Positions 1 through 64,000 of a stretch of DNA of 64,000 nucleotides are shown piece by piece; within the stretch, counting starts at the first letter, position 1; every line of letters starts with the position of its first letter. The notes under the pieces were generated by a model that made no database searches, was not told where the DNA came from, and worked only from the letters and a program-made list of their open reading frames with translations. The translations under genes were made by a program, and so were the position numbers. The stretch is from Desulfovibrio sp. UIB00 (GTDB lineage Bacteria > Desulfobacterota > Desulfovibrionia > Desulfovibrionales > Desulfovibrionaceae), in assembly GCF_022508225.1 (NCBI RefSeq), contig NZ_JAETXJ010000002.1, positions 62,001 to 126,000 on the forward strand, written 5' to 3'.

Positions 1-987
1 TTTCGTCTTCTTGCTCTTGCGGCCGCTCTTGTTCTGAGCTACGCCGTGGCCGCTGCGGCCGCTCCGGCTTGTAACAAGAAAATTGAGAGCTTCGACTTCG
101 TAGTGGACTATTCTGGTTCCATGATGATGAAGAACGACAAGCTGAAGCAGGACAAGATTGTTGTGGCCAAAAATGTGCTTACGCGCATCAATGCCGCTAT
201 CCCCGCTCTGAGCTACAATGGTGGCTTGCACACCCTTTCGCCCAACGGCGCCATCATTGCCCAGGGTCCTTGGGATCGCGCCGCCATGGCCGCTGGCCTC
301 AAGAAGCTGAGCAGCAACTTTGATATTTTTGGCCGCATGACCAGCATGGGCAACGGCCTGCAGGCGTATGAACCCTTCATCTCCAGCATGAAGCGCGACG
401 CCGCCCTGATCCTCGTGACCGACGGCGACAACAACCGTGGTACCGACCTCGTGCAGGTTGTGAGCCAGATGTACGCCAGCCAGCGTAACCTGGTTGTGCA
501 TGTGATCTCCCTGGCCGACACCCCCAACGGTGAAGCCACCATCAAAAAGATTGGCGCCCTGAACTCCAACGCCGTTGTGGTGCGTGGTGAAGAACTGGCT
601 ACCAGCGATGCCGCTGTTGAACGCTTTGTGCTTTCCGTGTTCTGCAAGGACGAAGACGTCATCGTGCTGCGCGGCGTGCACTTCGCTTTCAATTCCTATG
701 CTCTTGACGGCAAGGCCATGGGCATCCTGAACGAAGCCGCCACCCTGATCAAGAACAACCCCAACAAGCGCGTTGTTCTCTCCGGCTGGACCGACTTTGT
801 GGGTTCCGATGCTTACAACATGAAGCTTTCGCAGGAACGCGCCAGCTCCGTGAAGAACTACCTCGTGAAGCAGGGCATCCCCTCCAGCCGCATGACAGCC
901 ATTGGCCGCGGCAAGTCCTTCAAGTATGACAACAAGACCGACGAAGGTCGCGCCATGAATCGGCGCACCGAAGTGTCCTTCGAGTAA
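1..987 (+). CDS. VWA-domain OmpA-family outer-membrane protein (5' end cut by window)
   Basis: The reading frame is open from base 1, and the first residues form the hydrophobic core of a signal peptide ending in an Ala-rich stretch, so the true start lies left of the window; the GTG at 46 lies inside this signal. After the signal comes a von Willebrand A domain with a MIDAS-type DYSGS motif and a TDGDNN strand end. The last ~105 residues are an OmpA/MotB peptidoglycan-binding domain (HFAFNSYALDGKA, GWTDFVG, NRRTEV). The likely role is a periplasmic or outer-membrane protein anchored to peptidoglycan that presents an adhesive VWA domain. A strong terminator follows directly. Family assignment is firm; the specific partner is unknown. 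Confidence 0.9.
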   Translation, partial: FRLLALAAALVLSYAVAAAAAPACNKKIESFDFVVDYSGSMMMKNDKLKQDKIVVAKNVLTRINAAIPALSYNGGLHTLSPNGAIIAQGPWDRAAMAAGLKKLSSNFDIFGRMTSMGNGLQAYEPFISSMKRDAALILVTDGDNNRGTDLVQVVSQMYASQRNLVVHVISLADTPNGEATIKKIGALNSNAVVVRGEELATSDAAVERFVLSVFCKDEDVIVLRGVHFAFNSYALDGKAMGILNEAATLIKNNPNKRVVLSGWTDFVGSDAYNMKLSQERASSVKNYLVKQGIPSSRMTAIGRGKSFKYDNKTDEGRAMNRRTEVSFE

Positions 988-1022
988 TCTCGGAGCGTCT
1001 TCGCGTCAGTCGAATTAAAGCA

Positions 1023-1054
1023 AAAGCCGGGTGGTGTATGCCGCCCGGCTTTTT
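1023..1054 (+). terminator. Intrinsic terminator after the VWA-OmpA gene
   Basis: A ten-base stem with one G-T pair (AGCCGGGTGG at 1025 with CCGCCCGGCT ending at 1050) is followed by a T-run. It lies between the OmpA-type gene and the lipoprotein gene. Confidence 0.85.
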
Positions 1055-1070
1055 ATGAGGTGCATGGCAC

Positions 1071-1652
1071 ATGCGTAAGATTCTGGCACTCATTCTCACG
1101 TTGGGGTTGACCACTGGCGGTTGCGCCTGGTTTGGCGGCTCTTCTTCCACTGATGAAGAAATAAAGCCCGCTCAGCCGCAGGAACAGACTGCAGCCCCCG
1201 AACCGGCCCCGGCCCCTGTGGCTCCTGCCAAGGACGCCAAGGGCAAGAAGGGTAAAACCAAGGCCGAAAAACCGGCTGAAGTTAAGCCCGTTGCCGCTAA
1301 AAAAGGCGCGAAGACCGAAGCTCAGGTCGCCGCCGAGCTCACCATGGTGGGCAACAGACTGGCTGCCCAGGCTGCCCGCACGGTGATGCCTTCCAAGTCT
1401 TCCAGGGAAGTGCGCCAGGACGGCAAGGATTACGTGGGGACCTACATTGATGTGGACTCTTCCAACGTAACCACTGAATTGCGCCCCAGCCCCACTGGTC
1501 AGTACGTCGGCTTTATCAGGTATCAGGAAAGGGTGATGGATTGCCGTGGCAAGACTCGCCAGGAAGCTATGTCTACTGCTTCTTGCGAACAGGTCAAGGC
1601 CCGCAACATCAACGAGCTGATCCGTTTTGACGGTTCGACCTGGCAGTATTAG
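1071..1652 (+). CDS. Putative lipoprotein, conserved hypothetical
   Basis: This 193-residue protein has a short hydrophobic leader ending in LTTGGC, an acceptable lipobox with Cys18 as the lipidation site. A low-complexity Ala/Pro/Lys-rich linker (about residues 30-90) follows and separates the anchor from a C-terminal domain of about 100 residues. That domain contains several Cys residues, Tyr/Val-rich strands and the motif YVGTYIDVDSS. I do not recognise a family. It sits alone between two terminators, so it is probably monocistronic. The linker suggests a domain held away from the membrane in the periplasm. Function unknown. Confidence 0.75.
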   Translation: MRKILALILTLGLTTGGCAWFGGSSSTDEEIKPAQPQEQTAAPEPAPAPVAPAKDAKGKKGKTKAEKPAEVKPVAAKKGAKTEAQVAAELTMVGNRLAAQAARTVMPSKSSREVRQDGKDYVGTYIDVDSSNVTTELRPSPTGQYVGFIRYQERVMDCRGKTRQEAMSTASCEQVKARNINELIRFDGSTWQY

Positions 1653-1753
1653 TATAAAGTAGTAACGCCGCTCTGGTTGCGCGCTGCCTTGTGCCGCGTT
1701 CTGCCGGAGCGGATGTTCCACGCTCGGTGAGTCACCGTTCGTGAAGAGATTTC

Positions 1754-1780
1754 AGCGGGGTTTCGGCCCCGCTTTTGCTT
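1754..1780 (+). terminator. Intrinsic terminator after the lipoprotein gene
   Basis: AGCGGGG (1754-1760) pairs with CCCCGCT (1767-1773) and is followed by T-rich sequence to about 1785. It separates the lipoprotein gene from convergent aroK. The rest of 1653-1949 shows no gene. Confidence 0.8.
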
Positions 1781-1949
1781 TTTTTGAGGCATCAGCGGGA
1801 AGCGAGCGGCAGTGACCACGGCACAGGCAGAGTGGCACTGATGCCCTTGGGCCTGAAGGGCTGAATGAATCGGGGTCAGCCCTTGGCTATGCACTTGGGG
1901 TAAAAGGGCTGGGTTGTCCTTGTCTGAGGTGAGCGTGGCAAGGGCCTGA

Positions 1950-2513
1950 TCAGGCGGCATCGCCTTTCAGAAAACCCTCCGGCAGATGATCACGAATCCA
2001 GCGCGCACACTGGGCCGGATTTTTACCCTCGGCGGGGCAGCGCAAGGTTGCATAATATGTGTACAGGGCCTTGCGTTCGTTAAAGATGTCCTCGAGTTTT
2101 TCGCCGGGATTCATTGCAATGCCGCGCTCAGGATTGCGGGCGATGCGTTCTTCTATCAGATGAAAGGGCACGTCAATATAGACGACAGGCCCAAGCTCAG
2201 CCAGATGCCGCATGGCCGCATCGCGGTAGATGACGCTGCCGCCTGTGGCTATGACCGTTCGGTTGGCCTTGATGGCGCAGATGACCTTGCCCTCGGTATC
2301 CAGAAAGGCCGCCTTGCCCAATGTGTCGGTAATGTCTTGCAGGCGAGCGCCGTAGGCGGCTTCAATCAGGTGATCGCTGTCAACAAAAGCCCATCCCAGC
2401 TCCTGCGCCAGGGCTGAACCCACAGTGGATTTACCCGCTCCGGCCATGCCTATAAGGGTTATACAGGGGGCTGGCATCGCGGGGGCTGCTGTTAAATCCG
2501 GCTTGCTGGACAT
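1950..2513 (-). CDS. aroK: Shikimate kinase
   Basis: The protein phosphorylates shikimate to shikimate 3-phosphate in aromatic amino-acid synthesis. The 187-residue sequence shows the P-loop GMAGAGKST near residues 23-31, the FVDSDHLIE motif equivalent to the family's DxD shikimate/Mg site, an ATGGS turn matching the usual TGGG shikimate-binding loop, and the lid arginine in RNPERG. Length is typical of the family plus a short N-terminal extension. The ATG at 2513 is preceded by AGGAG at good spacing. It is transcribed alone, towards the preceding lipoprotein gene. The TGGS instead of TGGG variation is mild and does not argue against activity. Confidence 0.9.
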   Translation of the reverse strand: MSSKPDLTAAPAMPAPCITLIGMAGAGKSTVGSALAQELGWAFVDSDHLIEAAYGARLQDITDTLGKAAFLDTEGKVICAIKANRTVIATGGSVIYRDAAMRHLAELGPVVYIDVPFHLIEERIARNPERGIAMNPGEKLEDIFNERKALYTYYATLRCPAEGKNPAQCARWIRDHLPEGFLKGDAA

Positions 2514-2719
2514 GCGGACTCCTGATGGCTTGAATGGAAACGCATGGCCTCAATGTTGTCATGCGCGGCGCATACGTAAATTTCTGGAAGTAAATCGGTT
2601 AGTGGGAATGTGCCCAAGCCCGCGCTGCCTGTCAACGCCGGGCTTTGCAGCCAGCGACTGATGGTGCGCAGAGGTCTGCATTTTCCCACGTGCAGGCCTT
2701 TTCATTTTTTTCCGTGGGC

Positions 2720-2747
2720 TAAAGGTTTTTTGCTTCAAGGCCGATAA
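2720..2747 (+). promoter_or_regulatory. Candidate sigma28 (FliA-type) promoter
   Basis: TAAA (2720-2723) and an exact GCCGATAA (2740-2747) are separated by 16 bases, one more than the enterobacterial consensus of 15. The element lies 20 bases before the next gene's ATG, so the mRNA leader would be very short. Confidence 0.45.
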
Positions 2748-2767
2748 GCGCAGTAGAGGTAAGTTTT

Positions 2768-3412
2768 ATGTGCAAGTCAGTTGGTATGCTATTGCTTGCT
2801 TTTTTTGCGTTTTCCATTTGTCGCGCGTCCGTTGTGGTTGCCGTGGAGGCCGTCCCCCTGCCGCCTCAGGTACCTGCTCACACTGCCACCGGGGCCACCA
2901 ATCTCACCGATGTCTGGCTGCACAGCGGTGGCGGACGGCTGTATTGGAACACACTGGTGACGCCCCGGCAGATTGCACTTGAAGGGGCGCGGTTTGTGGA
3001 TCCTGCGGCTGTACCGGAGTTGGCCATGACTCCTCAGGCGGACAAAAAAACGCCCGCGCGTCAGGCAAAGCGCAAGGTCAAGGTTTCAAAGGCCGCCCCG
3101 CAATCAGCCACATCTCCGGCTCCCAAGGGTGTGGGCAAAACAACCCTTCCGGCGCCTGTCAGCAGCAGCGCCATCCCACCGCTGAGCAGCGCTGCTCCAG
3201 CACAGCCCAAGTCTGGCGCTTCTGCTGCTGGCCCGGCCAAAGCGGCTAATTCTGCGCCTGCGCCAAGCTCTGCGCCCATGCCATATTCATCGGCAGCGGC
3301 ATCCTCTGTGGGCAGCATTGGCGCTGCTGGCAGCGGGGCTATGCCAGATGTGCCTGCACCTCCGGCATTTTCAGCAGATGATGTGCTGCCGAGGGCCAAC
3401 GCCCGGCCTTGA
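2768..3412 (+). CDS. Secreted Pro/Ala/Ser-rich hypothetical protein
   Basis: This 214-residue protein begins with a signal peptide (hydrophobic about residues 6-25). A short ordered segment follows (about residues 35-80, with the motif LTDVWLHSGGGRLYWNT), then a long disordered tail rich in Ala, Pro and Ser after a Lys-rich patch near residue 95. I do not recognise a family. A GCCGATAA element just upstream suggests control by the flagellar sigma factor, which would make it a motility- or envelope-related protein; that is inference. An SD-like AGAGG lies 8 bases before the ATG. The stop codon falls inside an 8-bp tandem repeat. Confidence 0.65.
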   Translation: MCKSVGMLLLAFFAFSICRASVVVAVEAVPLPPQVPAHTATGATNLTDVWLHSGGGRLYWNTLVTPRQIALEGARFVDPAAVPELAMTPQADKKTPARQAKRKVKVSKAAPQSATSPAPKGVGKTTLPAPVSSSAIPPLSSAAPAQPKSGASAAGPAKAANSAPAPSSAPMPYSSAAASSVGSIGAAGSGAMPDVPAPPAFSADDVLPRANARP

Positions 3413-3428
3413 GGCCTTGAGGCCTTGA
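3405..3428 (+). repeat. Three tandem copies of an 8-bp unit
   Basis: GGCCTTGA is repeated three times without interruption, and the first copy contains the stop codon of the preceding gene. Each unit centres on the palindrome AAGGCC/GGCCTT type core. Slippage here would only move the trailer, not the protein. Confidence 0.8.
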
Positions 3429-3808
3429 GATATCGGGGGTCCTGGTTCGTGATGCCTGTGCACGCGAACCATGGTTGCCACACTAGCCCCTGAGCCGTTT
3501 TGAAGTATCCGCTAAAAAATGTGTGAAGGCGCTGCGATCAGAATTTTTTTTTTGAGCGTGGGGCGTATACGCTTGCGGCCTGTTTGCAACAAGGGCATTG
3601 TAGTCGCGCGTCGTATGGGGAATCTGGCGCTTGACGGAGGCCGTGCTGGCGTGTATGTAGCTTCTTCCATATATTTTAACGCCAGGGCAATGCTGCCCTT
3701 CCGCGCTTAAAAGCCGGGGGGTAGCCCCAAAACCGCTCAGGCCCGGCGTGCCGCATCGCTCCGGTGGTCGGCCCAAGGCCCTGCCGGAAATTTTTTAAGG
3801 AGTCTGCC
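3413..3808. other. Intergenic region upstream of rpmH
   Basis: This 396-base gap has no convincing gene. It holds the tandem repeat, a perfect GCGTATACGC palindrome at 3563-3572, a sigma70-type promoter at 3631-3659 and a hairpin AGGGCA-ATGC-TGCCCT near 3683-3698 in the rpmH leader. Confidence 0.6.
3631..3659 (+). promoter_or_regulatory. Sigma70-type promoter for the rpmH operon
   Basis: TTGACG (3631-3636) and TATGTA (3654-3659) are separated by 17 bases. The position fits transcription of rpmH-rnpA-yidD-yidC with a leader of roughly 145 bases. Confidence 0.6.
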
Positions 3809-3943
3809 ATGAAAAGAACATATCAGCCGAGCAAAATCAGAAGGGCCCGCACTCACGGGTTCCGTACCCGCATGGCCACCCCCAGCGGGCGCGCCATCAT
3901 CCGTCGTCGTCGCGCCAAGGGCCGTAAGGTTCTGAGCGCCTAG
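3809..3943 (+). CDS. rpmH: 50S ribosomal protein L34
   Basis: The 44-residue product starts [14 protein letters not shown] and ends [11 protein letters not shown], the diagnostic L34 pattern of a small, very basic protein bound to 23S rRNA. The ATG at 3809 is preceded by AAGGAG. It heads the conserved rpmH-rnpA-yidD-yidC-jag order found beside the chromosomal origin in many bacteria. No dnaA is seen upstream, so origin proximity is not shown here. Confidence 0.97.
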
Positions 3944-3966
3944 CGGGCGGGCTTGCCCCGTTCTAC

Positions 3967-4371
3967 ATGGGTATTCCCATGAATCAGAATGGTCTGCCGC
4001 AGCACCTGCGGATACGCCGCAGGGCGGAATTCGTAGCGTGCTATGAGCGGGGCAGGCGTCTGCATACCGAGCATTTCCTTGTTTTTGTGCTGGCGGGCAA
4101 TAGTCCCGGTCTAGCTGCGCGCACTGGCATGGCTGTTTCCCGCAAGGTAGGCAATGCTGTTGTGCGCAATCGCGTCAAAAGGCTGCTGAGGGAATTTTAT
4201 CGCCTGCATCGCAGCGATTTGCCCAAAGAAGCTGACATCGTTACCGTTGCTAAAAAGCATGCCGGAGAGGCTGCGCTGGATTTGGCCAGCGTAGCCGCCG
4301 AGCTTTTGCCGCTGATGCGGCGCGTGGTTCGGCGAGAGCCGGGCCGTCCGGCATTGGATGGGCTGCCATGA
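3967..4371 (+). CDS. rnpA: Ribonuclease P protein component
   Basis: The product binds RNase P RNA and helps process the 5' ends of pre-tRNAs. The signature [13 protein letters not shown] is present at about residues 62-74, preceded by [10 protein letters not shown], both typical of RnpA. Length (134 residues) is normal. A second in-frame ATG at 3979 is an alternative start; neither has a strong SD, so the exact N-terminus is uncertain. Its stop overlaps the yidD start by four bases, indicating translational coupling. Confidence 0.95.
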
Positions 4372-4631
4372 GTCATTTGCTGCGTAATCTGTGCATATTA
4401 CCCATACGCGTTTACCAGCTTTGCATCTCGCCAGTGCTTCCCCCCGCCTGTCGGTTTTATCCCACCTGTTCCGCCTATGCCGCAGAGGCCATCTTGACCC
4501 ACGGCATATTCCGGGGCGGCTGGCTTGCGCTCAAGCGTCTTGCCCGCTGCCACCCCTGGGGCGGTTCAGGCTATGATCCTGTTCCACCACCAAGACGTCC
4601 CCGTGACGTCCCGCCACTGTCCCAGGAGTGA
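4368..4631 (+). CDS. yidD: Membrane protein insertion efficiency factor YidD
   Basis: This 87-residue protein has the YidD core: [10 protein letters not shown], the Cys-containing [15 protein letters not shown], and [14 protein letters not shown]. It has an amphipathic N-terminus and acts at the cytoplasmic face of the inner membrane with YidC. ATGA overlap with rnpA and direct linkage to yidC match the conserved gene order. Confidence 0.95.
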
Positions 4632-4639
4632 ACGCCCTC

Positions 4640-6289
4640 ATGCAAGACGGAAAAAATCTGATCATCGCCATACTTTTGTGCCTCGTCGTTATTGTGGGCT
4701 GGAGTTACGTGTCCGAGTACATGGGCTGGGTCCGCAAGCCTGATCCGGCCATTGTTGCCCAGCAACAGCAGGCGCAGCAGCAGGCTGCACAGCAGCAACA
4801 GACCCAGCAGGCCGCCGCAACCGCGCAACAGGCCATGCCCGTATTCACGCCCGCCCCGGGCCGCGACCTCACGGTCAACTCCCCCCTCTATGAAGCCGTT
4901 TTTCACACTGGCGGCGGCGCGCTGCGCTCCTTCAAGCTCAAGCAGTATCAGACTGGTCTTGCGGTAGATTCTCCGCTGGTCAACCTCGTTGACCCCAAGA
5001 CCGCCGCTGTTGCCCCGCTGGGCCTTGTGGTGAATAGCCAGCCCTCGTGGAGCACTGGTCAGTGGTCTGTGGAAGGCAATGAAAATGGTCTGAACATCGG
5101 TGCCGGTCAGCAGGGCGTGCTGCGCTTTGATGGCGAGGTGGACAACCTGCGCGTTATCCGCGAAATGACCTTCAGCTCTGATACCTATCTTATCCGCGAA
5201 AAAATCCGCGTGGTGAACACCACGGATCAGGCCCGCAGCGTTCGCGTCAGCTACACTGTTGCCGCCGATGCCAGCAATGCCGCAGGCGACCGTTACGATG
5301 CCATGCGCCTTGCCTGGGACAACGATGGAAGTCTTGGCGAAGAATCTTCGCCCAAAACGCTTGAAACCACTGGCGCGCAGGTTGCTGGCAAGATTTACTG
5401 GGCTGGCACCATGAGCACTTATTTTCTTGCTGCGGTGCTGCCCGGCGACACGAGCAACGTGACCGTCAAGGGCCGCATGCAGCAGAACGTGTTCCGCGCT
5501 GCCGTTGAAGAACCTGAAGTGATGCTCGGCCCTGGTCAGGAGCGCGAGCTTACGGTTTCTTACTGGGTTGGCCCCAAGGAACGGGCCAAGCTTGCCGCTG
5601 TTTCTGACCAGCTTGCAAAGAGTATTGACCTCGGCATGTTCCATGTGATCGCCAAGGGCCTTCTGTGGCTGCTTGAATTTTTCCAGAAGTACGTGAACAA
5701 CTGGGGCGTAGCCATCATTTTGCTGACGGTTCTCATCAAGGCCCTGTTCTGGCCCCTTACGGCCAAGAGCTACGCCTCCATGGAAAAGATGAAGAAACTT
5801 CAGCCGCATATGGTGGCTATCCGCGAGAAGCACAAGGACAACAAGGAGCTCATGAACAAGGAAGTCATGGCGCTCTACAAGACCTACGGGGTCAACCCGG
5901 CCAGTGGCTGTGTACCCATTCTCATCCAGATGCCCGTGTTCTTTGGCCTGTATCAGGCCCTGCTCACGTCCATCGAATTGCGTCACGCGCCTTTTATCAC
6001 CTATCTGCCCGGCACTGACATCATCTGGCTGGCTGACCTCTCGGCCAAAGACCCGTTCTACATCACGCCCATTATCATGGGTCTGACCATGTTCATCCAG
6101 CAGAAAATGAGCCCCCCGGCCACTGACCCCACGCAGCAGAAGATCATGATGTTCCTGCCGCTGATCTTCACCGCCATGTTCCTGAGCTTTCCCTCGGGCC
6201 TCGTGGTGTACTGGCTGGTCAACAACATCCTGTCCATTGCGCAGCAAAGGATGATGGCGAAGAAGTTCTCTACATCCGTAGCGAAGTAG
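4640..6289 (+). CDS. yidC: Membrane protein insertase YidC
   Basis: The protein inserts and folds inner-membrane proteins with or without SecYEG. It has an N-terminal membrane segment (LLCLVVIVGWSYV), a Gln/Ala-rich linker, a large periplasmic beta-sandwich domain (about residues 70-340) and the C-terminal Oxa1/60-kDa domain with several membrane helices, the sequence GCVPILIQMPVFFGLYQ and a final VVYWLVNNILSIAQQ helix. The chosen ATG at 4640 lies 12 bases after AGGAG at 4623-4627; the in-frame GTG at 4628 sits directly against that SD and is unlikely. It follows yidD and precedes jag. Confidence 0.96.
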   Translation: MQDGKNLIIAILLCLVVIVGWSYVSEYMGWVRKPDPAIVAQQQQAQQQAAQQQQTQQAAATAQQAMPVFTPAPGRDLTVNSPLYEAVFHTGGGALRSFKLKQYQTGLAVDSPLVNLVDPKTAAVAPLGLVVNSQPSWSTGQWSVEGNENGLNIGAGQQGVLRFDGEVDNLRVIREMTFSSDTYLIREKIRVVNTTDQARSVRVSYTVAADASNAAGDRYDAMRLAWDNDGSLGEESSPKTLETTGAQVAGKIYWAGTMSTYFLAAVLPGDTSNVTVKGRMQQNVFRAAVEEPEVMLGPGQERELTVSYWVGPKERAKLAAVSDQLAKSIDLGMFHVIAKGLLWLLEFFQKYVNNWGVAIILLTVLIKALFWPLTAKSYASMEKMKKLQPHMVAIREKHKDNKELMNKEVMALYKTYGVNPASGCVPILIQMPVFFGLYQALLTSIELRHAPFITYLPGTDIIWLADLSAKDPFYITPIIMGLTMFIQQKMSPPATDPTQQKIMMFLPLIFTAMFLSFPSGLVVYWLVNNILSIAQQRMMAKKFSTSVAK

Positions 6290-6329
6290 GCCGCCCCGGC
6301 GGGTTCGCGAGACACAGCAGGGGGTTCGT

Positions 6330-7784
6330 ATGGAAGGGTTTAAGGAATTCCAGGGAAAGGATCTCGACAGCGCCATAGAGGAAGCCTGCGGCTACTTCAA
6401 TACAGCGCGTGAAAAGCTCGAGATTGAAATAGTGCAGGACGCCAAGTCCGGCATATTCGGCATAGTGGGCGCGCGCAAGGCCAAGGTCCGGGCAAGGCGC
6501 GTGCAGCTGCGCGAAACTATGGAAAGCATTCTGGGCAGAAAGAACGGCGAGGGGGCTTCGGCCCCTGCGCCGTCTGCTGGGCAGCCCGCGTCCGCGAGTG
6601 AGAACTCCGGGTCTGTGGAGCAGCGCAAAAACGGTGGAGACCGGCAGGAGCAAGCGCCTACGTCTGCACCTGAGTCGTCGGCATCGGCTGCCCCCAAGGC
6701 TTCTGATGCTTCCAACGCTCCCGAAGCTCAGGCCGAAAAGGGCCGAGGCGACGGGCGCGACCGCCAGCAGGAGGCCCGTCCCCAGCGCAATCCGCAAGGC
6801 GACAGGCGTAACCCGCAGGATGACAGGCGCAACCGTGGCCGTAACCGCAAGCCCCAGTCTCTGGACGCCTTTGAGAGTGAAGAAGATCTGGACGCCGCCA
6901 TTAATGGCAATGTGCTGGAAAAGCCCGCCGACCGGTCCTTAGACCGCCGGGGCGAGCGTAGCGGCAAGCCTGACAGAAATGGGGCCAAGCCTTCCGGCAG
7001 AAATTCTAGAAATGACCGGGGCCGTGACCACTCAGGCAGAAATGCCGAAGGCGGCGAAGGCGTGGAAGCGGCCAATCCCGCCGAGCCTCCTGCGCGCGAG
7101 GCCCGAGGCCGACGCAATGACTCCCGACCTGACAATCGTTCTGACAACCGCTCCGACAACAGGGGCAACGGCAGGGCTGAAGCCCGTGCCGCCCAGCGCG
7201 AGAATCAACGCCCAGAGCGCGCACCGCGACCTGAAGCGCCAGTGGAAGGGCTGGAAGATGATTTTGAAGCCGCAGGCGAGGGTTTGCCGGTTACTCCTCT
7301 GGAGCAGCTTGACGTGGCAAAGCTTGAGACCCTTGTAGATGAAACCGTGCGGAAGCTCATCAGGCCCATTACAGGGGACGGCGTGGGCATCACCGTCAAG
7401 ATCGGCGGCGGCCGGGTTTATGTGGGCATTGACTGCGATGAAGACTCCGGCCTTCTGATAGGTCGCGAGGGGCAGACCCTTGCCGCCCTGCAATATATGA
7501 TATCGCGCATCGTATCGCGCGGCATGAATGCAGCCGTGCGGGTGCAGCTCGACGCCGGGGAATACCGCCGCCGTCAGGATGAAAAACTGCGCGAAATGGC
7601 TCTGGCTCTTGCAGACAAGGTGCGCCAGAGCGGGCGCTCCTACTCCACGAGGCCGCTTTCTTCGTACCATCGGCGTATTGTGCACGTGTGCCTGCAAGAG
7701 GCCGTTGACGTGCAGACCCGCAGTACGGGCGATGGCCCCATGAAGCGCGTGGTCATCATGCGCAGAAAGGGAGAACGCGCCTAG
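6330..7784 (+). CDS. jag: Jag/KhpB-type RNA-binding protein with long disordered insert
   Basis: Residues 1-52 form a Jag-N domain (FQGKDLDSAIEEAC, GIFGIVGARKAKV). Residues about 65-325 are a disordered insert rich in Arg, Asn, Asp, Gly and Ala with short repeats such as DNRSDNR. The C-terminus has a KH domain with the GxxG loop GREG (LIGREGQTLAALQ) and an R3H domain with the Arg-x3-His motif RRIVH. At 484 residues it is about twice the usual length because of the insert. It follows yidC, as in most bacteria. KhpB proteins bind RNA and affect cell division and envelope synthesis in Firmicutes; the role here is inferred. Confidence 0.9.
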   Translation: MEGFKEFQGKDLDSAIEEACGYFNTAREKLEIEIVQDAKSGIFGIVGARKAKVRARRVQLRETMESILGRKNGEGASAPAPSAGQPASASENSGSVEQRKNGGDRQEQAPTSAPESSASAAPKASDASNAPEAQAEKGRGDGRDRQQEARPQRNPQGDRRNPQDDRRNRGRNRKPQSLDAFESEEDLDAAINGNVLEKPADRSLDRRGERSGKPDRNGAKPSGRNSRNDRGRDHSGRNAEGGEGVEAANPAEPPAREARGRRNDSRPDNRSDNRSDNRGNGRAEARAAQRENQRPERAPRPEAPVEGLEDDFEAAGEGLPVTPLEQLDVAKLETLVDETVRKLIRPITGDGVGITVKIGGGRVYVGIDCDEDSGLLIGREGQTLAALQYMISRIVSRGMNAAVRVQLDAGEYRRRQDEKLREMALALADKVRQSGRSYSTRPLSSYHRRIVHVCLQEAVDVQTRSTGDGPMKRVVIMRRKGERA

Positions 7785-7943
7785 CTTCAGCCTCACTGGC
7801 AGATGCGCGTTTGGCGCGTTCATACCGCAAGCTGGGCCAGCAGGGTCGTGAAGGTGCTTGTTACGTTGCCGGAGAAACAGCCCGACTGGGCGCAGATCTC
7901 CGGCAACACTCGTTGGCGAAGCCGCGCAAACATAGGGCAAGAT

Positions 7944-9368
7944 ATGGATACAGCAATGCAGACAGATCGTGGCGACACCATCGCCGCCATTGCAACCCCT
8001 CCCGGTGCCGGAGGGATTGGCATAGTGCGCCTTTCTGGCCCCCGGGCCAAGAAAGTTCTTGCCCGCATGTTCCTCCCCCTTTCAGCGCAGGTGGAAAATT
8101 TTCATCCATGGCTTTTGCACAGGGGCCGCGTGCTTGACTGGAACGGCGAGGCGCTGGATGATGCCCTGGCTGTTTTTATGCCAGGGCCGCGCACCTTTAC
8201 GGGCGAAGACGTCGCCGAGATTCACAGCCATGGTGGCCCTTTTCTGGTGCAGGCCGTGCTCGAAAGCGCGCTGCGCCACGGGGCGCGGCAGGCAGAACGC
8301 GGTGAGTTTTCGCGTCGCGCCTTTATCAACGGGCGCATGGATCTGAGCCAGGCCGAAGCCGTGGCCGAGCTGATTGCCGCCCCCTCGCGCGAAGCCCTGC
8401 GCTATGGTCTCAACCGTCTGGAAGGTGTTCTTGGTCGGCGTACTGCCGAACTGCGCGAAGAACTGGAAATGCTGCGCGCCCAAATGTGCCTTGCCGTGGA
8501 CTTTCCTGACGAAGAAGTTGAAGGCATGGAGCCAGCGGCCCTCTGCGAAGTTCTCGATAGGGTCATGCTGGCCGTGCGGCGGCTGCTGGCCGGGAGCAGG
8601 CGTGCCCAGATTGTGCAGCAGGGCGCCGTGGTGGTGCTGGCTGGCGCGGTGAATGCCGGCAAATCCAGCCTTCTCAACGCTCTGCTTGGGCGCGAGCGGG
8701 CACTTGTGACCGATATACCCGGCACAACGCGTGATTTTCTGGAAGAAACCTGCAATCTTGACGGCCTGCCCGTGCGCCTGACTGACACAGCAGGCCTGCG
8801 GCAGGCTGAAGAAACCGTTGAGCAGCTTGGCGTAACGCGTAGCCGCGAAAAAGTTTCGCAGGCTGACCTTGTTGTTCTGGTGCTTGATGGCGGGCTGCTG
8901 GGCGAGGAAGGCGCTGCGGCAGAGGTTTGCCCGGACGCTGCGGCCCGCGAGGTGCTTGACTCTGTGGGCGACACGCCCCTGCTTGTGGTGTGGAACAAAT
9001 GTGACCTTTGCATGCCAAAAGTGTTCCCTCCCCGCTGGATTGGTGCGCGAACCTGTTGCGCAGTGAGCGCACTTTCCGATACATATGTCGAAGAGCTTGC
9101 AACCATGTTGCGATCTGTGCTGCTTGGGGGCGGTTCGGATGACGCGCCGGAAGACGGTCTTGCGCCCAACGCAAGGCAATCCATGGCGCTGGAAAAGGCT
9201 TTGAAAGAACTTGAAGGGCTGCGTGCTGATGTTGTTGCAGGGCAGCCTTACGATTGTTGCGCGGTCAGACTTGATATGGCCGCCGCTCATCTGGGGGAAG
9301 TGACCGGGCTTTCCAGCCCGGCAGAAGTGCTTAACAGCATATTTGCCCAATTCTGCATTGGTAAGTAA
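7944..9368 (+). CDS. mnmE: tRNA modification GTPase MnmE
   Basis: With MnmG it makes the 5-(carboxymethyl)aminomethyl group at uridine 34 of certain tRNAs. The N-terminal folate-binding domain starts DTIAAIATPPGAGGIGIVRLSG. The G domain shows the P-loop GAVNAGKSS, TTRD, DTAG and NKCD, and the protein ends FCIGK with the catalytic Cys. The open frame extends left to 7803, but homology begins at the ATG at 7944 (or 7956), so 7944 was chosen. The stop lies four bases before the RNase D-like gene, so they are co-transcribed. Confidence 0.95.
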   Translation: MDTAMQTDRGDTIAAIATPPGAGGIGIVRLSGPRAKKVLARMFLPLSAQVENFHPWLLHRGRVLDWNGEALDDALAVFMPGPRTFTGEDVAEIHSHGGPFLVQAVLESALRHGARQAERGEFSRRAFINGRMDLSQAEAVAELIAAPSREALRYGLNRLEGVLGRRTAELREELEMLRAQMCLAVDFPDEEVEGMEPAALCEVLDRVMLAVRRLLAGSRRAQIVQQGAVVVLAGAVNAGKSSLLNALLGRERALVTDIPGTTRDFLEETCNLDGLPVRLTDTAGLRQAEETVEQLGVTRSREKVSQADLVVLVLDGGLLGEEGAAAEVCPDAAAREVLDSVGDTPLLVVWNKCDLCMPKVFPPRWIGARTCCAVSALSDTYVEELATMLRSVLLGGGSDDAPEDGLAPNARQSMALEKALKELEGLRADVVAGQPYDCCAVRLDMAAAHLGEVTGLSSPAEVLNSIFAQFCIGK

Positions 9369-9371
9369 CCT

Positions 9372-10031
9372 ATGGATATGGACGTTTTGCGCCGCAGGCT
9401 GAGTTGCGAAGAAATCAACGCCATGCCCCTTTTTCATTACGAGGGGCCGGTGCAGGTTATTCGCACCCTGGAGGACTGGAAAAACGCGCTGCCGGATCTG
9501 CGATCCGCAGATTTGCTTGGATTTGATACGGAAACACGGCCTTCCTTTCGCAAGGGACGCCGCAATTTTCCGGCTTTGATCCAGCTTGCCACGGCCAATG
9601 CCGTGTATCTGGTGCAGTTGGCCTTTTTGCCGTTCGGGCCCCATGTGGTCGAAATCTTGGCAAACCCTGATCAGGTCAAGGCTGGTGTGGGCATTCGAGA
9701 TGATATGCGTGACCTTGGCCGCCTGCATGACTTTGAGCCAGCGGGCCTGGTGGATCTTGGCGGTGTGGCTCGCGCGCACAAACTGCCCAGCCAGGGTTTG
9801 CGCACCCTTGCGGCCAATTTTTTTGGCTGGCGTATTTCCAAAGGTTCCCAGTGTTCAAACTGGAGCCTCATGGAACTGACCCCGCGTCAGATTGCCTATG
9901 CCGCCACCGATGCCTGGATCGGACGGCTGATTTTTTTGCGCATGTGCGAAATGGGGCTCATTCCATCCTGTCGCAGCACCTGTGAGGTTGCGCCGGGCAG
10001 CGATGCCTTGGCAGCGGGGAGCGCCGTGTGA
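9372..10031 (+). CDS. RNase D-like 3'-5' exonuclease
   Basis: The 219-residue protein is a DnaQ-fold DEDDy exonuclease. The three Exo motifs are visible: FDTETRPS (Exo I), VGIRDDMRDL (Exo II) and YAATDAW (Exo III, with Tyr and Asp four apart). It lacks the C-terminal HRDC domains of full-length RNase D, so it belongs to the short single-domain class. It lies between mnmE and a CofD-like gene, ending in a GTGA overlap with the latter, in an operon rich in RNA-modifying enzymes. Trimming of small RNAs or tRNA 3' ends is a reasonable inference. Confidence 0.85.
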   Translation: MDMDVLRRRLSCEEINAMPLFHYEGPVQVIRTLEDWKNALPDLRSADLLGFDTETRPSFRKGRRNFPALIQLATANAVYLVQLAFLPFGPHVVEILANPDQVKAGVGIRDDMRDLGRLHDFEPAGLVDLGGVARAHKLPSQGLRTLAANFFGWRISKGSQCSNWSLMELTPRQIAYAATDAWIGRLIFLRMCEMGLIPSCRSTCEVAPGSDALAAGSAV

Positions 10032-11227
10032 GCGAAAGTGCTTCGCTGTTCTGCTTTCCTCCGCTTGGTCCCAGACTGGTTTTTTTTACGGGCGGTACGG
10101 CTCTGCGCGATCTGAGCCGTGAACTGATCCACTACACCCACAATTCCGTTCATCTCGTCACGCCCTTTGATTCTGGCGGCAGTTCTGCGGCCCTGCGCCG
10201 CAGCTTCGCCATGCCTGCCGTGGGTGACATCCGCAACCGTTTGCTGGCTCTGGCCGACAGCGCGGTTGTGCCCGCCTCGGTAATGGAATTCTGCGCCAGC
10301 AGGCTGCCGGAACCATCGGCGGAATGCAACGATCCACATGAACTGCGCCAACAGCTGCGCGCCATGGGCAGCGGGGAGCATCCTGTATGGGCGGCGATGC
10401 CGCCGTTGTTTGCAGATGCGCTGCGTCTGCATCTCAATTTTTTTCTGCAACGCATGCCCGAAGATTTCGACCCCTTCCGCGCCTGCATGGGCAATCTGAT
10501 TCTGGCCGGCGGCTACCTGCACCACAAGAGGGTGTTTGGCCCGGTCATGGCCTTTCTCAGCCGTTTATTGCAAACGCGTGGCGTTGTACTGCCCATTGTG
10601 AGCGAAAGCCTGCATCTGGCGGCGGAACTGGAAGATGGCTCTCTTGTGGTGGGGCAGCACCGCTTTAAAAATCTCAGCGGGGCTGTGCGGCGGCTGTTCC
10701 TCACCGTGCACGAACCAGACCGGGGAGCCGAGCAGGCAGAAAAACTGCAAACCCCTTGCCGCCCGCCTCTTGCCCCGGCCTCGGTGGCTTACCTGCGTTC
10801 GGCGGCAGCCATCTGCTATCCCATGGGCAGTTTTTACACCAGCGTGCTTGCCAACTTGTTGCCCCAGAATGTGGGCCGTGCCGTGGCTGCCGTTCAGTGT
10901 CCGAAAATTTTTATTCCCAATACCGGAACAGACGCGGAACTGCACGGCCTGACCGTGGCGGGGCAGACTGCCATGATTTTGCGCCATCTGCGCGAAGACG
11001 CCCCCGACGCCCCCACCGAGGCTCTGTTGCAGGCCGTGCTGGTTGATGTCCGCAATGGTCGCTATGAGGGCGGGCTTGATGCTAAAGAACGTGATGCCCT
11101 CGCCCAACTGGGTGTGCGGCTGGTAGAAAAACACATGGTCTACGAAAATGATCCGCAGCGCCATGTGCCGGAATTAACCGCCAAAGCCCTGCTGGAGCTT
11201 GTTCCCGGCAGTCCGGTGACCCTGTGA
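10028..11227 (+). CDS. CofD-like (2-phospho-L-lactate transferase superfamily) protein
   Basis: The 399-residue protein begins with VFFTGGTALRDLSREL, then TPFDSGGSSAALR and AVGDIRNRLLALAD. These are the substrate-loop motifs of the CofD/YvcK superfamily (GGT, DSGGSS and GDIRN). Later segments include a helix-rich insertion and FIPNTGTD. True CofD makes F420 precursors and YvcK is a cell-envelope/gluconeogenesis factor; the length and motif spacing look closest to the CofD-related subgroup reported in cassettes with an ATP-grasp protein and an HprK-like kinase, neither of which is near here. It starts with GTG in a GTGA overlap with the nuclease and overlaps the next gene the same way. Its substrate is unknown. 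Confidence 0.75.
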   Translation: MSESASLFCFPPLGPRLVFFTGGTALRDLSRELIHYTHNSVHLVTPFDSGGSSAALRRSFAMPAVGDIRNRLLALADSAVVPASVMEFCASRLPEPSAECNDPHELRQQLRAMGSGEHPVWAAMPPLFADALRLHLNFFLQRMPEDFDPFRACMGNLILAGGYLHHKRVFGPVMAFLSRLLQTRGVVLPIVSESLHLAAELEDGSLVVGQHRFKNLSGAVRRLFLTVHEPDRGAEQAEKLQTPCRPPLAPASVAYLRSAAAICYPMGSFYTSVLANLLPQNVGRAVAAVQCPKIFIPNTGTDAELHGLTVAGQTAMILRHLREDAPDAPTEALLQAVLVDVRNGRYEGGLDAKERDALAQLGVRLVEKHMVYENDPQRHVPELTAKALLELVPGSPVTL

Positions 11228-12330
11228 GTAATGAAACTTCCCCCGTATTTTGCGCCGAGGCGCAACAAGCAACTGAGAAACAGTTCGAAGCGTCCAGTGC
11301 AGACATGGTTGGCCAGAGGCTGGACTATGCCCTGACCCTGCTGCTGCCGCAGATGGGCCTGCGGGGGCGTAAGCGCAGTATTGAAAGTGGGCAGGTGCTC
11401 GTCAACGGGCGCTCCTGCAAGGCCGCGCAACGGTTGCGCAAAGGGGATGTGGTCTCGCTGGCAGACGCGCCGGAAGCAGATCAGCAGACCCAGAATGCTG
11501 GTGTTGACGCGCCCGCAACTGGCGCTTGCCCCGCAGGTGCGAATGTTGACACGTTGCCGCGTCTTTTGGAGCGGCAGGGCGAGTTCTGCTTTTTTTACAA
11601 GCCCGTAGGCTTGCACACTGCCGCATTAACAGGCGGCAACATGCCCAGCCTGGAGAGCATGCTGCCGCAGTTGCTGGCAGGGCAGGGCTGCACTGAGGCT
11701 GGCGCACAAGATGGTGCGGACATGAGTGCGGAGGCTGTGCCCCCTCAGTTGATGCAGCGTCTTGATCACGGCACTTCTGGCATTGTATGCGCGGCGCTTT
11801 CCCCGCAGGCGGCGAAGGCATTTCGCCTGGCCGAGGCGGCTGGACGCTGTGAAAAGCGCTATATCGCGCTTTTGGCCGGACGACTGGAAGAAGATTTTAC
11901 CGTGACTTTTGCCCTGCGTACGGACAAGCGCAGCAAAAGCCGCGTACTTGACCGCGATGCTGGCTGCACGCGCTGGACGAATTTTACGCCCCTGCATTAT
12001 TTTGAAGGGGATGAGCTGCCGCAACTGGCCCTCGCAACGGATTCCCAGTTTCACCGCGTTGGGCTGACGCTGGTCGGGTGCCGCATCCGGCGTGGCGCGC
12101 GCCACCAAATCCGAGCGCATGCCGCCGCTGTGGGGCACCCGCTGTGGAACGATCCCCTCTACGCAGACAATGATCCAGAAGCTGAAGCTCAAACATCCCA
12201 CGGCATGTTCTATCTGCACCACGGCTGTCTGCTGCTGCCGGGGGCAAGCTGCGTCATGCCGCCGCCCTGGTCCTTCTTGCCAGTTGCTGTGGCCCGGCAA
12301 GTTCTGGAGTGGCTGACATTTGTCGATTAA
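11224..12330 (+). CDS. RluA-family pseudouridine synthase
   Basis: It isomerises uridine to pseudouridine in rRNA or tRNA. An N-terminal S4 RNA-binding domain (GQRLDYALTLL...VNGRSCKAAQRLRKGD) is followed by a Pro/Ala linker and the catalytic domain with RLDHGTSG, whose Asp is the nucleophile, plus RRGARHQIRAHAAAVGHPLWND at the end of the active site region. Length is 368 residues, slightly long because of inserts at about residues 80-105 and 150-170. It begins with GTG overlapping the CofD-like gene. Which RNA site it modifies (RluC/RluD type) cannot be told from sequence alone. Confidence 0.88.
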   Translation: MSNETSPVFCAEAQQATEKQFEASSADMVGQRLDYALTLLLPQMGLRGRKRSIESGQVLVNGRSCKAAQRLRKGDVVSLADAPEADQQTQNAGVDAPATGACPAGANVDTLPRLLERQGEFCFFYKPVGLHTAALTGGNMPSLESMLPQLLAGQGCTEAGAQDGADMSAEAVPPQLMQRLDHGTSGIVCAALSPQAAKAFRLAEAAGRCEKRYIALLAGRLEEDFTVTFALRTDKRSKSRVLDRDAGCTRWTNFTPLHYFEGDELPQLALATDSQFHRVGLTLVGCRIRRGARHQIRAHAAAVGHPLWNDPLYADNDPEAEAQTSHGMFYLHHGCLLLPGASCVMPPPWSFLPVAVARQVLEWLTFVD

Positions 12331-12704
12331 CCTCTCCAGCAGGTTACGTTTACCACCATTCCATGCAGCAAATCGTTGCACGAAGAGTCCGTCTGGATTA
12401 TAGATTGTGCACTCAATCCAGTGAATGATTTTCCCGAAAAATGTCGCGTCAGCTGCGGGAATGCGCAAAAAAATGGCCTTATAACATACCGCGATGATTT
12501 GAGTTCTTTTTTGTTCATTGAAAAGTTTAATTTGACGCCCTGTTTTCTCTTGGCACAAAGTTCTGCCCGGTATAAACGGAAGGGGTCAAACGGGTTGGCG
12601 AAGTGGTAACAGCTCGCCCCCGGAAGCTGCATGCCCGGGCAATGCCCGCGCAAACAGCTACCATTCGTGGCGCTCCGCGCTTGCAACCAGTTCAAGGAGA
12701 AAGG
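12331..12704. other. Intergenic region upstream of the phosphate transporter genes
   Basis: This 374-base gap holds no convincing gene. A 7-bp inverted repeat CTGGATT/AATCCAG lies at 12393-12421, and 12460-12580 is AT-rich, probably the promoter region of the downstream pair. I do not see a clear Pho box. Confidence 0.5.
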
Positions 12705-13334
12705 ATGTTTCCTGCTCTACTGCCCAAATCCGCTCCATTCTTTGCCATGCTCAACGAGCAGAACGATCTGCTGCGCCGCATGTCCGCCCTGCTGGTAAAC
12801 ATGCTGGAAGACGTTTCCAACATGGATCACGTGCACAAGGAAATCGCCTTTCTGGAAGAAGAGGCCGACCTGCTGCACAGCAAGATCATCCGGGCGCTTT
12901 CCCAGACATTTATCACGCCCATCGACCGCGAGGACATCCTGCGCATCAATCAGGAACAGGAAGAGTGCATGGACTGCCTGCACAGCCTGAGCACGCGGCT
13001 GCATATTTTTGAATTTGCCTCAATCCGTTTTCCCGCCTTGCAGATGGCGCGCACCATCAGCGCCATGCTTGATCTGACACATGAAATGCTCGCTGGCCTC
13101 GCCAATCGGCGCGACTGTCACAAAACCCGTGTTTTCCGAGGCCTGCGCAGCGAATGCGACATGGTGCTGGCCGTAGGCCTGGCGGAACTGATGGACGAAC
13201 ATCAGGAACTGACAAGCAAGGCCCTCATGCGGGTGCTCAAGTGGAGTCAGGCCTATGAGCGCATGAACATCCTGCTTGAGCAGGTCAATGCGCTGGCGGA
13301 AACCATTGAAGAAGCGGTGCTGAAAAATGTTTGA
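12705..13334 (+). CDS. PhoU-like (DUF47) Pit accessory protein
   Basis: The protein is an all-helical DUF47/PhoU-like regulator of phosphate transport. It starts MFPALLPKSAPFF and has typical helices DLLHSKIIRALSQTFITPIDREDI and EAVLKNV-type ending. The frame is open to 12603, but the ATG at 12705 has AAGGAGAAAGG directly upstream. It overlaps the Pit gene by eight bases, the usual DUF47-Pit pairing, and likely gates or tunes the transporter at the inner membrane. Confidence 0.9.
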   Translation: MFPALLPKSAPFFAMLNEQNDLLRRMSALLVNMLEDVSNMDHVHKEIAFLEEEADLLHSKIIRALSQTFITPIDREDILRINQEQEECMDCLHSLSTRLHIFEFASIRFPALQMARTISAMLDLTHEMLAGLANRRDCHKTRVFRGLRSECDMVLAVGLAELMDEHQELTSKALMRVLKWSQAYERMNILLEQVNALAETIEEAVLKNV

Positions 13335-14331
13335 TATCCCCGTGCTGCTGGCGCTCATTGTGCTGGTGGCCCTGGTGTTCGACTTCACCAATGGCGCGCA
13401 CGACTGCGCCAACGCCATTGCCACCGTGGTTTCCACCAAGGTGGTGACGCCGCGTTTTGCGGTGGGCGCTGCGGCCCTGCTCAATCTGGGCGGGGCGCTG
13501 CTTGGTACTGAAGTGGCAAAAACACTGGGCAGCGGCATTGTTTTGCCGCACGTGGTGGAGGGGAGCCACGTACTTGTGCTGGCCGCCCTTGTGGGGGCCA
13601 TCACCTGGAATTGTATAACCTGGTATTTCGGCATTCCGTCATCGTCTTCCCATGCCCTCATTGGCGGGCTTATCGGCGCAGCCGTGGCCGATGCTGGCTT
13701 TAGCGCGCTGAACGGCAAAGGCATCTGGGACAAGGTGCTGGTTCCCCTTGTGGCCTCACCCCTGGCAGGCTACGCGGTGGGTTTTTGCTGCATGTGGATC
13801 ATTTACTGGATTTGCGGGCACATACACCGGCGCAAGGTCAATGCCTCGTTCCGGCGTTTGCAACTGCTCTCCGCCGCATTTATGGCTACCAGCCACGGCC
13901 TCAACGATGCGCAGAAGACCATGGGCATTGTCACTTTGGCCCTGATGATTTTTGGCAAGATCGACACCGTGGAAGTGCCCCTGTGGGTCAAACTTTCCTG
14001 CGCCGGGGCCATGGCCCTTGGTACTGCGGTGGGCGGCTGGAAAATTGTTAAGACCATGGGGCACCGTATTTTCAAGCTGGAGCCAGTCCACGGCTTTGCT
14101 GCCGAAAGCTCCGCCGCCCTAGTCATCACAGGCGCTTCTCTCATGGGTGCCCCGGTCAGCACCACGCACACCATATCTGCGTGTATCTTTGGTGTGGGGT
14201 CTACCAAAAGGCTTTCAGCCGTGCGCTGGAATGTGGCCGCAAATCTGGTGACCGCATGGGTGCTCACCTTGCCCGCCGCTGCCGGCGTGGGATTTGTTTC
14301 TTACTGGCTGCTGCATTTTATCTGGAACTGA
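13327..14331 (+). CDS. pit: Low-affinity inorganic phosphate transporter, Pit family
   Basis: This inner-membrane permease of 334 residues has the two inverted-repeat signatures of the family, FTNGAHDCANAIATVVSTK near the N-terminus and SHGLNDAQKTMG in the second half, within about ten hydrophobic segments. It transports metal-phosphate with protons or sodium. It overlaps the DUF47 gene and is followed by a terminator at 14388. Substrate could be phosphate or sulfate-like anions (some relatives, CysP, carry sulfate); the DUF47 partner favours phosphate. Confidence 0.92.
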   Translation: MFDIPVLLALIVLVALVFDFTNGAHDCANAIATVVSTKVVTPRFAVGAAALLNLGGALLGTEVAKTLGSGIVLPHVVEGSHVLVLAALVGAITWNCITWYFGIPSSSSHALIGGLIGAAVADAGFSALNGKGIWDKVLVPLVASPLAGYAVGFCCMWIIYWICGHIHRRKVNASFRRLQLLSAAFMATSHGLNDAQKTMGIVTLALMIFGKIDTVEVPLWVKLSCAGAMALGTAVGGWKIVKTMGHRIFKLEPVHGFAAESSAALVITGASLMGAPVSTTHTISACIFGVGSTKRLSAVRWNVAANLVTAWVLTLPAAAGVGFVSYWLLHFIWN

Positions 14332-14387
14332 CCGATCGTCGGCGCAAAGCGCGGGCCGGGCGGCCCGCCTTGCGAGAAAAATCATTT

Positions 14388-14426
14388 AAACCCCTGTCCC
14401 TGCGATTGCCGGGACAGGGGTTTTCA
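14388..14426 (+). terminator. Intrinsic terminator after pit
   Basis: AAACCCCTGTCCC (14388-14400) pairs with GGGACAGGGGTTT (14411-14423) followed by Ts. A second GC-rich hairpin, GCGGGCC/GGCCCGC near 14351-14368, lies just before it. Confidence 0.9.
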
Positions 14427-14735
14427 TTTCAGAGCATTTGCAGCGCCCATATCCAGTTGGCTGCCTGATATACAGCGAGCATCCAGTTCTGGTCAGAACA
14501 AGGGGGGTCCGGAGGGGCGCAATGATTGCGGAGAGGGCGGGGCTTGCAGAAGGGGAAAAAATTGCCGTAAAGCGTGGCGTCACGCTGGGCAGGATCAAAA
14601 GCCGAGCGCAACCAGTGCGCGCTCGCCTGTATGCGGGCGCGCTGCAGATGCAGATATCATAGGGGTGTCGGAGCCGCGCAGGCCTCATCCCGCGAGGTAT
14701 GTCAGCGGCTGGGCCGTTAGGGCACCCTGTGCAGG
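14427..14735. other. Intergenic region between pit and the zinc-finger gene
   Basis: About 309 bases with only weak open frames of poor codon character. I see no gene, RNA or repeat that I can support. Confidence 0.5.
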
Positions 14736-14957
14736 TTAGTCGCGGCTGCCTTCGCGTTCTTCCTGGCAGGCGCGGCACAGGCCAACACCGGGCAGGGCTT
14801 CAAGGCGCTTGGCGGGGATGGGGTCGCCGCATTCACGGCAGCAGGCTACGCCGTTGATCCATTCCGGGCCGCCTCGATCCACTGCGGCACGGGCTCGCAA
14901 GAGGGCTGATTCGCGGTCAAGGCGCTCCAGCTCGGTAGCCTGATCAAAAACGTCCAT
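14736..14957 (-). CDS. TraR/DksA-family zinc-finger protein (short form)
   Basis: The 73-residue protein has a four-Cys zinc finger, CRECGDPIPAKRLEALPGVGLCRACQ, which is the TraR/DksA C4 motif, after a short N-terminal helix. It lacks the long coiled coil of full DksA, like plasmid TraR and phage versions that enter the RNA polymerase secondary channel. An AAGGAG lies just upstream of the ATG. It is downstream of argD on the same strand, separated by a strong hairpin, and may have its own promoter. Transcriptional modulation is inferred from the family. Confidence 0.85.
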   Translation of the reverse strand: MDVFDQATELERLDRESALLRARAAVDRGGPEWINGVACCRECGDPIPAKRLEALPGVGLCRACQEEREGSRD

Positions 14958-14980
14958 GAGTACTCCTTGTGTAAAGCAAG

Positions 14981-15007
14981 CGGCAACCCCGCAGAGCGGG
15001 GTTGCCG
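14981..15007. terminator. Perfect 12-bp hairpin between argD and the zinc-finger gene
   Basis: CGGCAACCCCGC (14981-14992) and GCGGGGTTGCCG (14996-15007) are perfectly complementary with a three-base loop. The T-run lies on the plus-strand side (TAATTTTT), with only weak T-richness on the minus side where argD would terminate, so it may act in both directions. Confidence 0.7.
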
Positions 15008-15087
15008 TAATTTTTGCAGAATATTTTCAGGAAGCCCTATGTAGTGTACAATCGTGCTTCTGTAAAGACCCGGACAGGTCGATTTTT

Positions 15088-16287
15088 TTAAAAAGCCTTC
15101 AAAATGTCTTCAAGCGTGGTCACAAAGCTGTCCAGATCTGCCTGCTCAATGTTCAGGGGCGGCAGGAGGCGCAGGGTGACGCCGTGGCTCAGGTTGCATA
15201 TGAAGCCCTGGCGCAGCAGTTCTTCCCACACCTCCTTGCCGGAAACTGTCAGCTCAATGCCCAGCATGAGGCCAATGCCCCGCACTTCGCGGATTTTGCC
15301 GGGAACGCGCTGCTGGAGTGCGGCCAGCTGGGCCTTCATGTGCTCACCTAACGTGCTGGCGCGTTCTGCCAGTTTGTCGCGCAGCATGATTTCAACCGTC
15401 TTGGTCGCCACAGCGGAAACAAGCGCGCCCCCCCCAAAGGTGGTGGCGTGGCTGCCCGCCTCAAAGCCCTGCGCAACTTCGTCCGTAGCCAGCATGGCGC
15501 CCATGGGCAGGCCGTTGGCGAGCGATTTGGCCATGCTGATGATGTCGGGCGTGAGGCCGCATGTCTGGAAGGCCCAGAACTTGCCGGTACGGCACAGGCC
15601 AGCCTGCACTTCATCGCACATAAAGAGGATGTCGTGCTTGCGGCACAGGGCCTCAACACCGCGCAGATAGTCTGCGGGCAGGGGCACAATGCCGCCTTCG
15701 CCCTGCACCACTTCAACCAGCACTGCGGCGGTGGCGGGGGTGATGGCGGCTTCCATCGCTGCGAGGTCGTTGGCCGGAACCTGCTTGAAGCCCTCGGGCA
15801 GGGGGGTAAAGCCATTGCTCAGGCTCTCGCGCCCAGTGGCTGCCAGCGATCCGAGCGTGCGGCCATGAAAGCAGCCCTCGAGGGTGATGATTTCGTAGGC
15901 ATCGCGTTTTTTCACGCTGCGCATGTAGCGACGCGCCAGCTTTATGCAGGCCTCGTTGGCTTCCGCGCCGGAGTTGCAGAAAAAGGCCTTGCTGTGGTGG
16001 CTTGTTGAGAGCAGCAGCCGCGCCAGTTCAAGCTGTTCTTCCTGATAAAACAGGTTGCTCACGTGCCAGAGCTTGTGGGACTGGGCCTCAAGGGCGGCGC
16101 AGATTTCATCATTGCAGTGGCCAAGGGCCGTTACGGCAATGCCCGCCAGCAGATCGACATATTCCTTGCCGTCCACGTCCCAGAGTCGCGCGCCCTTGCC
16201 TCGCACGATAGCCAGCGGGTAACGGCTGTAGGAACGGCAGAGCAGGCTCTCTTCCCCGGCTTTCACGGCGGCAAAGGCTTGTGACAT
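15088..16287 (-). CDS. argD: Acetylornithine aminotransferase
   Basis: This PLP-dependent class III aminotransferase interconverts N-acetylglutamate semialdehyde and N-acetylornithine in arginine synthesis, and often also acts in lysine synthesis. Visible motifs are NSGAEANEACIKLARRY, the cofactor-binding DEVQAGLCRTGKFWA and ISMAKSLANGLPMGA, whose Lys should form the Schiff base. The frame runs to a TTG at 16293, but the ATG at 16287 has GAAGGAG seven bases upstream and was chosen. It lies just downstream of dut on the same strand. Confidence 0.94.
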   Translation of the reverse strand: MSQAFAAVKAGEESLLCRSYSRYPLAIVRGKGARLWDVDGKEYVDLLAGIAVTALGHCNDEICAALEAQSHKLWHVSNLFYQEEQLELARLLLSTSHHSKAFFCNSGAEANEACIKLARRYMRSVKKRDAYEIITLEGCFHGRTLGSLAATGRESLSNGFTPLPEGFKQVPANDLAAMEAAITPATAAVLVEVVQGEGGIVPLPADYLRGVEALCRKHDILFMCDEVQAGLCRTGKFWAFQTCGLTPDIISMAKSLANGLPMGAMLATDEVAQGFEAGSHATTFGGGALVSAVATKTVEIMLRDKLAERASTLGEHMKAQLAALQQRVPGKIREVRGIGLMLGIELTVSGKEVWEELLRQGFICNLSHGVTLRLLPPLNIEQADLDSFVTTLEDILKAF

Positions 16288-16361
16288 GGACAAACTCCTT
16301 CTCGGTGAACGTATGAATGGTGGAATGGATGAAAGTCGCTGGCGGTTGCCAGCGCAGAGTA

Positions 16362-16892
16362 TCAGCGCCCTGTGTGACCGAAACCGCCGGAACCGCGCTC
16401 TGTGGCAGACAGTTCCGTTACTTCACGCCATCGCGGTCGCACAAAGGACTGAAAGATGAGCTGGGCCACGCGCTCGCCGTTCTGGATGCGGCGCTCCTGG
16501 CCGGAGGTGTTCAGAAGGAACACCAGAATTTCCCCGGTATAGTCCGGGTCGATGATGCCGACGCCCTGGGCAACAGTTATGCCGTCGCGCGCGCCAAGGC
16601 CGCTGCGCGAGTAAACAAAACCGGCAATGCCAGCCGCGCGGGGCTGTACGCTGATGCCCGTGCAAACCTTGAGCCTGCCCCCGGCGGGAATAAGCGCTTC
16701 GGGCGTATCAAGGCAGGCGCGCAGATCCATACCTGCCGACTGGCTGGTGGCAGGAGCAAGAAAATCATCCTGCCCCTGAGCGTAGAGCTCACGCGCGCCG
16801 GGGCGCACAAACGCAATGTCCACGGGGGCCATGCCCTCGTGGAGGTCGTTTGTCTTTTCGGCGGCGTGCTGCTGTGCATGATCGTCGTGCAT
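16362..16892 (-). CDS. dut: dUTP diphosphatase
   Basis: It hydrolyses dUTP to dUMP and diphosphate, keeping uracil out of DNA. All five dUTPase motifs are visible: AGMDL (1), YSRSGLG (2), GIIDPDYTGEI (3), RVAQLIF (4) and ATERGSGGFGHTGR (5). The 176-residue length includes about 25 extra N-terminal residues of low complexity; a downstream Met (MAPVDIAF) is an alternative start at 16832, but neither Met has a good SD. argD lies 75 bases downstream. Confidence 0.94.
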   Translation of the reverse strand: MHDDHAQQHAAEKTNDLHEGMAPVDIAFVRPGARELYAQGQDDFLAPATSQSAGMDLRACLDTPEALIPAGGRLKVCTGISVQPRAAGIAGFVYSRSGLGARDGITVAQGVGIIDPDYTGEILVFLLNTSGQERRIQNGERVAQLIFQSFVRPRWREVTELSATERGSGGFGHTGR

Positions 16893-16951
16893 CGGTTGTT
16901 ACTAGCGCAGCTTTTCGTTGGGGGCAAGAGCCGGATTGGGGCGCAACCCTG

Positions 16952-16978
16952 TTGACTTGGCATTTTGCTGTGTATACA
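16952..16978 (+). promoter_or_regulatory. Candidate promoter for the CD3324-type gene
   Basis: TTGACT (16952-16957) is followed after 15 bases by TATACA (16973-16978), or after 17 by TACAGA. A second GTATAC lies at about 17025, so the area has two copies of that palindromic hexamer. Confidence 0.4.
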
Positions 16979-17047
16979 GAAAAAGCATTATCAACACTCA
17001 ACAGGATTATTGGATGTATACTTACCAGGATTCTGCCCGTTATGCAT

Positions 17048-17097
17048 AGCAGGGGCTATTGCATAACAGCTTGATTGTTTAGGCAATAGCCCTTGCT
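17048..17097 (+). repeat. 15-bp inverted repeat in the leader of the HTH gene
   Basis: AGCAGGGGCTATTGC (17048-17062) and GCAATAGCCCTTGCT (17083-17097) are complementary with a single mismatch and a 20-base spacer. There is no T-run. It ends 17 bases before the SD of the next gene, so it may be an operator or an mRNA hairpin. Confidence 0.75.
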
Positions 17098-17128
17098 CCG
17101 TCCTGACATTTCATCGGGAGGAAGCATC

Positions 17129-17395
17129 ATGGGCTATAAAAAAGCGACTAAAGTTCTGCCGCAACACTTGTTGCGGGCCATACAGGAATATGTTGACGGG
17201 GAATATCTGTACATTCCCCGCAAGGAAGAAAACAGAAAACACTGGGGAGAAACCGCCCCCAACCGTGCCTTGCGTGTTGCCAGAAATAACGAGATGGCTG
17301 CCCGGCGCAAGGCGGGCTGGTCTGTTGCGCAACTGGCGGAACGGTATTTTCTTTCCGAAAAAGCGGTTTACAAAATTCTTGCGGCCTTGAACTGA
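17129..17395 (+). CDS. CD3324-family small HTH protein
   Basis: This 88-residue protein begins MGYKKATKVLPQHLLRAIQ and continues YVDGEYLYIPRKEENRKHWGE, the pattern of the CD3324 family of small DNA-binding proteins known mostly from Clostridia, followed by a C-terminal helix-turn-helix (SVAQLAERYFLSEKAVYKILAAL). The ATG at 17129 has GGGAGGA upstream. It stands alone between a long inverted repeat and a terminator, so autoregulation is possible. The family's role is not established; sporadic occurrence suggests transfer. Confidence 0.75.
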   Translation: MGYKKATKVLPQHLLRAIQEYVDGEYLYIPRKEENRKHWGETAPNRALRVARNNEMAARRKAGWSVAQLAERYFLSEKAVYKILAALN

Positions 17396-17472
17396 GGCTA
17401 ACAGAGCCTGCGGCTGGCCGGGATTGTGCCGGCTGCTATGGTCATCTCGCAGGGATGGTATTGTTTGTCTTC

Positions 17473-17500
17473 AGCGCCCTGACGTGTCGGGGCGCTTTTT
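17473..17500 (+). terminator. Intrinsic terminator after the HTH gene
   Basis: AGCGCCCTGA (17473-17482) pairs with TCGGGGCGCT (17487-17496) with one G-T pair, followed by TTTT. Confidence 0.85.
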
Positions 17501-17568
17501 GTTATGAACAAACGGGCGGGCTTGCCATCAGGCGGGATTTCTTTCAAGCTGCGCGGCAAGGAGAATAT

Positions 17569-18936
17569 ATGCAGATTATGTCCATAGCTGTGGTGGGCGG
17601 CGGCCTTGCCGGGTGCGAATGCGCCCTGCATCTGGCCCGCGCCGGTCACTCCGTAACCCTGTTTGAACAAAAGCCGGGCCACAGGTCGGCTGCCCATATC
17701 AGCGAGCATCTGGCTGAGCTTGTATGCTCCAACTCCCTGCGGTCAGATGAACTTACATCCGGCGTGGGCCTGCTCAAGGCTGAAATGCGCGCCCTTGGCA
17801 GCGATTTTATGGAACTGGCCGATGCCCACCGCGTGCCCGCTGGCAAGGCTCTGGCCGTTGACCGCGAGGCTTTTGCCCGCGCCATGACCGAGCGCGTGGT
17901 GGCGCAGGCCAATATCATGCTTGTGGAACATCAGGTGGCATCGCTGGACGACCCGGTGCTCGCGCCCTTTACGGGCGAGGGCAGGGCAGTGGTTCTGGCT
18001 GCCGGGCCCATGGCCTCGGAGGGCCTTTCCGTCTCGCTCGCAGACGCCGTGGGCGCAAAACACTGCTATTTTTATGACGCCATCGCTCCCATTGTGTGGA
18101 CGCACTCCCTTAATATGGACGTGGTGTTTCGCGCCTCCCGCTATGGGCAGGAAAACGGCGAGGCCGACGGCGAGGGCGACTATCTCAATTGCCCCATGAG
18201 CCGCGACGAATACGATGTTTTTTATGCGGCCCTGCTGGAAGCGCAAAAAGTTTCTGCCCACGAGTTTGAGCAGGAAAAGCATTTTGAAGGCTGCATGCCT
18301 GTGGAGGCTTTGGCCGAGCGCGGCCCCCGCACCCTGACCTTCGGCCCCCTCAAGCCTGTGGGGTTTGTGGACCCGCGCACAGGGCGCAGGCCCTGGGCCA
18401 TTCTGCAGCTGCGGGCAGAAAAGGCCAACAGCGAAACCTGCAACCTGGTGGGCTGCCAGACCAAGCTGACCCAGGGCGAGCAGGCCCGCGTGTTCCGGCT
18501 GGTGCCGGGTATGGAAAATGCGGAGTTTGCGCGCTTTGGCAGTATGCACCGCAATACCTATGTGAACGCGCCTGATGTGCTGGCACCGGATTTGTCGCTG
18601 CGGGCGCGGCCCGGCGTGTATCTGGCGGGGCAGATCACAGGGGTGGAGGGCTATGTGGAATCAGCCGCCAGCGGCCTGTGGCTGGCCCTGCTGCTCAATG
18701 CCCGCGCACGTGGCCTTGAACTGCCGCACCCGCCTGTGGAGAGCGCTCTCGGCGGGCTGCTCAATCATCTGCGCACCCCGGTAAAGCATTTTCAGCCTTC
18801 CAACGCGCACTTCGGCCTTGTGCCGGAACTGGGCGAAAGGGCGCGTAAAAAAGACCGCAAGGCCTTGTATTCCGCCCGCGCGCAGGAAACATTCGATGAG
18901 TGGCTCGCAGCGCAGCGCGAGGCAGGCATTATTTAA
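17569..18936 (+). CDS. trmFO: Methylenetetrahydrofolate-tRNA uracil-54 methyltransferase
   Basis: This FAD- and folate-dependent enzyme forms ribothymidine at position 54 in the T-loop of tRNAs. The dinucleotide-binding motif VVGGGLAGCECALHLA is at the N-terminus, and LVCSNSLRSDE contains the conserved Cys. GQITGVEGYVESAASGLWLALL near residue 360 is the GidA/TrmFO signature. The ATG at 17569 is preceded by AAGGAG; the frame extends to 17455 without support. The 455-residue length is usual. It lies directly upstream of tRNA-Val. Confidence 0.95.
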   Translation: MQIMSIAVVGGGLAGCECALHLARAGHSVTLFEQKPGHRSAAHISEHLAELVCSNSLRSDELTSGVGLLKAEMRALGSDFMELADAHRVPAGKALAVDREAFARAMTERVVAQANIMLVEHQVASLDDPVLAPFTGEGRAVVLAAGPMASEGLSVSLADAVGAKHCYFYDAIAPIVWTHSLNMDVVFRASRYGQENGEADGEGDYLNCPMSRDEYDVFYAALLEAQKVSAHEFEQEKHFEGCMPVEALAERGPRTLTFGPLKPVGFVDPRTGRRPWAILQLRAEKANSETCNLVGCQTKLTQGEQARVFRLVPGMENAEFARFGSMHRNTYVNAPDVLAPDLSLRARPGVYLAGQITGVEGYVESAASGLWLALLLNARARGLELPHPPVESALGGLLNHLRTPVKHFQPSNAHFGLVPELGERARKKDRKALYSARAQETFDEWLAAQREAGII

Positions 18937-19076
18937 GATGCTTGCAGAGGCCCGCGTTTTTTGTCATGGTATTTGGCGCACGTGGTTGGAATGGCTTCTC
19001 CGGCTGCCCACACGCAGGCACATGGCGCATCTATCACGCTTTCAGAGATAAATTGCGGCAATGTGTCAAAAAAGTG

Positions 19077-19105
19077 TTGACGGCGGCATGGGGAGTAGCT
19101 ATATA
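19077..19105 (+). promoter_or_regulatory. Promoter of tRNA-Val
   Basis: TTGACG (19077-19082) and TATATA (19100-19105) are 17 bases apart, and the tRNA begins 16 bases further on. Confidence 0.75.
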
Positions 19106-19121
19106 ACCGCTTGCCTCATGT

Positions 19122-19198
19122 AGGAGCGTAGCTCAGGTGGCTAGAGCACTTCCTTGACACGGAAGGGGTCAACAGTTCAAGTCTGTTCGTTCCTACCA
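19122..19198 (+). tRNA. tRNA-Val (anticodon GAC)
   Basis: The cloverleaf is complete: acceptor AGGAGCG with CGTTCCT, D arm GCTC/GAGC, anticodon stem CTTCC/GGAAG with loop TTGACAC giving GAC, T arm AACAG/CTGTT with TTCAAGT, and encoded CCA. Confidence 0.96.
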
Positions 19199-19296
19199 AA
19201 TGACTCTTCGGGGATAGTTCCCCTAAACGGCGGAAGGCCTTGGCCCCGCCCATAGCACAGGTCGCTTGATGCGACCCGAAGACCGGATTCGGCGCA

Positions 19297-19326
19297 GTGG
19301 GGAGGTTTACCTCCCCACTTTGTTTT
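19297..19326 (+). terminator. Terminator between tRNA-Val and thrS
   Basis: GTGGGGAGG (19297-19305) pairs perfectly with CCTCCCCAC (19310-19318), followed by a T-rich run. Two smaller hairpins, GGGGA-TAGT-TCCCC (19210-19223) and GTCGC-TTGAT-GCGAC (19261-19275), precede it. It could end the tRNA transcript or act as an attenuator of thrS. Confidence 0.75.
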
Positions 19327-19360
19327 ATGTGCCTCCGGGTATTTTTGTAAGGAGTTTTTC

Positions 19361-21292
19361 ATGGAAGTCCGTGTGGAAGGGCAGATGGTGGAAGCCGGTG
19401 ACTCCGTTGCTTCTGTCCTGCAAAAAGCCTTGAGCGGCAAAAAGTTCAAGGCGGCTGTGGCCGCGCGCGCCGATAATGGCGCTCTGCTGGATCTTTCCGC
19501 CCCCCTGCCTGCTGGCTGCGTCGAGCTTGCGCCCGTGTACGCCGACTCGCCCCAGGGGCTGCAGATGATCCGCCATTCCACCGCCCACGTCATGGCGGCG
19601 GCGGTCAAGCGTCTCTTCCCCACTGCCAAGGTCACTATCGGCCCTTCCATCGACACTGGCTTTTACTACGATTTTGACGTGGAAAAGCCCTTTTCCAGTG
19701 AAGATTTCCCCGCTATTGAAGCGGAAATGCAGCGTATTGCCGATGCGCGCGAACTTTTCACCTGCAAGGTGCTGCCCAAGGCGGAAGCTGTTGAAGTGTT
19801 CCGCAATATGGGCGAAGCCTACAAGGTCGAGCTGATTGAAAGCATCGATGCCGACACGGTGTCGCTCTATACCTGCGGAGATTTCACGGATCTGTGCCGT
19901 GGCCCCCACGTGCCGCACACTGGTTTTGCCAAGGCGGCAAAGCTCATGAGCGTAGCCGGGGCCTACTGGCGCGGTGATGAAAAGAACCGTATGCTTTCGC
20001 GTATTTACGGCACGGCCTTTGCCGACCAGAAAGCTCTGGACGCCTATCTGAAGCAGCTTGAAGAAGCCAAACGCCGCGACCACCGCAAGCTTGGCCGCGA
20101 GTTGAGCCTCTTCACATTCAAGGAAGATGTGGCCCCCGGCATGGTCTTCTGGCTGCCTAGGGGCATGATGGTGCGCACCATTCTTGAAGATTTCTGGCGT
20201 CGCGAACATCTCAAGCGCGGGTACGAAATCGTGCAGGGGCCGCAACTGCTGCGCGTGGAAACATGGCAGAAATCCGGCCACTACGACCATTACCGCGAAA
20301 ATATGTATTTCACGCAGATCGAGGAAGACGCCTACGGCGTCAAGCCCATGAACTGCATCTCGCATATGCTCATTTACGGCAACGAGCTGCACAGCTACCG
20401 CGATCTGCCCCAGCGCTATTTTGAACTGGGCGTGGTGCACCGCCACGAAAAGAGCGGCGTGCTGCACGGGCTGTTGCGCGTGCGCCAGTTCACACAGGAC
20501 GATGCGCATATTCTGTGCGCGCCCGAGCAGCTTGAGGGAGAAATTCTTGAGGTCATCCATCTTATCCGCGATCTCATGAATCTCTTCGGCTTCCAGTACA
20601 AGGTTGCCGTTTCCACCAGGCCCGAGAGCAGCATCGGCACGGACGAAGCGTGGGAACTTGCCACCAACGCGCTCACCAAGGCTGTGGAAAAGGCCGGACT
20701 GCCCTACGAGATCAATGAGGGCGACGGCGCGTTTTACGGCCCAAAAATTGACGTGCGACTGCTTGACTGCATTGGCCGTGAATGGCAATGCTCAACGATA
20801 CAGGTTGATTTTACCCTGCCGGAGCGTTTTGACCTCACCTATGTGGGGCAGGACGGCGAAAAGCACCGTCCAGTCATGGTGCACCGGGCTATCATGGGGT
20901 CGCTTGAGCGGTTCATCGGCATTCTCGTTGAGAACTTTGCCGGTGCGCTGCCCACATGGCTTGCGCCTGAGCAGGCCCGTCTGCTTACCGTGACGGAAGC
21001 GGGCGATGAAGCCACCCTCAAGATGTGCGAAGAACTCAAGGCGATGGGCATTCGCGCCACCGCCGATACCCGCAACGAGAAACTGGGTTTCAAGGTGCGC
21101 GAGGCGCAGCTGGCCAAGGTTCCGTATATTCTGGTGGTGGGGGAAAAAGAAGTGCAGGCGGGCGGCGCCAATGTGCGCCTGCGCAATGGGGACAATATGG
21201 GGCTCAAATCCGTAGCGGAAATCGCCGCGCTGATCCGGACGGACGCCGAAGAGCCTTTCAAACAAGGAGGGATGCGCTATAGCTTCGCCTAA
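19361..21292 (+). CDS. thrS: Threonyl-tRNA synthetase
   Basis: This class II synthetase charges tRNA-Thr. It has a TGS domain (residues 1-62), the editing domain with the HxxxH site (His72-Ser-Thr-Ala-His76) and a conserved Cys-containing segment [12 protein letters not shown]. The catalytic core includes motif 2 ([22 protein letters not shown]) and motif 3 ([12 protein letters not shown]), and a C-terminal anticodon-binding domain follows. The length of 643 residues is normal. AAGGAG precedes the ATG. The 3' end contains the SD of infC. Confidence 0.97.
21264..21281 (+). promoter_or_regulatory. Shine-Dalgarno and rare ATA start codon of infC
   Basis: AAGGAGGG at 21264-21271, inside thrS, is followed after seven bases by ATA at 21279, in frame with infC. 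The first ATG of that frame is at 21294, 22 bases from the SD and too far for it. IF3 genes characteristically use AUU, AUC or AUA starts for autoregulation. Confidence 0.75.
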
Positions 21293-21830
21293 TATGAGAT
21301 TCCGTCGCGACATGCCGCAGGACGGCGTGCGTCGCAACGAGATGATCCGCGCCCGTGAAGTGCGCGTGATCGCCGCCGATGGCGAGCAGCTTGGAATTCT
21401 GCAACGCAACGATGCTATTGACCGGGCCAAAGAAGCCGGCATGGATCTTGTGGAAGTGGCTTCCACTTCTGAACCGCCCGTTTGTCGCATAATGGACTAC
21501 GGCAAGTTCAAGTACGAACAGCAGAAAAAGAAGCAGGAAGCCAAAAAGCGGCAGGCCGTGGTGCAGATTAAGGAAATCAAGGTTCGTCCCAAAACCGATG
21601 ACCATGATTACGAAACCAAGGTCCGCCACATTCGCCGTTTTCTTGAAGAGGGTGACCGCTGTAAGATTACGGTGTTTTTCAGGGGCCGCGAAATTGTGCA
21701 TAAAGATCGCGGCATGGCCATTCTTGAACGGGTTGTGCAAGACCTTGCCGATATCGCCAAGGTGGATCAGGAAGCCCGTGCCGAAGGCCGCACCTTGCAG
21801 ATGATGCTGGTGCCCAAAAAGCAGTCGTAG
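21279..21830 (+). CDS. infC: Translation initiation factor IF-3
   Basis: IF-3 binds the 30S subunit, prevents 50S joining and enforces correct start-codon choice. The N-domain has [15 protein letters not shown] and [20 protein letters not shown]; the C-domain has [18 protein letters not shown] and [16 protein letters not shown] place the start at ATA (21279), giving ASPN before the Met at 21294, because the only good SD fits that codon. An ATG start at 21294 (178 residues) is the conventional alternative. It overlaps thrS by 14 bases. In E. coli the non-canonical start makes infC translation self-limiting, and the same control is inferred here. Confidence 0.9.
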
Positions 21831-21951
21831 ACCGTCTGTGCGGGGGATGTGAATTTCCCCTTGCGTGGTTCGGTGCTTTGGGGCATTATGCCCTTCCCTC
21901 GGTGCGCCCGTAAAACGGCGTCCGGGTGTATACGTTTTTAAGGAGTACGCC

Positions 21952-22149
21952 ATGCCCAAGATCAAAACCCGGCGTTCCGCCGCCAAGCGTTTTTCGCAGA
22001 CCGGCAGCGGCAAGTTCAAGCGTCGCCGCCAGAACCTGCGCCACATTCTGACCAAGAAGGCAGCCAGCCGCAAAATGCGTTTGGGTCAGTCCACCCTCGT
22101 GGATCAGACCAACGAGAAGGCTGTGCGCCGGATGCTGCCCAACGGCTAA
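21952..22149 (+). CDS. rpmI: 50S ribosomal protein L35
   Basis: The 65-residue basic protein starts MPKIKTRRSAAKRF and contains KRRRQNLRHILTKKAASRKMR, diagnostic for L35. The ATG at 21952 has AAGGAG upstream; the frame's extension to 21865 has no support. It follows infC by about 120 bases, a spacer with a GGGG/CCCC hairpin at 21843-21860, in the standard infC-rpmI-rplT order. Confidence 0.97.
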   Translation: MPKIKTRRSAAKRFSQTGSGKFKRRRQNLRHILTKKAASRKMRLGQSTLVDQTNEKAVRRMLPNG

Positions 22150-22467
22150 TTTGCTTGTCTTTTTGCTTGCTGACTGCGGCAGCCTACGCGGGCGCGCCTC
22201 GGTCACATAGACTGCTATGCTCCGCTTCGGCGCGCCGCTTGGCTTTCTTGTCCGCAAGTAAAAATTCTGCGCAAATCACAGTAGATGCTGTGAGCGTGTA
22301 AAGCAGATTCTGACGGGAAAAGGTAATTCAGCGCGATGCTACGGCATCGGCGGCGCATGCGGAGCCGCGACTGACGTTCAATCCGTATCTCTCATTTGAG
22401 AGCCTGAAGTTTTTTACGCTCCCCAACGGGCATTCCTCCGCCTAGTTGGGAGAAGGAGGCAACGCAT
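22150..22467. other. Long spacer between rpmI and rplT
   Basis: This 318-base spacer is unusually long for adjacent ribosomal genes. It holds a palindromic element at 22191-22236, a GATGC-TACG-GCATC hairpin near 22336-22349 and no ORF. Part of it may be the L20 autoregulatory leader, which I cannot confirm. Confidence 0.55.
22191..22236. repeat. REP-like extragenic palindrome
   Basis: GGCGCGCC (22191-22198) recurs as its own complement at 22229-22236 and encloses an inner hairpin CATAG-ACTG-CTATG (22206-22219). The nested palindrome in a non-coding spacer is typical of repetitive extragenic elements. Confidence 0.55.
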
Positions 22468-22821
22468 ATGCGTGTGAAGAGAGGTCTTGCAAGTCATCGT
22501 CGTCATAAAAAATATTTGAGCGCAGCCAAGGGCTTCCGTGGTGGTCGCAGCCGTCTGTACCGCACCGCGCGCGAGGCTGTGGAACGCTCGATGCAGTATT
22601 CCTATGTGGGCCGCAAGCAGAGGAAACGCGATTTCCGCACTCTGTGGATTCTCCGCATCAACGCCGGCGCGCGTCTGAGCGGTCTTTCCTACAGCCGCTT
22701 CATGCACGGCCTCAAGCAGGCTGGCATTGAACTGAACCGCAAGGTTCTGGCTGACCTTGCCGTGTATCACAAGGACGACTTCGCCAAGATCGTCGATCTG
22801 GCCAAGGCCGCTCTGAATTAA
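22468..22821 (+). CDS. rplT: 50S ribosomal protein L20
   Basis: The 117-residue protein starts [15 protein letters not shown] and includes [18 protein letters not shown] and [14 protein letters not shown], the L20 signatures. L20 binds 23S rRNA early in 50S assembly and in many bacteria represses its own operon by binding the mRNA. GGAGAAGGAGG precedes the ATG. Confidence 0.97.
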
Positions 22822-23147
22822 GAGCGGTGCTCCCCGCGCCGGAGGGAGACCTCCTGGCAGCGACGCCTGTGTCATTAGGGCGCAGCGCGGCTTGCGGGAG
22901 CGGGGCCTTGCATGGTATAAGGCGCGGGCGGTGCACAAGCGCCGTCCGCGCCTTGATTTTTTTGTATCGCCGGGGATTGTCCGGCGGGCAGGGCGAATTC
23001 ATGCCGTGAGGATGCGCAGACCGCAGAAATGGCAGGATGTTCCGCAGGGCAGGGCCGCCAGGCCTGCCGAAAGCGGGTGCCGTCATTTCCGTTTTCCTGC
23101 GCATCCCTTAACAAAAAGCCGCGACGCGCGGCATTGGGATATCCGCT
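22822..23147. other. Spacer between rplT and pheS
   Basis: This 326-base gap contains the terminator at 22919-22963 and, just before pheS, a GCCGCG-ACG-CGCGGC hairpin. I looked for a Phe-rich leader peptide and saw none. Confidence 0.6.
22919..22963 (+). terminator. Strong terminator after rplT
   Basis: AAGGCGCGGGCG (22919-22930) pairs with CGTCCGCGCCTT (22943-22954) with one G-T pair, followed by a run of seven Ts. It may be read through or serve as an attenuator for pheST. Confidence 0.9.
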
Positions 23148-24185
23148 ATGGATCTGATTTCTGCACTGGAAAGCCTGGTTCCCGAACTTGAAAAAGGTCT
23201 GGGCCAGGCTTCTTCGTTGGATGCCCTTGAGGCTTTGCGCGTGGATGTTCTGGGTCGCAAGGGCCGCATAGCCCAGATCATGGCCCAGTTGCCCTCGCTG
23301 GCCCCGGCAGAGCGCCCCGCCGTGGGCCAGACCGCCAACAGCGTCAAAGAGCGCTGCAACGCCCTGTTTGAAGCCCGCAAGGCTGCTCTTGAGGCCGGAC
23401 GCGAGGCCGAAGCCCTGCGCCGTTTCGATCCTTCCGTACCTGGTCACGCGCCCTGGCGCGGCAGCCTGCATCCCACCACTCTGGTGACGGAAGAAATCTG
23501 CCAGATTTTTCAGAATTTGGGCTTTGACGTGGCTTCCGGTCCGGAAGTGGAAATCGACTACTACAATTTTGAAGCCCTGAACATGCCGCCCGAGCATCCC
23601 GCCCGCGACATGCAGGATACCCTGTATGTCACCGAAAAAGTGCTCATGCGCACGCACACCTCGCCCGTGCAGGCCCGCACCATGCTGGCGCGCAAGCCTC
23701 CTCTGGCCGTCATTGCTCCCGGCAAGGTGTATCGGCGCGACAGCGACCTCACCCACACCCCCATGTTCCATCAGATCGAAGGCCTCATGGTGGGCGAGGG
23801 CATCAGCATGGCCCATCTGCGCGGCACGCTCACAGCCTTTGTACGCGCGGTCTTTGGCGCTGAAACCCAGGTGCGCTTCCGGCCCAGCTTCTTCCCCTTT
23901 ACCGAACCCTCGGCAGAAGTGGACATCTCCTGCTGCATGTGCGGCGGCAAGGGCCACATTGGCGATGCGCCCTGCCGTGTGTGCAAAACCACGGGCTGGG
24001 TTGAAATTCTGGGTTGCGGCATGGTTGACCCTGCCGTGTTTGAAGCCGTGGGCTACCCGGCGGATGTCAGCGGTTTTGCCTTTGGCATGGGCGTGGAACG
24101 CGTGACCATGCTCAAGTACGGCATCGGCGATCTACGGATGTTTTTTGAAAACGACGTGCGCTTCCTTGGCCAGTTTGCCCGGTAG
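23148..24185 (+). CDS. pheS: Phenylalanyl-tRNA synthetase alpha subunit
   Basis: PheS is the catalytic class II subunit of the (alpha-beta)2 enzyme charging tRNA-Phe. It has an N-terminal coiled coil (residues 1-85), motif 2 ([19 protein letters not shown]), the Phe-binding [16 protein letters not shown] and motif 3 ([18 protein letters not shown]). A four-Cys insertion ([11 protein letters not shown]...CRVCKTTGW) occurs between them, a known feature of some bacterial PheS and possibly metal-binding. Length (345) is usual. Confidence 0.97.
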
Positions 24186-24191
24186 GTCACT

Positions 24192-24629
24192 ATGCCCAGC
24201 GTCATGAGCCCCATAGATTGCAGCAATGCCCGCATGCGCGCAGGCCGCCTTATGGCTCTGCCCGTATGCCTTGTATTGCTGGGTCTGCTGGCGGCGGCTT
24301 CCCTGTTGCCCGGCAGCCCGAGCTGGCTGGCGACGGATGAAGCTCAGGCCGCCTCAGCCTACACCTCGCGCCATTCCGGAATGGACCCGCCTGGCGAACC
24401 CAAACGCATCGAGTCCTTGCCCAGCAAGAACGCAGGGCGCACGGCAGAGGGCGGCATGGGCTACACGGACGCTTACGGCAACACCATTGACGACCGCCAG
24501 CCGGAAGAAAAACCCGCTCCCAAACGCCCCAGACCCGGGGCCTACGGCGTGGGCGCGGGCCAGAGCGAGCGCTACGAGCGCCCACTGCCCGATCCGCAAA
24601 ATCAGACTCCTGCCTGGAGTTTCAAATAA
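24192..24629 (+). CDS. Small membrane-anchored protein between pheS and pheT
   Basis: This 145-residue protein has one hydrophobic segment at about residues 21-45 (signal anchor or signal peptide) ending near EAQAAS, and a hydrophilic, Pro-rich remainder (GMGYTDAYGNTIDD, EEKPAPKRPRPGAYG). I do not recognise it. It lies seven bases after pheS and 30 before pheT, so it is co-transcribed with them, although a periplasmic protein has no evident link to tRNA charging. Several in-frame ATGs make the start uncertain. Probably lineage-specific. Confidence 0.7.
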   Translation: MPSVMSPIDCSNARMRAGRLMALPVCLVLLGLLAAASLLPGSPSWLATDEAQAASAYTSRHSGMDPPGEPKRIESLPSKNAGRTAEGGMGYTDAYGNTIDDRQPEEKPAPKRPRPGAYGVGAGQSERYERPLPDPQNQTPAWSFK

Positions 24630-24659
24630 CCACGCCAAGGCGCGGAAACAGGACGAACT

Positions 24660-27068
24660 ATGCTGCTCTCACTTTCATGGCTGCGTGAATTTACTCCGTA
24701 TGAAGGAACGGCTGAGGCGCTGGGCGACCGCCTGACCATGCTCGGCCTTGAGCTGGAAGATATCAGTCGGCCCTACGATGCCATAAGCTCCATTGTGGTG
24801 GGGCATGTGGTTTCGTGCGACAATCATCCGGAATCTGACCACCTGCACGTCTGCAAGGTGGACGCCGGGCAGGGCGAGCTGCTTGATATCGTCTGCGGCG
24901 CGCCCAATGTGGCTGCGGGCCAGAAAGTGCCTGTGGCTTTGGTGGGTACCAAGATGCCTGACGGCATGGTGATCAAAAAGGCCAAGCTGCGCGGCGCGCC
25001 ATCCTTTGGCATGATCTGCTCCGAGCGCGAGCTGGGCCTGACTGAAGACCACACAGGCATCATGGTGCTGCCCGAAAGCTTTGTGGTGGGCAAGCCTCTG
25101 GTGGAGCAGCTTGAGCTTGACCGCGAAGTGCTGGATATTTCCATCACGCCCAACCGTGCCGATTGCCTCTCGGTTCTTGGCCTCGCGCGCGAAACAGCGC
25201 TGGCCTGCAACCTGCCTCTCTCCATACCCGAGCTGCCGCTGGAGCTGGACTCCGGCGCGGAAGTGCTGGTTCCCATTGATATTGACGACCCCGAGCACTG
25301 CTGGCTGTATTCCGGCCGCGTCATCACGGGCGTCAAGATCGGGCCTTCGCCCATGCGCCTGCGCCACCGCCTGCATGCCGTGGGTGTGCGCCCCATTTCC
25401 AATATCGTGGACGTGACCAACTACATTCTGTTTGAATGCGGTCAGCCCCTGCACTCCTTTGACATGGACAAGCTGGAAGGCGGGCGTATTGTGGTGCGCC
25501 GCGCGCAGGAAGGCGATACCTTCACCACCCTTGACGGGCAGGAACGCGCGCTCACCGCAGCCGACCTCTGCATCCGCGACGGTGCGCGCGCCGTGGCTCT
25601 TGCTGGCGTTATGGGCGGCCTGAACAGCGAAATTTCCGATGCCAGCACCAATGTGTTTCTGGAAAGCGCGGTCTTCAAGCCTGCCACAATCCGCAAAACA
25701 TCGCGCCGTCTGGGCCTCTCGTCCGAGGCGTCCTACCGCTTTGAGCGCGGCATCGACCAGCAGCGCACCGTGTGGGCGCTTGACCGCGCCTGCGCCATGA
25801 TGGCCGCCGTCAGCGGCGGGCGTGTGCAGCGCGGGCTTTCCATCAACGAACCCCGCCCCTTCAAAGCGGCCAGCATTGAATTTCGCCCCTCGCGAGCCGA
25901 TTCCCTGCTGGGTGTGCAGCTTGGCGCGGACTTTGACGAAAAAGTGCTCACCGGCATGGGCTGCAATGTGGACAAGGGCGAAAGCAGCCCCGTGTGGCGC
26001 GTGAGCCAGCCCTCCTGGAGGCCCGACCTCACCCGCGAGGCTGATCTGATCGAAGAAGTGGGCCGTGTGCACGGGCTGGATACCATTGCCCCCGTGTTGC
26101 CCGCCATTGCCCGCAACCTTGACCGCGCAGGCGAGCCGGAATCGCGTTACGGATTCTGGTCGCGCCTCAAGCACTGGGGCGCTGGCCTCGGCCTCAACGA
26201 AGCTGTGAACTACAGCTTTGTGGGCCACAAGGACATGGACCATCTTGCCATGCCGCGCGAGGGCCGTATTTCCATCATGAATCCGCTCTCGGCGGAACAG
26301 GATGCCCTGCGCACCGCCCTGGCCCCCGGCCTGATGTACGATCTGCGCAATAACCTTGCTCAGGGAGCGCAGGGGCTGCGGCTGTTTGAGCTTGCGAATA
26401 TCTTTGAAGCTGACGCCTCCTCTGAAACCACCGCCCGCGAAACGGGCATGCTGGGCGTGCTCCTGTATGGCGCGCGTTACGACACGGCCTGGCCCCAGGC
26501 TGAGGGCGACATGGATTATGCCGACCTCAAGGGCGTGGTGGAAAACCTGCTGCACTATCTGCATCTTGGCGCGCCCATCTATGAACTGGCTCAGGAGCAT
26601 GCCTTTTTGCTGCCCTGCGTGAATATCTTTGTGGATGGCCGCGCCGTGGGCTTCATGGGTAGGGTCAAACCCGCCATGGCCGACGAATACCACGCCCGCA
26701 AGGACGTGTGGCTGGCTGAAATGAACCTCGACATCCTGCGCGAACTGCACGATGCCGCCACGGTGCGCTTTGCGCCCCTGCCAGTGTATCCGCCCGTGCG
26801 GCGCGACATTACCGTGACCGCCGGGCCGGGCCTCAAGGTGGCCGACATCACTGCCCACGTGCAGGGGCTCAAGCTGCCCCTGCTGGACGAAGTGGCCCTG
26901 GTGGACTGCTTTGAACCCAAGACGGAGCAGGGCGCGGAACCCGTGCGCAATCTGACCTTCCGGCTCACGTTCCGCCATGCGGAGCGTACCCTCAAGGATA
27001 CGGAAGTGGACAAGGAGCGGGAGAAGGTGGCACAGTCGCTTGTAAGCGCTCTGGGCGTAAAGATATAA
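24660..27068 (+). CDS. pheT: Phenylalanyl-tRNA synthetase beta subunit
   Basis: At 802 residues it has the full PheT layout: an EMAP-like tRNA-binding domain (residues about 40-150, GHVVSCDNHPESDHLHVCKVD), the B3/4 editing domain, the B5 domain, the catalytic-like core (EVGRVHGLDTI...LNEAVNYSFV) and a C-terminal ferredoxin-fold anticodon-binding domain (PVYPPVRRDITVTAG). It pairs with PheS and edits mischarged tyrosine. A GC hairpin follows at 27077. Confidence 0.97.
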   Translation: MLLSLSWLREFTPYEGTAEALGDRLTMLGLELEDISRPYDAISSIVVGHVVSCDNHPESDHLHVCKVDAGQGELLDIVCGAPNVAAGQKVPVALVGTKMPDGMVIKKAKLRGAPSFGMICSERELGLTEDHTGIMVLPESFVVGKPLVEQLELDREVLDISITPNRADCLSVLGLARETALACNLPLSIPELPLELDSGAEVLVPIDIDDPEHCWLYSGRVITGVKIGPSPMRLRHRLHAVGVRPISNIVDVTNYILFECGQPLHSFDMDKLEGGRIVVRRAQEGDTFTTLDGQERALTAADLCIRDGARAVALAGVMGGLNSEISDASTNVFLESAVFKPATIRKTSRRLGLSSEASYRFERGIDQQRTVWALDRACAMMAAVSGGRVQRGLSINEPRPFKAASIEFRPSRADSLLGVQLGADFDEKVLTGMGCNVDKGESSPVWRVSQPSWRPDLTREADLIEEVGRVHGLDTIAPVLPAIARNLDRAGEPESRYGFWSRLKHWGAGLGLNEAVNYSFVGHKDMDHLAMPREGRISIMNPLSAEQDALRTALAPGLMYDLRNNLAQGAQGLRLFELANIFEADASSETTARETGMLGVLLYGARYDTAWPQAEGDMDYADLKGVVENLLHYLHLGAPIYELAQEHAFLLPCVNIFVDGRAVGFMGRVKPAMADEYHARKDVWLAEMNLDILRELHDAATVRFAPLPVYPPVRRDITVTAGPGLKVADITAHVQGLKLPLLDEVALVDCFEPKTEQGAEPVRNLTFRLTFRHAERTLKDTEVDKEREKVAQSLVSALGVKI

Positions 27069-27076
27069 CACAGTGC

Positions 27077-27105
27077 GCGCAGGCCCGGTTTTTTCGGGCC
27101 TGCGC
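27077..27105 (+). terminator. Hairpin after pheT
   Basis: GCGCAGGCCCG (27077-27087) and CGGGCCTGCGC (27095-27105) form a perfect 11-bp stem with a T-rich loop. There is no T-run after the stem, so termination may be weak and the next gene may be co-transcribed. Confidence 0.6.
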
Positions 27106-27146
27106 AATTCCGGCACATTTTCAGAGAGTGTCAGGAGGGGTATGAC

Positions 27147-27500
27147 ATGTCGGACCACACGCCCGACAATACCTACCGCATAGGTGAGGTCGCAGAACTG
27201 CTCGACCTCAAAACCCATGTGTTGCGCTTCTGGGAAACGGAGTTTCCCCAGTTGGCGCCGCTGCGCACCGGTAAGGGGCAGCGCCTGTACACGGAAGAAA
27301 ACGTGGCCCTCTTGCGTCGTATCCGGCAGTTGCTGCACGAACAGGGCATGACCATTGAAGGCGCGCGTCGCGTACTCGCGGGCAGCGCCGTTGTGGACGA
27401 AAGCCTGCCCGAACGCGTGGCGGCGGTGCCAGACCCGGATTTCATGCGCATGCTCCAGCGGGAACTGATCTCACTGCGCCGCCTGCTCAGTGAAAAATAG
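27147..27500 (+). CDS. MerR-family transcriptional regulator
   Basis: The 117-residue protein has the winged HTH of MerR proteins (YRIGEVAELLDLKTHVLRFWETEFPQL, RLYTEENVALLRRIRQLLHEQGMTIEGARRVL) and a short C-terminal helix that would form the dimer coiled coil. It lacks a metal-binding Cys loop, so it belongs to the short MerR group often found after pheT in Proteobacteria. GGAGGGG lies upstream of the ATG. Targets are unknown. Confidence 0.9.
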   Translation: MSDHTPDNTYRIGEVAELLDLKTHVLRFWETEFPQLAPLRTGKGQRLYTEENVALLRRIRQLLHEQGMTIEGARRVLAGSAVVDESLPERVAAVPDPDFMRMLQRELISLRRLLSEK

Positions 27501-27541
27501 GCTGCGCCTGTTGGCGTAACAGAATATTTCAGGGAAGGGAC

Positions 27542-27581
27542 GCGGGGGAGGCGACCCTTTCTGTTGGTGGTCCTCCCCCGC
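27542..27581. other. 10-bp perfect inverted repeat before rpe
   Basis: GCGGGGGAGG (27542-27551) and CCTCCCCCGC (27572-27581) flank a 20-base loop, 24 bases before the rpe ATG. There is no T-run; it could be a weak terminator or a translational element. Confidence 0.6.
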
Positions 27582-27605
27582 AAACACGCTCACCCCGATA
27601 TAATC

Positions 27606-28325
27606 ATGATCTTATCGCCCTCATTGCTGTCTGCCGATTTTGCCCGTCTGGCTGAAGAGCTTGGCGCACTTGAAGCCGCCGGAGTCACCTGGCTGCATCT
27701 GGACGTGATGGACGGGGCTTTTGTGCCCAACATCACCTTTGGTCCCCCGCTGATAAAGGCTCTACGGTCTGTCAGCGGGCTTTTTTTTGACGTGCACCTC
27801 ATGGTGAACGACCCGGCCCGCTATATTGCCGACTTCCACAAGGCCGGGGCAGACATGCTGGTCATCCATGCCGAGGCCGACAAGCACCCGCAGCGCACCC
27901 TCACTGCCATCCGGGCAATGGGCTGCAAGGCGGGGCTTGCCCTCAACCCCGGCACGGATGTGAGCGCGGCCCGCTGGCTGGCGGCGGACATGGACATGCT
28001 GCTGCTCATGAGCGTAAACCCTGGTTTTTCGGGGCAAGCATTCATCCCCGCCACATTCGACAAGATCCGCGCCGCCCGGCAGATGCTTGACGCCAACGGC
28101 GGGGCCGAGGCGCTCATCCAGATTGACGGCGGCGTATGCCCCGAAAACACGGTCCAGCTTGTGGACGCCGGGGCGGAAGTCCTTGTGTCCGGCTCGGCCT
28201 TTTTTGGCCATAAACCTTACGACAAACGGCTTGCCGCCTTTATGGCTCCGCTTGCGGGCAAAACGCCCCGCCATGCGGAAGATGCCCTGAGACGCCGCGC
28301 CGCCAACCATACCACGCAAAAATAG
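27606..28325 (+). CDS. rpe: Ribulose-phosphate 3-epimerase
   Basis: It interconverts ribulose 5-phosphate and xylulose 5-phosphate. The TIM-barrel sequence shows [51 protein letters not shown] and IDGGV, the metal and phosphate sites of the family. The ATG at 27606 fits homology, though its SD is poor; the frame is open to a GTG at 27564. A C-terminal extension of about 20 residues is present. It is followed closely by tkt and pgk. Confidence 0.94.
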
Positions 28326-28336
28326 AGGAAAGAGTC

Positions 28337-30343
28337 ATGCCCACCCGCAGACAGTGCGCCAATGCCATCCGCGCCCTTGCCATGGACGCCATTGAAAAAG
28401 CCCGCTCCGGTCACCCCGGCGCACCGCTGGGTATGGCCGACATGGCCGAAGCCCTGTGGCGTCACGGTTTCAAGCACAATCCGAGCAACCCCCGCTGGTT
28501 TGACCGCGACCGCTTTGTGCTTTCCAACGGCCATGCCTCCATGCTGCTCTATGCCTTGCTGCACCTCACGGGCTATGATCTGCCCATGGAAGAACTGCGC
28601 AATTTCCGCCAGTGGGGCGCCAAAACCGCAGGGCACCCCGAATATGAGCCTGATCTGGGCATTGAAATGACCACCGGCCCGTTGGGGCAAGGCATTTCTT
28701 CCGCCGTGGGCATGGCGCTGGCCGAAAGCATGCTGGCCGCCCGTTACAACACGCCCGAACACACGGTTGTGGATCACCACACCTATGTGTTCACGGGCGA
28801 CGGTTGCCTCATGGAAGGCGTCTCGCATGAAGCCTGCTCTCTGGCTGGCACCTGGGGCCTGGGCAAGCTCATTGCCCTTTATGACTCCAACGGTATTTCC
28901 ATTGACGGCAAGATTGACGGCTGGTTCAACGAAGACGTGGCGGCCCGTTTCCGCGCCTACCACTGGCAGGTCATCGGCCCCATCAACGGGCACGACGCCG
29001 CCGCACTGGACGCCGCCATTGCCGAGGCCAAGGCCGACCAGAGCCGTCCCAGCCTGATCATCTGCCGCACCCACATTGGTTTTGGTTCGCCCAAGGCCGA
29101 TTCCGCATCCTGCCACGGTTCGCCCCTTGGCGACGATGGCATTGCAGCCACCCGCGCGGCTCTGGGCTGGAGCGAAGAACCCTTTACAGTGCCGCAGGAA
29201 CTGTATTCCGCGTGGGACGCACGTGAAAAGGGCAAGGCTGCCGAGGCCGCCTGGGAACATACCTATGCCGCCTACGCCAAGGCCAATCCCGAGCTTGCCG
29301 CAGAATTTACCCGCCGTATGCGCGGCGAACTGCCCGAAGACTGGGCCGCCATTGCGCGCGGCATGGTTGAAGAAGCCGTGAGCAAGGCTGAAACAACGGC
29401 AACGCGCGTGGCCTCCAAGAAAACCCTTGAATGCCTCGTGCCCCGCCTGCCCGAACTTGTGGGCGGCTCAGCCGACCTCACCGGCTCCGTGGGTACGTTG
29501 ACCAGCGCCTCCGAGCATATGGACGTGCAGACCCACAAGGGCAACTATGTTTCCTACGGCGTGCGCGAATTCGGTATGAGCGCCATCATGAACGGTTTTG
29601 CCCTGCACGGCGGGTTCATCCCCTACGCGGGCACGTTCATGTCTTTTGCCGACCAAGCCAAGAACGCCCTGCGACTGGCAGCCATCATGGGCATCCGCGC
29701 CGTGTGGGTGCTGACGCACGACTCCATTGGCGTGGGCGAAGACGGCCCCACGCACCAGCCTGTGGAACAGCTCGGCATGCTGCGCCTCATGCCCAATTTC
29801 AACCTCTGGCGTCCCTGCGACACGGTGGAAACCGCCGTGGCCTGGCGCAGCGCCCTTGAAAGCGCCCACACGCCCACCGGGCTTTCGCTCTCGCGCCAGA
29901 ATCTGCCTTTCTGCCAGCGCGACGCCGCCCAGGTGGAATCCATTGCGCGCGGCGGCTATGTGCTGCGCGACTGCGAAGGCACTCCCGAGATCATCCTTAT
30001 CGCTACTGGTTCAGAAGTGTCGCTTGCCCTTGAAGCCGCTGATCAGCTGACCGCCGATGGTCGCAAGGCCCGCGTAGTCTCCATGCCCTGCGCAGAGATT
30101 TTTGACGCGCAGGACGCGGCCTACAAGGAAAGCGTATTGCCCCGTGGCGTGCGCGCCCGCATTGCCATTGAAGCCGCCGCTGCGGATTACTGGCGCAAGC
30201 ATGTGGGTCTGGACGGCGCGGTGATCGGTATGGAGCGTTTTGGCGCTTCCGCCCCTGCCAAGATCGTTTTTGAGCGTCTGGGCTTTACCGTGGCGCATGT
30301 GCTGGAAGTGGCGGAAGGCCTCTTCCGGCAGCTTGGGAAGTAA
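28337..30343 (+). CDS. tkt: Transketolase
   Basis: This thiamine-diphosphate enzyme moves two-carbon units between sugar phosphates in the non-oxidative pentose phosphate pathway. The TPP motif is [32 protein letters not shown]-like (about residues 155-185), with the His-rich site [12 protein letters not shown] near residue 22 and [13 protein letters not shown] and [12 protein letters not shown] in the pyrimidine domain. The 668-residue length is standard. It sits 12 bases after rpe. Confidence 0.97.
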
Positions 30344-30387
30344 CTGACCGACAGAACGAAGCAAATCCTCTTACAGGGAGAACGCAT

Positions 30388-31557
30388 ATGCCCATCAAAA
30401 AAATGCAGGATCTGGACCTGACAGGCAAAACCGTTGTGATTCGCGAAGACCTGAACGTGCCCATGAAGGACGGACAGGTATCCAACGACAAGCGCATCCG
30501 CGCTTCGCTGCCCACCATTACCACGGCCCTTGAAAAAGGCGCGGGCGTGGTGCTGCTTTCGCATCTGGGCCGCCCCACGGAAGGGCAGTATGAAGAGCAG
30601 TTCTCCCTCAAGCCCGTGGCCGCCCGCCTCTCCGAGCTGCTGGACAAGCCTGTTGCCCTTGCCGCCACCCTGGAAGAAGCCAAGGCGGCTCCCGGCACCG
30701 TGACCCTGCTTGAGAACGTACGTTTTCTCAAGGGCGAGAAAAAGAACGACCCCGCCCTGGCCGCGCAACTTGCCGCCCTGGGTGATGTATATGTGATGGA
30801 CGCCTTTGGCGCGGCCCACCGCGCGCATGCCTCCACCGAGGGTGCGGTGCGCGTTGCCAAGGTTGCCTGCGCCGGGCCGCTGCTCCAGGCGGAGCTGGAT
30901 GCCTTTGCCAAGGTGCTGAACAATCCCGCCCGTCCGCTTGCTGCCATCATCGGCGGCTCCAAGGTGTCCACCAAGCTGGCCCTGCTGGAAAATCTGCTGG
31001 AAAAAGTGGACGTGCTCATTGTGGGCGGCGGCATTGCCAATACTTTCCTTGCGGCTGCCGGGTATATGGTCGGCAAGTCCCTGTACGAGGAAGATCTGGT
31101 GACGGACGCCAAGCGCATCATGGAGCAGGCCAAGAATCTCAACAGGGAGCTGCCCCTGCCCGTGGATGTTGTGACCGCCGAGGAACTGGCTCCCGGTCAG
31201 GCGGCTACCACCCGCGCAGTGGGCGATGTGCCCGCAGACCAGATGATTCTGGACGTAGGCCGCGACACGATTGCGCAGTACAAAAAACTGCTGTCCAAGG
31301 TTGCCACTGTGGTGTGGAACGGCCCTGTGGGCGCATTTGAAACCGATCCCTTTGGCGAAGGCACCAAGGCCCTGGCGCACTATCTTGCGGATTCCAAGGC
31401 CTTTGTGGTGGTGGGCGGCGGTGATTCCGTGGCTGCGGTGGAAAAATACGGCCTGTCCGAAAAGATGGGCTATATTTCCACCGGCGGCGGCGCATCGCTG
31501 GAACTGCTGGAAGGCAAGGTGTTGCCCTCGGTGGCGGCGCTGGAAGACAGGTCCTAG
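30388..31557 (+). CDS. pgk: Phosphoglycerate kinase
   Basis: The enzyme transfers phosphate between 1,3-bisphosphoglycerate and ADP. Motifs are [24 protein letters not shown]-type ([16 protein letters not shown]), the hinge region [10 protein letters not shown] and [13 protein letters not shown] near the C-terminus. The ATG has GGGAGAA upstream. It ends the rpe-tkt-pgk run and is followed by a terminator. At 389 residues it is normal in size. Confidence 0.97.
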
Positions 31558-31595
31558 TACATGCCGCTCTGCGGCGGCGTTCATAGCTGATTCAG

Positions 31596-31626
31596 GCCCC
31601 CGGATCTCAGGATTCGGGGGCTTTTT
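31596..31626 (+). terminator. Intrinsic terminator after pgk
   Basis: GCCCCCGGATC (31596-31606) pairs with GATTCGGGGGC (31611-31621), then TTTTT. It also lies at the end of the convergent LysR gene. Confidence 0.9.
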
Positions 31627-31637
31627 GCGTGCGGCGC

Positions 31638-32543
31638 TCAGGCTTGAGGGCGCAGGTTTTTAAAAAATGGCAGTTGCATGATGAAGTCGCAAAACTGCCG
31701 CAGCACCGGGCTGGTCGCGGCTGTTTTAAGCACTGTTCGCACCTGCGGCAGAGGCGGCAGGTCGCACGTGCCGTCAAGGATGACAAAGCGTCCGTCCATA
31801 TCCCAGTCGGGCAGGGCGGTTATGCCAAAACCCGCCAGCACCGAGCTGCACAGGCTTTCGTACGAGGCGCTCACATAGGCAAAATCATAGCTTCTGCCTG
31901 CGGTATTGAGGGCTTCCAGCGTGGCGGAGCGCCAGGGGCTGCCCTCGCTGTAGGTAGCAAGCGGCACGGGCACGGTCGGCGCAAGCTCCATGTGTCCGCC
32001 GCTTGCCCAGTGCAGAGGCTGTTGCGCCAATACCTCGAATATGCCCTCGGGCGCGTGGCTGCTGTCAAAGCGGTATTGGTTGATCAGGGCCACATCCAGG
32101 CTGCCGTCCGCCAGCATGCGGTCAATGTCCGCAGACATGGCCGAGATGACGCCGATCTGAAGGTCAGGGTTCAGGGCCAGCAGGCGGGCCACGGCTGCCT
32201 GCAATTCCACCGTGCTGAAGCTTGGCGGGATACCCACCGTGATGCGTCCCCGCAATTCAGGTTGCCGGGCTGCGCGCAGGACCGCGTCAAAGCGCTGTAG
32301 AATATCCTCCAATTCCGGCAAAATGCGTTGCCCCGCCGTGGTGAGGCCAAAGGTGTGCCCGTTGCCCCGCTCCACCAGTGTGCAGTTGAGGTGCGCCTCC
32401 AGCTTTTTGACAGACTGCGTCACCGCCGACTGGCTGCGGCAGAGCTGCTCCCCGGCTTTCTGAAAGCTGCGGCAATGGCCCACGGCAATAAAAGCCCGCA
32501 TATGCTCAAGGGTAATGCTCCGCGTGTCTGCCGGGAATTCCAT
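31638..32543 (-). CDS. LysR-family transcriptional regulator
   Basis: The N-terminal winged HTH (HMRAFIAVGHCRSFQKAGEQLCRSQSAVTQSVKKLE-type, about residues 13-50) is followed by a substrate-binding effector domain beginning near RGRITVGIPPSFS. Length is 301 residues from the ATG at 32543; the frame runs further left to 32738 but through the AT-rich promoter region. It is divergent from an EamA transporter gene across a 122-base AT-rich spacer, so that gene is its likely target. The inducer is unknown. Confidence 0.9.
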   Translation of the reverse strand: MEFPADTRSITLEHMRAFIAVGHCRSFQKAGEQLCRSQSAVTQSVKKLEAHLNCTLVERGNGHTFGLTTAGQRILPELEDILQRFDAVLRAARQPELRGRITVGIPPSFSTVELQAAVARLLALNPDLQIGVISAMSADIDRMLADGSLDVALINQYRFDSSHAPEGIFEVLAQQPLHWASGGHMELAPTVPVPLATYSEGSPWRSATLEALNTAGRSYDFAYVSASYESLCSSVLAGFGITALPDWDMDGRFVILDGTCDLPPLPQVRTVLKTAATSPVLRQFCDFIMQLPFFKNLRPQA

Positions 32544-32665
32544 AACTGCTGACCACCTAAAATAAGTTGAACTGATTTGTTTATGATAAAAATAAATTTT
32601 ACAAATTATCAAGCCCCCGCCTACTGTGGACGCAATTATATTGCCGCAAGGGGTAGGGGTGAAAA
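32544..32665. promoter_or_regulatory. Divergent promoter region LysR/EamA
   Basis: This AT-rich spacer contains runs such as GTTTATGATAAAAATAAA and probably holds overlapping promoters and a LysR (T-N11-A type) operator. I cannot assign exact boxes. Confidence 0.45.
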
Positions 32666-33619
32666 ATGGAAAAATCAGCAAGTGTGGAAAGGCCGCTGAA
32701 AGCGAGCGAGCCAGGATTGGGAAATGGAAGCGCGGCAAACACGGCCCAAAAAGGTCTGAACTGGCGACACGTGGCTGCGGGCGTGTGCTTTAGCATTATC
32801 TGGAGCTCGGCCTTTGTGGCGGGCAAGATTGTGGTGACGGAAATGGGGCCATTCGTAAGCCTGTTTTACCGTTTTGTGGGCACCGTTTTTGTGCTTGGCC
32901 TCTTGTGCGGCAAAAGCCTGTGGGGGCCGCAGGCGGGCAGGGCGCTGCGGGCTGGATTTGTGCTCGGCCTGCTGAACAACGTGGCCTATCTGGGGCTGAG
33001 TTTCTCCGCCCTGCAACTGGTCTCGCCTCCCTGGGTTGTGGTCATTGTGTCCTGCTCGCCCTTTGTCACTCTTATACTTGGCGTTGCGCGCGGGCTGGAA
33101 TCGTTCAGCGCGGCAAAGCTGCTGGGCTTTGGCCTGTCACTCGCTGGCATTGTGCTCATGGTGGGCGTGGGCAAGCTTGAGGGCGGGGCCGTTCAGGGGC
33201 TGCTGCTGGCTGCCGGGGCAACCGTGGCATTTTCCGTAGGTGCGGTGCTCTTTCGCGGCAAGTACAGCAACATGCCGCTGCTGCCCGTCAATTTCTGGAT
33301 GTCAGTCTGCGCCATGCTCTGTTTTGCCCCTGTGGCCATGCAGAGCAGTGTGACGCCTCTTGCGGTTCCCATTCCGGCCCAACTGGCGCTTGTCTGGCTT
33401 GCTGTGGTGAGCCTGCTGGGCATGGCCCTGTGGTTGTTGCTCATCCGCACGCAGGGGGCGTCCTCTGCGGCTGCGTATAACATGCTCAATCCTCTGAGCG
33501 GGCTGGCCCTTTCGGCACTGTTGCTGGGCGTGCCCATCCAGCCCGCTGATGTGGCGGGTGCTGCCGCCATTGTGACGGGCCTTGGCGTGGCTTTGTGCGT
33601 GAGGTTGGAAAAGCGCTAA
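32666..33619 (+). CDS. DMT-superfamily (EamA) transporter
   Basis: A 317-residue inner-membrane protein with about ten hydrophobic helices in two EamA repeats (GVCFSIIWSSAFVAGKIVV begins the first; the second begins near AGATVAFSVGAVLFRGK). Such proteins usually export amino acids or related metabolites. The first ~30 residues are hydrophilic. Divergent LysR control is likely. The substrate cannot be read from sequence. Confidence 0.88.
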   Translation: MEKSASVERPLKASEPGLGNGSAANTAQKGLNWRHVAAGVCFSIIWSSAFVAGKIVVTEMGPFVSLFYRFVGTVFVLGLLCGKSLWGPQAGRALRAGFVLGLLNNVAYLGLSFSALQLVSPPWVVVIVSCSPFVTLILGVARGLESFSAAKLLGFGLSLAGIVLMVGVGKLEGGAVQGLLLAAGATVAFSVGAVLFRGKYSNMPLLPVNFWMSVCAMLCFAPVAMQSSVTPLAVPIPAQLALVWLAVVSLLGMALWLLLIRTQGASSAAAYNMLNPLSGLALSALLLGVPIQPADVAGAAAIVTGLGVALCVRLEKR

Positions 33620-33718
33620 TTTTTTCAATCCGTGACATGCTTGTTTTTTCACAAGCGGCGCGTATGGTGGAACTGAAAGCGTATTTCAGGTTGCACATTC
33701 CAAACCAGGAGGAAACTC

Positions 33719-34795
33719 ATGAGCAAATTGCGGATTGCCCAGTATGGTTGCGGAAAGATGTCCAAGTATTCCATGCGTTACGTGTACGAAAAAGGCGCGG
33801 AAATCGTAGCTGCCTTTGACGTGAACCCCGCAGTGATCGGCCGGGACATCAGCGCCATCATCGGCGGGCCGGAGCGGGGCGTTGTGGTGCACCACGCTGA
33901 CGAGGCCGACAAAGTGCTGGCCGCGCTCAAACCCGATGCCTGCATTATCACCACCATGAGCCTCATGCGCGATATCGTGGATGCCCTCATGGTCTGCGCC
34001 AGAAATGGCGTCAACGCCATCACCACCAATGAGGAAGCCATCTTTCCCATGAATTCATCGCCCACCATCACTCGCGAGGTGGACGCAATGGCGAAAAAAA
34101 CGGGCTGCACGATTTGCGGTTCCGGCTATCAGGACGTGTTCTGGGGCAACCTGATCGCCACCCTGGCCGGGGCCATGCACACCATCAGCAAGATCAAGGG
34201 CAGCTCCAGCTACAATGTGGAAGACTACGGCATCGCCCTTGCCAAGGTTCACGGCGCGGGGCTTGACCTGCCCGCCTTTGAGAAGGAAATTGCCTCGGCA
34301 GACGCCATTTCGCCCGCCGAACGTCAGCAGTTGATCGAGCGCGGCGAGTTTTTGCCCTCCTATATGTGGAACGTCAACGGCTGGCTGGCGGAGCGTCTGG
34401 GCCTTACCGTCAAAAGCCAGGTGCAGAAGTGCGTGCCCCAGACCCACAGCGCTGAGTTGCGCTCTGAAACGCTGGGCATGACCATCCCTGCCGGACACGC
34501 CACGGGCATGTCTGCCGTCGTGACCACGGAAACGGCTGAGGGCATCGTCATAGAGAGCGAATGCGTGGGCAAGGTTTACGCGCCCGGCGAGGTTGACCGC
34601 AACGACTGGACGCTCATGGGCGAGCCGGATACGCAGGTGGTCATTACCCGTCCCGCCACGGTGGAACTGACCTGCGCCACCATCGTCAATCGCATACCCG
34701 ACCTTATTAACGCCGCGCCGGGCTACGTGACCACTGACCTTATGCCGGTCAACAGCTACAGGGTAAAGCCTCTGGATCATTACGTGCACAAGTAG
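33719..34795 (+). CDS. Dihydrodipicolinate-reductase-like dehydrogenase (2,4-diaminopentanoate dehydrogenase type)
   Basis: The N-terminal Rossmann fold (LRIAQYGCGKMSKYSMRYV) and the DHDPR-like middle (TTNEEAIFPMNSSP, ICGSGYQDVFWGN) match the dihydrodipicolinate reductase/2,4-diaminopentanoate dehydrogenase family of NAD(P)-dependent enzymes. The length of 358 residues fits the diaminopentanoate type better than DapB (about 270). In Clostridia that enzyme acts in ornithine fermentation, but none of its pathway partners is visible here, so the substrate remains open. CCAGGAGGAA precedes the ATG. A GCTTGT/ACAAGC inverted repeat at 33639-33656 lies in its promoter region. Confidence 0.7.
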   Translation: MSKLRIAQYGCGKMSKYSMRYVYEKGAEIVAAFDVNPAVIGRDISAIIGGPERGVVVHHADEADKVLAALKPDACIITTMSLMRDIVDALMVCARNGVNAITTNEEAIFPMNSSPTITREVDAMAKKTGCTICGSGYQDVFWGNLIATLAGAMHTISKIKGSSSYNVEDYGIALAKVHGAGLDLPAFEKEIASADAISPAERQQLIERGEFLPSYMWNVNGWLAERLGLTVKSQVQKCVPQTHSAELRSETLGMTIPAGHATGMSAVVTTETAEGIVIESECVGKVYAPGEVDRNDWTLMGEPDTQVVITRPATVELTCATIVNRIPDLINAAPGYVTTDLMPVNSYRVKPLDHYVHK

Positions 34796-34877
34796 TTTCT
34801 ACATCCCCCCCGGGCCGCCTTGTGGGCGGCATGTCCGCCGTATCAGCAAAAGTTGGTGCGGCGGATTCTTTATGGTG

Positions 34878-34915
34878 TTGACATTTTTGCGTACAGGATT
34901 ATGCTCATTTGAGCA
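34878..34915 (+). promoter_or_regulatory. Promoter and operator of the ORP cluster
   Basis: TTGACA (34878-34883) and TATGCT (34900-34905) are 16 bases apart. The inverted repeat TGCTCA-TT-TGAGCA (34902-34915) overlaps the -10 box, as expected for a repressor operator. Confidence 0.65.
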
Positions 34916-34939
34916 AAAATAACGAGCAAGGGAGTAGCC

Positions 34940-35290
34940 ATGAAAGTAGCCGTTTCAAGCGAAGGGCCGGGGCTGGAATCGCAGGTTGATCCACGGTTCG
35001 GCAGGGCTGGCGGATTTGTGATCGTGGATATGGACACCATGCAGGCAGATTATGTGGACAACGGCGCATCGCAGGCGGCGGCGCAGGGTGCTGGCATCCA
35101 GACTGCTGAGCGGCTGGCTGTTCTTGGTGTGCAGGCCGTCATGAGCGGCTATGTGGGGCCCAAGGCTTTTACGGCCCTCAAGGCGGCTGGCCTCGACGTG
35201 TATCAGGACATGGACAACCGCAGCGTGGGCGAAGCCGTGCGCTGTCTTGCCGATGGCTCGGTCAGCCCGGCCACGGCTCCCAACAAGTAG
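34940..35290 (+). CDS. ORP/NifX-type metal-cluster protein
   Basis: This 116-residue protein belongs to the dinitrogenase iron-molybdenum cofactor (NifX/NifB C-terminal) fold and resembles the Desulfovibrio orange protein: MKVAVSSEGPGLESQVDPRFGRAGGF at its start and a GYVGPKAFTALKAAGLDVY core. D. gigas ORP carries a Mo-Cu-Mo sulfide cluster held non-covalently. It heads a co-directional run with two MinD-type ATPases, matching the ORP operons of Desulfovibrio, where the proteins have been linked to cell division. GGGAG precedes the ATG. Cluster binding by this copy is inferred. Confidence 0.82.
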   Translation: MKVAVSSEGPGLESQVDPRFGRAGGFVIVDMDTMQADYVDNGASQAAAQGAGIQTAERLAVLGVQAVMSGYVGPKAFTALKAAGLDVYQDMDNRSVGEAVRCLADGSVSPATAPNK

Positions 35291-35296
35291 GCTCGT

Positions 35297-36202
35297 ATGC
35301 GTATTGTGATTGCCAGCGGCAAAGGCGGCGCGGGAAAGACCACCGTGACCGCCTGCCTTGCCGGACAGTGGGAGCGCGACTTGTTGCTTGTGGACGCGGA
35401 CGTGGAAGCGCCCAATCTGCACCTTTTGCTGCACCCAAGTCTCGCGGAGCCTGAGCCGGTATATCTTGAAGTGCCGGAACTGGTGGAGGAAAAATGCACG
35501 GGCTGCGGCGCATGCCGCCCCATGTGTTCCTACGGGGCCATTGCCATGATGGGTGCAAAGCCCATGTATTTTCAGGATATGTGCCACGGCTGCGGCGGCT
35601 GTTTTGAGGTGTGCCCGGAACAGGCGCTGCGCGTGGCGCAGCGGGAGCTTGGCGCCCTGCTGCTGGGTTCTGTATCCGCTGGCAGCAAAATACTCCCCTT
35701 TCTGATGGGCCGTACCCGCGTGGGCGAGGCCATGACTCCGCCCCTCCTGCGTGCGCAGGAGCGCAAGCTGGCAGAATTGCTTGCGGGGCATCCCTCTGAC
35801 GCACTCATGGACGCTCCCCCCGGCGTGAGCTGCCCCGCCATGACGGCGGCTCGCGGCGCGGATGCCGTACTGCTGGTGGCGGAACCAACCCCCTTTGGCT
35901 TTTATGATTTCAAGCTGGCGCACGCGGCCTTTGCGCAGTTGGGGCGTCCCGTTGCCGTGGTGATGAACCGCGTGGGCATGGAAGGCAACGCCGATTGCGA
36001 GGATGAACTGCGCGCATGGTGCGCGGGCGCAAAACTGCCCATATTGGCAGAACTGCCCTTCCAGCGCGAGGCCGCCCACGCTTACGCCCACGGCTTGCCG
36101 CCCACGCAAGCGCAGGGCGCAACCGGTCAGGAGTGGCGTCAGCGCTTTGCAGAACTTGCCGTCAAACTGCGGGAGTTTGCCAAGGGGGCCAGCCATGCGT
36201 GA
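35297..36202 (+). CDS. MinD/Mrp-type ATPase with ferredoxin insert (ORP cluster)
   Basis: The deviant Walker A SGKGGAGKTT occupies residues 7-16, followed by DADVEAPNLHLLLHP. A two-[4Fe-4S] ferredoxin insert lies at about residues 70-112 (CTGCGACRPMC and CHGCGGCFEVC). DAPPGVSCPAMTA is the Walker B region. Such proteins are soluble P-loop ATPases suspected to assemble or load metal clusters. It starts seven bases after the ORP-like gene and overlaps the second ATPase by eight bases, so the two probably form a heterodimer. Confidence 0.88.
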   Translation: MRIVIASGKGGAGKTTVTACLAGQWERDLLLVDADVEAPNLHLLLHPSLAEPEPVYLEVPELVEEKCTGCGACRPMCSYGAIAMMGAKPMYFQDMCHGCGGCFEVCPEQALRVAQRELGALLLGSVSAGSKILPFLMGRTRVGEAMTPPLLRAQERKLAELLAGHPSDALMDAPPGVSCPAMTAARGADAVLLVAEPTPFGFYDFKLAHAAFAQLGRPVAVVMNRVGMEGNADCEDELRAWCAGAKLPILAELPFQREAAHAYAHGLPPTQAQGATGQEWRQRFAELAVKLREFAKGASHA

Positions 36203-37118
36203 GATAGTTGTTATCAGCGGCAAGGGCGGTACGGGGAAAACCACCGTATGCGCCGCATTTGCCGCCCTGGCCCATGCACAGGGGCAAAAGGCCGTACTCT
36301 GCGACCTGGATGTGGACGTGCCGGACATGCACATTCTGCTGGACCCGCAGGTGCAGCAGGAGGAAGTTTTTATTTCCGGCAATACGGCCCGCATCAATCC
36401 TGATCTGTGCACAGCCTGTGGACGTTGCGCCGAGCTGTGCCGTTTTGACGCAGTGCGGCTTGAAGATGGCCTCTACTCCATAGACGAACTGGGTTGCGAA
36501 GGCTGCGGCGTGTGCCACAAACTTTGCCCGGCGCACGCTGTGGAGTTTCCTGAACGGACTTGTGGCGCGTGGTATGTCAGCGATACCCGTTTTGGCCCCT
36601 TTGTGCATGCGCAGCTTGACCCCGGGCAGGAAAATTCCGGCAGGCTTGTGGCCCTGCTCAAACGTCAGGCTCGCGACAAGGCGACCAAGATGGGCGCAGA
36701 CCTTGTGCTTTGCGACGGTTCGCCGGGTGTGGGCTGCCCTGTGATCAGCTCCCTTTCCGGCGCGGCTCTGGCCGTAGCTGTGGTGGAACCCACGCCCTCG
36801 GGGCGGCATGATTTTGCCCGCGTGGCGGAGCTGTGCGCGCATTTCCGCATCCCCGTGGCGGTGCTCATCAACAAGGCAGACCTGAACGCGGAAGAGGTAG
36901 CCCGCATACACGCAGTGGCCGCAGAGGGCGGGCACCATGTGGTGGGCGAGTTGCCCTTCAGCCCGCTGGTCACGCAGGCCATGGTGCGGCGGCAGGCTCT
37001 GACCGAAGAAATTTCAATCCTTACCCAACCCCTTGCCGAAACTCTGGCTGCAGCCTGGGAGCGCGTGTGCTCCCTGGCATCGCAGCCTGGGCGGCAAGGC
37101 GGCATAAACCACCTGTAA
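36195..37118 (+). CDS. Second MinD/Mrp-type ATPase with ferredoxin insert
   Basis: A paralogue of the preceding gene, 307 residues: Walker A SGKGGTGKTT (residues 8-17), DLDVDVPDMHILLDP, Fe-S motifs CTACGRCAELC and CEGCGVCHKLC, and DGSPGVGCPVIS as Walker B. The frame is open back to 36003, but the ATG at 36195 overlapping the first ATPase's end is the sensible start. Tandem pairs of such ATPases are a hallmark of ORP clusters. Function in cluster maturation is inferred. Confidence 0.88.
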   Translation: MREIVVISGKGGTGKTTVCAAFAALAHAQGQKAVLCDLDVDVPDMHILLDPQVQQEEVFISGNTARINPDLCTACGRCAELCRFDAVRLEDGLYSIDELGCEGCGVCHKLCPAHAVEFPERTCGAWYVSDTRFGPFVHAQLDPGQENSGRLVALLKRQARDKATKMGADLVLCDGSPGVGCPVISSLSGAALAVAVVEPTPSGRHDFARVAELCAHFRIPVAVLINKADLNAEEVARIHAVAAEGGHHVVGELPFSPLVTQAMVRRQALTEEISILTQPLAETLAAAWERVCSLASQPGRQGGINHL

Positions 37119-37130
37119 AAGGAAAGCATC

Positions 37131-37508
37131 ATGAGCAAGACTATTCTGGCAATTCCTTCGCAAATGCCCGGCGGCATGGATTCCGGTATGGGTATGCATT
37201 TTGGACATTGCGATATTTACACCATCGTGGAGCTGGAAAATGGTCAGGTCGCCGCTCAGTCCACCCTTGAATCCATCCCCCATCAGCAGGGCGGGTGCAT
37301 GGCCCCTGTGCAGTATCTGGCTTCCCACGGCGTCAATGCTCTTCTGGCTGGCGGTATGGGCATGCGCCCCCTCATGGGCTTCAACCAGATGGGCATCAGC
37401 GTGTACTTTGCAGGCAACCAGCCCACCGTGGGCATGGCCGTACAGGCATTTTGCCAGGGCAAACTGACGGAATTCACCCCCGAGCATACCTGCGGCGGCG
37501 GGCATTAA
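37131..37508 (+). CDS. NifX-type protein with C-terminal Cys/His tail
   Basis: This 125-residue protein has the dinitrogenase-cofactor fold: MGMHFGHCDIYTIVE, GVNALLAGGMGMRPLMGFNQMGISVYF and the tail EHTCGGGH. A closely similar sequence forms the C-terminal half of the DUF134 fusion at 38152, so the two are paralogues. AAAGGAAAG precedes the ATG, 12 bases after the ATPase. It may carry or deliver a metal cluster; the Cys/His tail is a plausible ligand site. Confidence 0.82.
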   Translation: MSKTILAIPSQMPGGMDSGMGMHFGHCDIYTIVELENGQVAAQSTLESIPHQQGGCMAPVQYLASHGVNALLAGGMGMRPLMGFNQMGISVYFAGNQPTVGMAVQAFCQGKLTEFTPEHTCGGGH

Positions 37509-37514
37509 ACCGTT

Positions 37515-37880
37515 ATGAAGCGCTCCATTCTGTTGCAGACAGGGCGGCCCGCAGCTTTTGCCGCCTTTGTGGCGGAGCTTGAACGTCAGGGCTGCGCCGT
37601 AACCACGGTTGCTGATGCCGATGCCTGCAAACGCTGCGTGCAAAAGCAGGCCCCGGCGCTGGTGGTGCTGGATTCCGTCTCGCAGGAACAGGCGAAGCAG
37701 GATGTCATCGGCATCATGCGCGTGAATGCGCTGGTGCATACGGCGGTTGTCAGCTCAATGCCCGAGGATGTCTTTCATGACATCATGGAAGGTCTGGGTA
37801 TTCTTGCCTCGCTGCCGACAATGCCAACCGCCGACGATGCCCACCGTGTGACGCGCCTGCTGACAGAGCTTCAGGCCTGA
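37515..37880 (+). CDS. Receiver-like hypothetical protein of the ORP cluster
   Basis: A 121-residue protein whose alternating helix-strand pattern (ILLQTGRPAAFAAFVAELERQGC, APALVVLDSVS, HTAVVSSMPEDVFHDIMEGLG) resembles a response-regulator receiver domain. The phospho-acceptor position reads VVLDS, but the acidic pocket at the first strand is missing, so it looks like a degenerate receiver. It lies six bases after the NifX-type gene with a poor SD, suggesting coupling. I know of no assigned function. Confidence 0.7.
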   Translation: MKRSILLQTGRPAAFAAFVAELERQGCAVTTVADADACKRCVQKQAPALVVLDSVSQEQAKQDVIGIMRVNALVHTAVVSSMPEDVFHDIMEGLGILASLPTMPTADDAHRVTRLLTELQA

Positions 37881-38010
37881 TAAAATGAGAGCCGCCATGC
37901 GCGGCAGGTTCTATTGTTCCCGCAAACCATTGCCCGTACCCTTGGTTTGCATGGCGCCTTGGGCGCGCGCTGCCTGCGCGCAAGCAGCCTCCGGCCCACG
38001 GGAAGCATGG

Positions 38011-38051
38011 CCGGGCCTGAACCGGGTTTACCCCTCCCGGTTTTGGCCCGG
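38011..38051. other. Nested palindrome upstream of the DUF134-NifX gene
   Basis: CCGGGCC (38011-38017) pairs with GGCCCGG (38045-38051) and ACCGGG (38021-38026) with CCCGGT (38036-38041), forming a long stem with a 3x3 internal loop. Another perfect repeat, GCAAACCA/TGGTTTGC, lies at 37922-37950. The 271-base gap between the receiver-like gene and the fusion gene is thus highly structured. Confidence 0.65.
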
Positions 38052-38151
38052 TCATGCGCAGAGCGGCGGATGTGCACGGTCACGGCTTGCGCCACTTGCG
38101 CGAGGCGTGGCATTGGCTTATTCTCAAATAAAACCATATTACTGGGAAATT

Positions 38152-38868
38152 ATGCCAAGACCTTGCCATTGCAGGCGCGTAAGCGCCCTGCCAAAAAACA
38201 GATGTTTCAAGCCCAACGGTATTCCCCTGCACGAACTTGAAGAGGTTGTGCTGTCGCTGGATGGCCTGGAAGCCCTGCGGCTGGCTGATTTTGAAGACCT
38301 GAACATGGATGCCGCCGCAGCCCGCATGGGTGTTTCGCGGCATACCTTTGGCAGGCTTTTGCGGCGCGCGCGCCGCAGCGTGGCTCAGGCTCTTGTGCAG
38401 GGGCAGGCCCTGCGCATTGAGGGCGGGGTGTGCGCTGTGGATGCGACTGCCGAGGGGGTAGCAAGCGAGGATGCCATGCCGGGCGGGCTGGTGGTGGCTG
38501 TGCCAAGCATTGCCCCTGGCGGCCTGGATGCTGCGCCCAACGCGCATTTTGGCCGATGTCAGTTCTATACCCTTGCCAGGGTGGAAGACGGCAATATCGG
38601 GGCGGTCAGCATTCAGCCCAATCCCATGCATCAGGGCGGGGATTGCGCCGGGCCTGTACAGGCCCTGCTGCGTCTTGGCGTTGGCGCTCTGCTCGCGGGC
38701 GGCATGGGCATGAGGCCCCTGCGGGCTTTGCAGGAGGCAGGTATAGCCGTGTATTACAATGCCAATCTGCCCACAGTGGCAGACTGTCTTAACGCCTTTG
38801 CTGCGGGCAGGCTTGTTCCTTTCGGCCCCGGGCATCTTTGTCAGGGCGGTTGCGCTTCTGAACGGTAG
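38152..38868 (+). CDS. DUF134 HTH protein fused to a NifX-type domain
   Basis: The N-terminal ~95 residues are a DUF134 HTH domain (MPRPCHCRRV, FKPNGIPLHELEEVVL, LEALRLADFEDLNMDAAAARMGVSRHTF). The C-terminal ~115 residues are a NifX-type domain (AHFGRCQFYTLARVE, GVGALLAGGMGMRPLRALQEAGIAVYY) ending in a Cys tail (HLCQGGC). A DNA-binding head joined to a cluster-binding fold suggests a metal- or cluster-sensing regulator, possibly of the ORP genes. The frame is open to 37885, but homology starts at the ATG at 38152. Regulatory role is inference. Confidence 0.82.
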   Translation: MPRPCHCRRVSALPKNRCFKPNGIPLHELEEVVLSLDGLEALRLADFEDLNMDAAAARMGVSRHTFGRLLRRARRSVAQALVQGQALRIEGGVCAVDATAEGVASEDAMPGGLVVAVPSIAPGGLDAAPNAHFGRCQFYTLARVEDGNIGAVSIQPNPMHQGGDCAGPVQALLRLGVGALLAGGMGMRPLRALQEAGIAVYYNANLPTVADCLNAFAAGRLVPFGPGHLCQGGCASER

Positions 38869-38975
38869 AGCAGTGCAGGTCGCGGCAAAGGCCCGCACAT
38901 TTCCGCCCGTTCAGAAAGCGCCCCTGGTGATAACCCGGCGGCAAGCCTCCGGGAAAACTGGTAATGCCAACTGCT

Positions 38976-39752
38976 CTAGAATGCGTAAAGAAAGCCCCCG
39001 CTCAACGAATACTTGTTGTTGCGTTCAACCATGGGGCTGTCGGTTATTTCCTGTCCCAAAAACTGGCTTTTTCCACTCACAAAGGCGCTCCAGCTTTCTG
39101 TAAGGCCGACCCGCAAGGTCAGTTCGGCATAAGGCGAGAGGGCTGATTCCGGCGAGTAGTTGCTCAGGCCGCTGGCTCGGGCCTCGCTCTTGCTCACTCC
39201 GTAATAATAGTCATTGTAGTTCACATCGGTCCACTGCACGCCAGCCGTGGGGATAAGCGACATATTGGCAAAGCGGATGGGGTAGGAATAGGAGGCGTCA
39301 GCCATCACGCCCTTGTTCACGCCCAGCGCATCAGTGGAAAGAGTGGCGGCGAGCACGCCAAGTTCAGTGCGCAAGCGGTAGTTGATGCCGGCCATTGCCG
39401 AGGCATAGCGGTCATCAAGCTTTTTCATGCCCGAGTTGTCGCTCCATGAAGCATAAAAATGCTGCGGCAGATACGAAAGCTGCACGTTGACCTCATGGTA
39501 TTCGTTCTTGAACAGGTGCACGCCGCCGCTCAATCCCCGCAAATACAGATACTCGCCTTCATATCCCAGCAAGGGCAGGGCCGTACCCAGCCTTTCCACT
39601 CCCTTGTATTCCGAGGTGGAAACAGTGCCGCCAATGCCTAGGTTGAATCCCCATCTGTTGCTGTCGGTTTTGCCTTCTTCCGCAATGGCAGAAAAAGCCG
39701 TTAAAAGAAGGATGGTTAATGCCGCAAAGCACGACAATCCCCGTATTTTCAT
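38976..39752 (-). CDS. MipA/OmpV-family outer-membrane protein
   Basis: After a signal peptide (MKIRGLSCFAALTILLL, cleaved near AIAEE) the 258-residue protein has the MipA/OmpV pattern of amphipathic beta-strands, with GFNLGIGGTVSTSEYKG, LPLLGYEGEYLYLRG and a C-terminal Phe (GGFLYAF). It is probably an outer-membrane beta-barrel; MipA in E. coli links murein hydrolase and synthase. GGGAGGG lies before the ATG at 39752. It is divergent from a TetR gene across a perfect palindrome, so it is a likely TetR target. Confidence 0.85.
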   Translation of the reverse strand: MKIRGLSCFAALTILLLTAFSAIAEEGKTDSNRWGFNLGIGGTVSTSEYKGVERLGTALPLLGYEGEYLYLRGLSGGVHLFKNEYHEVNVQLSYLPQHFYASWSDNSGMKKLDDRYASAMAGINYRLRTELGVLAATLSTDALGVNKGVMADASYSYPIRFANMSLIPTAGVQWTDVNYNDYYYGVSKSEARASGLSNYSPESALSPYAELTLRVGLTESWSAFVSGKSQFLGQEITDSPMVERNNKYSLSGGFLYAF

Positions 39753-39798
39753 GAACCCTCCCGTGCAACAAAGGCATTGCACTTTTTATGGAAAATCT

Positions 39799-39814
39799 GT
39801 AATCAATTGATTAC
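39799..39814. promoter_or_regulatory. Perfect 16-bp palindrome, candidate TetR operator
   Basis: GTAATCAATTGATTAC is its own reverse complement and lies midway in the 120-base spacer between the divergent mipA-type and tetR-type genes. Confidence 0.7.
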
Positions 39815-39872
39815 TCAAAAGTAGCCTCATGAAACCAACGGTGTCAAGCCGCAGCAACCATAGGGGATAGCA

Positions 39873-40472
39873 ATGGCTCCTGAACGTAAACCAGTCACTG
39901 GCTCGCAGCGCAAACGCAATGCCGCAGAAACCAGAAACCGTCTTTTGCAGGCGGCGCGAAGGCTCTTTGCCAAAGCCAACTACGGCAATGTGGGGATACG
40001 TGAAATCGGCGCAGCGGCCGGGGTAAACCCGGCACTTATCAGCCGCTATTTCGGCTCAAAAAGGAATCTTTTTCTTGAAGTGGCGTCCATTCTGAATTCA
40101 GAAGGCATTGAAGCCCTGCCTGATGTGCCGCCTATGGAAAAAACCAGTATGGCCATGGGCAGCATTCTTTCTGGCGGAGCGCAGAGCGCGTGGGCCACAG
40201 ATTTTCGCATCACGGCCCTTTCTGCGTTGGACCCTAACGTCTCGGACGTGATGGCAAAAACCTACGACAACATCCGCCAGAATATCATGGAAGTGCTGCC
40301 CGGTGAGCAGGCCGCCACGCGGGCAGAGCTGATACTGGCGCAGATCATGGGGGCGTCAATGGTCGTTAATCTGCTGCGCGGAGCTGATTCGCCCCGGATT
40401 GACATTGAGTACATGAATAAATTTTATGCAAAGCAACTGGCGGAACTGTTCGCCTGCGAATCCGCTGACTGA
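39873..40472 (+). CDS. TetR-family transcriptional regulator
   Basis: The 199-residue protein has an N-terminal TetR HTH (ETRNRLLQAARRLFAKANYGNVGIREIGAAAGVNPALISRYFGSKRNLF-type, about residues 19-66) and an all-helical ligand domain. AGGGGATAG precedes the ATG. Its divergent arrangement with an outer-membrane protein gene around a palindrome suggests auto- and cross-repression. The ligand is unknown. Confidence 0.92.
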   Translation: MAPERKPVTGSQRKRNAAETRNRLLQAARRLFAKANYGNVGIREIGAAAGVNPALISRYFGSKRNLFLEVASILNSEGIEALPDVPPMEKTSMAMGSILSGGAQSAWATDFRITALSALDPNVSDVMAKTYDNIRQNIMEVLPGEQAATRAELILAQIMGASMVVNLLRGADSPRIDIEYMNKFYAKQLAELFACESAD

Positions 40473-40528
40473 AGCTGCGCCAGTTCCGCGATTTTTGATC
40501 ACGTGGTGATGCGGCAAAGCGATCTTTA

Positions 40529-40993
40529 CTAGTGCCCGTCGCGGAAGCCTCGTTCTGCTGCTGCGCGTTCGGCAGCATCGGCCAGGGGCGCGGGTACAAT
40601 GGTCTTGCCGATGGGACAGAGGGCCAGCGCAGCAAGTTTGACGTGCTGCCAAGCAAAAGGAATGCCGATTATGGTCACCGCGCACATGACGGCGGAAACC
40701 AGATGCCCCAGGGCAATCCACACGCCAGCCAACACAAGCCATATGATGTTGCCCACCGTGCCCCACGGGCCGGTGCCCACATCCTGCCTGCCGGTGAGCA
40801 CATCGCGCGCAACGGGCATTTTGCCAAAGGGGAAGAAGGCGAAGTTGCCCATGACAAAGCATGCCCTGCCCCAGGGAATGCCCACGATGGAAATAAAGCA
40901 GAGCACTCCGTATAGCCACCACACAAGGCCCATGACAATGCCGCCGCACAAAAACCAGATGGCGTTTCCAAGGCAACTGATGGCGCTGTTCAT
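40529..40993 (-). CDS. yccF: YccF-domain inner-membrane protein
   Basis: The 154-residue protein carries two YccF (DUF307) repeats, each with a membrane segment followed by GIPWGRACFVMGNFAFFPFGK or GIPFAWQHVKLAALALCPIGK. It should span the membrane about four times. The ATG has AGGAGGAT upstream. The family's function is not known. It lies alone between the convergent TetR gene and the purM terminator. Confidence 0.88.
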   Translation of the reverse strand: MNSAISCLGNAIWFLCGGIVMGLVWWLYGVLCFISIVGIPWGRACFVMGNFAFFPFGKMPVARDVLTGRQDVGTGPWGTVGNIIWLVLAGVWIALGHLVSAVMCAVTIIGIPFAWQHVKLAALALCPIGKTIVPAPLADAAERAAAERGFRDGH

Positions 40994-41087
40994 GATATCC
41001 TCCTGAAGTGGGCCGTGCGGTATCCGTGCGGCGTGATCGCTGAGTATGTCAACGCAATGCGAAAAAGAAAAGCAGTTTGAAACGAAA

Positions 41088-41114
41088 GGGCCGCCCGGTG
41101 ATGCCGGGCGGCCC
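41088..41114 (-). terminator. Terminator of purM
   Basis: GGGCCGCCCGG (41088-41098) and CCGGGCGGCCC (41104-41114) form a perfect 11-bp stem with a five-base loop, with T-rich sequence on both sides, so it may work both ways. Confidence 0.85.
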
Positions 41115-41154
41115 TTTATAATCTGGGCTAGAGCAGATAAATAATGACCATGCC

Positions 41155-42213
<1,059 letters not shown>

Positions 42214-42356
42214 CCGTTGCCTCCTTTGAATCTGCGCTACATACCACAGGTTCTTTCAAACCCCAAGCGACTTTTTGAGGCCGTAGCCGCGAGTTTTTTC
42301 ATAGACCGGCTTGCGCGCCACTGCTAGAATAAAATCGGAGGGGTAAGGAGCGTGCC

Positions 42357-43490
42357 ATGCGTAGATATGCCGGATTGTATATTTTCTGCGCCGTACTGAC
42401 GTTCGTTTGTTCCGGCGCGTCCCTTGCTGCGGATGGCGCTGCGGAATACCGCGCGCCTGTCTCTGGCGTGAAGCTTGGCCCCGTGCAGGCGGTTCAGCCT
42501 GCTCAGCCAGAACCTCCTGTTGCGCCAGCCCGGCCATCTGTAGAGAAACCAGCTGCGCCGCAACAGCCTGACCCGCAACCGGGGCAGCCGCCAAATCAAC
42601 AGCCAGGCCAACAGGCGGCTGGGCCGTCACCCGATTTGCAGTCTGCCGCCCCTGGGCAGCCGACCCCTTGGCCCGGTGCAGGGGGCATGGCTCCCTATTC
42701 CTCTTTTGGTTCCCTGCCGGGGCCAGCGGATGCTCCTGCCCCCGCTCCTGTTCCCTCTGCGGCCCCTGTGCCAAATCCTGCCGTCGTGCCGCCGCCAGCG
42801 CCTGCCCCCGGCTTTGCCCCCGAGTATACGCCGGGTTATGGGCCTGGCTATGCGCCTTATCCTGCGCCAGCACCCGGCTGGCAGGGGCAGAGCGGCAGCG
42901 TTGTTTCGGGCACAGGGCAGCTCCAGGGTGAAAATTTCAACGACAGAGGCATCGCGACCCAGTATCGCGATCCGCAGACTGGCGACATCATCACCTCTGT
43001 AGTGCCGCCCGCTCCCCCGGATCAGCAGAACTACGGCACTTTTTTTGTGGCTCCGCAGATTTACCCCGAGGGCAACCATTGGGGGCCCAATCCGTATGGT
43101 TCCATGCCCAGACCCGGCGGGCCTTCGTGGCCGGGGCAGCAGAACATGCCTTCGGTCATCTGGCAGCCCGCGCCGCAACCAGACCATAACAGGCATCGCC
43201 ATGACGACAGGCGGCATGACGACAGGCGTTACGATGATCGGCGCTATGACGATCGGCAGTATGATAATCGCCGGTATGATGACAGGCCGCACGATGGACG
43301 TTACGATGGCCCGCGCCGCGATCCGTATGATTCGCGCGATGGTGGCTACAACGGCCCCAACAGGCCACGCGACAACAGCCATGACCAGCGGGGAGACGAC
43401 AGGTATAACCCGCGCCCCGGCAATCAGGGCGATTCACAGTATGACCCGCGCGGCGCCGACTGGGGCCGTGATGGAAGGGAGAGGCGTTGA
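42357..43490 (+). CDS. Secreted Pro/Gln-rich protein with Asp-Arg-Tyr repeats
   Basis: The 377-residue protein has a signal peptide (IFCAVLTFVCSGASLA), a long Pro/Gln/Ala-rich region (about residues 40-190), a short more ordered patch (about residues 195-240, TQYRDPQTGDIITSVVPP) and a C-terminal tail made of degenerate five-residue repeats such as DDRRY and DDRQY (about residues 279-320) running into more Asp/Arg/Gly-rich sequence. It looks intrinsically disordered and periplasmic or surface-exposed. I do not recognise a family. AAGGAG precedes the ATG. The AmrS-type gene follows directly. Confidence 0.7.
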   Translation: MRRYAGLYIFCAVLTFVCSGASLAADGAAEYRAPVSGVKLGPVQAVQPAQPEPPVAPARPSVEKPAAPQQPDPQPGQPPNQQPGQQAAGPSPDLQSAAPGQPTPWPGAGGMAPYSSFGSLPGPADAPAPAPVPSAAPVPNPAVVPPPAPAPGFAPEYTPGYGPGYAPYPAPAPGWQGQSGSVVSGTGQLQGENFNDRGIATQYRDPQTGDIITSVVPPAPPDQQNYGTFFVAPQIYPEGNHWGPNPYGSMPRPGGPSWPGQQNMPSVIWQPAPQPDHNRHRHDDRRHDDRRYDDRRYDDRQYDNRRYDDRPHDGRYDGPRRDPYDSRDGGYNGPNRPRDNSHDQRGDDRYNPRPGNQGDSQYDPRGADWGRDGRERR

Positions 43491-43492
43491 GC

Positions 43493-44497
43493 ATGCTTGC
43501 CGCGCTTTGGGATTCTCAGCCTGACGGCACTGTTGTATGTCGTCTGTGCGCTCACCGTTGCCGCCTGCGCAAAGGGGCCAAGGGCATTTGCGGGGTGCGC
43601 GTCAACATGCGGGGAGAAATGGTTTCTCTGGTCAGCAAGGTCGTTACCGCTGCTGCCATGGATCCCATTGAAAAAAAACCTCTTTACCATTTTTTGCCCG
43701 GTAGCAAGATTTTTTCTGTGGGTAGCGCCGGATGCAACTTTTCCTGCCATTTTTGCCAGAACAACAATATAGCCCACGTGCCGGAAAGCGGCATTGTGCC
43801 CGGCAAGCGCGCTGCGCCAGAAGATCTGCTGGCCCTGGCTCAGGCCAACCGCGCCCAGACCATGGCCTTTACCTACAACGAACCCACGGTTTTTTTTGAA
43901 TTGCTTTACGAAACCGCAGGCATGGCGGCCAAGAAAGGCATACGCAGTGTGCTTGTGACCAACGGCTATATGTCCAAGGATTGCCTGGCGGCCCTGAGTC
44001 GGTGCATCTGCGCCGCCAATGTGGATCTGAAGTCGTTCAGCGAAGCCTTTTACCACAAATATTGCGGCGGGCATCTTCAGCCTGTGCTGGAAAATCTGAA
44101 GGCCATCAAAAAACTTGGCTGGTGGCTTGAGGTCACAACCCTGGTTATTCCCGGCCTCAATGATGGTCAGGCGGAAATGGAAGCGCTTGCGGCCTTTATC
44201 CGTGACGAGCTGGGGCCGGATACTCCTTGGCATGTGACGGGTTTTCACGGCGCGCATCTGATGATCGACCACCCGGACACGCCGCTGGCAACACTTGAGG
44301 CCTGTTGGCGCATCGGGCGCGAGGCCGGTCTGAATTATGTTTATATAGGAAACACGCGTAGCCCCTTGGGCAGCAATACGTTTTGCCCGGAATGCAATGC
44401 GCTGGTTATTGAACGGAACGGATACGACACGCGCGTGCGGGGTGCAGAAGGCAAGTGCCCCAAGTGCGGCGTGCAGATCCCGGGAGTCTGGAAATAA
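43493..44497 (+). CDS. amrS: AmmeMemoRadiSam-type radical SAM enzyme (PFL-activase-like)
   Basis: The radical SAM motif CNFSCHFCQ (Cx3Cx2C) is at about residue 83, followed by TMAFTYNEPTVFFELLYET and VLVTNGYM. An N-terminal Cys-rich segment (CRLCAHRCRLRKGAKGICGVR) and a C-terminal CxxC pair (FCPECNALV, CPKCGVQIPG) match the AmrS class once named pyruvate formate-lyase activase-like. No Memo or AMMECR1 partner gene is in the window. The ATG at 43493 has GGGAGAGG eight bases upstream; a TTG at 43487 is the alternative. It is coupled to cobO by a TAATG overlap. Confidence 0.88.
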   Translation: MLAALWDSQPDGTVVCRLCAHRCRLRKGAKGICGVRVNMRGEMVSLVSKVVTAAAMDPIEKKPLYHFLPGSKIFSVGSAGCNFSCHFCQNNNIAHVPESGIVPGKRAAPEDLLALAQANRAQTMAFTYNEPTVFFELLYETAGMAAKKGIRSVLVTNGYMSKDCLAALSRCICAANVDLKSFSEAFYHKYCGGHLQPVLENLKAIKKLGWWLEVTTLVIPGLNDGQAEMEALAAFIRDELGPDTPWHVTGFHGAHLMIDHPDTPLATLEACWRIGREAGLNYVYIGNTRSPLGSNTFCPECNALVIERNGYDTRVRGAEGKCPKCGVQIPGVWK

Positions 44498-45000
44498 TGA
44501 TTCTTGTGTATACAGGTGACGGCAAAGGAAAAACCAGCGCCTGCGTGGGGCAGACCGTGCGTGCCCTGGGGCAGAATATGGTTGTGGCCTTTGGGCAGTT
44601 TATGAAGCGCGATGGGCAGGCGGGCGAGCAGGCTATGCTTGCCAAGCTGCTGGGAGAGCGCTTTTTTGCCGGTGGCTTGGGCTTTTTGCGTACCGATGCA
44701 GAGCGCCCCGCGCACCGTGAGGCTGCCCTGCGTGTGCTCGGCTGGGCGCGCGAGCAGCTCGAGCAGGCAGACATGCTGGTGCTGGATGAAACCCTGTATG
44801 CCCTGAGCGCCGGGATACTTGGGCAGCAGGAGCTGGAAGAACTCATGGCGCTGGCACGCGCCAAGGATTGTCATCTCGTGCTGTCTGGCCGCAGTGCGCC
44901 AGAATGGCTCGTGGATGCGGCAGACCTTGTGACCTCCATGACCGAAATCAAGCATCCTTGGCGCACTGGTGTCAAAGCAGCTCCGGGCATAGAATTTTAG
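44497..45000 (+). CDS. cobO: Corrinoid adenosyltransferase
   Basis: It transfers the adenosyl group of ATP to cob(I)alamin-type corrinoids to make coenzyme B12 forms. The 167-residue protein has the P-loop YTGDGKGKTSACVGQTVRALG at its N-terminus, FMKRDGQAGEQAML and LDETLYALSAG, typical of the CobA/CobO/BtuR family. The start codon overlaps the stop of the radical SAM gene by one base. No cobalamin riboswitch is apparent upstream. Confidence 0.9.
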   Translation: MILVYTGDGKGKTSACVGQTVRALGQNMVVAFGQFMKRDGQAGEQAMLAKLLGERFFAGGLGFLRTDAERPAHREAALRVLGWAREQLEQADMLVLDETLYALSAGILGQQELEELMALARAKDCHLVLSGRSAPEWLVDAADLVTSMTEIKHPWRTGVKAAPGIEF

Positions 45001-45058
45001 CCTCTGTGGTTGCCTTTCTGGGTGTGTTTGCCGGTATTTGCAAAAGGAATTCGGGTAT

Positions 45059-45568
45059 ATGTCTGTGTTGACCATCTATGTGGCCGGGTCTTTCAAGCAC
45101 AAGCACGGAGTGCGCCTTCTGGGGCGCGAACTGCGGGGCATGGGTTGTCGCATGCTGGACTGGACAGACAAAGCCGTACCGCCGCCAGGGTTGACCCCCG
45201 CCGAGCGGCGCATCTGGATGGACACCGACCGTGACGGCGGCGAGGTCTACGCCTTTTGCCACAATGCGTGTCTGACAGCGGATATGGTCATTTATTACGG
45301 CGCTTCCGGGCAGGACGCCGGGGTGGAGGTGGGGCTGGCCGCCGGGGCTGGAGTTCCTGTGCTGGGTATTCGCGGCCCGCTGGAAGGGCCGGGGCTGATG
45401 CTGCACGGGGCTGTCAGAGGCTGGGTTGACAGCGTGGAAGAAGCGCTGGACGTTGTGGCCGCCTTGCTGGCCTACGTCGATGCCGACTGGAAAGATTTTG
45501 AGGTCGAGTCGAACCCGGTTTTACGCCGCATGGGCGAGAAATTGCGGGCGCGTGGGAGCGAACTCTGA
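45059..45568 (+). CDS. Nucleoside 2-deoxyribosyltransferase-like protein
   Basis: The 169-residue protein begins VLTIYVAGSFKHKHGVRLLGREL, has DRDGGEVYAFCHNACLTADMVIYYGASGQDAGVEVGLAAGAGVPVLGI in the middle and resembles the nucleoside 2-deoxyribosyltransferase/DUF4406 fold, in which the D-x-x-x-E turn (DAGVE) binds the ribose and supplies the nucleophile. The catalytic acid pattern is present, so activity is plausible, but the substrate is uncertain. The ATG at 45059 has AAAAGGA ten bases upstream. It is downstream of amrS-cobO and ends before a very strong terminator. Confidence 0.65.
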   Translation: MSVLTIYVAGSFKHKHGVRLLGRELRGMGCRMLDWTDKAVPPPGLTPAERRIWMDTDRDGGEVYAFCHNACLTADMVIYYGASGQDAGVEVGLAAGAGVPVLGIRGPLEGPGLMLHGAVRGWVDSVEEALDVVAALLAYVDADWKDFEVESNPVLRRMGEKLRARGSEL

Positions 45569-45634
45569 GCCCGATGACTCTAGTCTGGCTCTGGTAAAAG
45601 TGCCTCAAATCTGAAGGGCTGTTGCGCAAATGTT

Positions 45635-45680
45635 AAGCCGCCTCCCCTGCAAGAAAATTTTGCAGGGGAGGCGGCTTTTT
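45635..45680 (+). terminator. Strong intrinsic terminator
   Basis: AAGCCGCCTCCCCTGCA (45635-45651) pairs perfectly with TGCAGGGGAGGCGGCTT (45661-45677), then Ts. It ends the amrS operon and may also serve the convergent BON gene. Confidence 0.95.
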
Positions 45681-45707
45681 GATTTATGCCATATTAAGTT
45701 TCGGTAG

Positions 45708-46400
45708 CTACGGCAGCTCGCGCGACTCCACATCGCCAGAACCGCCGGGGCTGTTCGCGCCGCTGGAAACCGGGGTGATGCTTGGGCTGCCGGAGGGTTC
45801 CATGCTGCCGTCCATGGGGCTCACGCCTGTGGCATGCTCCGGCTGCATGTTATCAAGCTGGCCCGCCTTTTGGGGGAACATGAGGTAGCTTGTTACGCCC
45901 GTCACACCACCAACACCGCGCGCGGCCTGGATGGCGAGCTGCTTTTCCGCATCATCCCTCACCACGCCAAGCAGCACCACACGCCCGGAATTTACCTCCG
46001 TATCTATACGGGTGGAAGAAAGCCCCTTGGTGGCAATAAGGTCTTTGCGCAGCTTGGTGGCCAGCACAAAATTGCTGGAGTCGCTGGTGGCGGGGGTGAA
46101 CCAGTGGGTCGTGACCGAGCGGGGTTTGTAGCGGTTGGCTATGGTCACAGCCTTGCCCTGCATTGTGTCGGGTATTTCACCCACAAGGAAAACATGGCCG
46201 TAAAAACTGTATACCGCAACAGACCAGCCGCCAGAGAAGCTTTCGTCAAGCAGGGCAGTCTTGATTTTGGCAGAGAGTTCCTTGTCGTCCGACATGGTGC
46301 CCATCAGGCGCTGGTCGTCATAGATGGAATAGCCGGTGTATGCGCAGCCGTTCAGCAGCGTGACGCAAAACAGCAGCAGTAGAAGCGCCAGTCGTTTCAT
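45708..46400 (-). CDS. BON-domain lipoprotein
   Basis: The ATG at 46400 (GGAGG upstream) opens a lipoprotein signal with lipobox LLNGC. Two BON domains follow (about residues 35-110 and 115-190; KIKTALLDESFSGGWSVAVYSFYGHVFLVGEIP and LIATKGLSSTRIDTEVNSGRVVLLGVV), then a Pro/Ser/Gly-rich tail. The layout resembles outer-membrane lipoprotein DolP/YraP, which supports envelope integrity. The frame is open to 46454 without support. Confidence 0.88.
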   Translation of the reverse strand: MKRLALLLLLFCVTLLNGCAYTGYSIYDDQRLMGTMSDDKELSAKIKTALLDESFSGGWSVAVYSFYGHVFLVGEIPDTMQGKAVTIANRYKPRSVTTHWFTPATSDSSNFVLATKLRKDLIATKGLSSTRIDTEVNSGRVVLLGVVRDDAEKQLAIQAARGVGGVTGVTSYLMFPQKAGQLDNMQPEHATGVSPMDGSMEPSGSPSITPVSSGANSPGGSGDVESRELP

Positions 46401-46506
46401 GGAATCCTCCTGAACCCCGCGTTGCGGGCGAATCGTCTTAACGTAGTCGATCAACTCGTCTTTGCAGGCGTGCCATGGAGGCTACCTGCAAAAGGAGCGA
46501 AGTTTT

Positions 46507-47757
46507 TTATTCTTTTTCGCGGCGGATACGCGCCCCAACGGCGTTGAGCTTGTGCTCGATGCTTTCATAGCCACGGTCGAGGTGGTAGATGCGCCGTACT
46601 TCGGTAACACCCTTGGCCGCCAGGCCTGCCAGAACCAGCGAGGCGCTGGCGCGGAGGTCGGAGGCCATCACTGGCGCGCCGGTGAGCTTCTGCACGCCGC
46701 GCACCATGGCCGTGTGGCCGGAAACCTTGATCTGCGCGCCCATGCGCATGAGCTCAAGCACGTGCATGAAGCGGTTTTCAAAAATGCTTTCTTCCACAAC
46801 ACTGGCCCCTTCGGCAAGGCACATGAGCGCCATAAGCTGGGCCTGCATGTCTGTGGGAAAGCCCGGGTAGGGTTGGGTTTTTACATCCGTGCCGCGCAAG
46901 AGGCCAGCGCAACGCGCCAGCACACCCTCGGGGGTGTTGGTGATCTCCATGCCCATGCTGCGCAGTTTGAGAATAACGGCTTCAAGATCTTTGAAAGGGC
47001 AGTTGCGCAACATCAGTTCGCCGCCAGTGATGCCAGCAGCCACGAGGAAGGTTCCCGCCTCAATGCGGTCGGGCATGACGGGGTATTCCCCATCGTGCAA
47101 GGAGGTAACGCCCTGAATGCGGATAACGGATGTGCCGTGCCCCTCGATTTTTGCGCCGCAGGCCCGCAAAAAGTTTGCGAGGTCAACAATTTCTGGCTCG
47201 CGGGCGGCGTTTTCGAGTACAGTTTCGCCATCTGCAAGGGCTGCGGCCATGAGCAGGTTTTCCGTGCCGCCCACTGTGGGCATGTCAAAAGATATGTGCG
47301 CGCCCTTGAGCTGGCGGCAACGACCAATGATATAGCCTTCTTCAAGCTGAAAGCTGGCGCCCATCTGCTCCAGCCCTTTGAGATGCTGGTCTACGGGGCG
47401 TGCGCCAATGGCGCAACCGCCGGGCAGGGCTACGCGCGCCTGACCAATGCGGGCCAGCAGCGGGCCAAGGCACAGAACAGAGGCGCGCATGGTGCGCACC
47501 AGATCATATGGAGCTTCCGGCAGTAAATTGCCGGGCTGCACCTGTACCCGATGATCGTTGTATTCGCAGGTGCAGCCCAACATGTTCAGGAGCTTGATGG
47601 TGGTATGTATATCACGCAGGTTGGGCACATTGGTGATTGTGACCGGCTCTGACAGCAGAATGCAGGCAAAAAGAATGGGCAAGGCCGCATTTTTGGACCC
47701 GCTGACCTCAATGCCGCCAGTAAGCGGAACGCCGCCTTCAATAACCAGTTTGTCCAT
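46507..47757 (-). CDS. murA: UDP-N-acetylglucosamine 1-carboxyvinyltransferase
   Basis: First committed step of peptidoglycan synthesis: enolpyruvyl transfer from PEP to UDP-GlcNAc, inhibited by fosfomycin. The 416-residue sequence shows [13 protein letters not shown] at the start, the active-site loop [15 protein letters not shown] with the fosfomycin-target Cys, and MPTDMQ-like [12 protein letters not shown]. Cys at the key position predicts fosfomycin sensitivity of the enzyme. It is monocistronic, upstream of and divergent from tRNA-His. Confidence 0.97.
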
Positions 47758-47945
47758 GGAGTGTCCCCGAAAAAAATGTTTGACGCCAGACGTGCCGTCA
47801 GCGCCTGAATTTTAGACGCGATATCTTGGCTTGCGAGGCGGGCAAGTGGCATGGCTGGCGGATTTTTGCCGCTAAGCCAAGCAGCGGTTGCAAGTGTAGA
47901 TACTTTTCTAGATAAAATCCAGATGAAGCTAGGCTGAAAAAATAC

Positions 47946-47974
47946 TTGCCAAACTAAAATAACCTGCTTATAAG
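47946..47974 (+). promoter_or_regulatory. Promoter of the tRNA-His/tRNA-Pro pair
   Basis: TTGCCA (47946-47951) and TATAAG (47969-47974) are 17 bases apart and 11 bases upstream of tRNA-His. Confidence 0.65.
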
Positions 47975-47985
47975 AATTTTCCCGT

Positions 47986-48062
47986 GGCGGAAGTAGCTCA
48001 GTAGGTAGAGCACCTGGTTGTGGCCCAGGTGGCCGTGGGTTCAAGTCCCATCTTTCGCCCCA
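47986..48062 (+). tRNA. tRNA-His (anticodon GTG)
   Basis: Acceptor GCGGAAG pairs with CTTTCGC, with the extra G at -1 opposite C73 that is characteristic of tRNA-His. The anticodon loop TTGTGGC between CCTGG and CCAGG gives GTG. CCA is encoded. Confidence 0.96.
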
Positions 48063-48069
48063 CAATTTT

Positions 48070-48098
48070 CCCGCGCCGCAACGGCGCGGGTTTTTTTT
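48070..48098 (+). terminator. Intrinsic terminator between the two tRNAs
   Basis: CCCGCGCCG (48070-48078) pairs with CGGCGCGGG (48082-48090) with a CAA loop, then eight Ts that run directly into the tRNA-Pro acceptor. It should separate or partly uncouple the two tRNAs. Confidence 0.9.
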
Positions 48099-48175
48099 CG
48101 GAGCGTGGCGCAGCCTGGTAGCGCACCTGCTTTGGGAGCAGGGGGTCGAAGGTTCGAATCCTTTCGCTCCGACCA
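48099..48175 (+). tRNA. tRNA-Pro (anticodon TGG)
   Basis: Acceptor CGGAGCG with CGCTCCG, anticodon stem CCTGC/GCAGG with loop TTTGGGA giving TGG, T-loop GTTCGAATC, and encoded CCA. It is the last host-like gene before the AT-rich island. Confidence 0.96.
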
Positions 48176-48183
48176 AATAAATC

Positions 48184-48218
48184 AAGGGCTTATGGTGAAT
48201 AACCATAAGCCCTTTTTG
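48184..48218 (+). terminator. Terminator after tRNA-Pro
   Basis: AAGGGCTTATGG (48184-48195) pairs with CCATAAGCCCTT (48203-48214), followed by Ts. Confidence 0.9.
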
Positions 48219-48221
48219 TTT

Positions 48222-48243
48222 AGGATACACACAAGGATACACA
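48222..48243. repeat. Direct repeat of a 10-mer next to tRNA-Pro
   Basis: AGGATACACA occurs at 48222-48231 and again at 48234-48243, a period of 12. Its place just past a tRNA, at the edge of foreign-looking DNA, could mark an attachment-site remnant. Confidence 0.5.
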
Positions 48244-48408
48244 GGGCATAAAATTCTGTTGGCCTGTAAAAAATAAAATCATTAAAATTAGATAGTTGTG
48301 GAATTTACTCTTTGTCGCAGTCTGCAATAGAAATGCGGCGTGTTGCAACTAAGTGCAATCCTTGCAAAAGACAGTTTTTGCCTTTGCCCTTTGCCTGCCA
48401 ACGACTCC

Positions 48409-48435
48409 GAGCCACCTTGCGGTGGTCTCTTTTTT
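48409..48435 (+). terminator. Terminator-like hairpin of an unknown transcript
   Basis: CCACC (48412-48416) and GGTGG (48421-48425) with a TTGC loop, extended by GAG/CTC, are followed by six Ts. The upstream 100 bases might encode a small RNA, but I see no promoter. Confidence 0.5.
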
Positions 48436-48605
48436 GCGAAAATTTGATCGGAAAAGGCCGAAGGTTTGGCGCGGATGAGTTCGTTTTTCGGCGGATAATT
48501 TTGTGCTGGAATCTTGGGTGAAGAATATTGCGATGAATCACCAAAAGGTAGGCAGTGGATACTAGCGGTAGGAAAAGAGGGCCAGAGAAAGGCCGGAGAT
48601 ATGAA

Positions 48606-48629
48606 AAAAAGGCGGGTTTTCCCGCCTTT
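48606..48629 (-). terminator. Terminator of the membrane-protein gene
   Basis: AAAGGCGGG (48608-48616) pairs with CCCGCCTTT (48621-48629). On the minus strand the stem is followed by seven Ts. Confidence 0.85.
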
Positions 48630-48699
48630 TGTGTTCTTGTTATTATTCAGTGTGTGGCTGTTGCGACCTGGTCGCGGGTAGCTCTTCAAGGCACAATTT

Positions 48700-49356
48700 T
48701 TATAGTAAATTCATCAATTTTTCGAGAAATGACTTTGCATAAATTTTATATTCAATCTTTTTTATGTTTCCATTGAATATAAATGTGGCATTGTCATTAT
48801 AGTCTTTTACAATTACACCCTTATCAAGTGATATTATACTTCCATCAATTACTTCAAATTCCCCTTTTTTAGTTTCTATATTAGTGTATACAAATCCATA
48901 ATTACCGGGGTAAGTATTTCCGTTCATAAAGGAACATACGAATATTGTAATGATTGATATCATTAGTATTGTCATGATTGTTATTAGTCTGTTTGTTGAT
49001 CTTGTTAGAAACGAAATTAATTTATTTAAAAAAACGAAATTATGTATTTTATATATCAGTTTTAATAAAAATAATGATACGAATGAGAGAAGTTTTGCCA
49101 AAAAAATGTTTATTGTATATATTATTATTAGTAGTATAGAGATTGCAAACCACATTCTAAATGCCATGATAAAATCATGTATCGAAAATGGAATTGATGA
49201 CAAGCCAACACCAACTCCAGCAAAAAAAGCAGCATTGCATCCAATCGAGATAAAGAAAGCGCCAGCAGGGATGACAATTATTGCTTTTGCACAAATATCT
49301 AGCGTGCGCTGAATGCTGTCTGGAAATTGTACTGTTTTTTGCGTTTCATCTTTCAA
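48700..49356 (-). CDS. AT-rich multi-pass membrane protein, unknown function
   Basis: The 218-residue protein has hydrophobic segments at about residues 23-52, 66-90 and 120-143 and a C-terminal soluble domain rich in beta-type sequence (YGFVYTNIETKKGEFEVIDGS). Its codon use is strongly AT-rich, unlike every host gene in the window, which marks recent transfer. The start appears to be TTG at 49356; a TATAAT promoter lies about 40 bases upstream and a terminator follows, so it is a self-contained unit. It may be a prophage cargo gene. No family is recognised. Confidence 0.65.
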   Translation of the reverse strand: MKDETQKTVQFPDSIQRTLDICAKAIIVIPAGAFFISIGCNAAFFAGVGVGLSSIPFSIHDFIMAFRMWFAISILLIIIYTINIFLAKLLSFVSLFLLKLIYKIHNFVFLNKLISFLTRSTNRLITIMTILMISIITIFVCSFMNGNTYPGNYGFVYTNIETKKGEFEVIDGSIISLDKGVIVKDYNDNATFIFNGNIKKIEYKIYAKSFLEKLMNLL

Positions 49357-49397
49357 GGCGTTTCTCGCATTAATATGTGTGATTGGTTGCCAAGAAA

Positions 49398-49424
49398 ATT
49401 ATATGAACGTTTCTATTATGACAA
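49398..49424 (-). promoter_or_regulatory. Promoter of the membrane-protein gene
   Basis: On the minus strand, TTGTCA (49424-49419) and a perfect TATAAT (49403-49398) are 15 bases apart, about 40 bases upstream of the TTG start. Confidence 0.55.
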
Positions 49425-49496
49425 GACAACACGCTTTGTTGTTGGGAAATACGCATAGCTTGACGTTATTTTCATTTTTTCGCATGCCTTCAAAAG

Positions 49497-49667
49497 GTGC
49501 TTAAAACACCTTTAATCAACAGCGGGAAACCACACCCGTCAGCTTGTAGTTTTTTGCATCCACTGAAAAAGGACGCGCTTACGGAGTTCTGTGCCGGCAG
49601 GCTAGGAAAAGATGTCGAACTCTGCGCCGCGCTTCTTGATGACACGCACCTAATAACGGAAGACTAA
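49497..49667 (+). CDS. Possible small ORF or gene remnant (56 codons)
   Basis: A GTG-started frame encodes a peptide ending CAGRLGKDVELCAALLDD plus THLITED and a TAA, and a strong terminator follows nine bases later. The last 35 codons are GC-richer than the surroundings and look protein-like; the first 20 do not. There is no good SD. It may be a small gene with a later start or the 3' remnant of a lost gene. Confidence 0.3.
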   Translation: MLKTPLINSGKPHPSACSFLHPLKKDALTEFCAGRLGKDVELCAALLDDTHLITED

Positions 49668-49675
49668 GTAGTTAA

Positions 49676-49719
49676 ACGCAGCCCCCACAATCTTATGATG
49701 GTGGGGGCTGCGTTCTTTT
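49676..49719 (+). terminator. Strong terminator in the island
   Basis: ACGCAGCCCCCAC (49676-49688) pairs perfectly with GTGGGGGCTGCGT (49701-49713), followed by TCTTTT. Confidence 0.9.
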
Positions 49720-49952
49720 GAGGTGTGGGAAAGTATTTTCTGACTAAATAACTATGTTTTGAGGTAGTTTGTAAAATTGTTTTACGTAAAAATCAATTTC
49801 AGGCGTTAAATTTTACATTTTCTGATTGTATATGACTATAACTCAAAAAATTTTATGTGCTTTTATGATTAGTATCGTATTTATTAATTATGAAAAGATA
49901 AAATAGTAGCAACCTAATAAAGTTCATTTCTAGAAAATTTAACAAAATAATA

Positions 49953-49980
49953 TTGACAAGTGACGTTGCAGATTTATTAG
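49953..49980 (+). promoter_or_regulatory. Candidate promoter for the DUF2188 leader transcript
   Basis: TTGACA (49953-49958) is followed after 16 bases by TATTAG (49975-49980). It is the best plus-strand promoter match upstream of the hairpin chain. Confidence 0.45.
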
Positions 49981-49997
49981 TCAAATTGGCCTGCTTG

Positions 49998-50033
49998 AAA
50001 AAAAGCGCCGCCAGTCTTGCAGGACTGGCGGCG
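49998..50033 (-). terminator. Minus-strand intrinsic terminator
   Basis: CGCCGCCAGTC (50006-50016) pairs perfectly with GACTGGCGGCG (50023-50033). Seven As at 49998-50004 give a T7 run on the minus strand, so it ends a minus-strand transcript although no minus-strand gene lies just upstream. Confidence 0.8.
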
Positions 50034-50100
50034 ACTTCAGGAACAGATCGGCTGTTCCTCTCTTTTGGTCAGAGATGAAGTAAACAGCCGATCTTTCCTT
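49998..50100 (-). ncRNA. Candidate small RNA antisense to the DUF2188 leader
   Basis: A minus-strand transcript ending at the terminator would contain the 12-bp inverted repeat AGATCGGCTGTT/AACAGCCGATCT (50045-50056 with 50083-50094) and the terminator stem, about 100 bases in all. TTGACA on the minus strand near 50104 is a possible -35 box, but its -10 would fall inside the repeat, so the 5' end is uncertain. Confidence 0.4.
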
Positions 50101-50227
50101 GTCAAGCGTATGTTCACGTTTTAGCAAGGAGATCATTCCACATGCTCCTCACCTAACATTGCAATTGTTTTGGTCAAGAACACCCGCAACAATTTAATAT
50201 CCCCTTGATGGGGAGGAGCATCGTATT
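50006..50227 (+). promoter_or_regulatory. Structured leader of the DUF2188 gene with SD/anti-SD pairing
   Basis: The SD region GAGGAGCAT (50213-50221) is exactly complementary to ATGCTCCTC (50142-50150). The same anti-SD can instead pair with AGGAG (50127-50131). That AAGGAG is itself placed to start a four-codon ORF, ATG-CTC-CTC-ACC-TAA (50142-50156). Further stems are GGAACAG/CTGTTCC (50040-50058), AATTGTT/AACAATT (50163-50194) and CCCC/GGGG (50201-50213). This looks like a translational switch. Confidence 0.55.
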
Positions 50228-50461
50228 ATGGCTAGTGATCAGACACATATTGTTCCCAATCCTAATGGTGGTTGGGATTCCAAAGATACCGGAAATTCTC
50301 GCGCCTCGAAACATTTTGACCGCAAGGCGGATGCCCAAGACTGGGGGCGGGATCACAGTCGGAATATCGGCAGTGAATTTGTCATCCATGATAAGAAAGG
50401 GGTTATCCGTCAAAAGGATTCCCACGGCAATGACCCCTGTCCGCCGCGTGATAAAAGATAG
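50228..50461 (+). CDS. DUF2188 domain protein
   Basis: This small hydrophilic protein of 77 residues matches the DUF2188 pattern: HIVPNPNGGWDSKDTGNSRASKHFDRKADAQDWGRD-like start and FVIHDKKGVIRQKDSHGNDP end. Such proteins are common on mobile elements and of unknown function. GGGAGGAG lies ten bases before the ATG and can be masked by the leader. It is convergent with the prophage tail operon, separated by a bidirectional-looking terminator. Confidence 0.8.
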   Translation: MASDQTHIVPNPNGGWDSKDTGNSRASKHFDRKADAQDWGRDHSRNIGSEFVIHDKKGVIRQKDSHGNDPCPPRDKR

Positions 50462-50475
50462 GTTCAGTTAGCAAC

Positions 50476-50506
50476 AAGGCCTCGGATTCCCGGGGCCTTT
50501 TCTTTT
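50476..50506. terminator. Terminator between DUF2188 and the prophage operon
   Basis: AAGGCCTCGG (50476-50485) pairs with CCGGGGCCTT (50490-50499) with one G-T pair, followed by TTCTTTT on the plus strand. It lies ten bases past the end of the minus-strand phage operon. Confidence 0.8.
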
Positions 50507-50516
50507 ATGGTGATTT

Positions 50517-51596
50517 TTATCCCCCTACCGGGGTGCCAGTGGTGCTGCCGCCGGGCTGAACGCCCGTGTGGGTATGCCCGCGCAGGGAGACGGCCCCGGC
50601 GGTAACGTCCTTATCGGGTACGGCCACGCCGCCGTTGCGCACAGTGAAGTCGCCGTAGAGCGTGGAGCTGCCCGGCCCGCCCTCGTAGCCCTCAGTGGTG
50701 AGGATGCCCTGAATTTTGACCACGGGCGCGCGCAGCAGGATTTCTTGCGCGCTTTCGATAGTCACCTTGCCCTTGGCCTTGATGGTTTCCTCACCTTCCA
50801 CTGTCACGGTGTCGGCCCCTTGCACAGTCAGACCACGATTGCCCACAATGTCGATCTGGCGGTTGCCTGTGACCTTGCTTGTGTGATCCTTGCCCACCGT
50901 CTCTTGCGCAGCGCCTGCGGTGGAGTGAGTGGAGTCGCCCCCGGCTGTGAGGTTGAGCGCGCCAAGGCTGCCCACATCTGCGCGCAGGCCTGCCAGCATG
51001 GTCAGCACCGTGCCCACTTCCACAGTATGCGTGCCGTCCACTTCCACGGTGGAATGCTCAGAAACGCGCCGCGTCTCCCGCGCCAGCTCCGTGGTGCTTT
51101 CCATGGCTTCCACGCGGCGCGTAACGCTTTTGTCCGCTATTTCCGCATCTGTCTGGCGGCTCCAGGTGCCACCCGCATCCGCCCTCTGAAAGGTGGTCGG
51201 GCTTTGTTGCAGCAGCATTTCTTCCGGCCCCACCTGCGGCAGCGAATCGCCCATGCCGTACATTTGCCGGATAATGGGGTGATCCTGCCGCCCGTAAGCG
51301 AAGCCAACAACCACAAGCGCCCCGGGCCTTGGCGGCGCAAAAACGCCAGCCTCGCCGCCCGCACCCAGCGGCACGGGAAGGGGCACAGCCGTGTAATGGG
51401 GAAAGGCCGGATCCGGCTCCATGTCTGCGGTGAGAATTTCAATGTCCGCAGCAAAGCGGGGTCGAAAGCGTTCCGAGCTGGCCCCCTGGCTGGGGGCATC
51501 GGCAATGGCCAGCACACGCCCGTACCTGTCTAGGTGCAGCCCGCCAGAAAGCTCTGGAAACAGGCGCAGAATGGCCTTTTTTAAAAAGTCTTGCAT
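50517..51596 (-). CDS. Phage baseplate spike protein (gpV/gp5-like)
   Basis: After an N-terminal helix (MQDFLKKAILRLFPEL), an OB-fold region (RYGRVLAIAD...PRPGALVVVGFAYGRQDHPI) leads to a central hinge and a long C-terminal stretch of beta-helix repeats (VEVDGTHTVEVGTV, VTVEGEETIKAKGKVTIES). It ends with a GHTHTGVQPGGS tip whose HxH motif matches the iron-binding tip of P2-type spikes. The ATG at 51596 was chosen; the frame runs to 51707 through the preceding gene. The protein should trimerise and pierce the outer membrane. It is the last gene of the operon. Confidence 0.85.
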   Translation of the reverse strand: MQDFLKKAILRLFPELSGGLHLDRYGRVLAIADAPSQGASSERFRPRFAADIEILTADMEPDPAFPHYTAVPLPVPLGAGGEAGVFAPPRPGALVVVGFAYGRQDHPIIRQMYGMGDSLPQVGPEEMLLQQSPTTFQRADAGGTWSRQTDAEIADKSVTRRVEAMESTTELARETRRVSEHSTVEVDGTHTVEVGTVLTMLAGLRADVGSLGALNLTAGGDSTHSTAGAAQETVGKDHTSKVTGNRQIDIVGNRGLTVQGADTVTVEGEETIKAKGKVTIESAQEILLRAPVVKIQGILTTEGYEGGPGSSTLYGDFTVRNGGVAVPDKDVTAGAVSLRGHTHTGVQPGGSTTGTPVGG

Positions 51597-52282
51597 TTGA
51601 AACTCATGTTTACGCCAGACAGGGTGACAGTTTCCACGCGTCCGCCGTCTGCGGCGGCATTGACCACGCAGCCCGGGCGAATATCTGGAACGGCAGCCAT
51701 TGTGCATTGCCCGCCCGCAGAAACCTGCTTGAACACGTTTTGCGGGATTTCCACCTCGCGGCCTTTCCAGCGCGAATCCGCCCAGGAGCCGACAAAAATT
51801 TTACCATCTCCCTGAGAGAGCCACACATAATCGTCAATTTGGAACACCTCACCCAGGGTCTGCATGGCATGCATGGCGCTGCCAAAGCCGTAAAAAAACG
51901 GAACTTTTGCGGATGCATAAGGCCGCTCCGGCACAATGAACTCCAGCCCGGTCAGCTCCGCGTAGGTGACCAGCACCTCCCGCAGGGTGGGGTGGCGCAG
52001 GCTCAGGGGGGCGGCATTATCCATGCGCGCCGAAAGTTCGCGGCAAAAAAGGCGTTGCTGCTTGGCATCCACAGTGGTTGAGGTGACAACCTCGCCGCAA
52101 AAAAAACGGGTGAGCGCGCTTTGAAAATGCCAGCCCAGCGAGAACTCCACCCGGCCTTCAAGGCGCTGATCCGCGCGTACCTGAAAAATGGCCGCGCCCG
52201 GGCGGCTTATGTCCAGGCGCACCTCGTCAGACACAAGGGGGTATTCCGCGCCGTTCACCACAAGGCGCTTGAGCAGCTTCAT
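51581..52282 (-). CDS. Phage baseplate hub protein (late control D-like)
   Basis: The 233-residue protein has the pattern of gpD/gp27-type hub proteins: an N-terminal strand pair (RLVVNGAEYPLVSDEVRLDISRPG), FFCGEVVTSTTVDAKQQ, PTLREVLVTYAELTGLEF and a C-terminal strand-rich part ending VNMSFKCKTF. It is shorter than P2 gpD (about 390 residues). It connects the tube to the spike and overlaps both neighbours by 4-16 bases. The assignment rests on pattern and position. Confidence 0.65.
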   Translation of the reverse strand: MKLLKRLVVNGAEYPLVSDEVRLDISRPGAAIFQVRADQRLEGRVEFSLGWHFQSALTRFFCGEVVTSTTVDAKQQRLFCRELSARMDNAAPLSLRHPTLREVLVTYAELTGLEFIVPERPYASAKVPFFYGFGSAMHAMQTLGEVFQIDDYVWLSQGDGKIFVGSWADSRWKGREVEIPQNVFKQVSAGGQCTMAAVPDIRPGCVVNAAADGGRVETVTLSGVNMSFKCKTF

Positions 52283-52815
52283 TCTTCATTCTCCGGCCCG
52301 ATTTTTTCGTTAAGATACTTGAGCACTTTTTCGATGGAACTCAGCTCTTCCTCTTTTTCCTCTTCATCGCTGCCAACAGAAGCGCCCGTGTTGGTTTGCG
52401 TGGACGCAGCCCTGGTCCCCTGCCGGGCCTCTTCCATTTCAGGAACAGACACATGCTCGGCCAGGGTAAAGCTGATAGACCACATGCGCAGTTTTTCGTC
52501 TTCGTCCACCTTTAAGTTGCCCGTAAAACGCCCCTGTCGCATGCCTGCGGCATTGGCGGTGTCGTTGGTGATGGTGTAAATTTTGCCATCACCGTTTTCG
52601 GTAGCCTCGGCAATCCGCATGAGCTCGCTCAGATCGTTGGCATCCTTGAAGCGCAAAGAAAGCCGAACTTCCAGCTTTTTGCCCTTTTTGCCTTTGTCAG
52701 CCTTGGCGGTGGATGACGTTTCGCCGCTGGCGTCTTCGTCTTTAAACTGCGCGCCAATGCTCATGTTCAGGCCGAAGCCGGGAACCGTGTAGTCGTCAAG
52801 AATCAGAAAGGACAT
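52279..52815 (-). CDS. Putative phage baseplate/tail protein
   Basis: The 178-residue protein starts MSFLILDDYTVPGFGLNMSIGAQF, includes a Lys-rich loop (KADKGKKGKKLEVRLSLRFKD), a strand-rich core and an acidic C-terminal coiled-coil-like tail (SDEEEKEEELSSIEKVLKYLNEK). Related proteins occur just upstream of hub genes in other DUF2586-type phages and are labelled baseplate complex proteins; its exact role is not known. The ATG at 52815 overlaps the preceding gene by 13 bases. Confidence 0.6.
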   Translation of the reverse strand: MSFLILDDYTVPGFGLNMSIGAQFKDEDASGETSSTAKADKGKKGKKLEVRLSLRFKDANDLSELMRIAEATENGDGKIYTITNDTANAAGMRQGRFTGNLKVDEDEKLRMWSISFTLAEHVSVPEMEEARQGTRAASTQTNTGASVGSDEEEKEEELSSIEKVLKYLNEKIGPENEE

Positions 52816-53777
52816 GCGGCATTCTCCCCGGGGCAGGTCAGGCATGCGCTGTTGGTAAGAGTGCGCCGGCACAGGCCGAAACTTTCACGGTAAAAGGCCA
52901 CCTGATCCGGCTTGCCAAGCCAGCACAGCAAGGACGTGCATTTGCTGGCAGCGTCAAAGGGAAGGGACAGTTTGCCAAGATAGCGGAACAGCACCGCGCC
53001 TGGCGCATGGATGCTGAACCCCGTCCAGGCATCGTTGCCGCCGATCATGCTTTGGGCCAGATGTTGCAAGGTTGCGGCCTTTTCCTCGATCTTCCGCGCC
53101 TGTTTTTGCGCGAATGCCGCCAGCCTTTCGGCGGGGGAGGTCGCCGCCAGTGCCGCGCCTTCCCCTGTTGCCAGCATGCTGCCCAGGGCTTTGGCCACCA
53201 TTTGCCCCTTGGAGTTCTGCTGCGGCGCCATCTGCCCCCATGCCGGATAGCCCGGCCCTTTGGGAATGATGAACTTGTCCGTCTCCAGCGTGGCCAGCGC
53301 CTGCGCGCGGCGGCAAGCTTGCTCCAACTTGGGGATAGGAAACACCGAGTTAAAGGCTGACAGCGCCTGAGCCATAGCTGCATGGTTGACGGTGCCCACG
53401 AGCAGCACCACCAAGGCCAGCTCCGCGCCCGGGTCTTCCTGCGGGGCATCGGCCATGCGGCCAGCAAGTGCGGCAAGGGCCTGCTCCGGCGTCAGGTAGG
53501 CGTATTCCCCTTTACGGGTGCCAATGCCGTACTGAAAGGGCGTTATGACCATAAATGATGCGGGGCTTCCCACAGCGGCGGTTGCCCCCTGGCGGGCCGC
53601 GGCCATTTGCGCGGCAAGTTCGCCAGATCCAGACGGCGGCAAGCCTAGGCCTTGTAGAGACTCTGCCCCCTCAGAAAAGCCTTGCTGCACGCTGGCCAGC
53701 GCGGGCGACAATCCTTCCGCCAGATTTGCCGTTACGGAAGGCGGCGCAAAAGCAACACGCTGAAAGCCCATGCTCAC
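52803..53777 (-). CDS. Phage structural protein of unknown function
   Basis: A 324-residue protein with Ala/Gln-rich helical N-terminal half (SGSGELAAQMAAARQGATAAV), a membrane-like stretch (GAELALVVLLVGTVNHAAM), a second helical region and a C-terminus with six or more Cys residues (SACLTCPGENAACPF). I do not recognise a family. Its position between the fiber-assembly gene and the hub genes suggests a baseplate or tail accessory role. It overlaps the next gene by 13 bases. Confidence 0.55.
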   Translation of the reverse strand: MSMGFQRVAFAPPSVTANLAEGLSPALASVQQGFSEGAESLQGLGLPPSGSGELAAQMAAARQGATAAVGSPASFMVITPFQYGIGTRKGEYAYLTPEQALAALAGRMADAPQEDPGAELALVVLLVGTVNHAAMAQALSAFNSVFPIPKLEQACRRAQALATLETDKFIIPKGPGYPAWGQMAPQQNSKGQMVAKALGSMLATGEGAALAATSPAERLAAFAQKQARKIEEKAATLQHLAQSMIGGNDAWTGFSIHAPGAVLFRYLGKLSLPFDAASKCTSLLCWLGKPDQVAFYRESFGLCRRTLTNSACLTCPGENAACPF

Positions 53778-53780
53778 TCC

Positions 53781-54308
53781 CTACACAGCGTAGCTGACGA
53801 CTACGGCCTGCACGGCTTCAGCCGTTTCGGCCGCATCCACGGCGGCCAGCAGGGCAGTGCGGCGGGCGGTGTGGATAGCCAGCAGACTTGCAAAGCCTTC
53901 CGGGTCATCTGTGCGCCAGTCGTACAGCGCGGAGGCAACCTCAAACGATGAAGGTGGTGTACCAACGCTGGGCATGGTGAGGCTTGCGGACATGGCAGCG
54001 TCAAAGCCCGCGCTGATTGAAGCGCGCTTGCTGTTTTGCGCTTCTGCCAGAGTGGGAAGTGGCCGTGTTGCACTCCAGCCGTCAGGGTAGGGGCCGTACT
54101 CCGTAATAGTATGGGGCTGCCCGTTAATGTAGCCGGATTCGCCGGTGTGGTTTTCAACCTGAATCCATTTGCCATTTACCGCTCGTGCCCATTTTCCCGG
54201 TTTGATGGGCGGGGCATCAGGCAAGGAATTGTGCGGTTGGGTGCTGCCGTAGTCGCTCACAGGGTACAGATAATATCCATCCGCATCGTGCTGGTAATAC
54301 GTACTCAT
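53781..54308 (-). CDS. Phage tail fiber assembly protein
   Basis: The 175-residue protein starts STYYQHDADGYYLYPVSDYG, has a WARAVNGKWIQVENHTG motif and ends in a helical Ala-rich domain (DAAMSASLTMPSVG..., LLAIHTARRTALLAAVDAAETAE). It matches the layout of tail fiber assembly chaperones (gp38/Mu U type) fused to a DUF4376-like C-terminal domain. It follows the fiber gene by three bases, as expected for its chaperone. Confidence 0.7.
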   Translation of the reverse strand: MSTYYQHDADGYYLYPVSDYGSTQPHNSLPDAPPIKPGKWARAVNGKWIQVENHTGESGYINGQPHTITEYGPYPDGWSATRPLPTLAEAQNSKRASISAGFDAAMSASLTMPSVGTPPSSFEVASALYDWRTDDPEGFASLLAIHTARRTALLAAVDAAETAEAVQAVVVSYAV

Positions 54309-54311
54309 GTC

Positions 54312-55847
54312 TTATCCTTTGAATAAGCCGACAAAAACGCAGCCGAGTCTGATAAAAGCTCTTGTGCGCGTTTCCACCGCGTTTTGGCGTTGATTTACTA
54401 TATATGTCGGGGCGTAAAGGCCTTGTCCGGTAGTAACAACAGAACGCACTCCTTCATCTTTCCACGTCACGTTGCCGGTTACGGTAGATATGTCATGGCC
54501 GTCTGATCCCACATGAGTTTGAACACTGGTTATGCCAGTCTGTACAGAATCCTGGTGCCACCCGCCTACGGATTGTCCGTCAAATCCAGCATCGCGTTCA
54601 TAATCTCCACGGGTATCTGGCAGTCGTATTGTTCTGGCGTCTTTGTCCAGCACAAAATAAGGTACTCCTCCTACACCTCCAGCAGCCGTTGACAATGCCT
54701 GCCACTGTGATTCGCTTTTACACTTCCATGCATTTTTTGCGTCGTGCAATGCCGCCCATAGTAACGGTACAGTCGTATCAGCCTTGGTGATGACTCCCCC
54801 GTTGCGTACCGCAAATCCTGCCGGGCATGTCTGTTCAAACAGATTTACAAAAGCTGAAGGATAGAGAGCGGGTGTGCCAATGACGGATATCCGATCCCCA
54901 TGCAGCTCGGTGGTGACGCCATCGGGCCGTATGGTGCCTGCAACTTCCGGAGTGGCGATGTCGGGAATGGGCAGCGCGCCGGATGTTTTGCGCGGTCGCA
55001 GATCCGTGACCGTGCCGTCCGCCTCGATGCGGGCCACCAGGGCGCGGTAGTGCATGAGGCCAGTATCGTCAGCGGCGCTGTCTGCCAGGGGGGCTGCGGG
55101 CGGCGTGAGCATGGGCGAGGCCTCGGCCACGCGGTCGCTGCCGGTGTGCTTGAGGCAGACGTCAAGCCAGACGTTCTGCGGCAGGTTGGCGCTCTCCGGC
55201 GCTGCCAGGGGCAGGCTCTCGGCCAGTGCCGCGCGGATGCCGCCCACATAGCCAAGGCCCGGTACAAAGGCGTAGGCCTCTGCCGTTTTTTGCAGCAGCC
55301 AGCCATCAGCATCGAAAAAGACCTGGCCGTAGACATCGAAATTGGCGAGGCGCTGGCGCTCGTCAATGCCGTTGAGGCGCACGGTAAAATCAAGCTGCCA
55401 CACGTCGGCGCTGATGGTCAGACCCGTAAGCTCCCGCGCACCCGTGAAGGTCAGCAAAAAGTTGCGGGTCAGGTTATTGCCCGTCTTGCCGTTGGCCTCG
55501 TCGTAACGGCGTTTTTCCAGCGCCGGGAACGTGGCCACAGCTACCAGCGTTGCATGTTCCGAGCACCAGAGGCCCTGCCAGTTGAAAACAAAGTCCCCCA
55601 TGTCGCTGCCCAGCATGGCGCTGTAGACAACCTGGTTGGGGTTGACGTAGGCGCGGTACTGCGGGGGTATGGCGTAGCGCAGGGCGATTTGCGCCTCTGC
55701 CGGCACGGTGACGCCGGGCGCAATGGCCTGGGTGTGATCCTGCCCGGGCACGTTGGCCAGAATCATGGTGTCGATAATGAGGGCCTTGCCCTCGGCCTGA
55801 AGGCGGGCAATAAGGCTCTCGCCCGCGGCGGTCAGTATTATACTCAT
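54312..55847 (-). CDS. Phage tail fiber protein
   Basis: The 511-residue protein has an N-terminal attachment domain (residues about 1-170, starting MSIILTAAGESLIARLQAEGKAL, as in P2 gpH/Mu gpS-type fibers), a middle linker with PLADSAADDTGLMHYRALVARIEADG, and a C-terminal domain rich in Gly/Thr with the collar-like RLPDTRGDYERDAGFDGQSVGG and a final strand ending RTRAFIRLGCVF. GC content drops over the C-terminal third, which fits swapping of receptor-binding domains. It overlaps the tail protein I gene by four bases. Confidence 0.8.
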   Translation of the reverse strand: MSIILTAAGESLIARLQAEGKALIIDTMILANVPGQDHTQAIAPGVTVPAEAQIALRYAIPPQYRAYVNPNQVVYSAMLGSDMGDFVFNWQGLWCSEHATLVAVATFPALEKRRYDEANGKTGNNLTRNFLLTFTGARELTGLTISADVWQLDFTVRLNGIDERQRLANFDVYGQVFFDADGWLLQKTAEAYAFVPGLGYVGGIRAALAESLPLAAPESANLPQNVWLDVCLKHTGSDRVAEASPMLTPPAAPLADSAADDTGLMHYRALVARIEADGTVTDLRPRKTSGALPIPDIATPEVAGTIRPDGVTTELHGDRISVIGTPALYPSAFVNLFEQTCPAGFAVRNGGVITKADTTVPLLWAALHDAKNAWKCKSESQWQALSTAAGGVGGVPYFVLDKDARTIRLPDTRGDYERDAGFDGQSVGGWHQDSVQTGITSVQTHVGSDGHDISTVTGNVTWKDEGVRSVVTTGQGLYAPTYIVNQRQNAVETRTRAFIRLGCVFVGLFKG

Positions 55848-56455
55848 AAATGCGCCTCCAGTGTGGCGGCATGGTGGTCAAACACGGCCAGACGCGCGCC
55901 GGCATCGGCAATGGCGCGGTTGCTCATGGCGGCTTCTACGGTTTCCTGATGCCAGGAAAAGCGGCCCACATGGGCCAGGGCCGGAATGGGAATGCGGCTG
56001 TCGAAGTAATAGCGGCGGCAGGTGCGGCCGTAGTCCTCAATGATGATTTCCAGCACGTTCTGCTGGTCGGGAAACTGCGAATCATCGGCAATGATGCCCA
56101 CGCGATCCCAGTCTTGCCCGGGGACGCGCTCGGCCAGGGAGAGGCCCCCAAGCTCCAGGCGCTCAAAAATGCGGCCCCAGCCTGCCGTCTGCCCAGAGTC
56201 GCGCGCGTTGGCGTAGGCATGGGTGACGCGCAGACGGTAGAGGCGTTCCGGCTCGCCGGGGTATCGCCGCACGCAACGCTCCCAGGCCAGAAGGTTCAGG
56301 GTGCGTTCATCGCAGGTCATGGGATCGCGATTGTCCAGGCTCCAGGCTGCGGCCTTTCCCAGCATGGAAAACCACGCGTGGGCAGCCTTGCCAAGCTTGG
56401 TGCTTTCCGCGCCATTCATCCAGAAGGACAGGGAAAACAGGGCAAGCCTGTTCAT
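55844..56455 (-). CDS. Phage tail protein I-like baseplate protein
   Basis: The 203-residue protein lies between gpJ and the fiber gene, the place of gpI in P2-type operons. It begins MNRLALFSLSFWMNGAEST and has RRYPGEPERLYRLRVTHAYANARDSG and GRIFERLELGG, consistent with a wedge protein linking baseplate to fibers. Sequence similarity to classical gpI is weak, so the call leans on synteny. It overlaps both neighbours by four bases. Confidence 0.7.
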   Translation of the reverse strand: MNRLALFSLSFWMNGAESTKLGKAAHAWFSMLGKAAAWSLDNRDPMTCDERTLNLLAWERCVRRYPGEPERLYRLRVTHAYANARDSGQTAGWGRIFERLELGGLSLAERVPGQDWDRVGIIADDSQFPDQQNVLEIIIEDYGRTCRRYYFDSRIPIPALAHVGRFSWHQETVEAAMSNRAIADAGARLAVFDHHAATLEAHL

Positions 56456-57648
56456 GCTTCACCCGGAACGATCTGAAGGTTTTCAAGCACAGGCAGGGCC
56501 AGCAGGGAAACAATGTCTTCCGTGCGGTGAAATTCCACGCTTTTAAGATCAGGCAGAGCCGCATGCAGCTCATCGCTCAGGCGGGAAAAGGAAAAGCGGG
56601 ACTGCGGCAATGTCTTGGTCATGTCATGGGCTGTATTTTGGCGGAATGCGCAACGGATGCGGCTTTCCACCTCCACGGCCAGGGCGGCGCGGCGTTCCTT
56701 CCCGGCTTCGTCCACAGCATGCACGGTGACCGTAAGCGCTTCCGGCTGTTCGGGTATGGGCATGCACAGCAGGTCATCGCCGTGGCCGTGGTTGCCCATG
56801 CCCATGATATAGCTGTTGATAGCCTCGCACAGCGATTGCGGGGCCGGGCCGCTCTCAACCATCACATAGCAATTGGCTGTTCCCGGGCCGCGCACAGCCT
56901 GACGGGCCTCAAAAAAGAGGTAGTCAATGCGTATGCCTGTGAATGCCGCGATCAGCGCCTTGTAGGCTGCATCGTGGTGTAGCTGCCCCACAGCGGCAAA
57001 CTGGTTGCGGCAGCGCAGGCGCAGGGCATCATCCGTTTCCGTATCAGCGCCGGGCGAATCCAGCCAGTCCGCCGGATTGGTCACGTCCACAATGCCGTCG
57101 ATGGGCTGCGAAAGAATGGAATAATAGCCCGCCCCAAGGTTCCAGGCCTCGCCGTGCTGCTCGGCCTCCACCGCAACCTCAAGCGATTGCGCGCCGTTGG
57201 GAATGATGGATTCCTGCAAGGTTTTCACACGATACACCACGCCGCCCACTGGAGGCGTTTCAACAAGCGAGCCTGCGGGAATGGTCAGGTCGCCAGTGGC
57301 GGAAGCCCTGGTAAAAACAACGCGGCCTCTGGCAGCGGCAGAACCCTTGCGCGAGAGGTCAAGCCCCCAGGCGTACACGTCCAGATACACGCCAGATGCG
57401 AACCGTAAAAAGGAATTGGGCAACACGCTTTCTACCAGCAGTGCAACGAGCCATTGCGCTGGCTGGGTGACAATTGCCGAAATGAGCCGCCAGAAAGGGG
57501 AGAAGGACGAGTCGTTGCGGATCAGCGAATCCTCATTGGCGTTGCAGGCCTCCCAGCGGGCCTGCATTTCGGATTCCGTCACGGGCATGCCAGAATCGCG
57601 CAGCATGCCTGTAAACAGTTCCTTGGCATAGGTTGTCAGGCCAGCCAT
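56452..57648 (-). CDS. Phage baseplate J-like wedge protein
   Basis: The 398-residue protein has the baseplate J pattern: an N-terminal helical part, FASGVYLDVYAWGLDLSRKGSAAARGRVVFTRA, DLTIPAGSLVETPP-type strand, VDVTNPADWLDSPGADTETDDALRLRC (the hallmark TETDDALR segment) and a C-terminal mixed domain. It forms the wedge of contractile-tail baseplates (P2 gpJ, T4 gp6). It overlaps DUF2590 and tail protein I genes. Confidence 0.88.
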   Translation of the reverse strand: MAGLTTYAKELFTGMLRDSGMPVTESEMQARWEACNANEDSLIRNDSSFSPFWRLISAIVTQPAQWLVALLVESVLPNSFLRFASGVYLDVYAWGLDLSRKGSAAARGRVVFTRASATGDLTIPAGSLVETPPVGGVVYRVKTLQESIIPNGAQSLEVAVEAEQHGEAWNLGAGYYSILSQPIDGIVDVTNPADWLDSPGADTETDDALRLRCRNQFAAVGQLHHDAAYKALIAAFTGIRIDYLFFEARQAVRGPGTANCYVMVESGPAPQSLCEAINSYIMGMGNHGHGDDLLCMPIPEQPEALTVTVHAVDEAGKERRAALAVEVESRIRCAFRQNTAHDMTKTLPQSRFSFSRLSDELHAALPDLKSVEFHRTEDIVSLLALPVLENLQIVPGEA

Positions 57649-58007
57649 TATTTTGCCTCCTTGGCTTCATCCGCATAGGCCAAAAAAGAGATGCGTCCGA
57701 ATTTTCGTGTTTCGGCAGTAAGCCAGAACTCGACACGCTCCCGGCTTGTCCAGGTTTCCTCAATGCGGGTTGTTCCGGGTTTTATGCGTGTATCCTGATC
57801 CACCATGAGCGAAAGCTTGACGAGATTGGTTTTGCGCTTGCGCACGTTGCGCTCGCCCACAATGTCCACCAGCAGCCCGCTTTCGCGGATCATGTGCTGA
57901 ATGTCCTGGGCGATGCAGGCACGGTCGGGCACCAGTACGGGATAGCCCCCGGCATCCAGCGCAAGATCGTCATCGATGATAAGCAGGTCGCAGTATGTTG
58001 CAGGCAT
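57648..58007 (-). CDS. DUF2590 baseplate protein
   Basis: The 119-residue protein matches DUF2590: YCDLLIIDDDLALDAGGYPVLVPDRACIAQDIQH, IRESGLLVDIVGERN and DQDTRIKPGTTRI. By position it replaces the gp25/gpW lysozyme-like wedge protein upstream of gpJ. It starts five bases after the tape measure gene. Confidence 0.8.
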   Translation of the reverse strand: MPATYCDLLIIDDDLALDAGGYPVLVPDRACIAQDIQHMIRESGLLVDIVGERNVRKRKTNLVKLSLMVDQDTRIKPGTTRIEETWTSRERVEFWLTAETRKFGRISFLAYADEAKEAK

Positions 58008-58012
58008 GGGGC

Positions 58013-59869
58013 CTACCCGTAGGTCATGGCCAGCACGTCATCCATGCTGGTGGGCGGTGTTTCAAAGTGCAGGTGCTGTTCGCCAATGGAAACGCTGCGT
58101 CCGCTGTTGTTCACGGTGGAAGAACTGCTGGAGGCCAGTACGCCGCCCTGCTGCACCTGTAGGGTTTTGGACTGCTTGAGCCCTCCCAGTTCCGGGCCTT
58201 CCATTGCCGCCGTGTCCGGCACAAAGTTTGCGGCCTTCCAGCCCATGAGCTTTTCCGCGTGTTCTCCCATGCCTGGGATAAAGGAGAGCATCCTGCCAAT
58301 GTAGTTCACAAAATATTCAAGAGGTGTCAGCGCGGTTGCAACGGCGAACCGTAGTACCTTTGTCCACGAAAAATCGGTAAAGATGTCGGTAAACAGACGC
58401 CAGCGTTCTTCCAGCGTGGACATGAGCAGCAAAAACGGCTGGCCGAATGACCCCAGACTTTCAAAGAAACTGCGCAAAAGCGTCCACGTCGCGCCGATGG
58501 CGGACTGTATCTGCTCCCAGTACATGATGCACAGGATTAGCGACCAGACAAGAAAACCCAGCGGATTTGCGCGAATAGCCCCGGAGAGAAGGTTGAACAC
58601 AACCGTAACAGCCTTGATGGCCCCGGTAACGGGCATTGCCGCCAGGGTGAACAGATGAAAGGCCACAGTGCCGACGGCCACGGCTCCGGCAAGGGAAACT
58701 ATGGCCAGCATGCCGAAGCCTATAACCCTGGCCACGTTGGGGTACTTGGTTATCCATCGGTTCAGGGTTTCAAGGTGGGCGCTGGCCCTGCTTGTCCACC
58801 GCTCCAGAGTTGGCGTGAGCTTTTGCAGAAAGTTTGCCCGCACATAGTCCACAGCCGCGCCAAAGCGTTGAAAGGCATCCGTGGTTTGCCGGGCGGAAGC
58901 CCTGGCACCGGTCATGTCCGTAACGCCCTTGACGTCTTTGATAACGCGGGTGAGTTCCCCCTGTTTGGATAGCAGGGTGTTGAGGAATGCTCCGGCCTGA
59001 TCGTCGTTCAGCGCCTTGCCAAGGCGCGCTTGCTGGGCAGTTGTGAGCGTGTCACCATACTTGGCGCGCAGGCGCTCCAGAATATCCACCATTGAAAGCA
59101 TGCGCCCCTGCTGGTCGGTAAAGGATACCCCCACGGCGCGCCCGGCTGCGCGTGCGTTATCCACCAGCAGCTTGTACTTTTCGCCTGCGGCAGTGCCGCC
59201 CATGTCTGCCTGGGCGGCGGCAATGACGGCCATTTGTTCCCCCGCGTCAATGCCAGCCCTGGCGGCGCGGTTGCCCAGCGCGTCAAAGCCAGCGGCGATT
59301 TCCTCGCCTTTGCTTTTGAACTCCTTGGCCACAAAGGCAGTTTGCCCGGCCAGCTGTTCAGCCCAGCGGCTTTTGCCCATGCCAGCCGCCTGTGTTTCAA
59401 AAATGCCGTGCATATTGGCCATGTAGCCGGTCATGCTGTCCACGCTGGACCGGCTGGCCAGGGCCAGAACATTGCTGGCGGTGGTAAAGGTTGCCAGCTC
59501 CCCGGCAGTGAGGTTGTCGATTTTTTCCTGTATGGCTGTGGACGATTTGATAACGTCCACAGCACTTTTGCCGTATTGCATGGCAAAGCGCCCAGCGGCG
59601 TTTTGCAGTGTTTTAAGCCCCTTTGAATCCACGCCCAGGGCCTCCACCTGCCCCAGGGCATTGTTCAGCTCTGTGGCTGGCGATACCAGCGCCCGGATTG
59701 ATAGGGCCGCACCAGCGATGCCCATGGCCCCGGCACCCACGCCCACAAAGGCTCCCTTGGCTTTGTCGGTCAGCCCGGTAATGTTGGCCTGAAGCCGGGA
59801 TATTTTGCTGATGGCGCCTGCATCCTGCACGCCGATGGCAAAGAAGAGCTTTTCCAGTTTTGTTGCCAT
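58013..59869 (-). CDS. Phage tail tape measure protein
   Basis: A 618-residue helical protein with the tape-measure core domain at residues about 60-330 (TELNNALGQVEALGVDSKGLKTLQNAAG, MSMVDILERLRAKYGDTLTTAQQ) and three or more membrane-like segments at about residues 390-480. At roughly 0.15 nm per residue it predicts a tail near 90 nm. It follows the tail assembly chaperone region, as in nearly all long-tailed phages. Confidence 0.92.
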   Translation of the reverse strand: MATKLEKLFFAIGVQDAGAISKISRLQANITGLTDKAKGAFVGVGAGAMGIAGAALSIRALVSPATELNNALGQVEALGVDSKGLKTLQNAAGRFAMQYGKSAVDVIKSSTAIQEKIDNLTAGELATFTTASNVLALASRSSVDSMTGYMANMHGIFETQAAGMGKSRWAEQLAGQTAFVAKEFKSKGEEIAAGFDALGNRAARAGIDAGEQMAVIAAAQADMGGTAAGEKYKLLVDNARAAGRAVGVSFTDQQGRMLSMVDILERLRAKYGDTLTTAQQARLGKALNDDQAGAFLNTLLSKQGELTRVIKDVKGVTDMTGARASARQTTDAFQRFGAAVDYVRANFLQKLTPTLERWTSRASAHLETLNRWITKYPNVARVIGFGMLAIVSLAGAVAVGTVAFHLFTLAAMPVTGAIKAVTVVFNLLSGAIRANPLGFLVWSLILCIMYWEQIQSAIGATWTLLRSFFESLGSFGQPFLLLMSTLEERWRLFTDIFTDFSWTKVLRFAVATALTPLEYFVNYIGRMLSFIPGMGEHAEKLMGWKAANFVPDTAAMEGPELGGLKQSKTLQVQQGGVLASSSSSTVNNSGRSVSIGEQHLHFETPPTSMDDVLAMTYG

Positions 59870-59881
59870 GCTGTATCGGGG

Positions 59882-60076
59882 TTAGGGGTTCAGTGCCTTG
59901 GCGATGCCGTTGGCTATGGCGATGCTCATTTTTTCCCAGTGGTCGTTTTCCAGAAACATGGCTTCGGCCATGCAGGGAACGTCTATTTTGCGCCCCGGAA
60001 ACCACTTGCGGCAGAGTACAAAAAGCTGGGAAAGCCCTGGCTGCGCAAGGTGAGCGGCGAGGCGTTCTACTCCCCC
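59882..60076 (-). CDS. Frameshift extension of the tail assembly chaperone (-1 frame)
   Basis: The -1 frame relative to the chaperone is open from just before the chaperone stop to a TAA at 59884-59882 and encodes about 62 residues (VERLAAHLAQPG, LCRKWFPGRKIDVP, MAEAMFLENDHWEKM, IANGIAKAL), resembling DUF6890-type proteins. No ATG, GTG or TTG precedes the conserved part; the first is the internal Met of MAEAMF. Ribosomes could slip at the GTG-GGG-GAG run (five Gs at 60072-60076) two codons before the stop, giving a fusion of about 148 residues, as in lambda G/GT. Confidence 0.65.
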   Translation of the reverse strand, partial: GGVERLAAHLAQPGLSQLFVLCRKWFPGRKIDVPCMAEAMFLENDHWEKMSIAIANGIAKALNP

Positions 60077-60327
60077 ACCGTAATGGTGAGGTCAGGCGCG
60101 TATTCCTCCACCACCTGCGACCATATCTGCATGGCCGCGCCGGGCAGATCGATAAGGCCCTTGAGGGTTTCCTTGTCCTCGGCATGCACGGTGCGCATGA
60201 GGGCATTGCGCGTGGGCCCGACCTTTTTGGTGCTCTGGATTTCGTCAATGTACTTGTTGTAAACTTCGGGCGTAACGTTGAAGCGCAGGATCTTGCCATT
60301 GATGCTCAGGGTAACGGTTTTATTCAT
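60067..60327 (-). CDS. Phage tail assembly chaperone
   Basis: The 86-residue protein (ATG at 60327) matches the pfam10963-type chaperone: SINGKILRFNVTPEVYNKYID, NALMRTVHAEDKETL, PGAAMQIWSQVVEEYAPDLT. It overlaps the holin gene by eight bases. It binds the tape measure protein and guides tube polymerisation. A run of five Gs just before its stop may cause a -1 frameshift to the longer form. Confidence 0.85.
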   Translation of the reverse strand: MNKTVTLSINGKILRFNVTPEVYNKYIDEIQSTKKVGPTRNALMRTVHAEDKETLKGLIDLPGAAMQIWSQVVEEYAPDLTITVGE

Positions 60328-60661
60328 GTGGAGTTTCCTCTCCGGGATTGATTTTGCGTTGGATGTATCGTTCAAGGGCGCAGACGCCCGCCTCATAAAG
60401 CCTGCCCACAAGCTCCAGCCCACCCCAGCCCACCAGAAAAAAAAGGGTGTAGTGCCATTTTTCCGGCGTCTCGGCCTGGATGAGCGGGCAAACCATGTTG
60501 GCCGTGGCCACGCCGCCCACTACCTCAATAAGGGCTTGCCCCAGGGTCCGGCCTTTGCGGGTGGAATGCATGAGCGCGCCGCCAGCACCGTACAGGCTGG
60601 CCGGAAGCAGGAAAAATTGCAGGAGGCGCTCAAGGTAGTTCAGGGATTCGGGATCCTGCAT
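60320..60661 (-). CDS. Phage holin
   Basis: The 113-residue protein has membrane segments at about residues 15-32, 48-62 and 68-88 (LLQFFLLPASLYGAGGAL, YTLFFLVGWGGLELVG) and charged termini, consistent with a LydA/holin-3-type pore former that times lysis. Its ATG overlaps the Rz1 stop by one base (TAATG). It lies last in the amidase-Rz-Rz1-holin cassette. Confidence 0.78.
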   Translation of the reverse strand: MQDPESLNYLERLLQFFLLPASLYGAGGALMHSTRKGRTLGQALIEVVGGVATANMVCPLIQAETPEKWHYTLFFLVGWGGLELVGRLYEAGVCALERYIQRKINPGEETPHE

Positions 60662-60924
60662 TATTCATCCTTGCTGTAGAGGCCGCGCAGGGCCGTTTTG
60701 TCATCGTTGGCGTCACTCAGGGCCGCTTGCAGTTCCAGGGCGTAATCCAGCAGCTCGCCATTGGTCGCACCCAGGCTTGGGGGCACAGGCTCCGGCACCG
60801 GGGCCAGCAGCACGGGTGGGGGCTTTGACCACACAAAGTCAATGCGCGGGGGCGTTGGCCTGGAGCAACCGCACAGCAGCATCAGGCAAAGGGCTGTCAG
60901 CCCAGACAGAATAAGTTTTATCAT
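60661..60924 (-). CDS. Rz1-like outer-membrane spanin lipoprotein
   Basis: The 87-residue protein (ATG at 60924) has a lipoprotein signal with lipobox LLCGC, then a Pro-rich stretch (PPPVLLAPVPEPVPPSLG) and a short helix, the typical o-spanin layout. Its first 86 bases overlap the 3' end of the Rz gene in another frame, the classical nested Rz/Rz1 arrangement. Confidence 0.82.
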   Translation of the reverse strand: MIKLILSGLTALCLMLLCGCSRPTPPRIDFVWSKPPPVLLAPVPEPVPPSLGATNGELLDYALELQAALSDANDDKTALRGLYSKDE

Positions 60925-61180
60925 GGCGCGCCTTTTCCTTTTGCTGGCGTAGTGCCGTCTGGTTTTTGGCCCGCTGATCCTTTTGGGAACGCCAGTCGGC
61001 CAGTGCTGTATCCACCGTGTCCGCCCAGTTTTTCTGTTCCTGCACTGCCCTGGCGTTGGCGGCTGCGATTGTTTCAAGCTCCGCTATTTTTGCCGCCTGC
61101 TGCTGCCCCTGCCGCACCAGCCAGAACAGGGCCGCCACCAGCGCCACAGCGCAAAGGATAGCGCCTGCGGTTTTAAACAT
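60839..61180 (-). CDS. Rz-like inner-membrane spanin
   Basis: The 113-residue protein has an N-terminal membrane anchor (AGAILCAVALVAALFWLV) and a periplasmic coiled coil (residues about 25-85) ending in SPLPDAAVRLL, typical of Rz. With Rz1 it fuses inner and outer membranes in the last step of lysis. The ATG at 61180 overlaps the amidase stop by eight bases; an upstream ATG at 61195 is possible. Confidence 0.82.
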   Translation of the reverse strand: MFKTAGAILCAVALVAALFWLVRQGQQQAAKIAELETIAAANARAVQEQKNWADTVDTALADWRSQKDQRAKNQTALRQQKEKARHDKTYSVWADSPLPDAAVRLLQANAPAH

Positions 61181-61610
61181 GGGGCTGCGCCCCATCCCGC
61201 CACCATGCGGCAACGTCAAAGCAGGGGCAGGCCTTGTTGGCGTAGTCCTGGTGTCCGTGCAGCCCGGCTGAAGGAAAGCGGCCGCGCAGATCCGTGACCA
61301 GCTCGCGCAGGGCCGCCCATTGTTCCGGCGTGTAATTGGCGGCGGAAACGCTTTTCCCACTGGGTGTTTTTTCCAGTCCACCCACAAGGCAAATGCCGAT
61401 GGAACGGGCGTTGTGGTCTTTGCAGTGCGCCCCCGGAGTATCCAGCGGGCGGCCCTGTTCGACCGCGCCGTTGCGGCGGATTACAAAATGGTAGCCAATG
61501 TCGCTCCAGCCGTTGTCGCGCACGTGCCACTGCCGTATTTCAGCCGCGCCAATATCCATGGCTGGATAGGTTGCCGCGCAGTGAATGATGATGTCGTCAA
61601 TTTTGCGCAT
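61173..61610 (-). CDS. N-acetylmuramoyl-L-alanine amidase (endolysin)
   Basis: The 145-residue Zn amidase resembles T7 lysozyme: DDIIIHCAATYP (first Zn His), WSDIGYHFVIRRNGAVEQGRPL, GAHCKDHNARSIGICLVGG and HGHQDYANKACPCFD (second His and Zn Cys). It cleaves the bond between MurNAc and L-Ala. The ATG at 61610 has GAGGAAG upstream; a TTG at 61622 is less likely. Confidence 0.92.
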   Translation of the reverse strand: MRKIDDIIIHCAATYPAMDIGAAEIRQWHVRDNGWSDIGYHFVIRRNGAVEQGRPLDTPGAHCKDHNARSIGICLVGGLEKTPSGKSVSAANYTPEQWAALRELVTDLRGRFPSAGLHGHQDYANKACPCFDVAAWWRDGAQPHV

Positions 61611-61628
61611 GAACTTCCTCAAATGGGT

Positions 61629-62099
61629 TTAGCCAGGGGTAACAATGCCCTCGGTTTCCGATGCGCCCAGGTATGGCACGCCGTTGATGTGCACAAAGTC
61701 CGGGCTGGTGACGATAAACTTCACCTTGCTGGTGTGCTTGGAAGCGCCTTCGTTCTGGTTGATGTTCAACAGACTTTCCACCTTGAGCTTGCAGCCGAAG
61801 GCCTCGACCTTCATTTCCTCGCCACTGGCGGCCTTGGCGTAAAACAGCATGTCGAATTCCGGCAGTTCGCGCCAAGAACCTGCGGAGGCCGCAGCCTCGG
61901 AGAGAATGGACAAGGCCTGCGCGTCCAGATCCATGTCGCCCTCGCCGCTCACATCGCCCGCCACCCAGCCGTTGGGAACGCCCCTGTCTTTGGCTACTTC
62001 CACGTTGTCGGTAATGCCCAACGTGGCCTGGCTTACGGTGAGGGAGAGATCCCCCACGGTTATGGAAAAATCCTTTGCCCCTATTCTTTGGCGGCTCAT
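61629..62099 (-). CDS. DUF2597 tail tube protein
   Basis: The 156-residue protein matches DUF2597: MSRQRIGAKDFSITVGDLSLTV, ATLGITDNVEVAKDRGVPNGWV, GEGDMDLDAQAL and VKFIVTSPDFVHINGVPYL. Such proteins form the inner tube of contractile tails and follow the DUF2586 sheath gene, as here. Confidence 0.85.
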   Translation of the reverse strand: MSRQRIGAKDFSITVGDLSLTVSQATLGITDNVEVAKDRGVPNGWVAGDVSGEGDMDLDAQALSILSEAAASAGSWRELPEFDMLFYAKAASGEEMKVEAFGCKLKVESLLNINQNEGASKHTSKVKFIVTSPDFVHINGVPYLGASETEGIVTPG

Positions 62100-62118
62100 T
62101 GGTCAGCTCCTTTGCGCG

Positions 62119-63228
62119 TCAGGCGTAGTTGGTCAGGTCAAGCAGCAGGTTGCAGGTGATGACCTTGGGGCAATTGTAGGGCCGGGCGGTTATCCAGACT
62201 TCCAGCTCGTACTTGCTTTGCCACACCAGGGTTATGGCGTCCCTTGCCGGGGGATGGATTTCGCCAGGAAAGGGAACCCCCAGCACCTTGCGGCTCTTGG
62301 ACATTTCGCGCAGGGGGCGCGCAAAGTAGGTTTGCGCGGCGGCGATGCTTTCGGGCGTTTCGTTGAGGCTGCGGTCTGCTATGCGGTAAACGGCCAGGGG
62401 ATAAACGCGGCGCATGCACTTTTGAATGACGCGCAGGTTCTCAATGACGCGGTAATCCCCGCCGTTGACATCAAGCACGTTGCCGTCGCCCCAGTACATG
62501 CCCTCGTAGCCGGGGTAGGTCTGCGGCACGGAAAAACGCGCTGCGTCCAGGGCGTACAGGGTGGCCGAATCAATGTTGCGGCCGTCCTTGTCCTTGGGTT
62601 TAACGCTCCATTCACCAAGCAGGGGGCCGGTTTTAACCCGCATGGGGCTGTCGGCCACGGTGACGGACTTGTTGCACAGCCGGCCCATGTATGTTCCCAG
62701 GTCATGCCCCCAAAGATAGGGCGCAAGGGTTACCTGATCTGCGGCCACGCCGCTGGTTATGGGGGCTATGGCAGAGCGGTAGTCAGCCCACGTTTCAGTG
62801 GGCAGGGGCGCGCGCGGTGCTGCGGCCATGAACATGGGGGCCATGAATTTTGCCATGACGCTTTCCGCCTTGGCCTGCATGCGCTCCACCTCAACCTGGC
62901 TGGAAATGGGATCGGTAAGGCAAATGCCCTCAAAGCGCATTTCCTCCACGGCCATATCCACGGCATCCTGCCATGTGTCGCCCTCGCGCAGGGGCAGCAC
63001 GGCGGCATTCCAGTTTTGCCCGGCATTGAGCTGCGCAGCCGTCACCTGTGTTTTCAGGGTAGAGGGTTCAAGGCCAAGCACTGCGTCCAGATCACTCTGC
63101 GCGTTGATGGAAACAAGCTTGCCTTCGTTGACGCCAGCGCCCCGGCCCGTGAAAAGCACAAAGTTTTCCACGGCGTCCAGCGCGCCCTGCAACAGATTGA
63201 GGTTGTTGACTTGCACGGATCCGAGCAT
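62119..63228 (-). CDS. DUF2586 tail sheath protein
   Basis: The 369-residue protein has the DUF2586 pattern, beginning MLGSVQVNNLNLLQGA and including VLFTGRG, AAPLP-type AAAPRAPLPTETWADY, YLWGHDLGTYMGRLCNKSVTVADSP and a C-terminal strand (YELEVWITARPYNCPKVI). By position next to DUF2597 it is the contractile sheath. Confidence 0.85.
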   Translation of the reverse strand: MLGSVQVNNLNLLQGALDAVENFVLFTGRGAGVNEGKLVSINAQSDLDAVLGLEPSTLKTQVTAAQLNAGQNWNAAVLPLREGDTWQDAVDMAVEEMRFEGICLTDPISSQVEVERMQAKAESVMAKFMAPMFMAAAPRAPLPTETWADYRSAIAPITSGVAADQVTLAPYLWGHDLGTYMGRLCNKSVTVADSPMRVKTGPLLGEWSVKPKDKDGRNIDSATLYALDAARFSVPQTYPGYEGMYWGDGNVLDVNGGDYRVIENLRVIQKCMRRVYPLAVYRIADRSLNETPESIAAAQTYFARPLREMSKSRKVLGVPFPGEIHPPARDAITLVWQSKYELEVWITARPYNCPKVITCNLLLDLTNYA

Positions 63229-63236
63229 GGAAACTC

Positions 63237-63998
63237 CTATTTTTTATCCTTCATTTGACGGACAATTTTTTGGCTAACCACAGAGAGCAGGCTGGCGCTT
63301 TCATCCTCTGTAACGCCCAGGAAAGGACGGGCAGGGAGGCGCACTTCCCACGTTTGGGCTTTCTGTTTTTTGGGCTGGCTGCCGGAAACATCCTCGCGCA
63401 CCAGCAAACGCAAAATCCACGCGGCCTGCATTTGCGACATGTTTTCCATGATCCACTTGGCGGATACGCGCCGCAGGCGCACCTTGCCGTGCCTGCCCCT
63501 TGCCGGGAACTTGTAACCGTTGCGCAGCAGCGCCTGAGCCATTTTGCGGGTAGCCCTGCGCCCGCGCAGCATGACGTGCCACTTGGCAAGGCCCTTTTTC
63601 ATTTCTGGCGTGACGCCAAGCTGCTGGCTCATGCCGTGCTGGTGCTTCCAGGCAACCTCGCTGAACCAGTGGGTCTTGCCCTTTTGCTTCCAGGTCACCT
63701 GCACGGAATCGCCTTCCCGGTACTCGCCCATGTTCTTGGCCATGCCGATCACGGCCAGCATGCGGCGTTTTTTGCGCCACTGGCCCCTGTCGTTCTGCTG
63801 CCAGCGTGTGCGCTTGCTGCGCGGGGCAAAGCCGCCGCCTTCAAGGCTTTGCTGCTTGCTCACACGCCTGGCGCTGTATTTTTTGACCTCGCGCGCGGCC
63901 TCGCGGGCAAGGCGAAAGCGCTTTTCGGGCTGCGGCCTGAGAGCCTCAAGCTGGCGGAAAAGTTTTTTCCGGGCCTGTTCGTTCACCTGCACGTGCAC
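63237..63998 (-). CDS. Phage virion morphogenesis protein (gpS-like), possibly cut by window edge
   Basis: The visible 253 residues are very basic and match Phage_tail_S/virion morphogenesis proteins: FRLAREAAREVKKYSARRV, SLEGGGFAPRSKRTRWQQND, MLAVIGMAKN and the end LPARPFLGVTEDESASLL. P2 gpS acts in tail completion. The first visible GTG is at 63998, two bases from the edge, so the true start may lie to the right. It precedes the sheath gene by nine bases. Confidence 0.8.
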   Translation of the reverse strand: MHVQVNEQARKKLFRQLEALRPQPEKRFRLAREAAREVKKYSARRVSKQQSLEGGGFAPRSKRTRWQQNDRGQWRKKRRMLAVIGMAKNMGEYREGDSVQVTWKQKGKTHWFSEVAWKHQHGMSQQLGVTPEMKKGLAKWHVMLRGRRATRKMAQALLRNGYKFPARGRHGKVRLRRVSAKWIMENMSQMQAAWILRLLVREDVSGSQPKKQKAQTWEVRLPARPFLGVTEDESASLLSVVSQKIVRQMKDKK

Positions 63999-64000
63999 GG

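Follow-up and report, generated by a model that had tools for sequence, protein, structure and literature searches.

The closest described systems are the replication-control leaders of plasmids, in which the leader open reading frame (ORF) is coupled to the target gene, overlapping or abutting it, and the loop of stem-loop I forms an activating pseudoknot with a site near the Shine-Dalgarno sequence (SD) of the target. Such leaders occur in I-complex plasmids (repB/repA and repY/repZ, with RNAI) and in the IncFII plasmid R1 (tap/repA, with CopA), and in erm-type translational attenuators a leader ORF frees a sequestered SD. For the I-complex plasmids, translation of the repB leader peptide is described as necessary for repA and as inhibited by RNAI (PMC10286972), which pairs with stem-loop I through a kissing complex (PMC10724649). 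In mgtQ-mgtB of Salmonella, an 8-codon ORF releases a sequestered ribosome-binding site (RBS) (PMC8092293), and type I toxin-antitoxin systems (timP/timR and others) combine a structured mRNA, an upstream ORF in some cases and an antisense RNA (PMC11228461).

Here, we analyzed a 64,000-nucleotide stretch of a Desulfovibrio sp. UIB00 contig (hereafter, the window), in which a gene of the DUF2188 family is preceded by a structured leader carrying an ORF of four codons. The literature searched, which included few subscription papers, contained no account of this leader; titles and abstract openings of literature on antisense RNA, Desulfovibrio and prophages concerned other matters, and a full-text literature search returned no article with DUF2188 in its title or abstract.

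The DUF2188 gene, its mini-ORF and the probable prophage setting

The original prediction held that the SD region of the DUF2188 gene is exactly complementary to the first codons of a mini-ORF lying upstream, and on direct reading of the sequence all its coordinates proved exact. The anti-SD ATGCTCCTC (50142-50150, plus strand) is the exact reverse complement, over nine bases, of GAGGAGCAT (50213-50221, plus strand), which spans the DUF2188 SD and the following CAT; it constitutes the first nine bases of the mini-ORF ATG CTC CTC ACC TAA (Met-Leu-Leu-Thr; 50142-50156, plus strand), whose own SD, AAGGAG (50126-50131, plus strand), lies 10 nt before the ATG at 50142. From 5' to 3' on the plus strand, the order of elements is a first hairpin (H1), two further hairpins (P2 and P3), the mini-ORF with its anti-SD, the DUF2188 SD, the gene (50228-50461) and an intrinsic terminator of its transcript detected by terminator scan (50476-50499, plus strand).

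In 400 kb of the same genome, an exact anti-SD of at least 9 nt was present upstream of 2 of 210 SD-bearing genes, and none of the 210 had an anti-SD of at least 7 nt together with an overlapping, SD-bearing mini-ORF. Among 10,000 dinucleotide shuffles of the leader, a 9-nt anti-SD arose in 50, the combination of a 7-nt anti-SD with a mini-ORF in 5, and that of a 9-nt anti-SD with a mini-ORF in 0. The folding energy of the leader was -100.3 kcal/mol, compared with -64.2 +/- 4.6 in shuffles (z -7.8), and a slightly extended piece gave z -7.3. In view of these gene controls, leader shuffles and folding z, the anti-SD/mini-ORF observation is real and not a product of chance.

The encoded protein (77 aa; PF09954, E 5.6e-19; plus strand) corresponds to phrog_3220, of unknown function, and its sequence is polar by eye, so that the features of a small hydrophobic toxin were not found. 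The family is present in 374 plasmid and 22 phage records. Counting the own genome in each case, relatives were detected at the level of the order in 34 of 347 genomes, at that of the family in 14 of 288 (E <= 1e-18, with the G174 protein as query) and at that of the phylum in 17 of 395 (E <= 1e-15). In the order search, the nearest proteins by identity were those of G174 (74%), which belongs to another genus, and G049 (69%), which belongs to the same genus as the window, followed by G187 and G238 (67% each). Searches for a solved structure of a relative gave two weak matches only, one covering 33 residues at E 0.0037 and the other at E 0.98. Viral contigs yielded 4 and 40 DUF2188 loci, with a best identity of 62%, and by eye the subtype of the window was absent from them.

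Some of these relatives have neighborhoods of their own. In three viral contigs (L103, L104 and L106, positions ~2466-2494), where DUF2188 is of another protein subtype, a perfect 10-nt inverted repeat (CTCCTTATGC..GCATAAGGAG) covers the DUF2188 SD, which suggests another SD-covering device, or an operator. Directly 3' of DUF2188 in G174 lies a gene for a short phrog_1090 protein of unknown function (L131 9118-9393), which gave no Pfam match and which, by eye, we presume to resemble Cas2; a gene of similar size follows DUF2188 in G187 (L133 5324-5587).

The last 31 bases (48145-48175) of a tRNA-Pro gene (48099-48175) recur, in window-scale numbering, at 86757-86787 and 108289-108319, the former beside an integrase gene (85578-86702, window-scale; PF00589, E 7.3e-14). 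These repeats suggest two tandem integrated elements of 38.6 and 21.5 kb, of which the 38.6-kb element, with its tail genes, looks like an integrated prophage. From the positions of repeat and integrase, DUF2188 would lie about 2 kb inside the prophage end away from the integrase, a usual place for accessory genes. The G174 homologue is found near phage tail genes, and that of G049 near an integrase beside a tRNA-Ser gene.

A leader fold shared by three genomes

Leaders homologous to that of the window precede the DUF2188 genes of G174 and G049 (Smith-Waterman z 6.0 and 7.7, respectively, with 0 of 300 shuffles reaching the score in each case), while these two leaders compared with each other gave z 2.8 (6 of 300 shuffles). 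Ten other DUF2188 leaders, including those of G187 (L031) and G238 (L032), reached z <= 2.1 in every comparison; a G038 relative with no in-frame start codon was left out of the leader comparisons. A general riboregulator of DUF2188 genes is thus rejected: besides the ten non-homologous leaders, the window alone passed the exact test for an anti-SD with a mini-ORF over the 85 SD-bearing loci retained from 95 distinct ones (five start-less loci, two of them from G038, having been dropped from the locus set). At the DNA level, the leader was matched in 3 of 149 genomes, comprising its own and two others, where one match spans the start of the gene with part of its coding sequence, the other falling in a terminator-like stretch; phages and plasmids gave no match to the leader DNA. 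Among the 288 genomes of the family, a covariance model of the three leaders hit 12 at E <= 0.1, including its 3 members, and the remaining 9 matches (E 0.011-0.095), fewer than the ~29 expected by chance, were not counted. Over 71 sources, the same model recovered its 3 members, along with 4 further matches whose E was 0.62 or higher.

In the consensus fold of the three-sequence alignment, P2 and P3 are common to all leaders. The long hairpin P2 (50045-50094, plus strand) pairs 50045-50056 with 50083-50094 below the apical loop CTCTCTTTTGGTCAGAGA and shows compensatory changes relative to G174 and G049; P3 (50095-50131, plus strand), which contains the mini-ORF SD, pairs 50095-50101 with 50125-50131 and 50104-50109 with 50116-50121. 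Two mutually exclusive pairings had been claimed for this region, and both are present, namely a hairpin at 50039-50059 (8 bp) and the 12-bp helix of P2. The alifold energy of the alignment was -19.3, against -3.2 +/- 2.0 for column shuffles, which do not preserve neighboring bases (z -7.9, 0/300). At 9 of 27 consensus pairs, at least one sequence differs on both sides and still pairs, and 13 of the 27 were broken or gapped in at least one. With three sequences, the RNAalifold covariation term was slightly unfavorable (+0.45). The G049 leader alone folded with z only -1.6.

No known Rfam element accounts for the leader, which had no match at gathering score (3 tRNAs were matched elsewhere in the window); at E <= 5 it gave three miRNA matches, all sub-threshold. 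The G174 leader gave eight sub-threshold matches, the best of them to rli38, a Listeria sRNA (L131 8597-8736, minus strand; 31.7 bits against a threshold of 49, E 0.011), probably by chance.

The DUF2188 SD is predicted to be closed in all three leaders, its mean unpaired probability being 0.002 in the window, 0.025 in G174 and 0.013 in G049, compared with 0.54 in L031, a leader that is not homologous to them; when the 5' ends were placed at the predicted transcription starts, the values were 0.002, 0.106 and 0.014, respectively. The closed SD state and the conserved fold are well supported. That the SD is sequestered by an anti-SD borne on the mini-ORF holds less uniformly. In G174, ATG TGC TCT CTC TAA (Met-Cys-Ser-Leu), with its own SD GGAGG, aligns with the mini-ORF from start to stop, and pairing occurs in the same register, the mini-ORF AUG of both leaders pairing with the CAU just 3' of the SD. 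G049, on the other hand, has AUA at the start, so that the four-codon ORF is kept in two of the three leaders, and in the computed best duplex between its corresponding segment and the SD the register is shifted. The anti-SD:SD duplexes were computed at -21.8 (window), -15.5 (G174) and -12.2 kcal/mol (G049), and shuffled anti-SDs were equally good in 0.35%, 3.95% and 4.6% of cases, respectively. Neither G174 nor G049 reached an exact, bulge-free complement of at least 7 nt, a bulge or G-U pairs occurring in their helices, and the pairing lacks cognate specificity, the segments of G174 and G049 scoring -15.1 and -12.4 against the window SD. In G174, the P2 loop is a better SD partner (-22.5) than the mini-ORF (-15.5) and is the one used in the minimum free energy fold; in G049, another segment pairs with the SD at -12.8, as well as the anti-SD does.

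The mini-ORF SD is also covered in the window, as had been proposed, but mainly by P3 and not by the AGGAG:CUCCU pairing originally put forward. Its region had a mean unpaired probability of 0.03 in the window, compared with 0.22 in G174 and 0.67 in G049, and such tight closure thus appears to be the window's own. When the mini-ORF was masked as if ribosome-bound, accessibility of the DUF2188 SD rose in the window (0.002 to 0.16-0.36) and in G049 (0.013 to 0.20-0.22), whereas the SD was not freed in G174 (0.025 to 0.02-0.03). By this folding, occupancy of the mini-ORF would free the SD in two leaders and not in the third, and gating of DUF2188 by the mini-ORF is moderately supported. The G049 leader (L030) additionally contains a 53-codon frame (-171 to -10, counted from the ATG of DUF2188), with its ATG inside the first hairpin and its TAG inside the DUF2188 SD, which could provide translational coupling to DUF2188.

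A predicted antisense RNA and competing explanations

That the first hairpin of the leader, H1 (50006-50033), is a minus-strand intrinsic terminator was overlooked in the original prediction. H1 consists of an 11-bp stem and the loop CTGCAA, followed by CTTTTTTT (in full, CGCCGCCAGTC CTGCAA GACTGGCGGCG CTTTTTTT); since the U-tract falls on the minus strand, H1 would end leftward transcription, directed against DUF2188. A counterpart in G174 (L131 8633-8602) has a 13-bp stem of different sequence, a U-tract and the same loop CTGCAA, and a weaker one is present in G049 (L132 9217-9236). An opposite-strand terminator 110-300 nt upstream was thus found in 3/3 leaders, compared with 12/216 genes, the G049 terminator being below the limit of the strict scan and counted from the general terminator scan and a looser test. 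The strict scan, which excluded G174 and G049, detected 21 terminators in 464 kb on both strands, and among these the TGCAA loop occurred in H1 only.

With a minus-strand terminator in all three leaders, an antisense RNA against P2 is therefore predicted, of which H1 is proposed to form the 3' end and the P2 apical loop the target. In the window, this putative RNA would span ~75 nt (49997-50071, minus strand), with an unpaired 5' tail, the complement of the P2 loop, ahead of a single hairpin and H1; the candidates in the three leaders measure 75 (window), 81 (G174) and 69 nt (G049). Just downstream of P2, an aligned minus-strand element reads TTGACA, TTGACA and TTGATA in window, G174 and G049, and the candidate antisense promoter of the window (50079-50105, minus strand) joins TTGACA (50105-50100) through 15 nt to TTTACT, a poor -10. 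This promoter is a lead only, since its scores (9.1 in the window, 7.1 in G174 and 8.1 in G049) are close to what the top-scoring site of a random sequence reaches (median 8.7, 95% point 11.0) and another minus-strand site outside the leader outscores it in the window (9.3) and in G049 (8.9). For the leader mRNA, the best plus-strand candidate promoter (49953-49980; TTGACA, 16 nt, TATTAG; predicted start ~49988) scored 9.4, against a null median of 8.7 for 501 nt; G174 and G049 have low-ranking plus-strand candidates with TTGACT, and the predicted starts lie 18 (window), 23 (G174) and 26 nt (G049) before the first hairpin.

When the region covered by the antisense RNA was masked in the leader up to the mini-ORF, accessibility of the mini-ORF SD fell from 0.36 to 0.01 in the window, where the P2 3' arm lengthened P3; in G174 the drop was slight (0.40 to 0.34), and in G049 accessibility rose instead (0.04 to 0.17). 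With the leader at full length, the corresponding changes were 0.027 to 0.015 in the window, 0.23 to 0.37 in G174 and 0.25 to 0.30 in G049.

Taken together, our leading reading, to which we would grant close to an even chance, is that of a prophage-borne, cis-acting translational switch, with a hidden SD, gating by the mini-ORF, and an antisense RNA against P2 that holds DUF2188 off. By sequence and folding, the DUF2188 SD is kept closed, and in the window the bases that close it are the codons of the four-codon ORF; translation of the mini-ORF, or occupation of its SD, would pull the anti-SD away and allow DUF2188 to be translated. A short antisense RNA, starting inside the P2 loop and ending at H1, would pair with the P2 loop and the P2 5' arm; in the window, the freed P2 3' arm would then lengthen P3 and lock the mini-ORF SD, leaving DUF2188 off. 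The prophage would in this way keep DUF2188 low, with release once the antisense RNA falls behind the mRNA, for example, to speculate, through a changed template number or changed transcription on induction. A more specific version, which we consider less likely than not, is a copy-number-type circuit in which a ~75-nt cis-antisense RNA gates a four-codon ORF that is itself the anti-SD, a single initiation opening the gene.

It is conceivable, though unlikely, that the mini-ORF gates the SD as in the original prediction, with no antisense RNA in existence, and that H1 ends read-through from the convergent tail operon or is a leftover. Between that operon (last gene 50517-51707, minus strand) and 50006, no other minus-strand terminator-like site was present in the 49500-50600 region scanned, the antisense promoter is weak, and the convergent gene of G049 has a weak terminator-like site only (5 pairs), all of which would suit a read-through origin. 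In G174, however, a separate terminator (L131 10243-10209) serves the convergent tail operon, ~1.6 kb off and with three plus-strand genes between, and H1 is still there, so that it should end another minus-strand transcript; moreover, terminators at equivalent positions of three diverged leaders would be unexpected under read-through (the 12/216 genes above).

Doubt may also be cast on the mini-ORF itself. It would be a by-product of the anti-SD sequence and P3 if it were untranslated and the SD-hiding structure were opened by a trans-acting sRNA, a protein (CsrA, for instance), temperature or an RNase, an explanation that we consider quite improbable. The SD of G049 does stay closed with AUA in place of AUG, and the two peptides, Met-Leu-Leu-Thr and Met-Cys-Ser-Leu, differ, yet the window and G174 align in the start and the stop of the ORF and in a good SD (AAGGAG and GGAGG), and 0/10,000 shuffles produced a 9-nt anti-SD with an SD-bearing mini-ORF. 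Control of DUF2188 by transcription only, with incidental leader structures, could draw on the small number of examples, but the folding z of -7.8, the homologous fold with compensatory changes and the closure of all three SDs render it very improbable.

Comparison with known systems

The switch favored here shares with the rep leaders of I-complex and IncFII plasmids the order of antisense target, leader ORF and target gene. A sequestered target SD, as in those leaders, is predicted in all three sequences (unpaired 0.002, 0.025 and 0.013); of an antisense gene facing the leader's 5' portion, the terminator was found in 3/3 and the promoter is close to random, the RNA being predicted. Unlike the rep leaders, the leader ORF of the window has four codons, which are the anti-SD, and stops short of its target, ending at 50156 before the DUF2188 start at 50228, with neither overlap nor abutment; furthermore, the target is a DUF2188 gene in a chromosomal prophage-like element, and not a replication initiator. 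In each of the three leaders, the P2 loop is able to pair with the SD if G-U pairs are allowed, and in G049 alone it can also pair with TTCGCCAG. Neither an activator site nor an activating pseudoknot common to the three leaders was found. Since two defining features are lacking, the window leader may work like the rep leaders without being one of them.

With mgtQ, the window leader shares a very short ORF beside alternative stem-loops, whose translation exposes a hidden RBS (proposed in the window). The mgtQ ORF lies in region 1 and acts by way of a 2:3 stem and acidic codons, whereas the window ORF is the anti-SD and lacks acidic codons; the window leader also differs in its added, predicted antisense RNA. 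The likeness to type I toxin-antitoxin systems extends to a structured mRNA with a closed RBS, an upstream ORF in some and a small antisense RNA (predicted here), and ends at the product, DUF2188 not being a short hydrophobic peptide. To our knowledge, DUF2188 has no known toxicity. Unlike erm-type attenuators, there is no conserved stall peptide, the two mini-peptides being different.

In brief, the leader is real, conserved in a small set of mobile elements and, from these three sequences, a plausible variant of translation control by antisense RNA and leader ORF. If the more specific circuit outlined above is true, no antisense-gated switch with a smaller leader ORF is known to us, and the leader would be the first regulator described for a DUF2188 gene. 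The leader offers a first handle on the timing of expression in this family of unknown function. As a small, well-defined RNA, it would also lend itself to asking how initiation at a minimal ORF opens a neighboring SD. In this context, the logic of antisense RNA and leader ORF that controls plasmid replication would be used by integrated phage elements, with an accessory gene placed under such control and the leader ORF cut to four codons.
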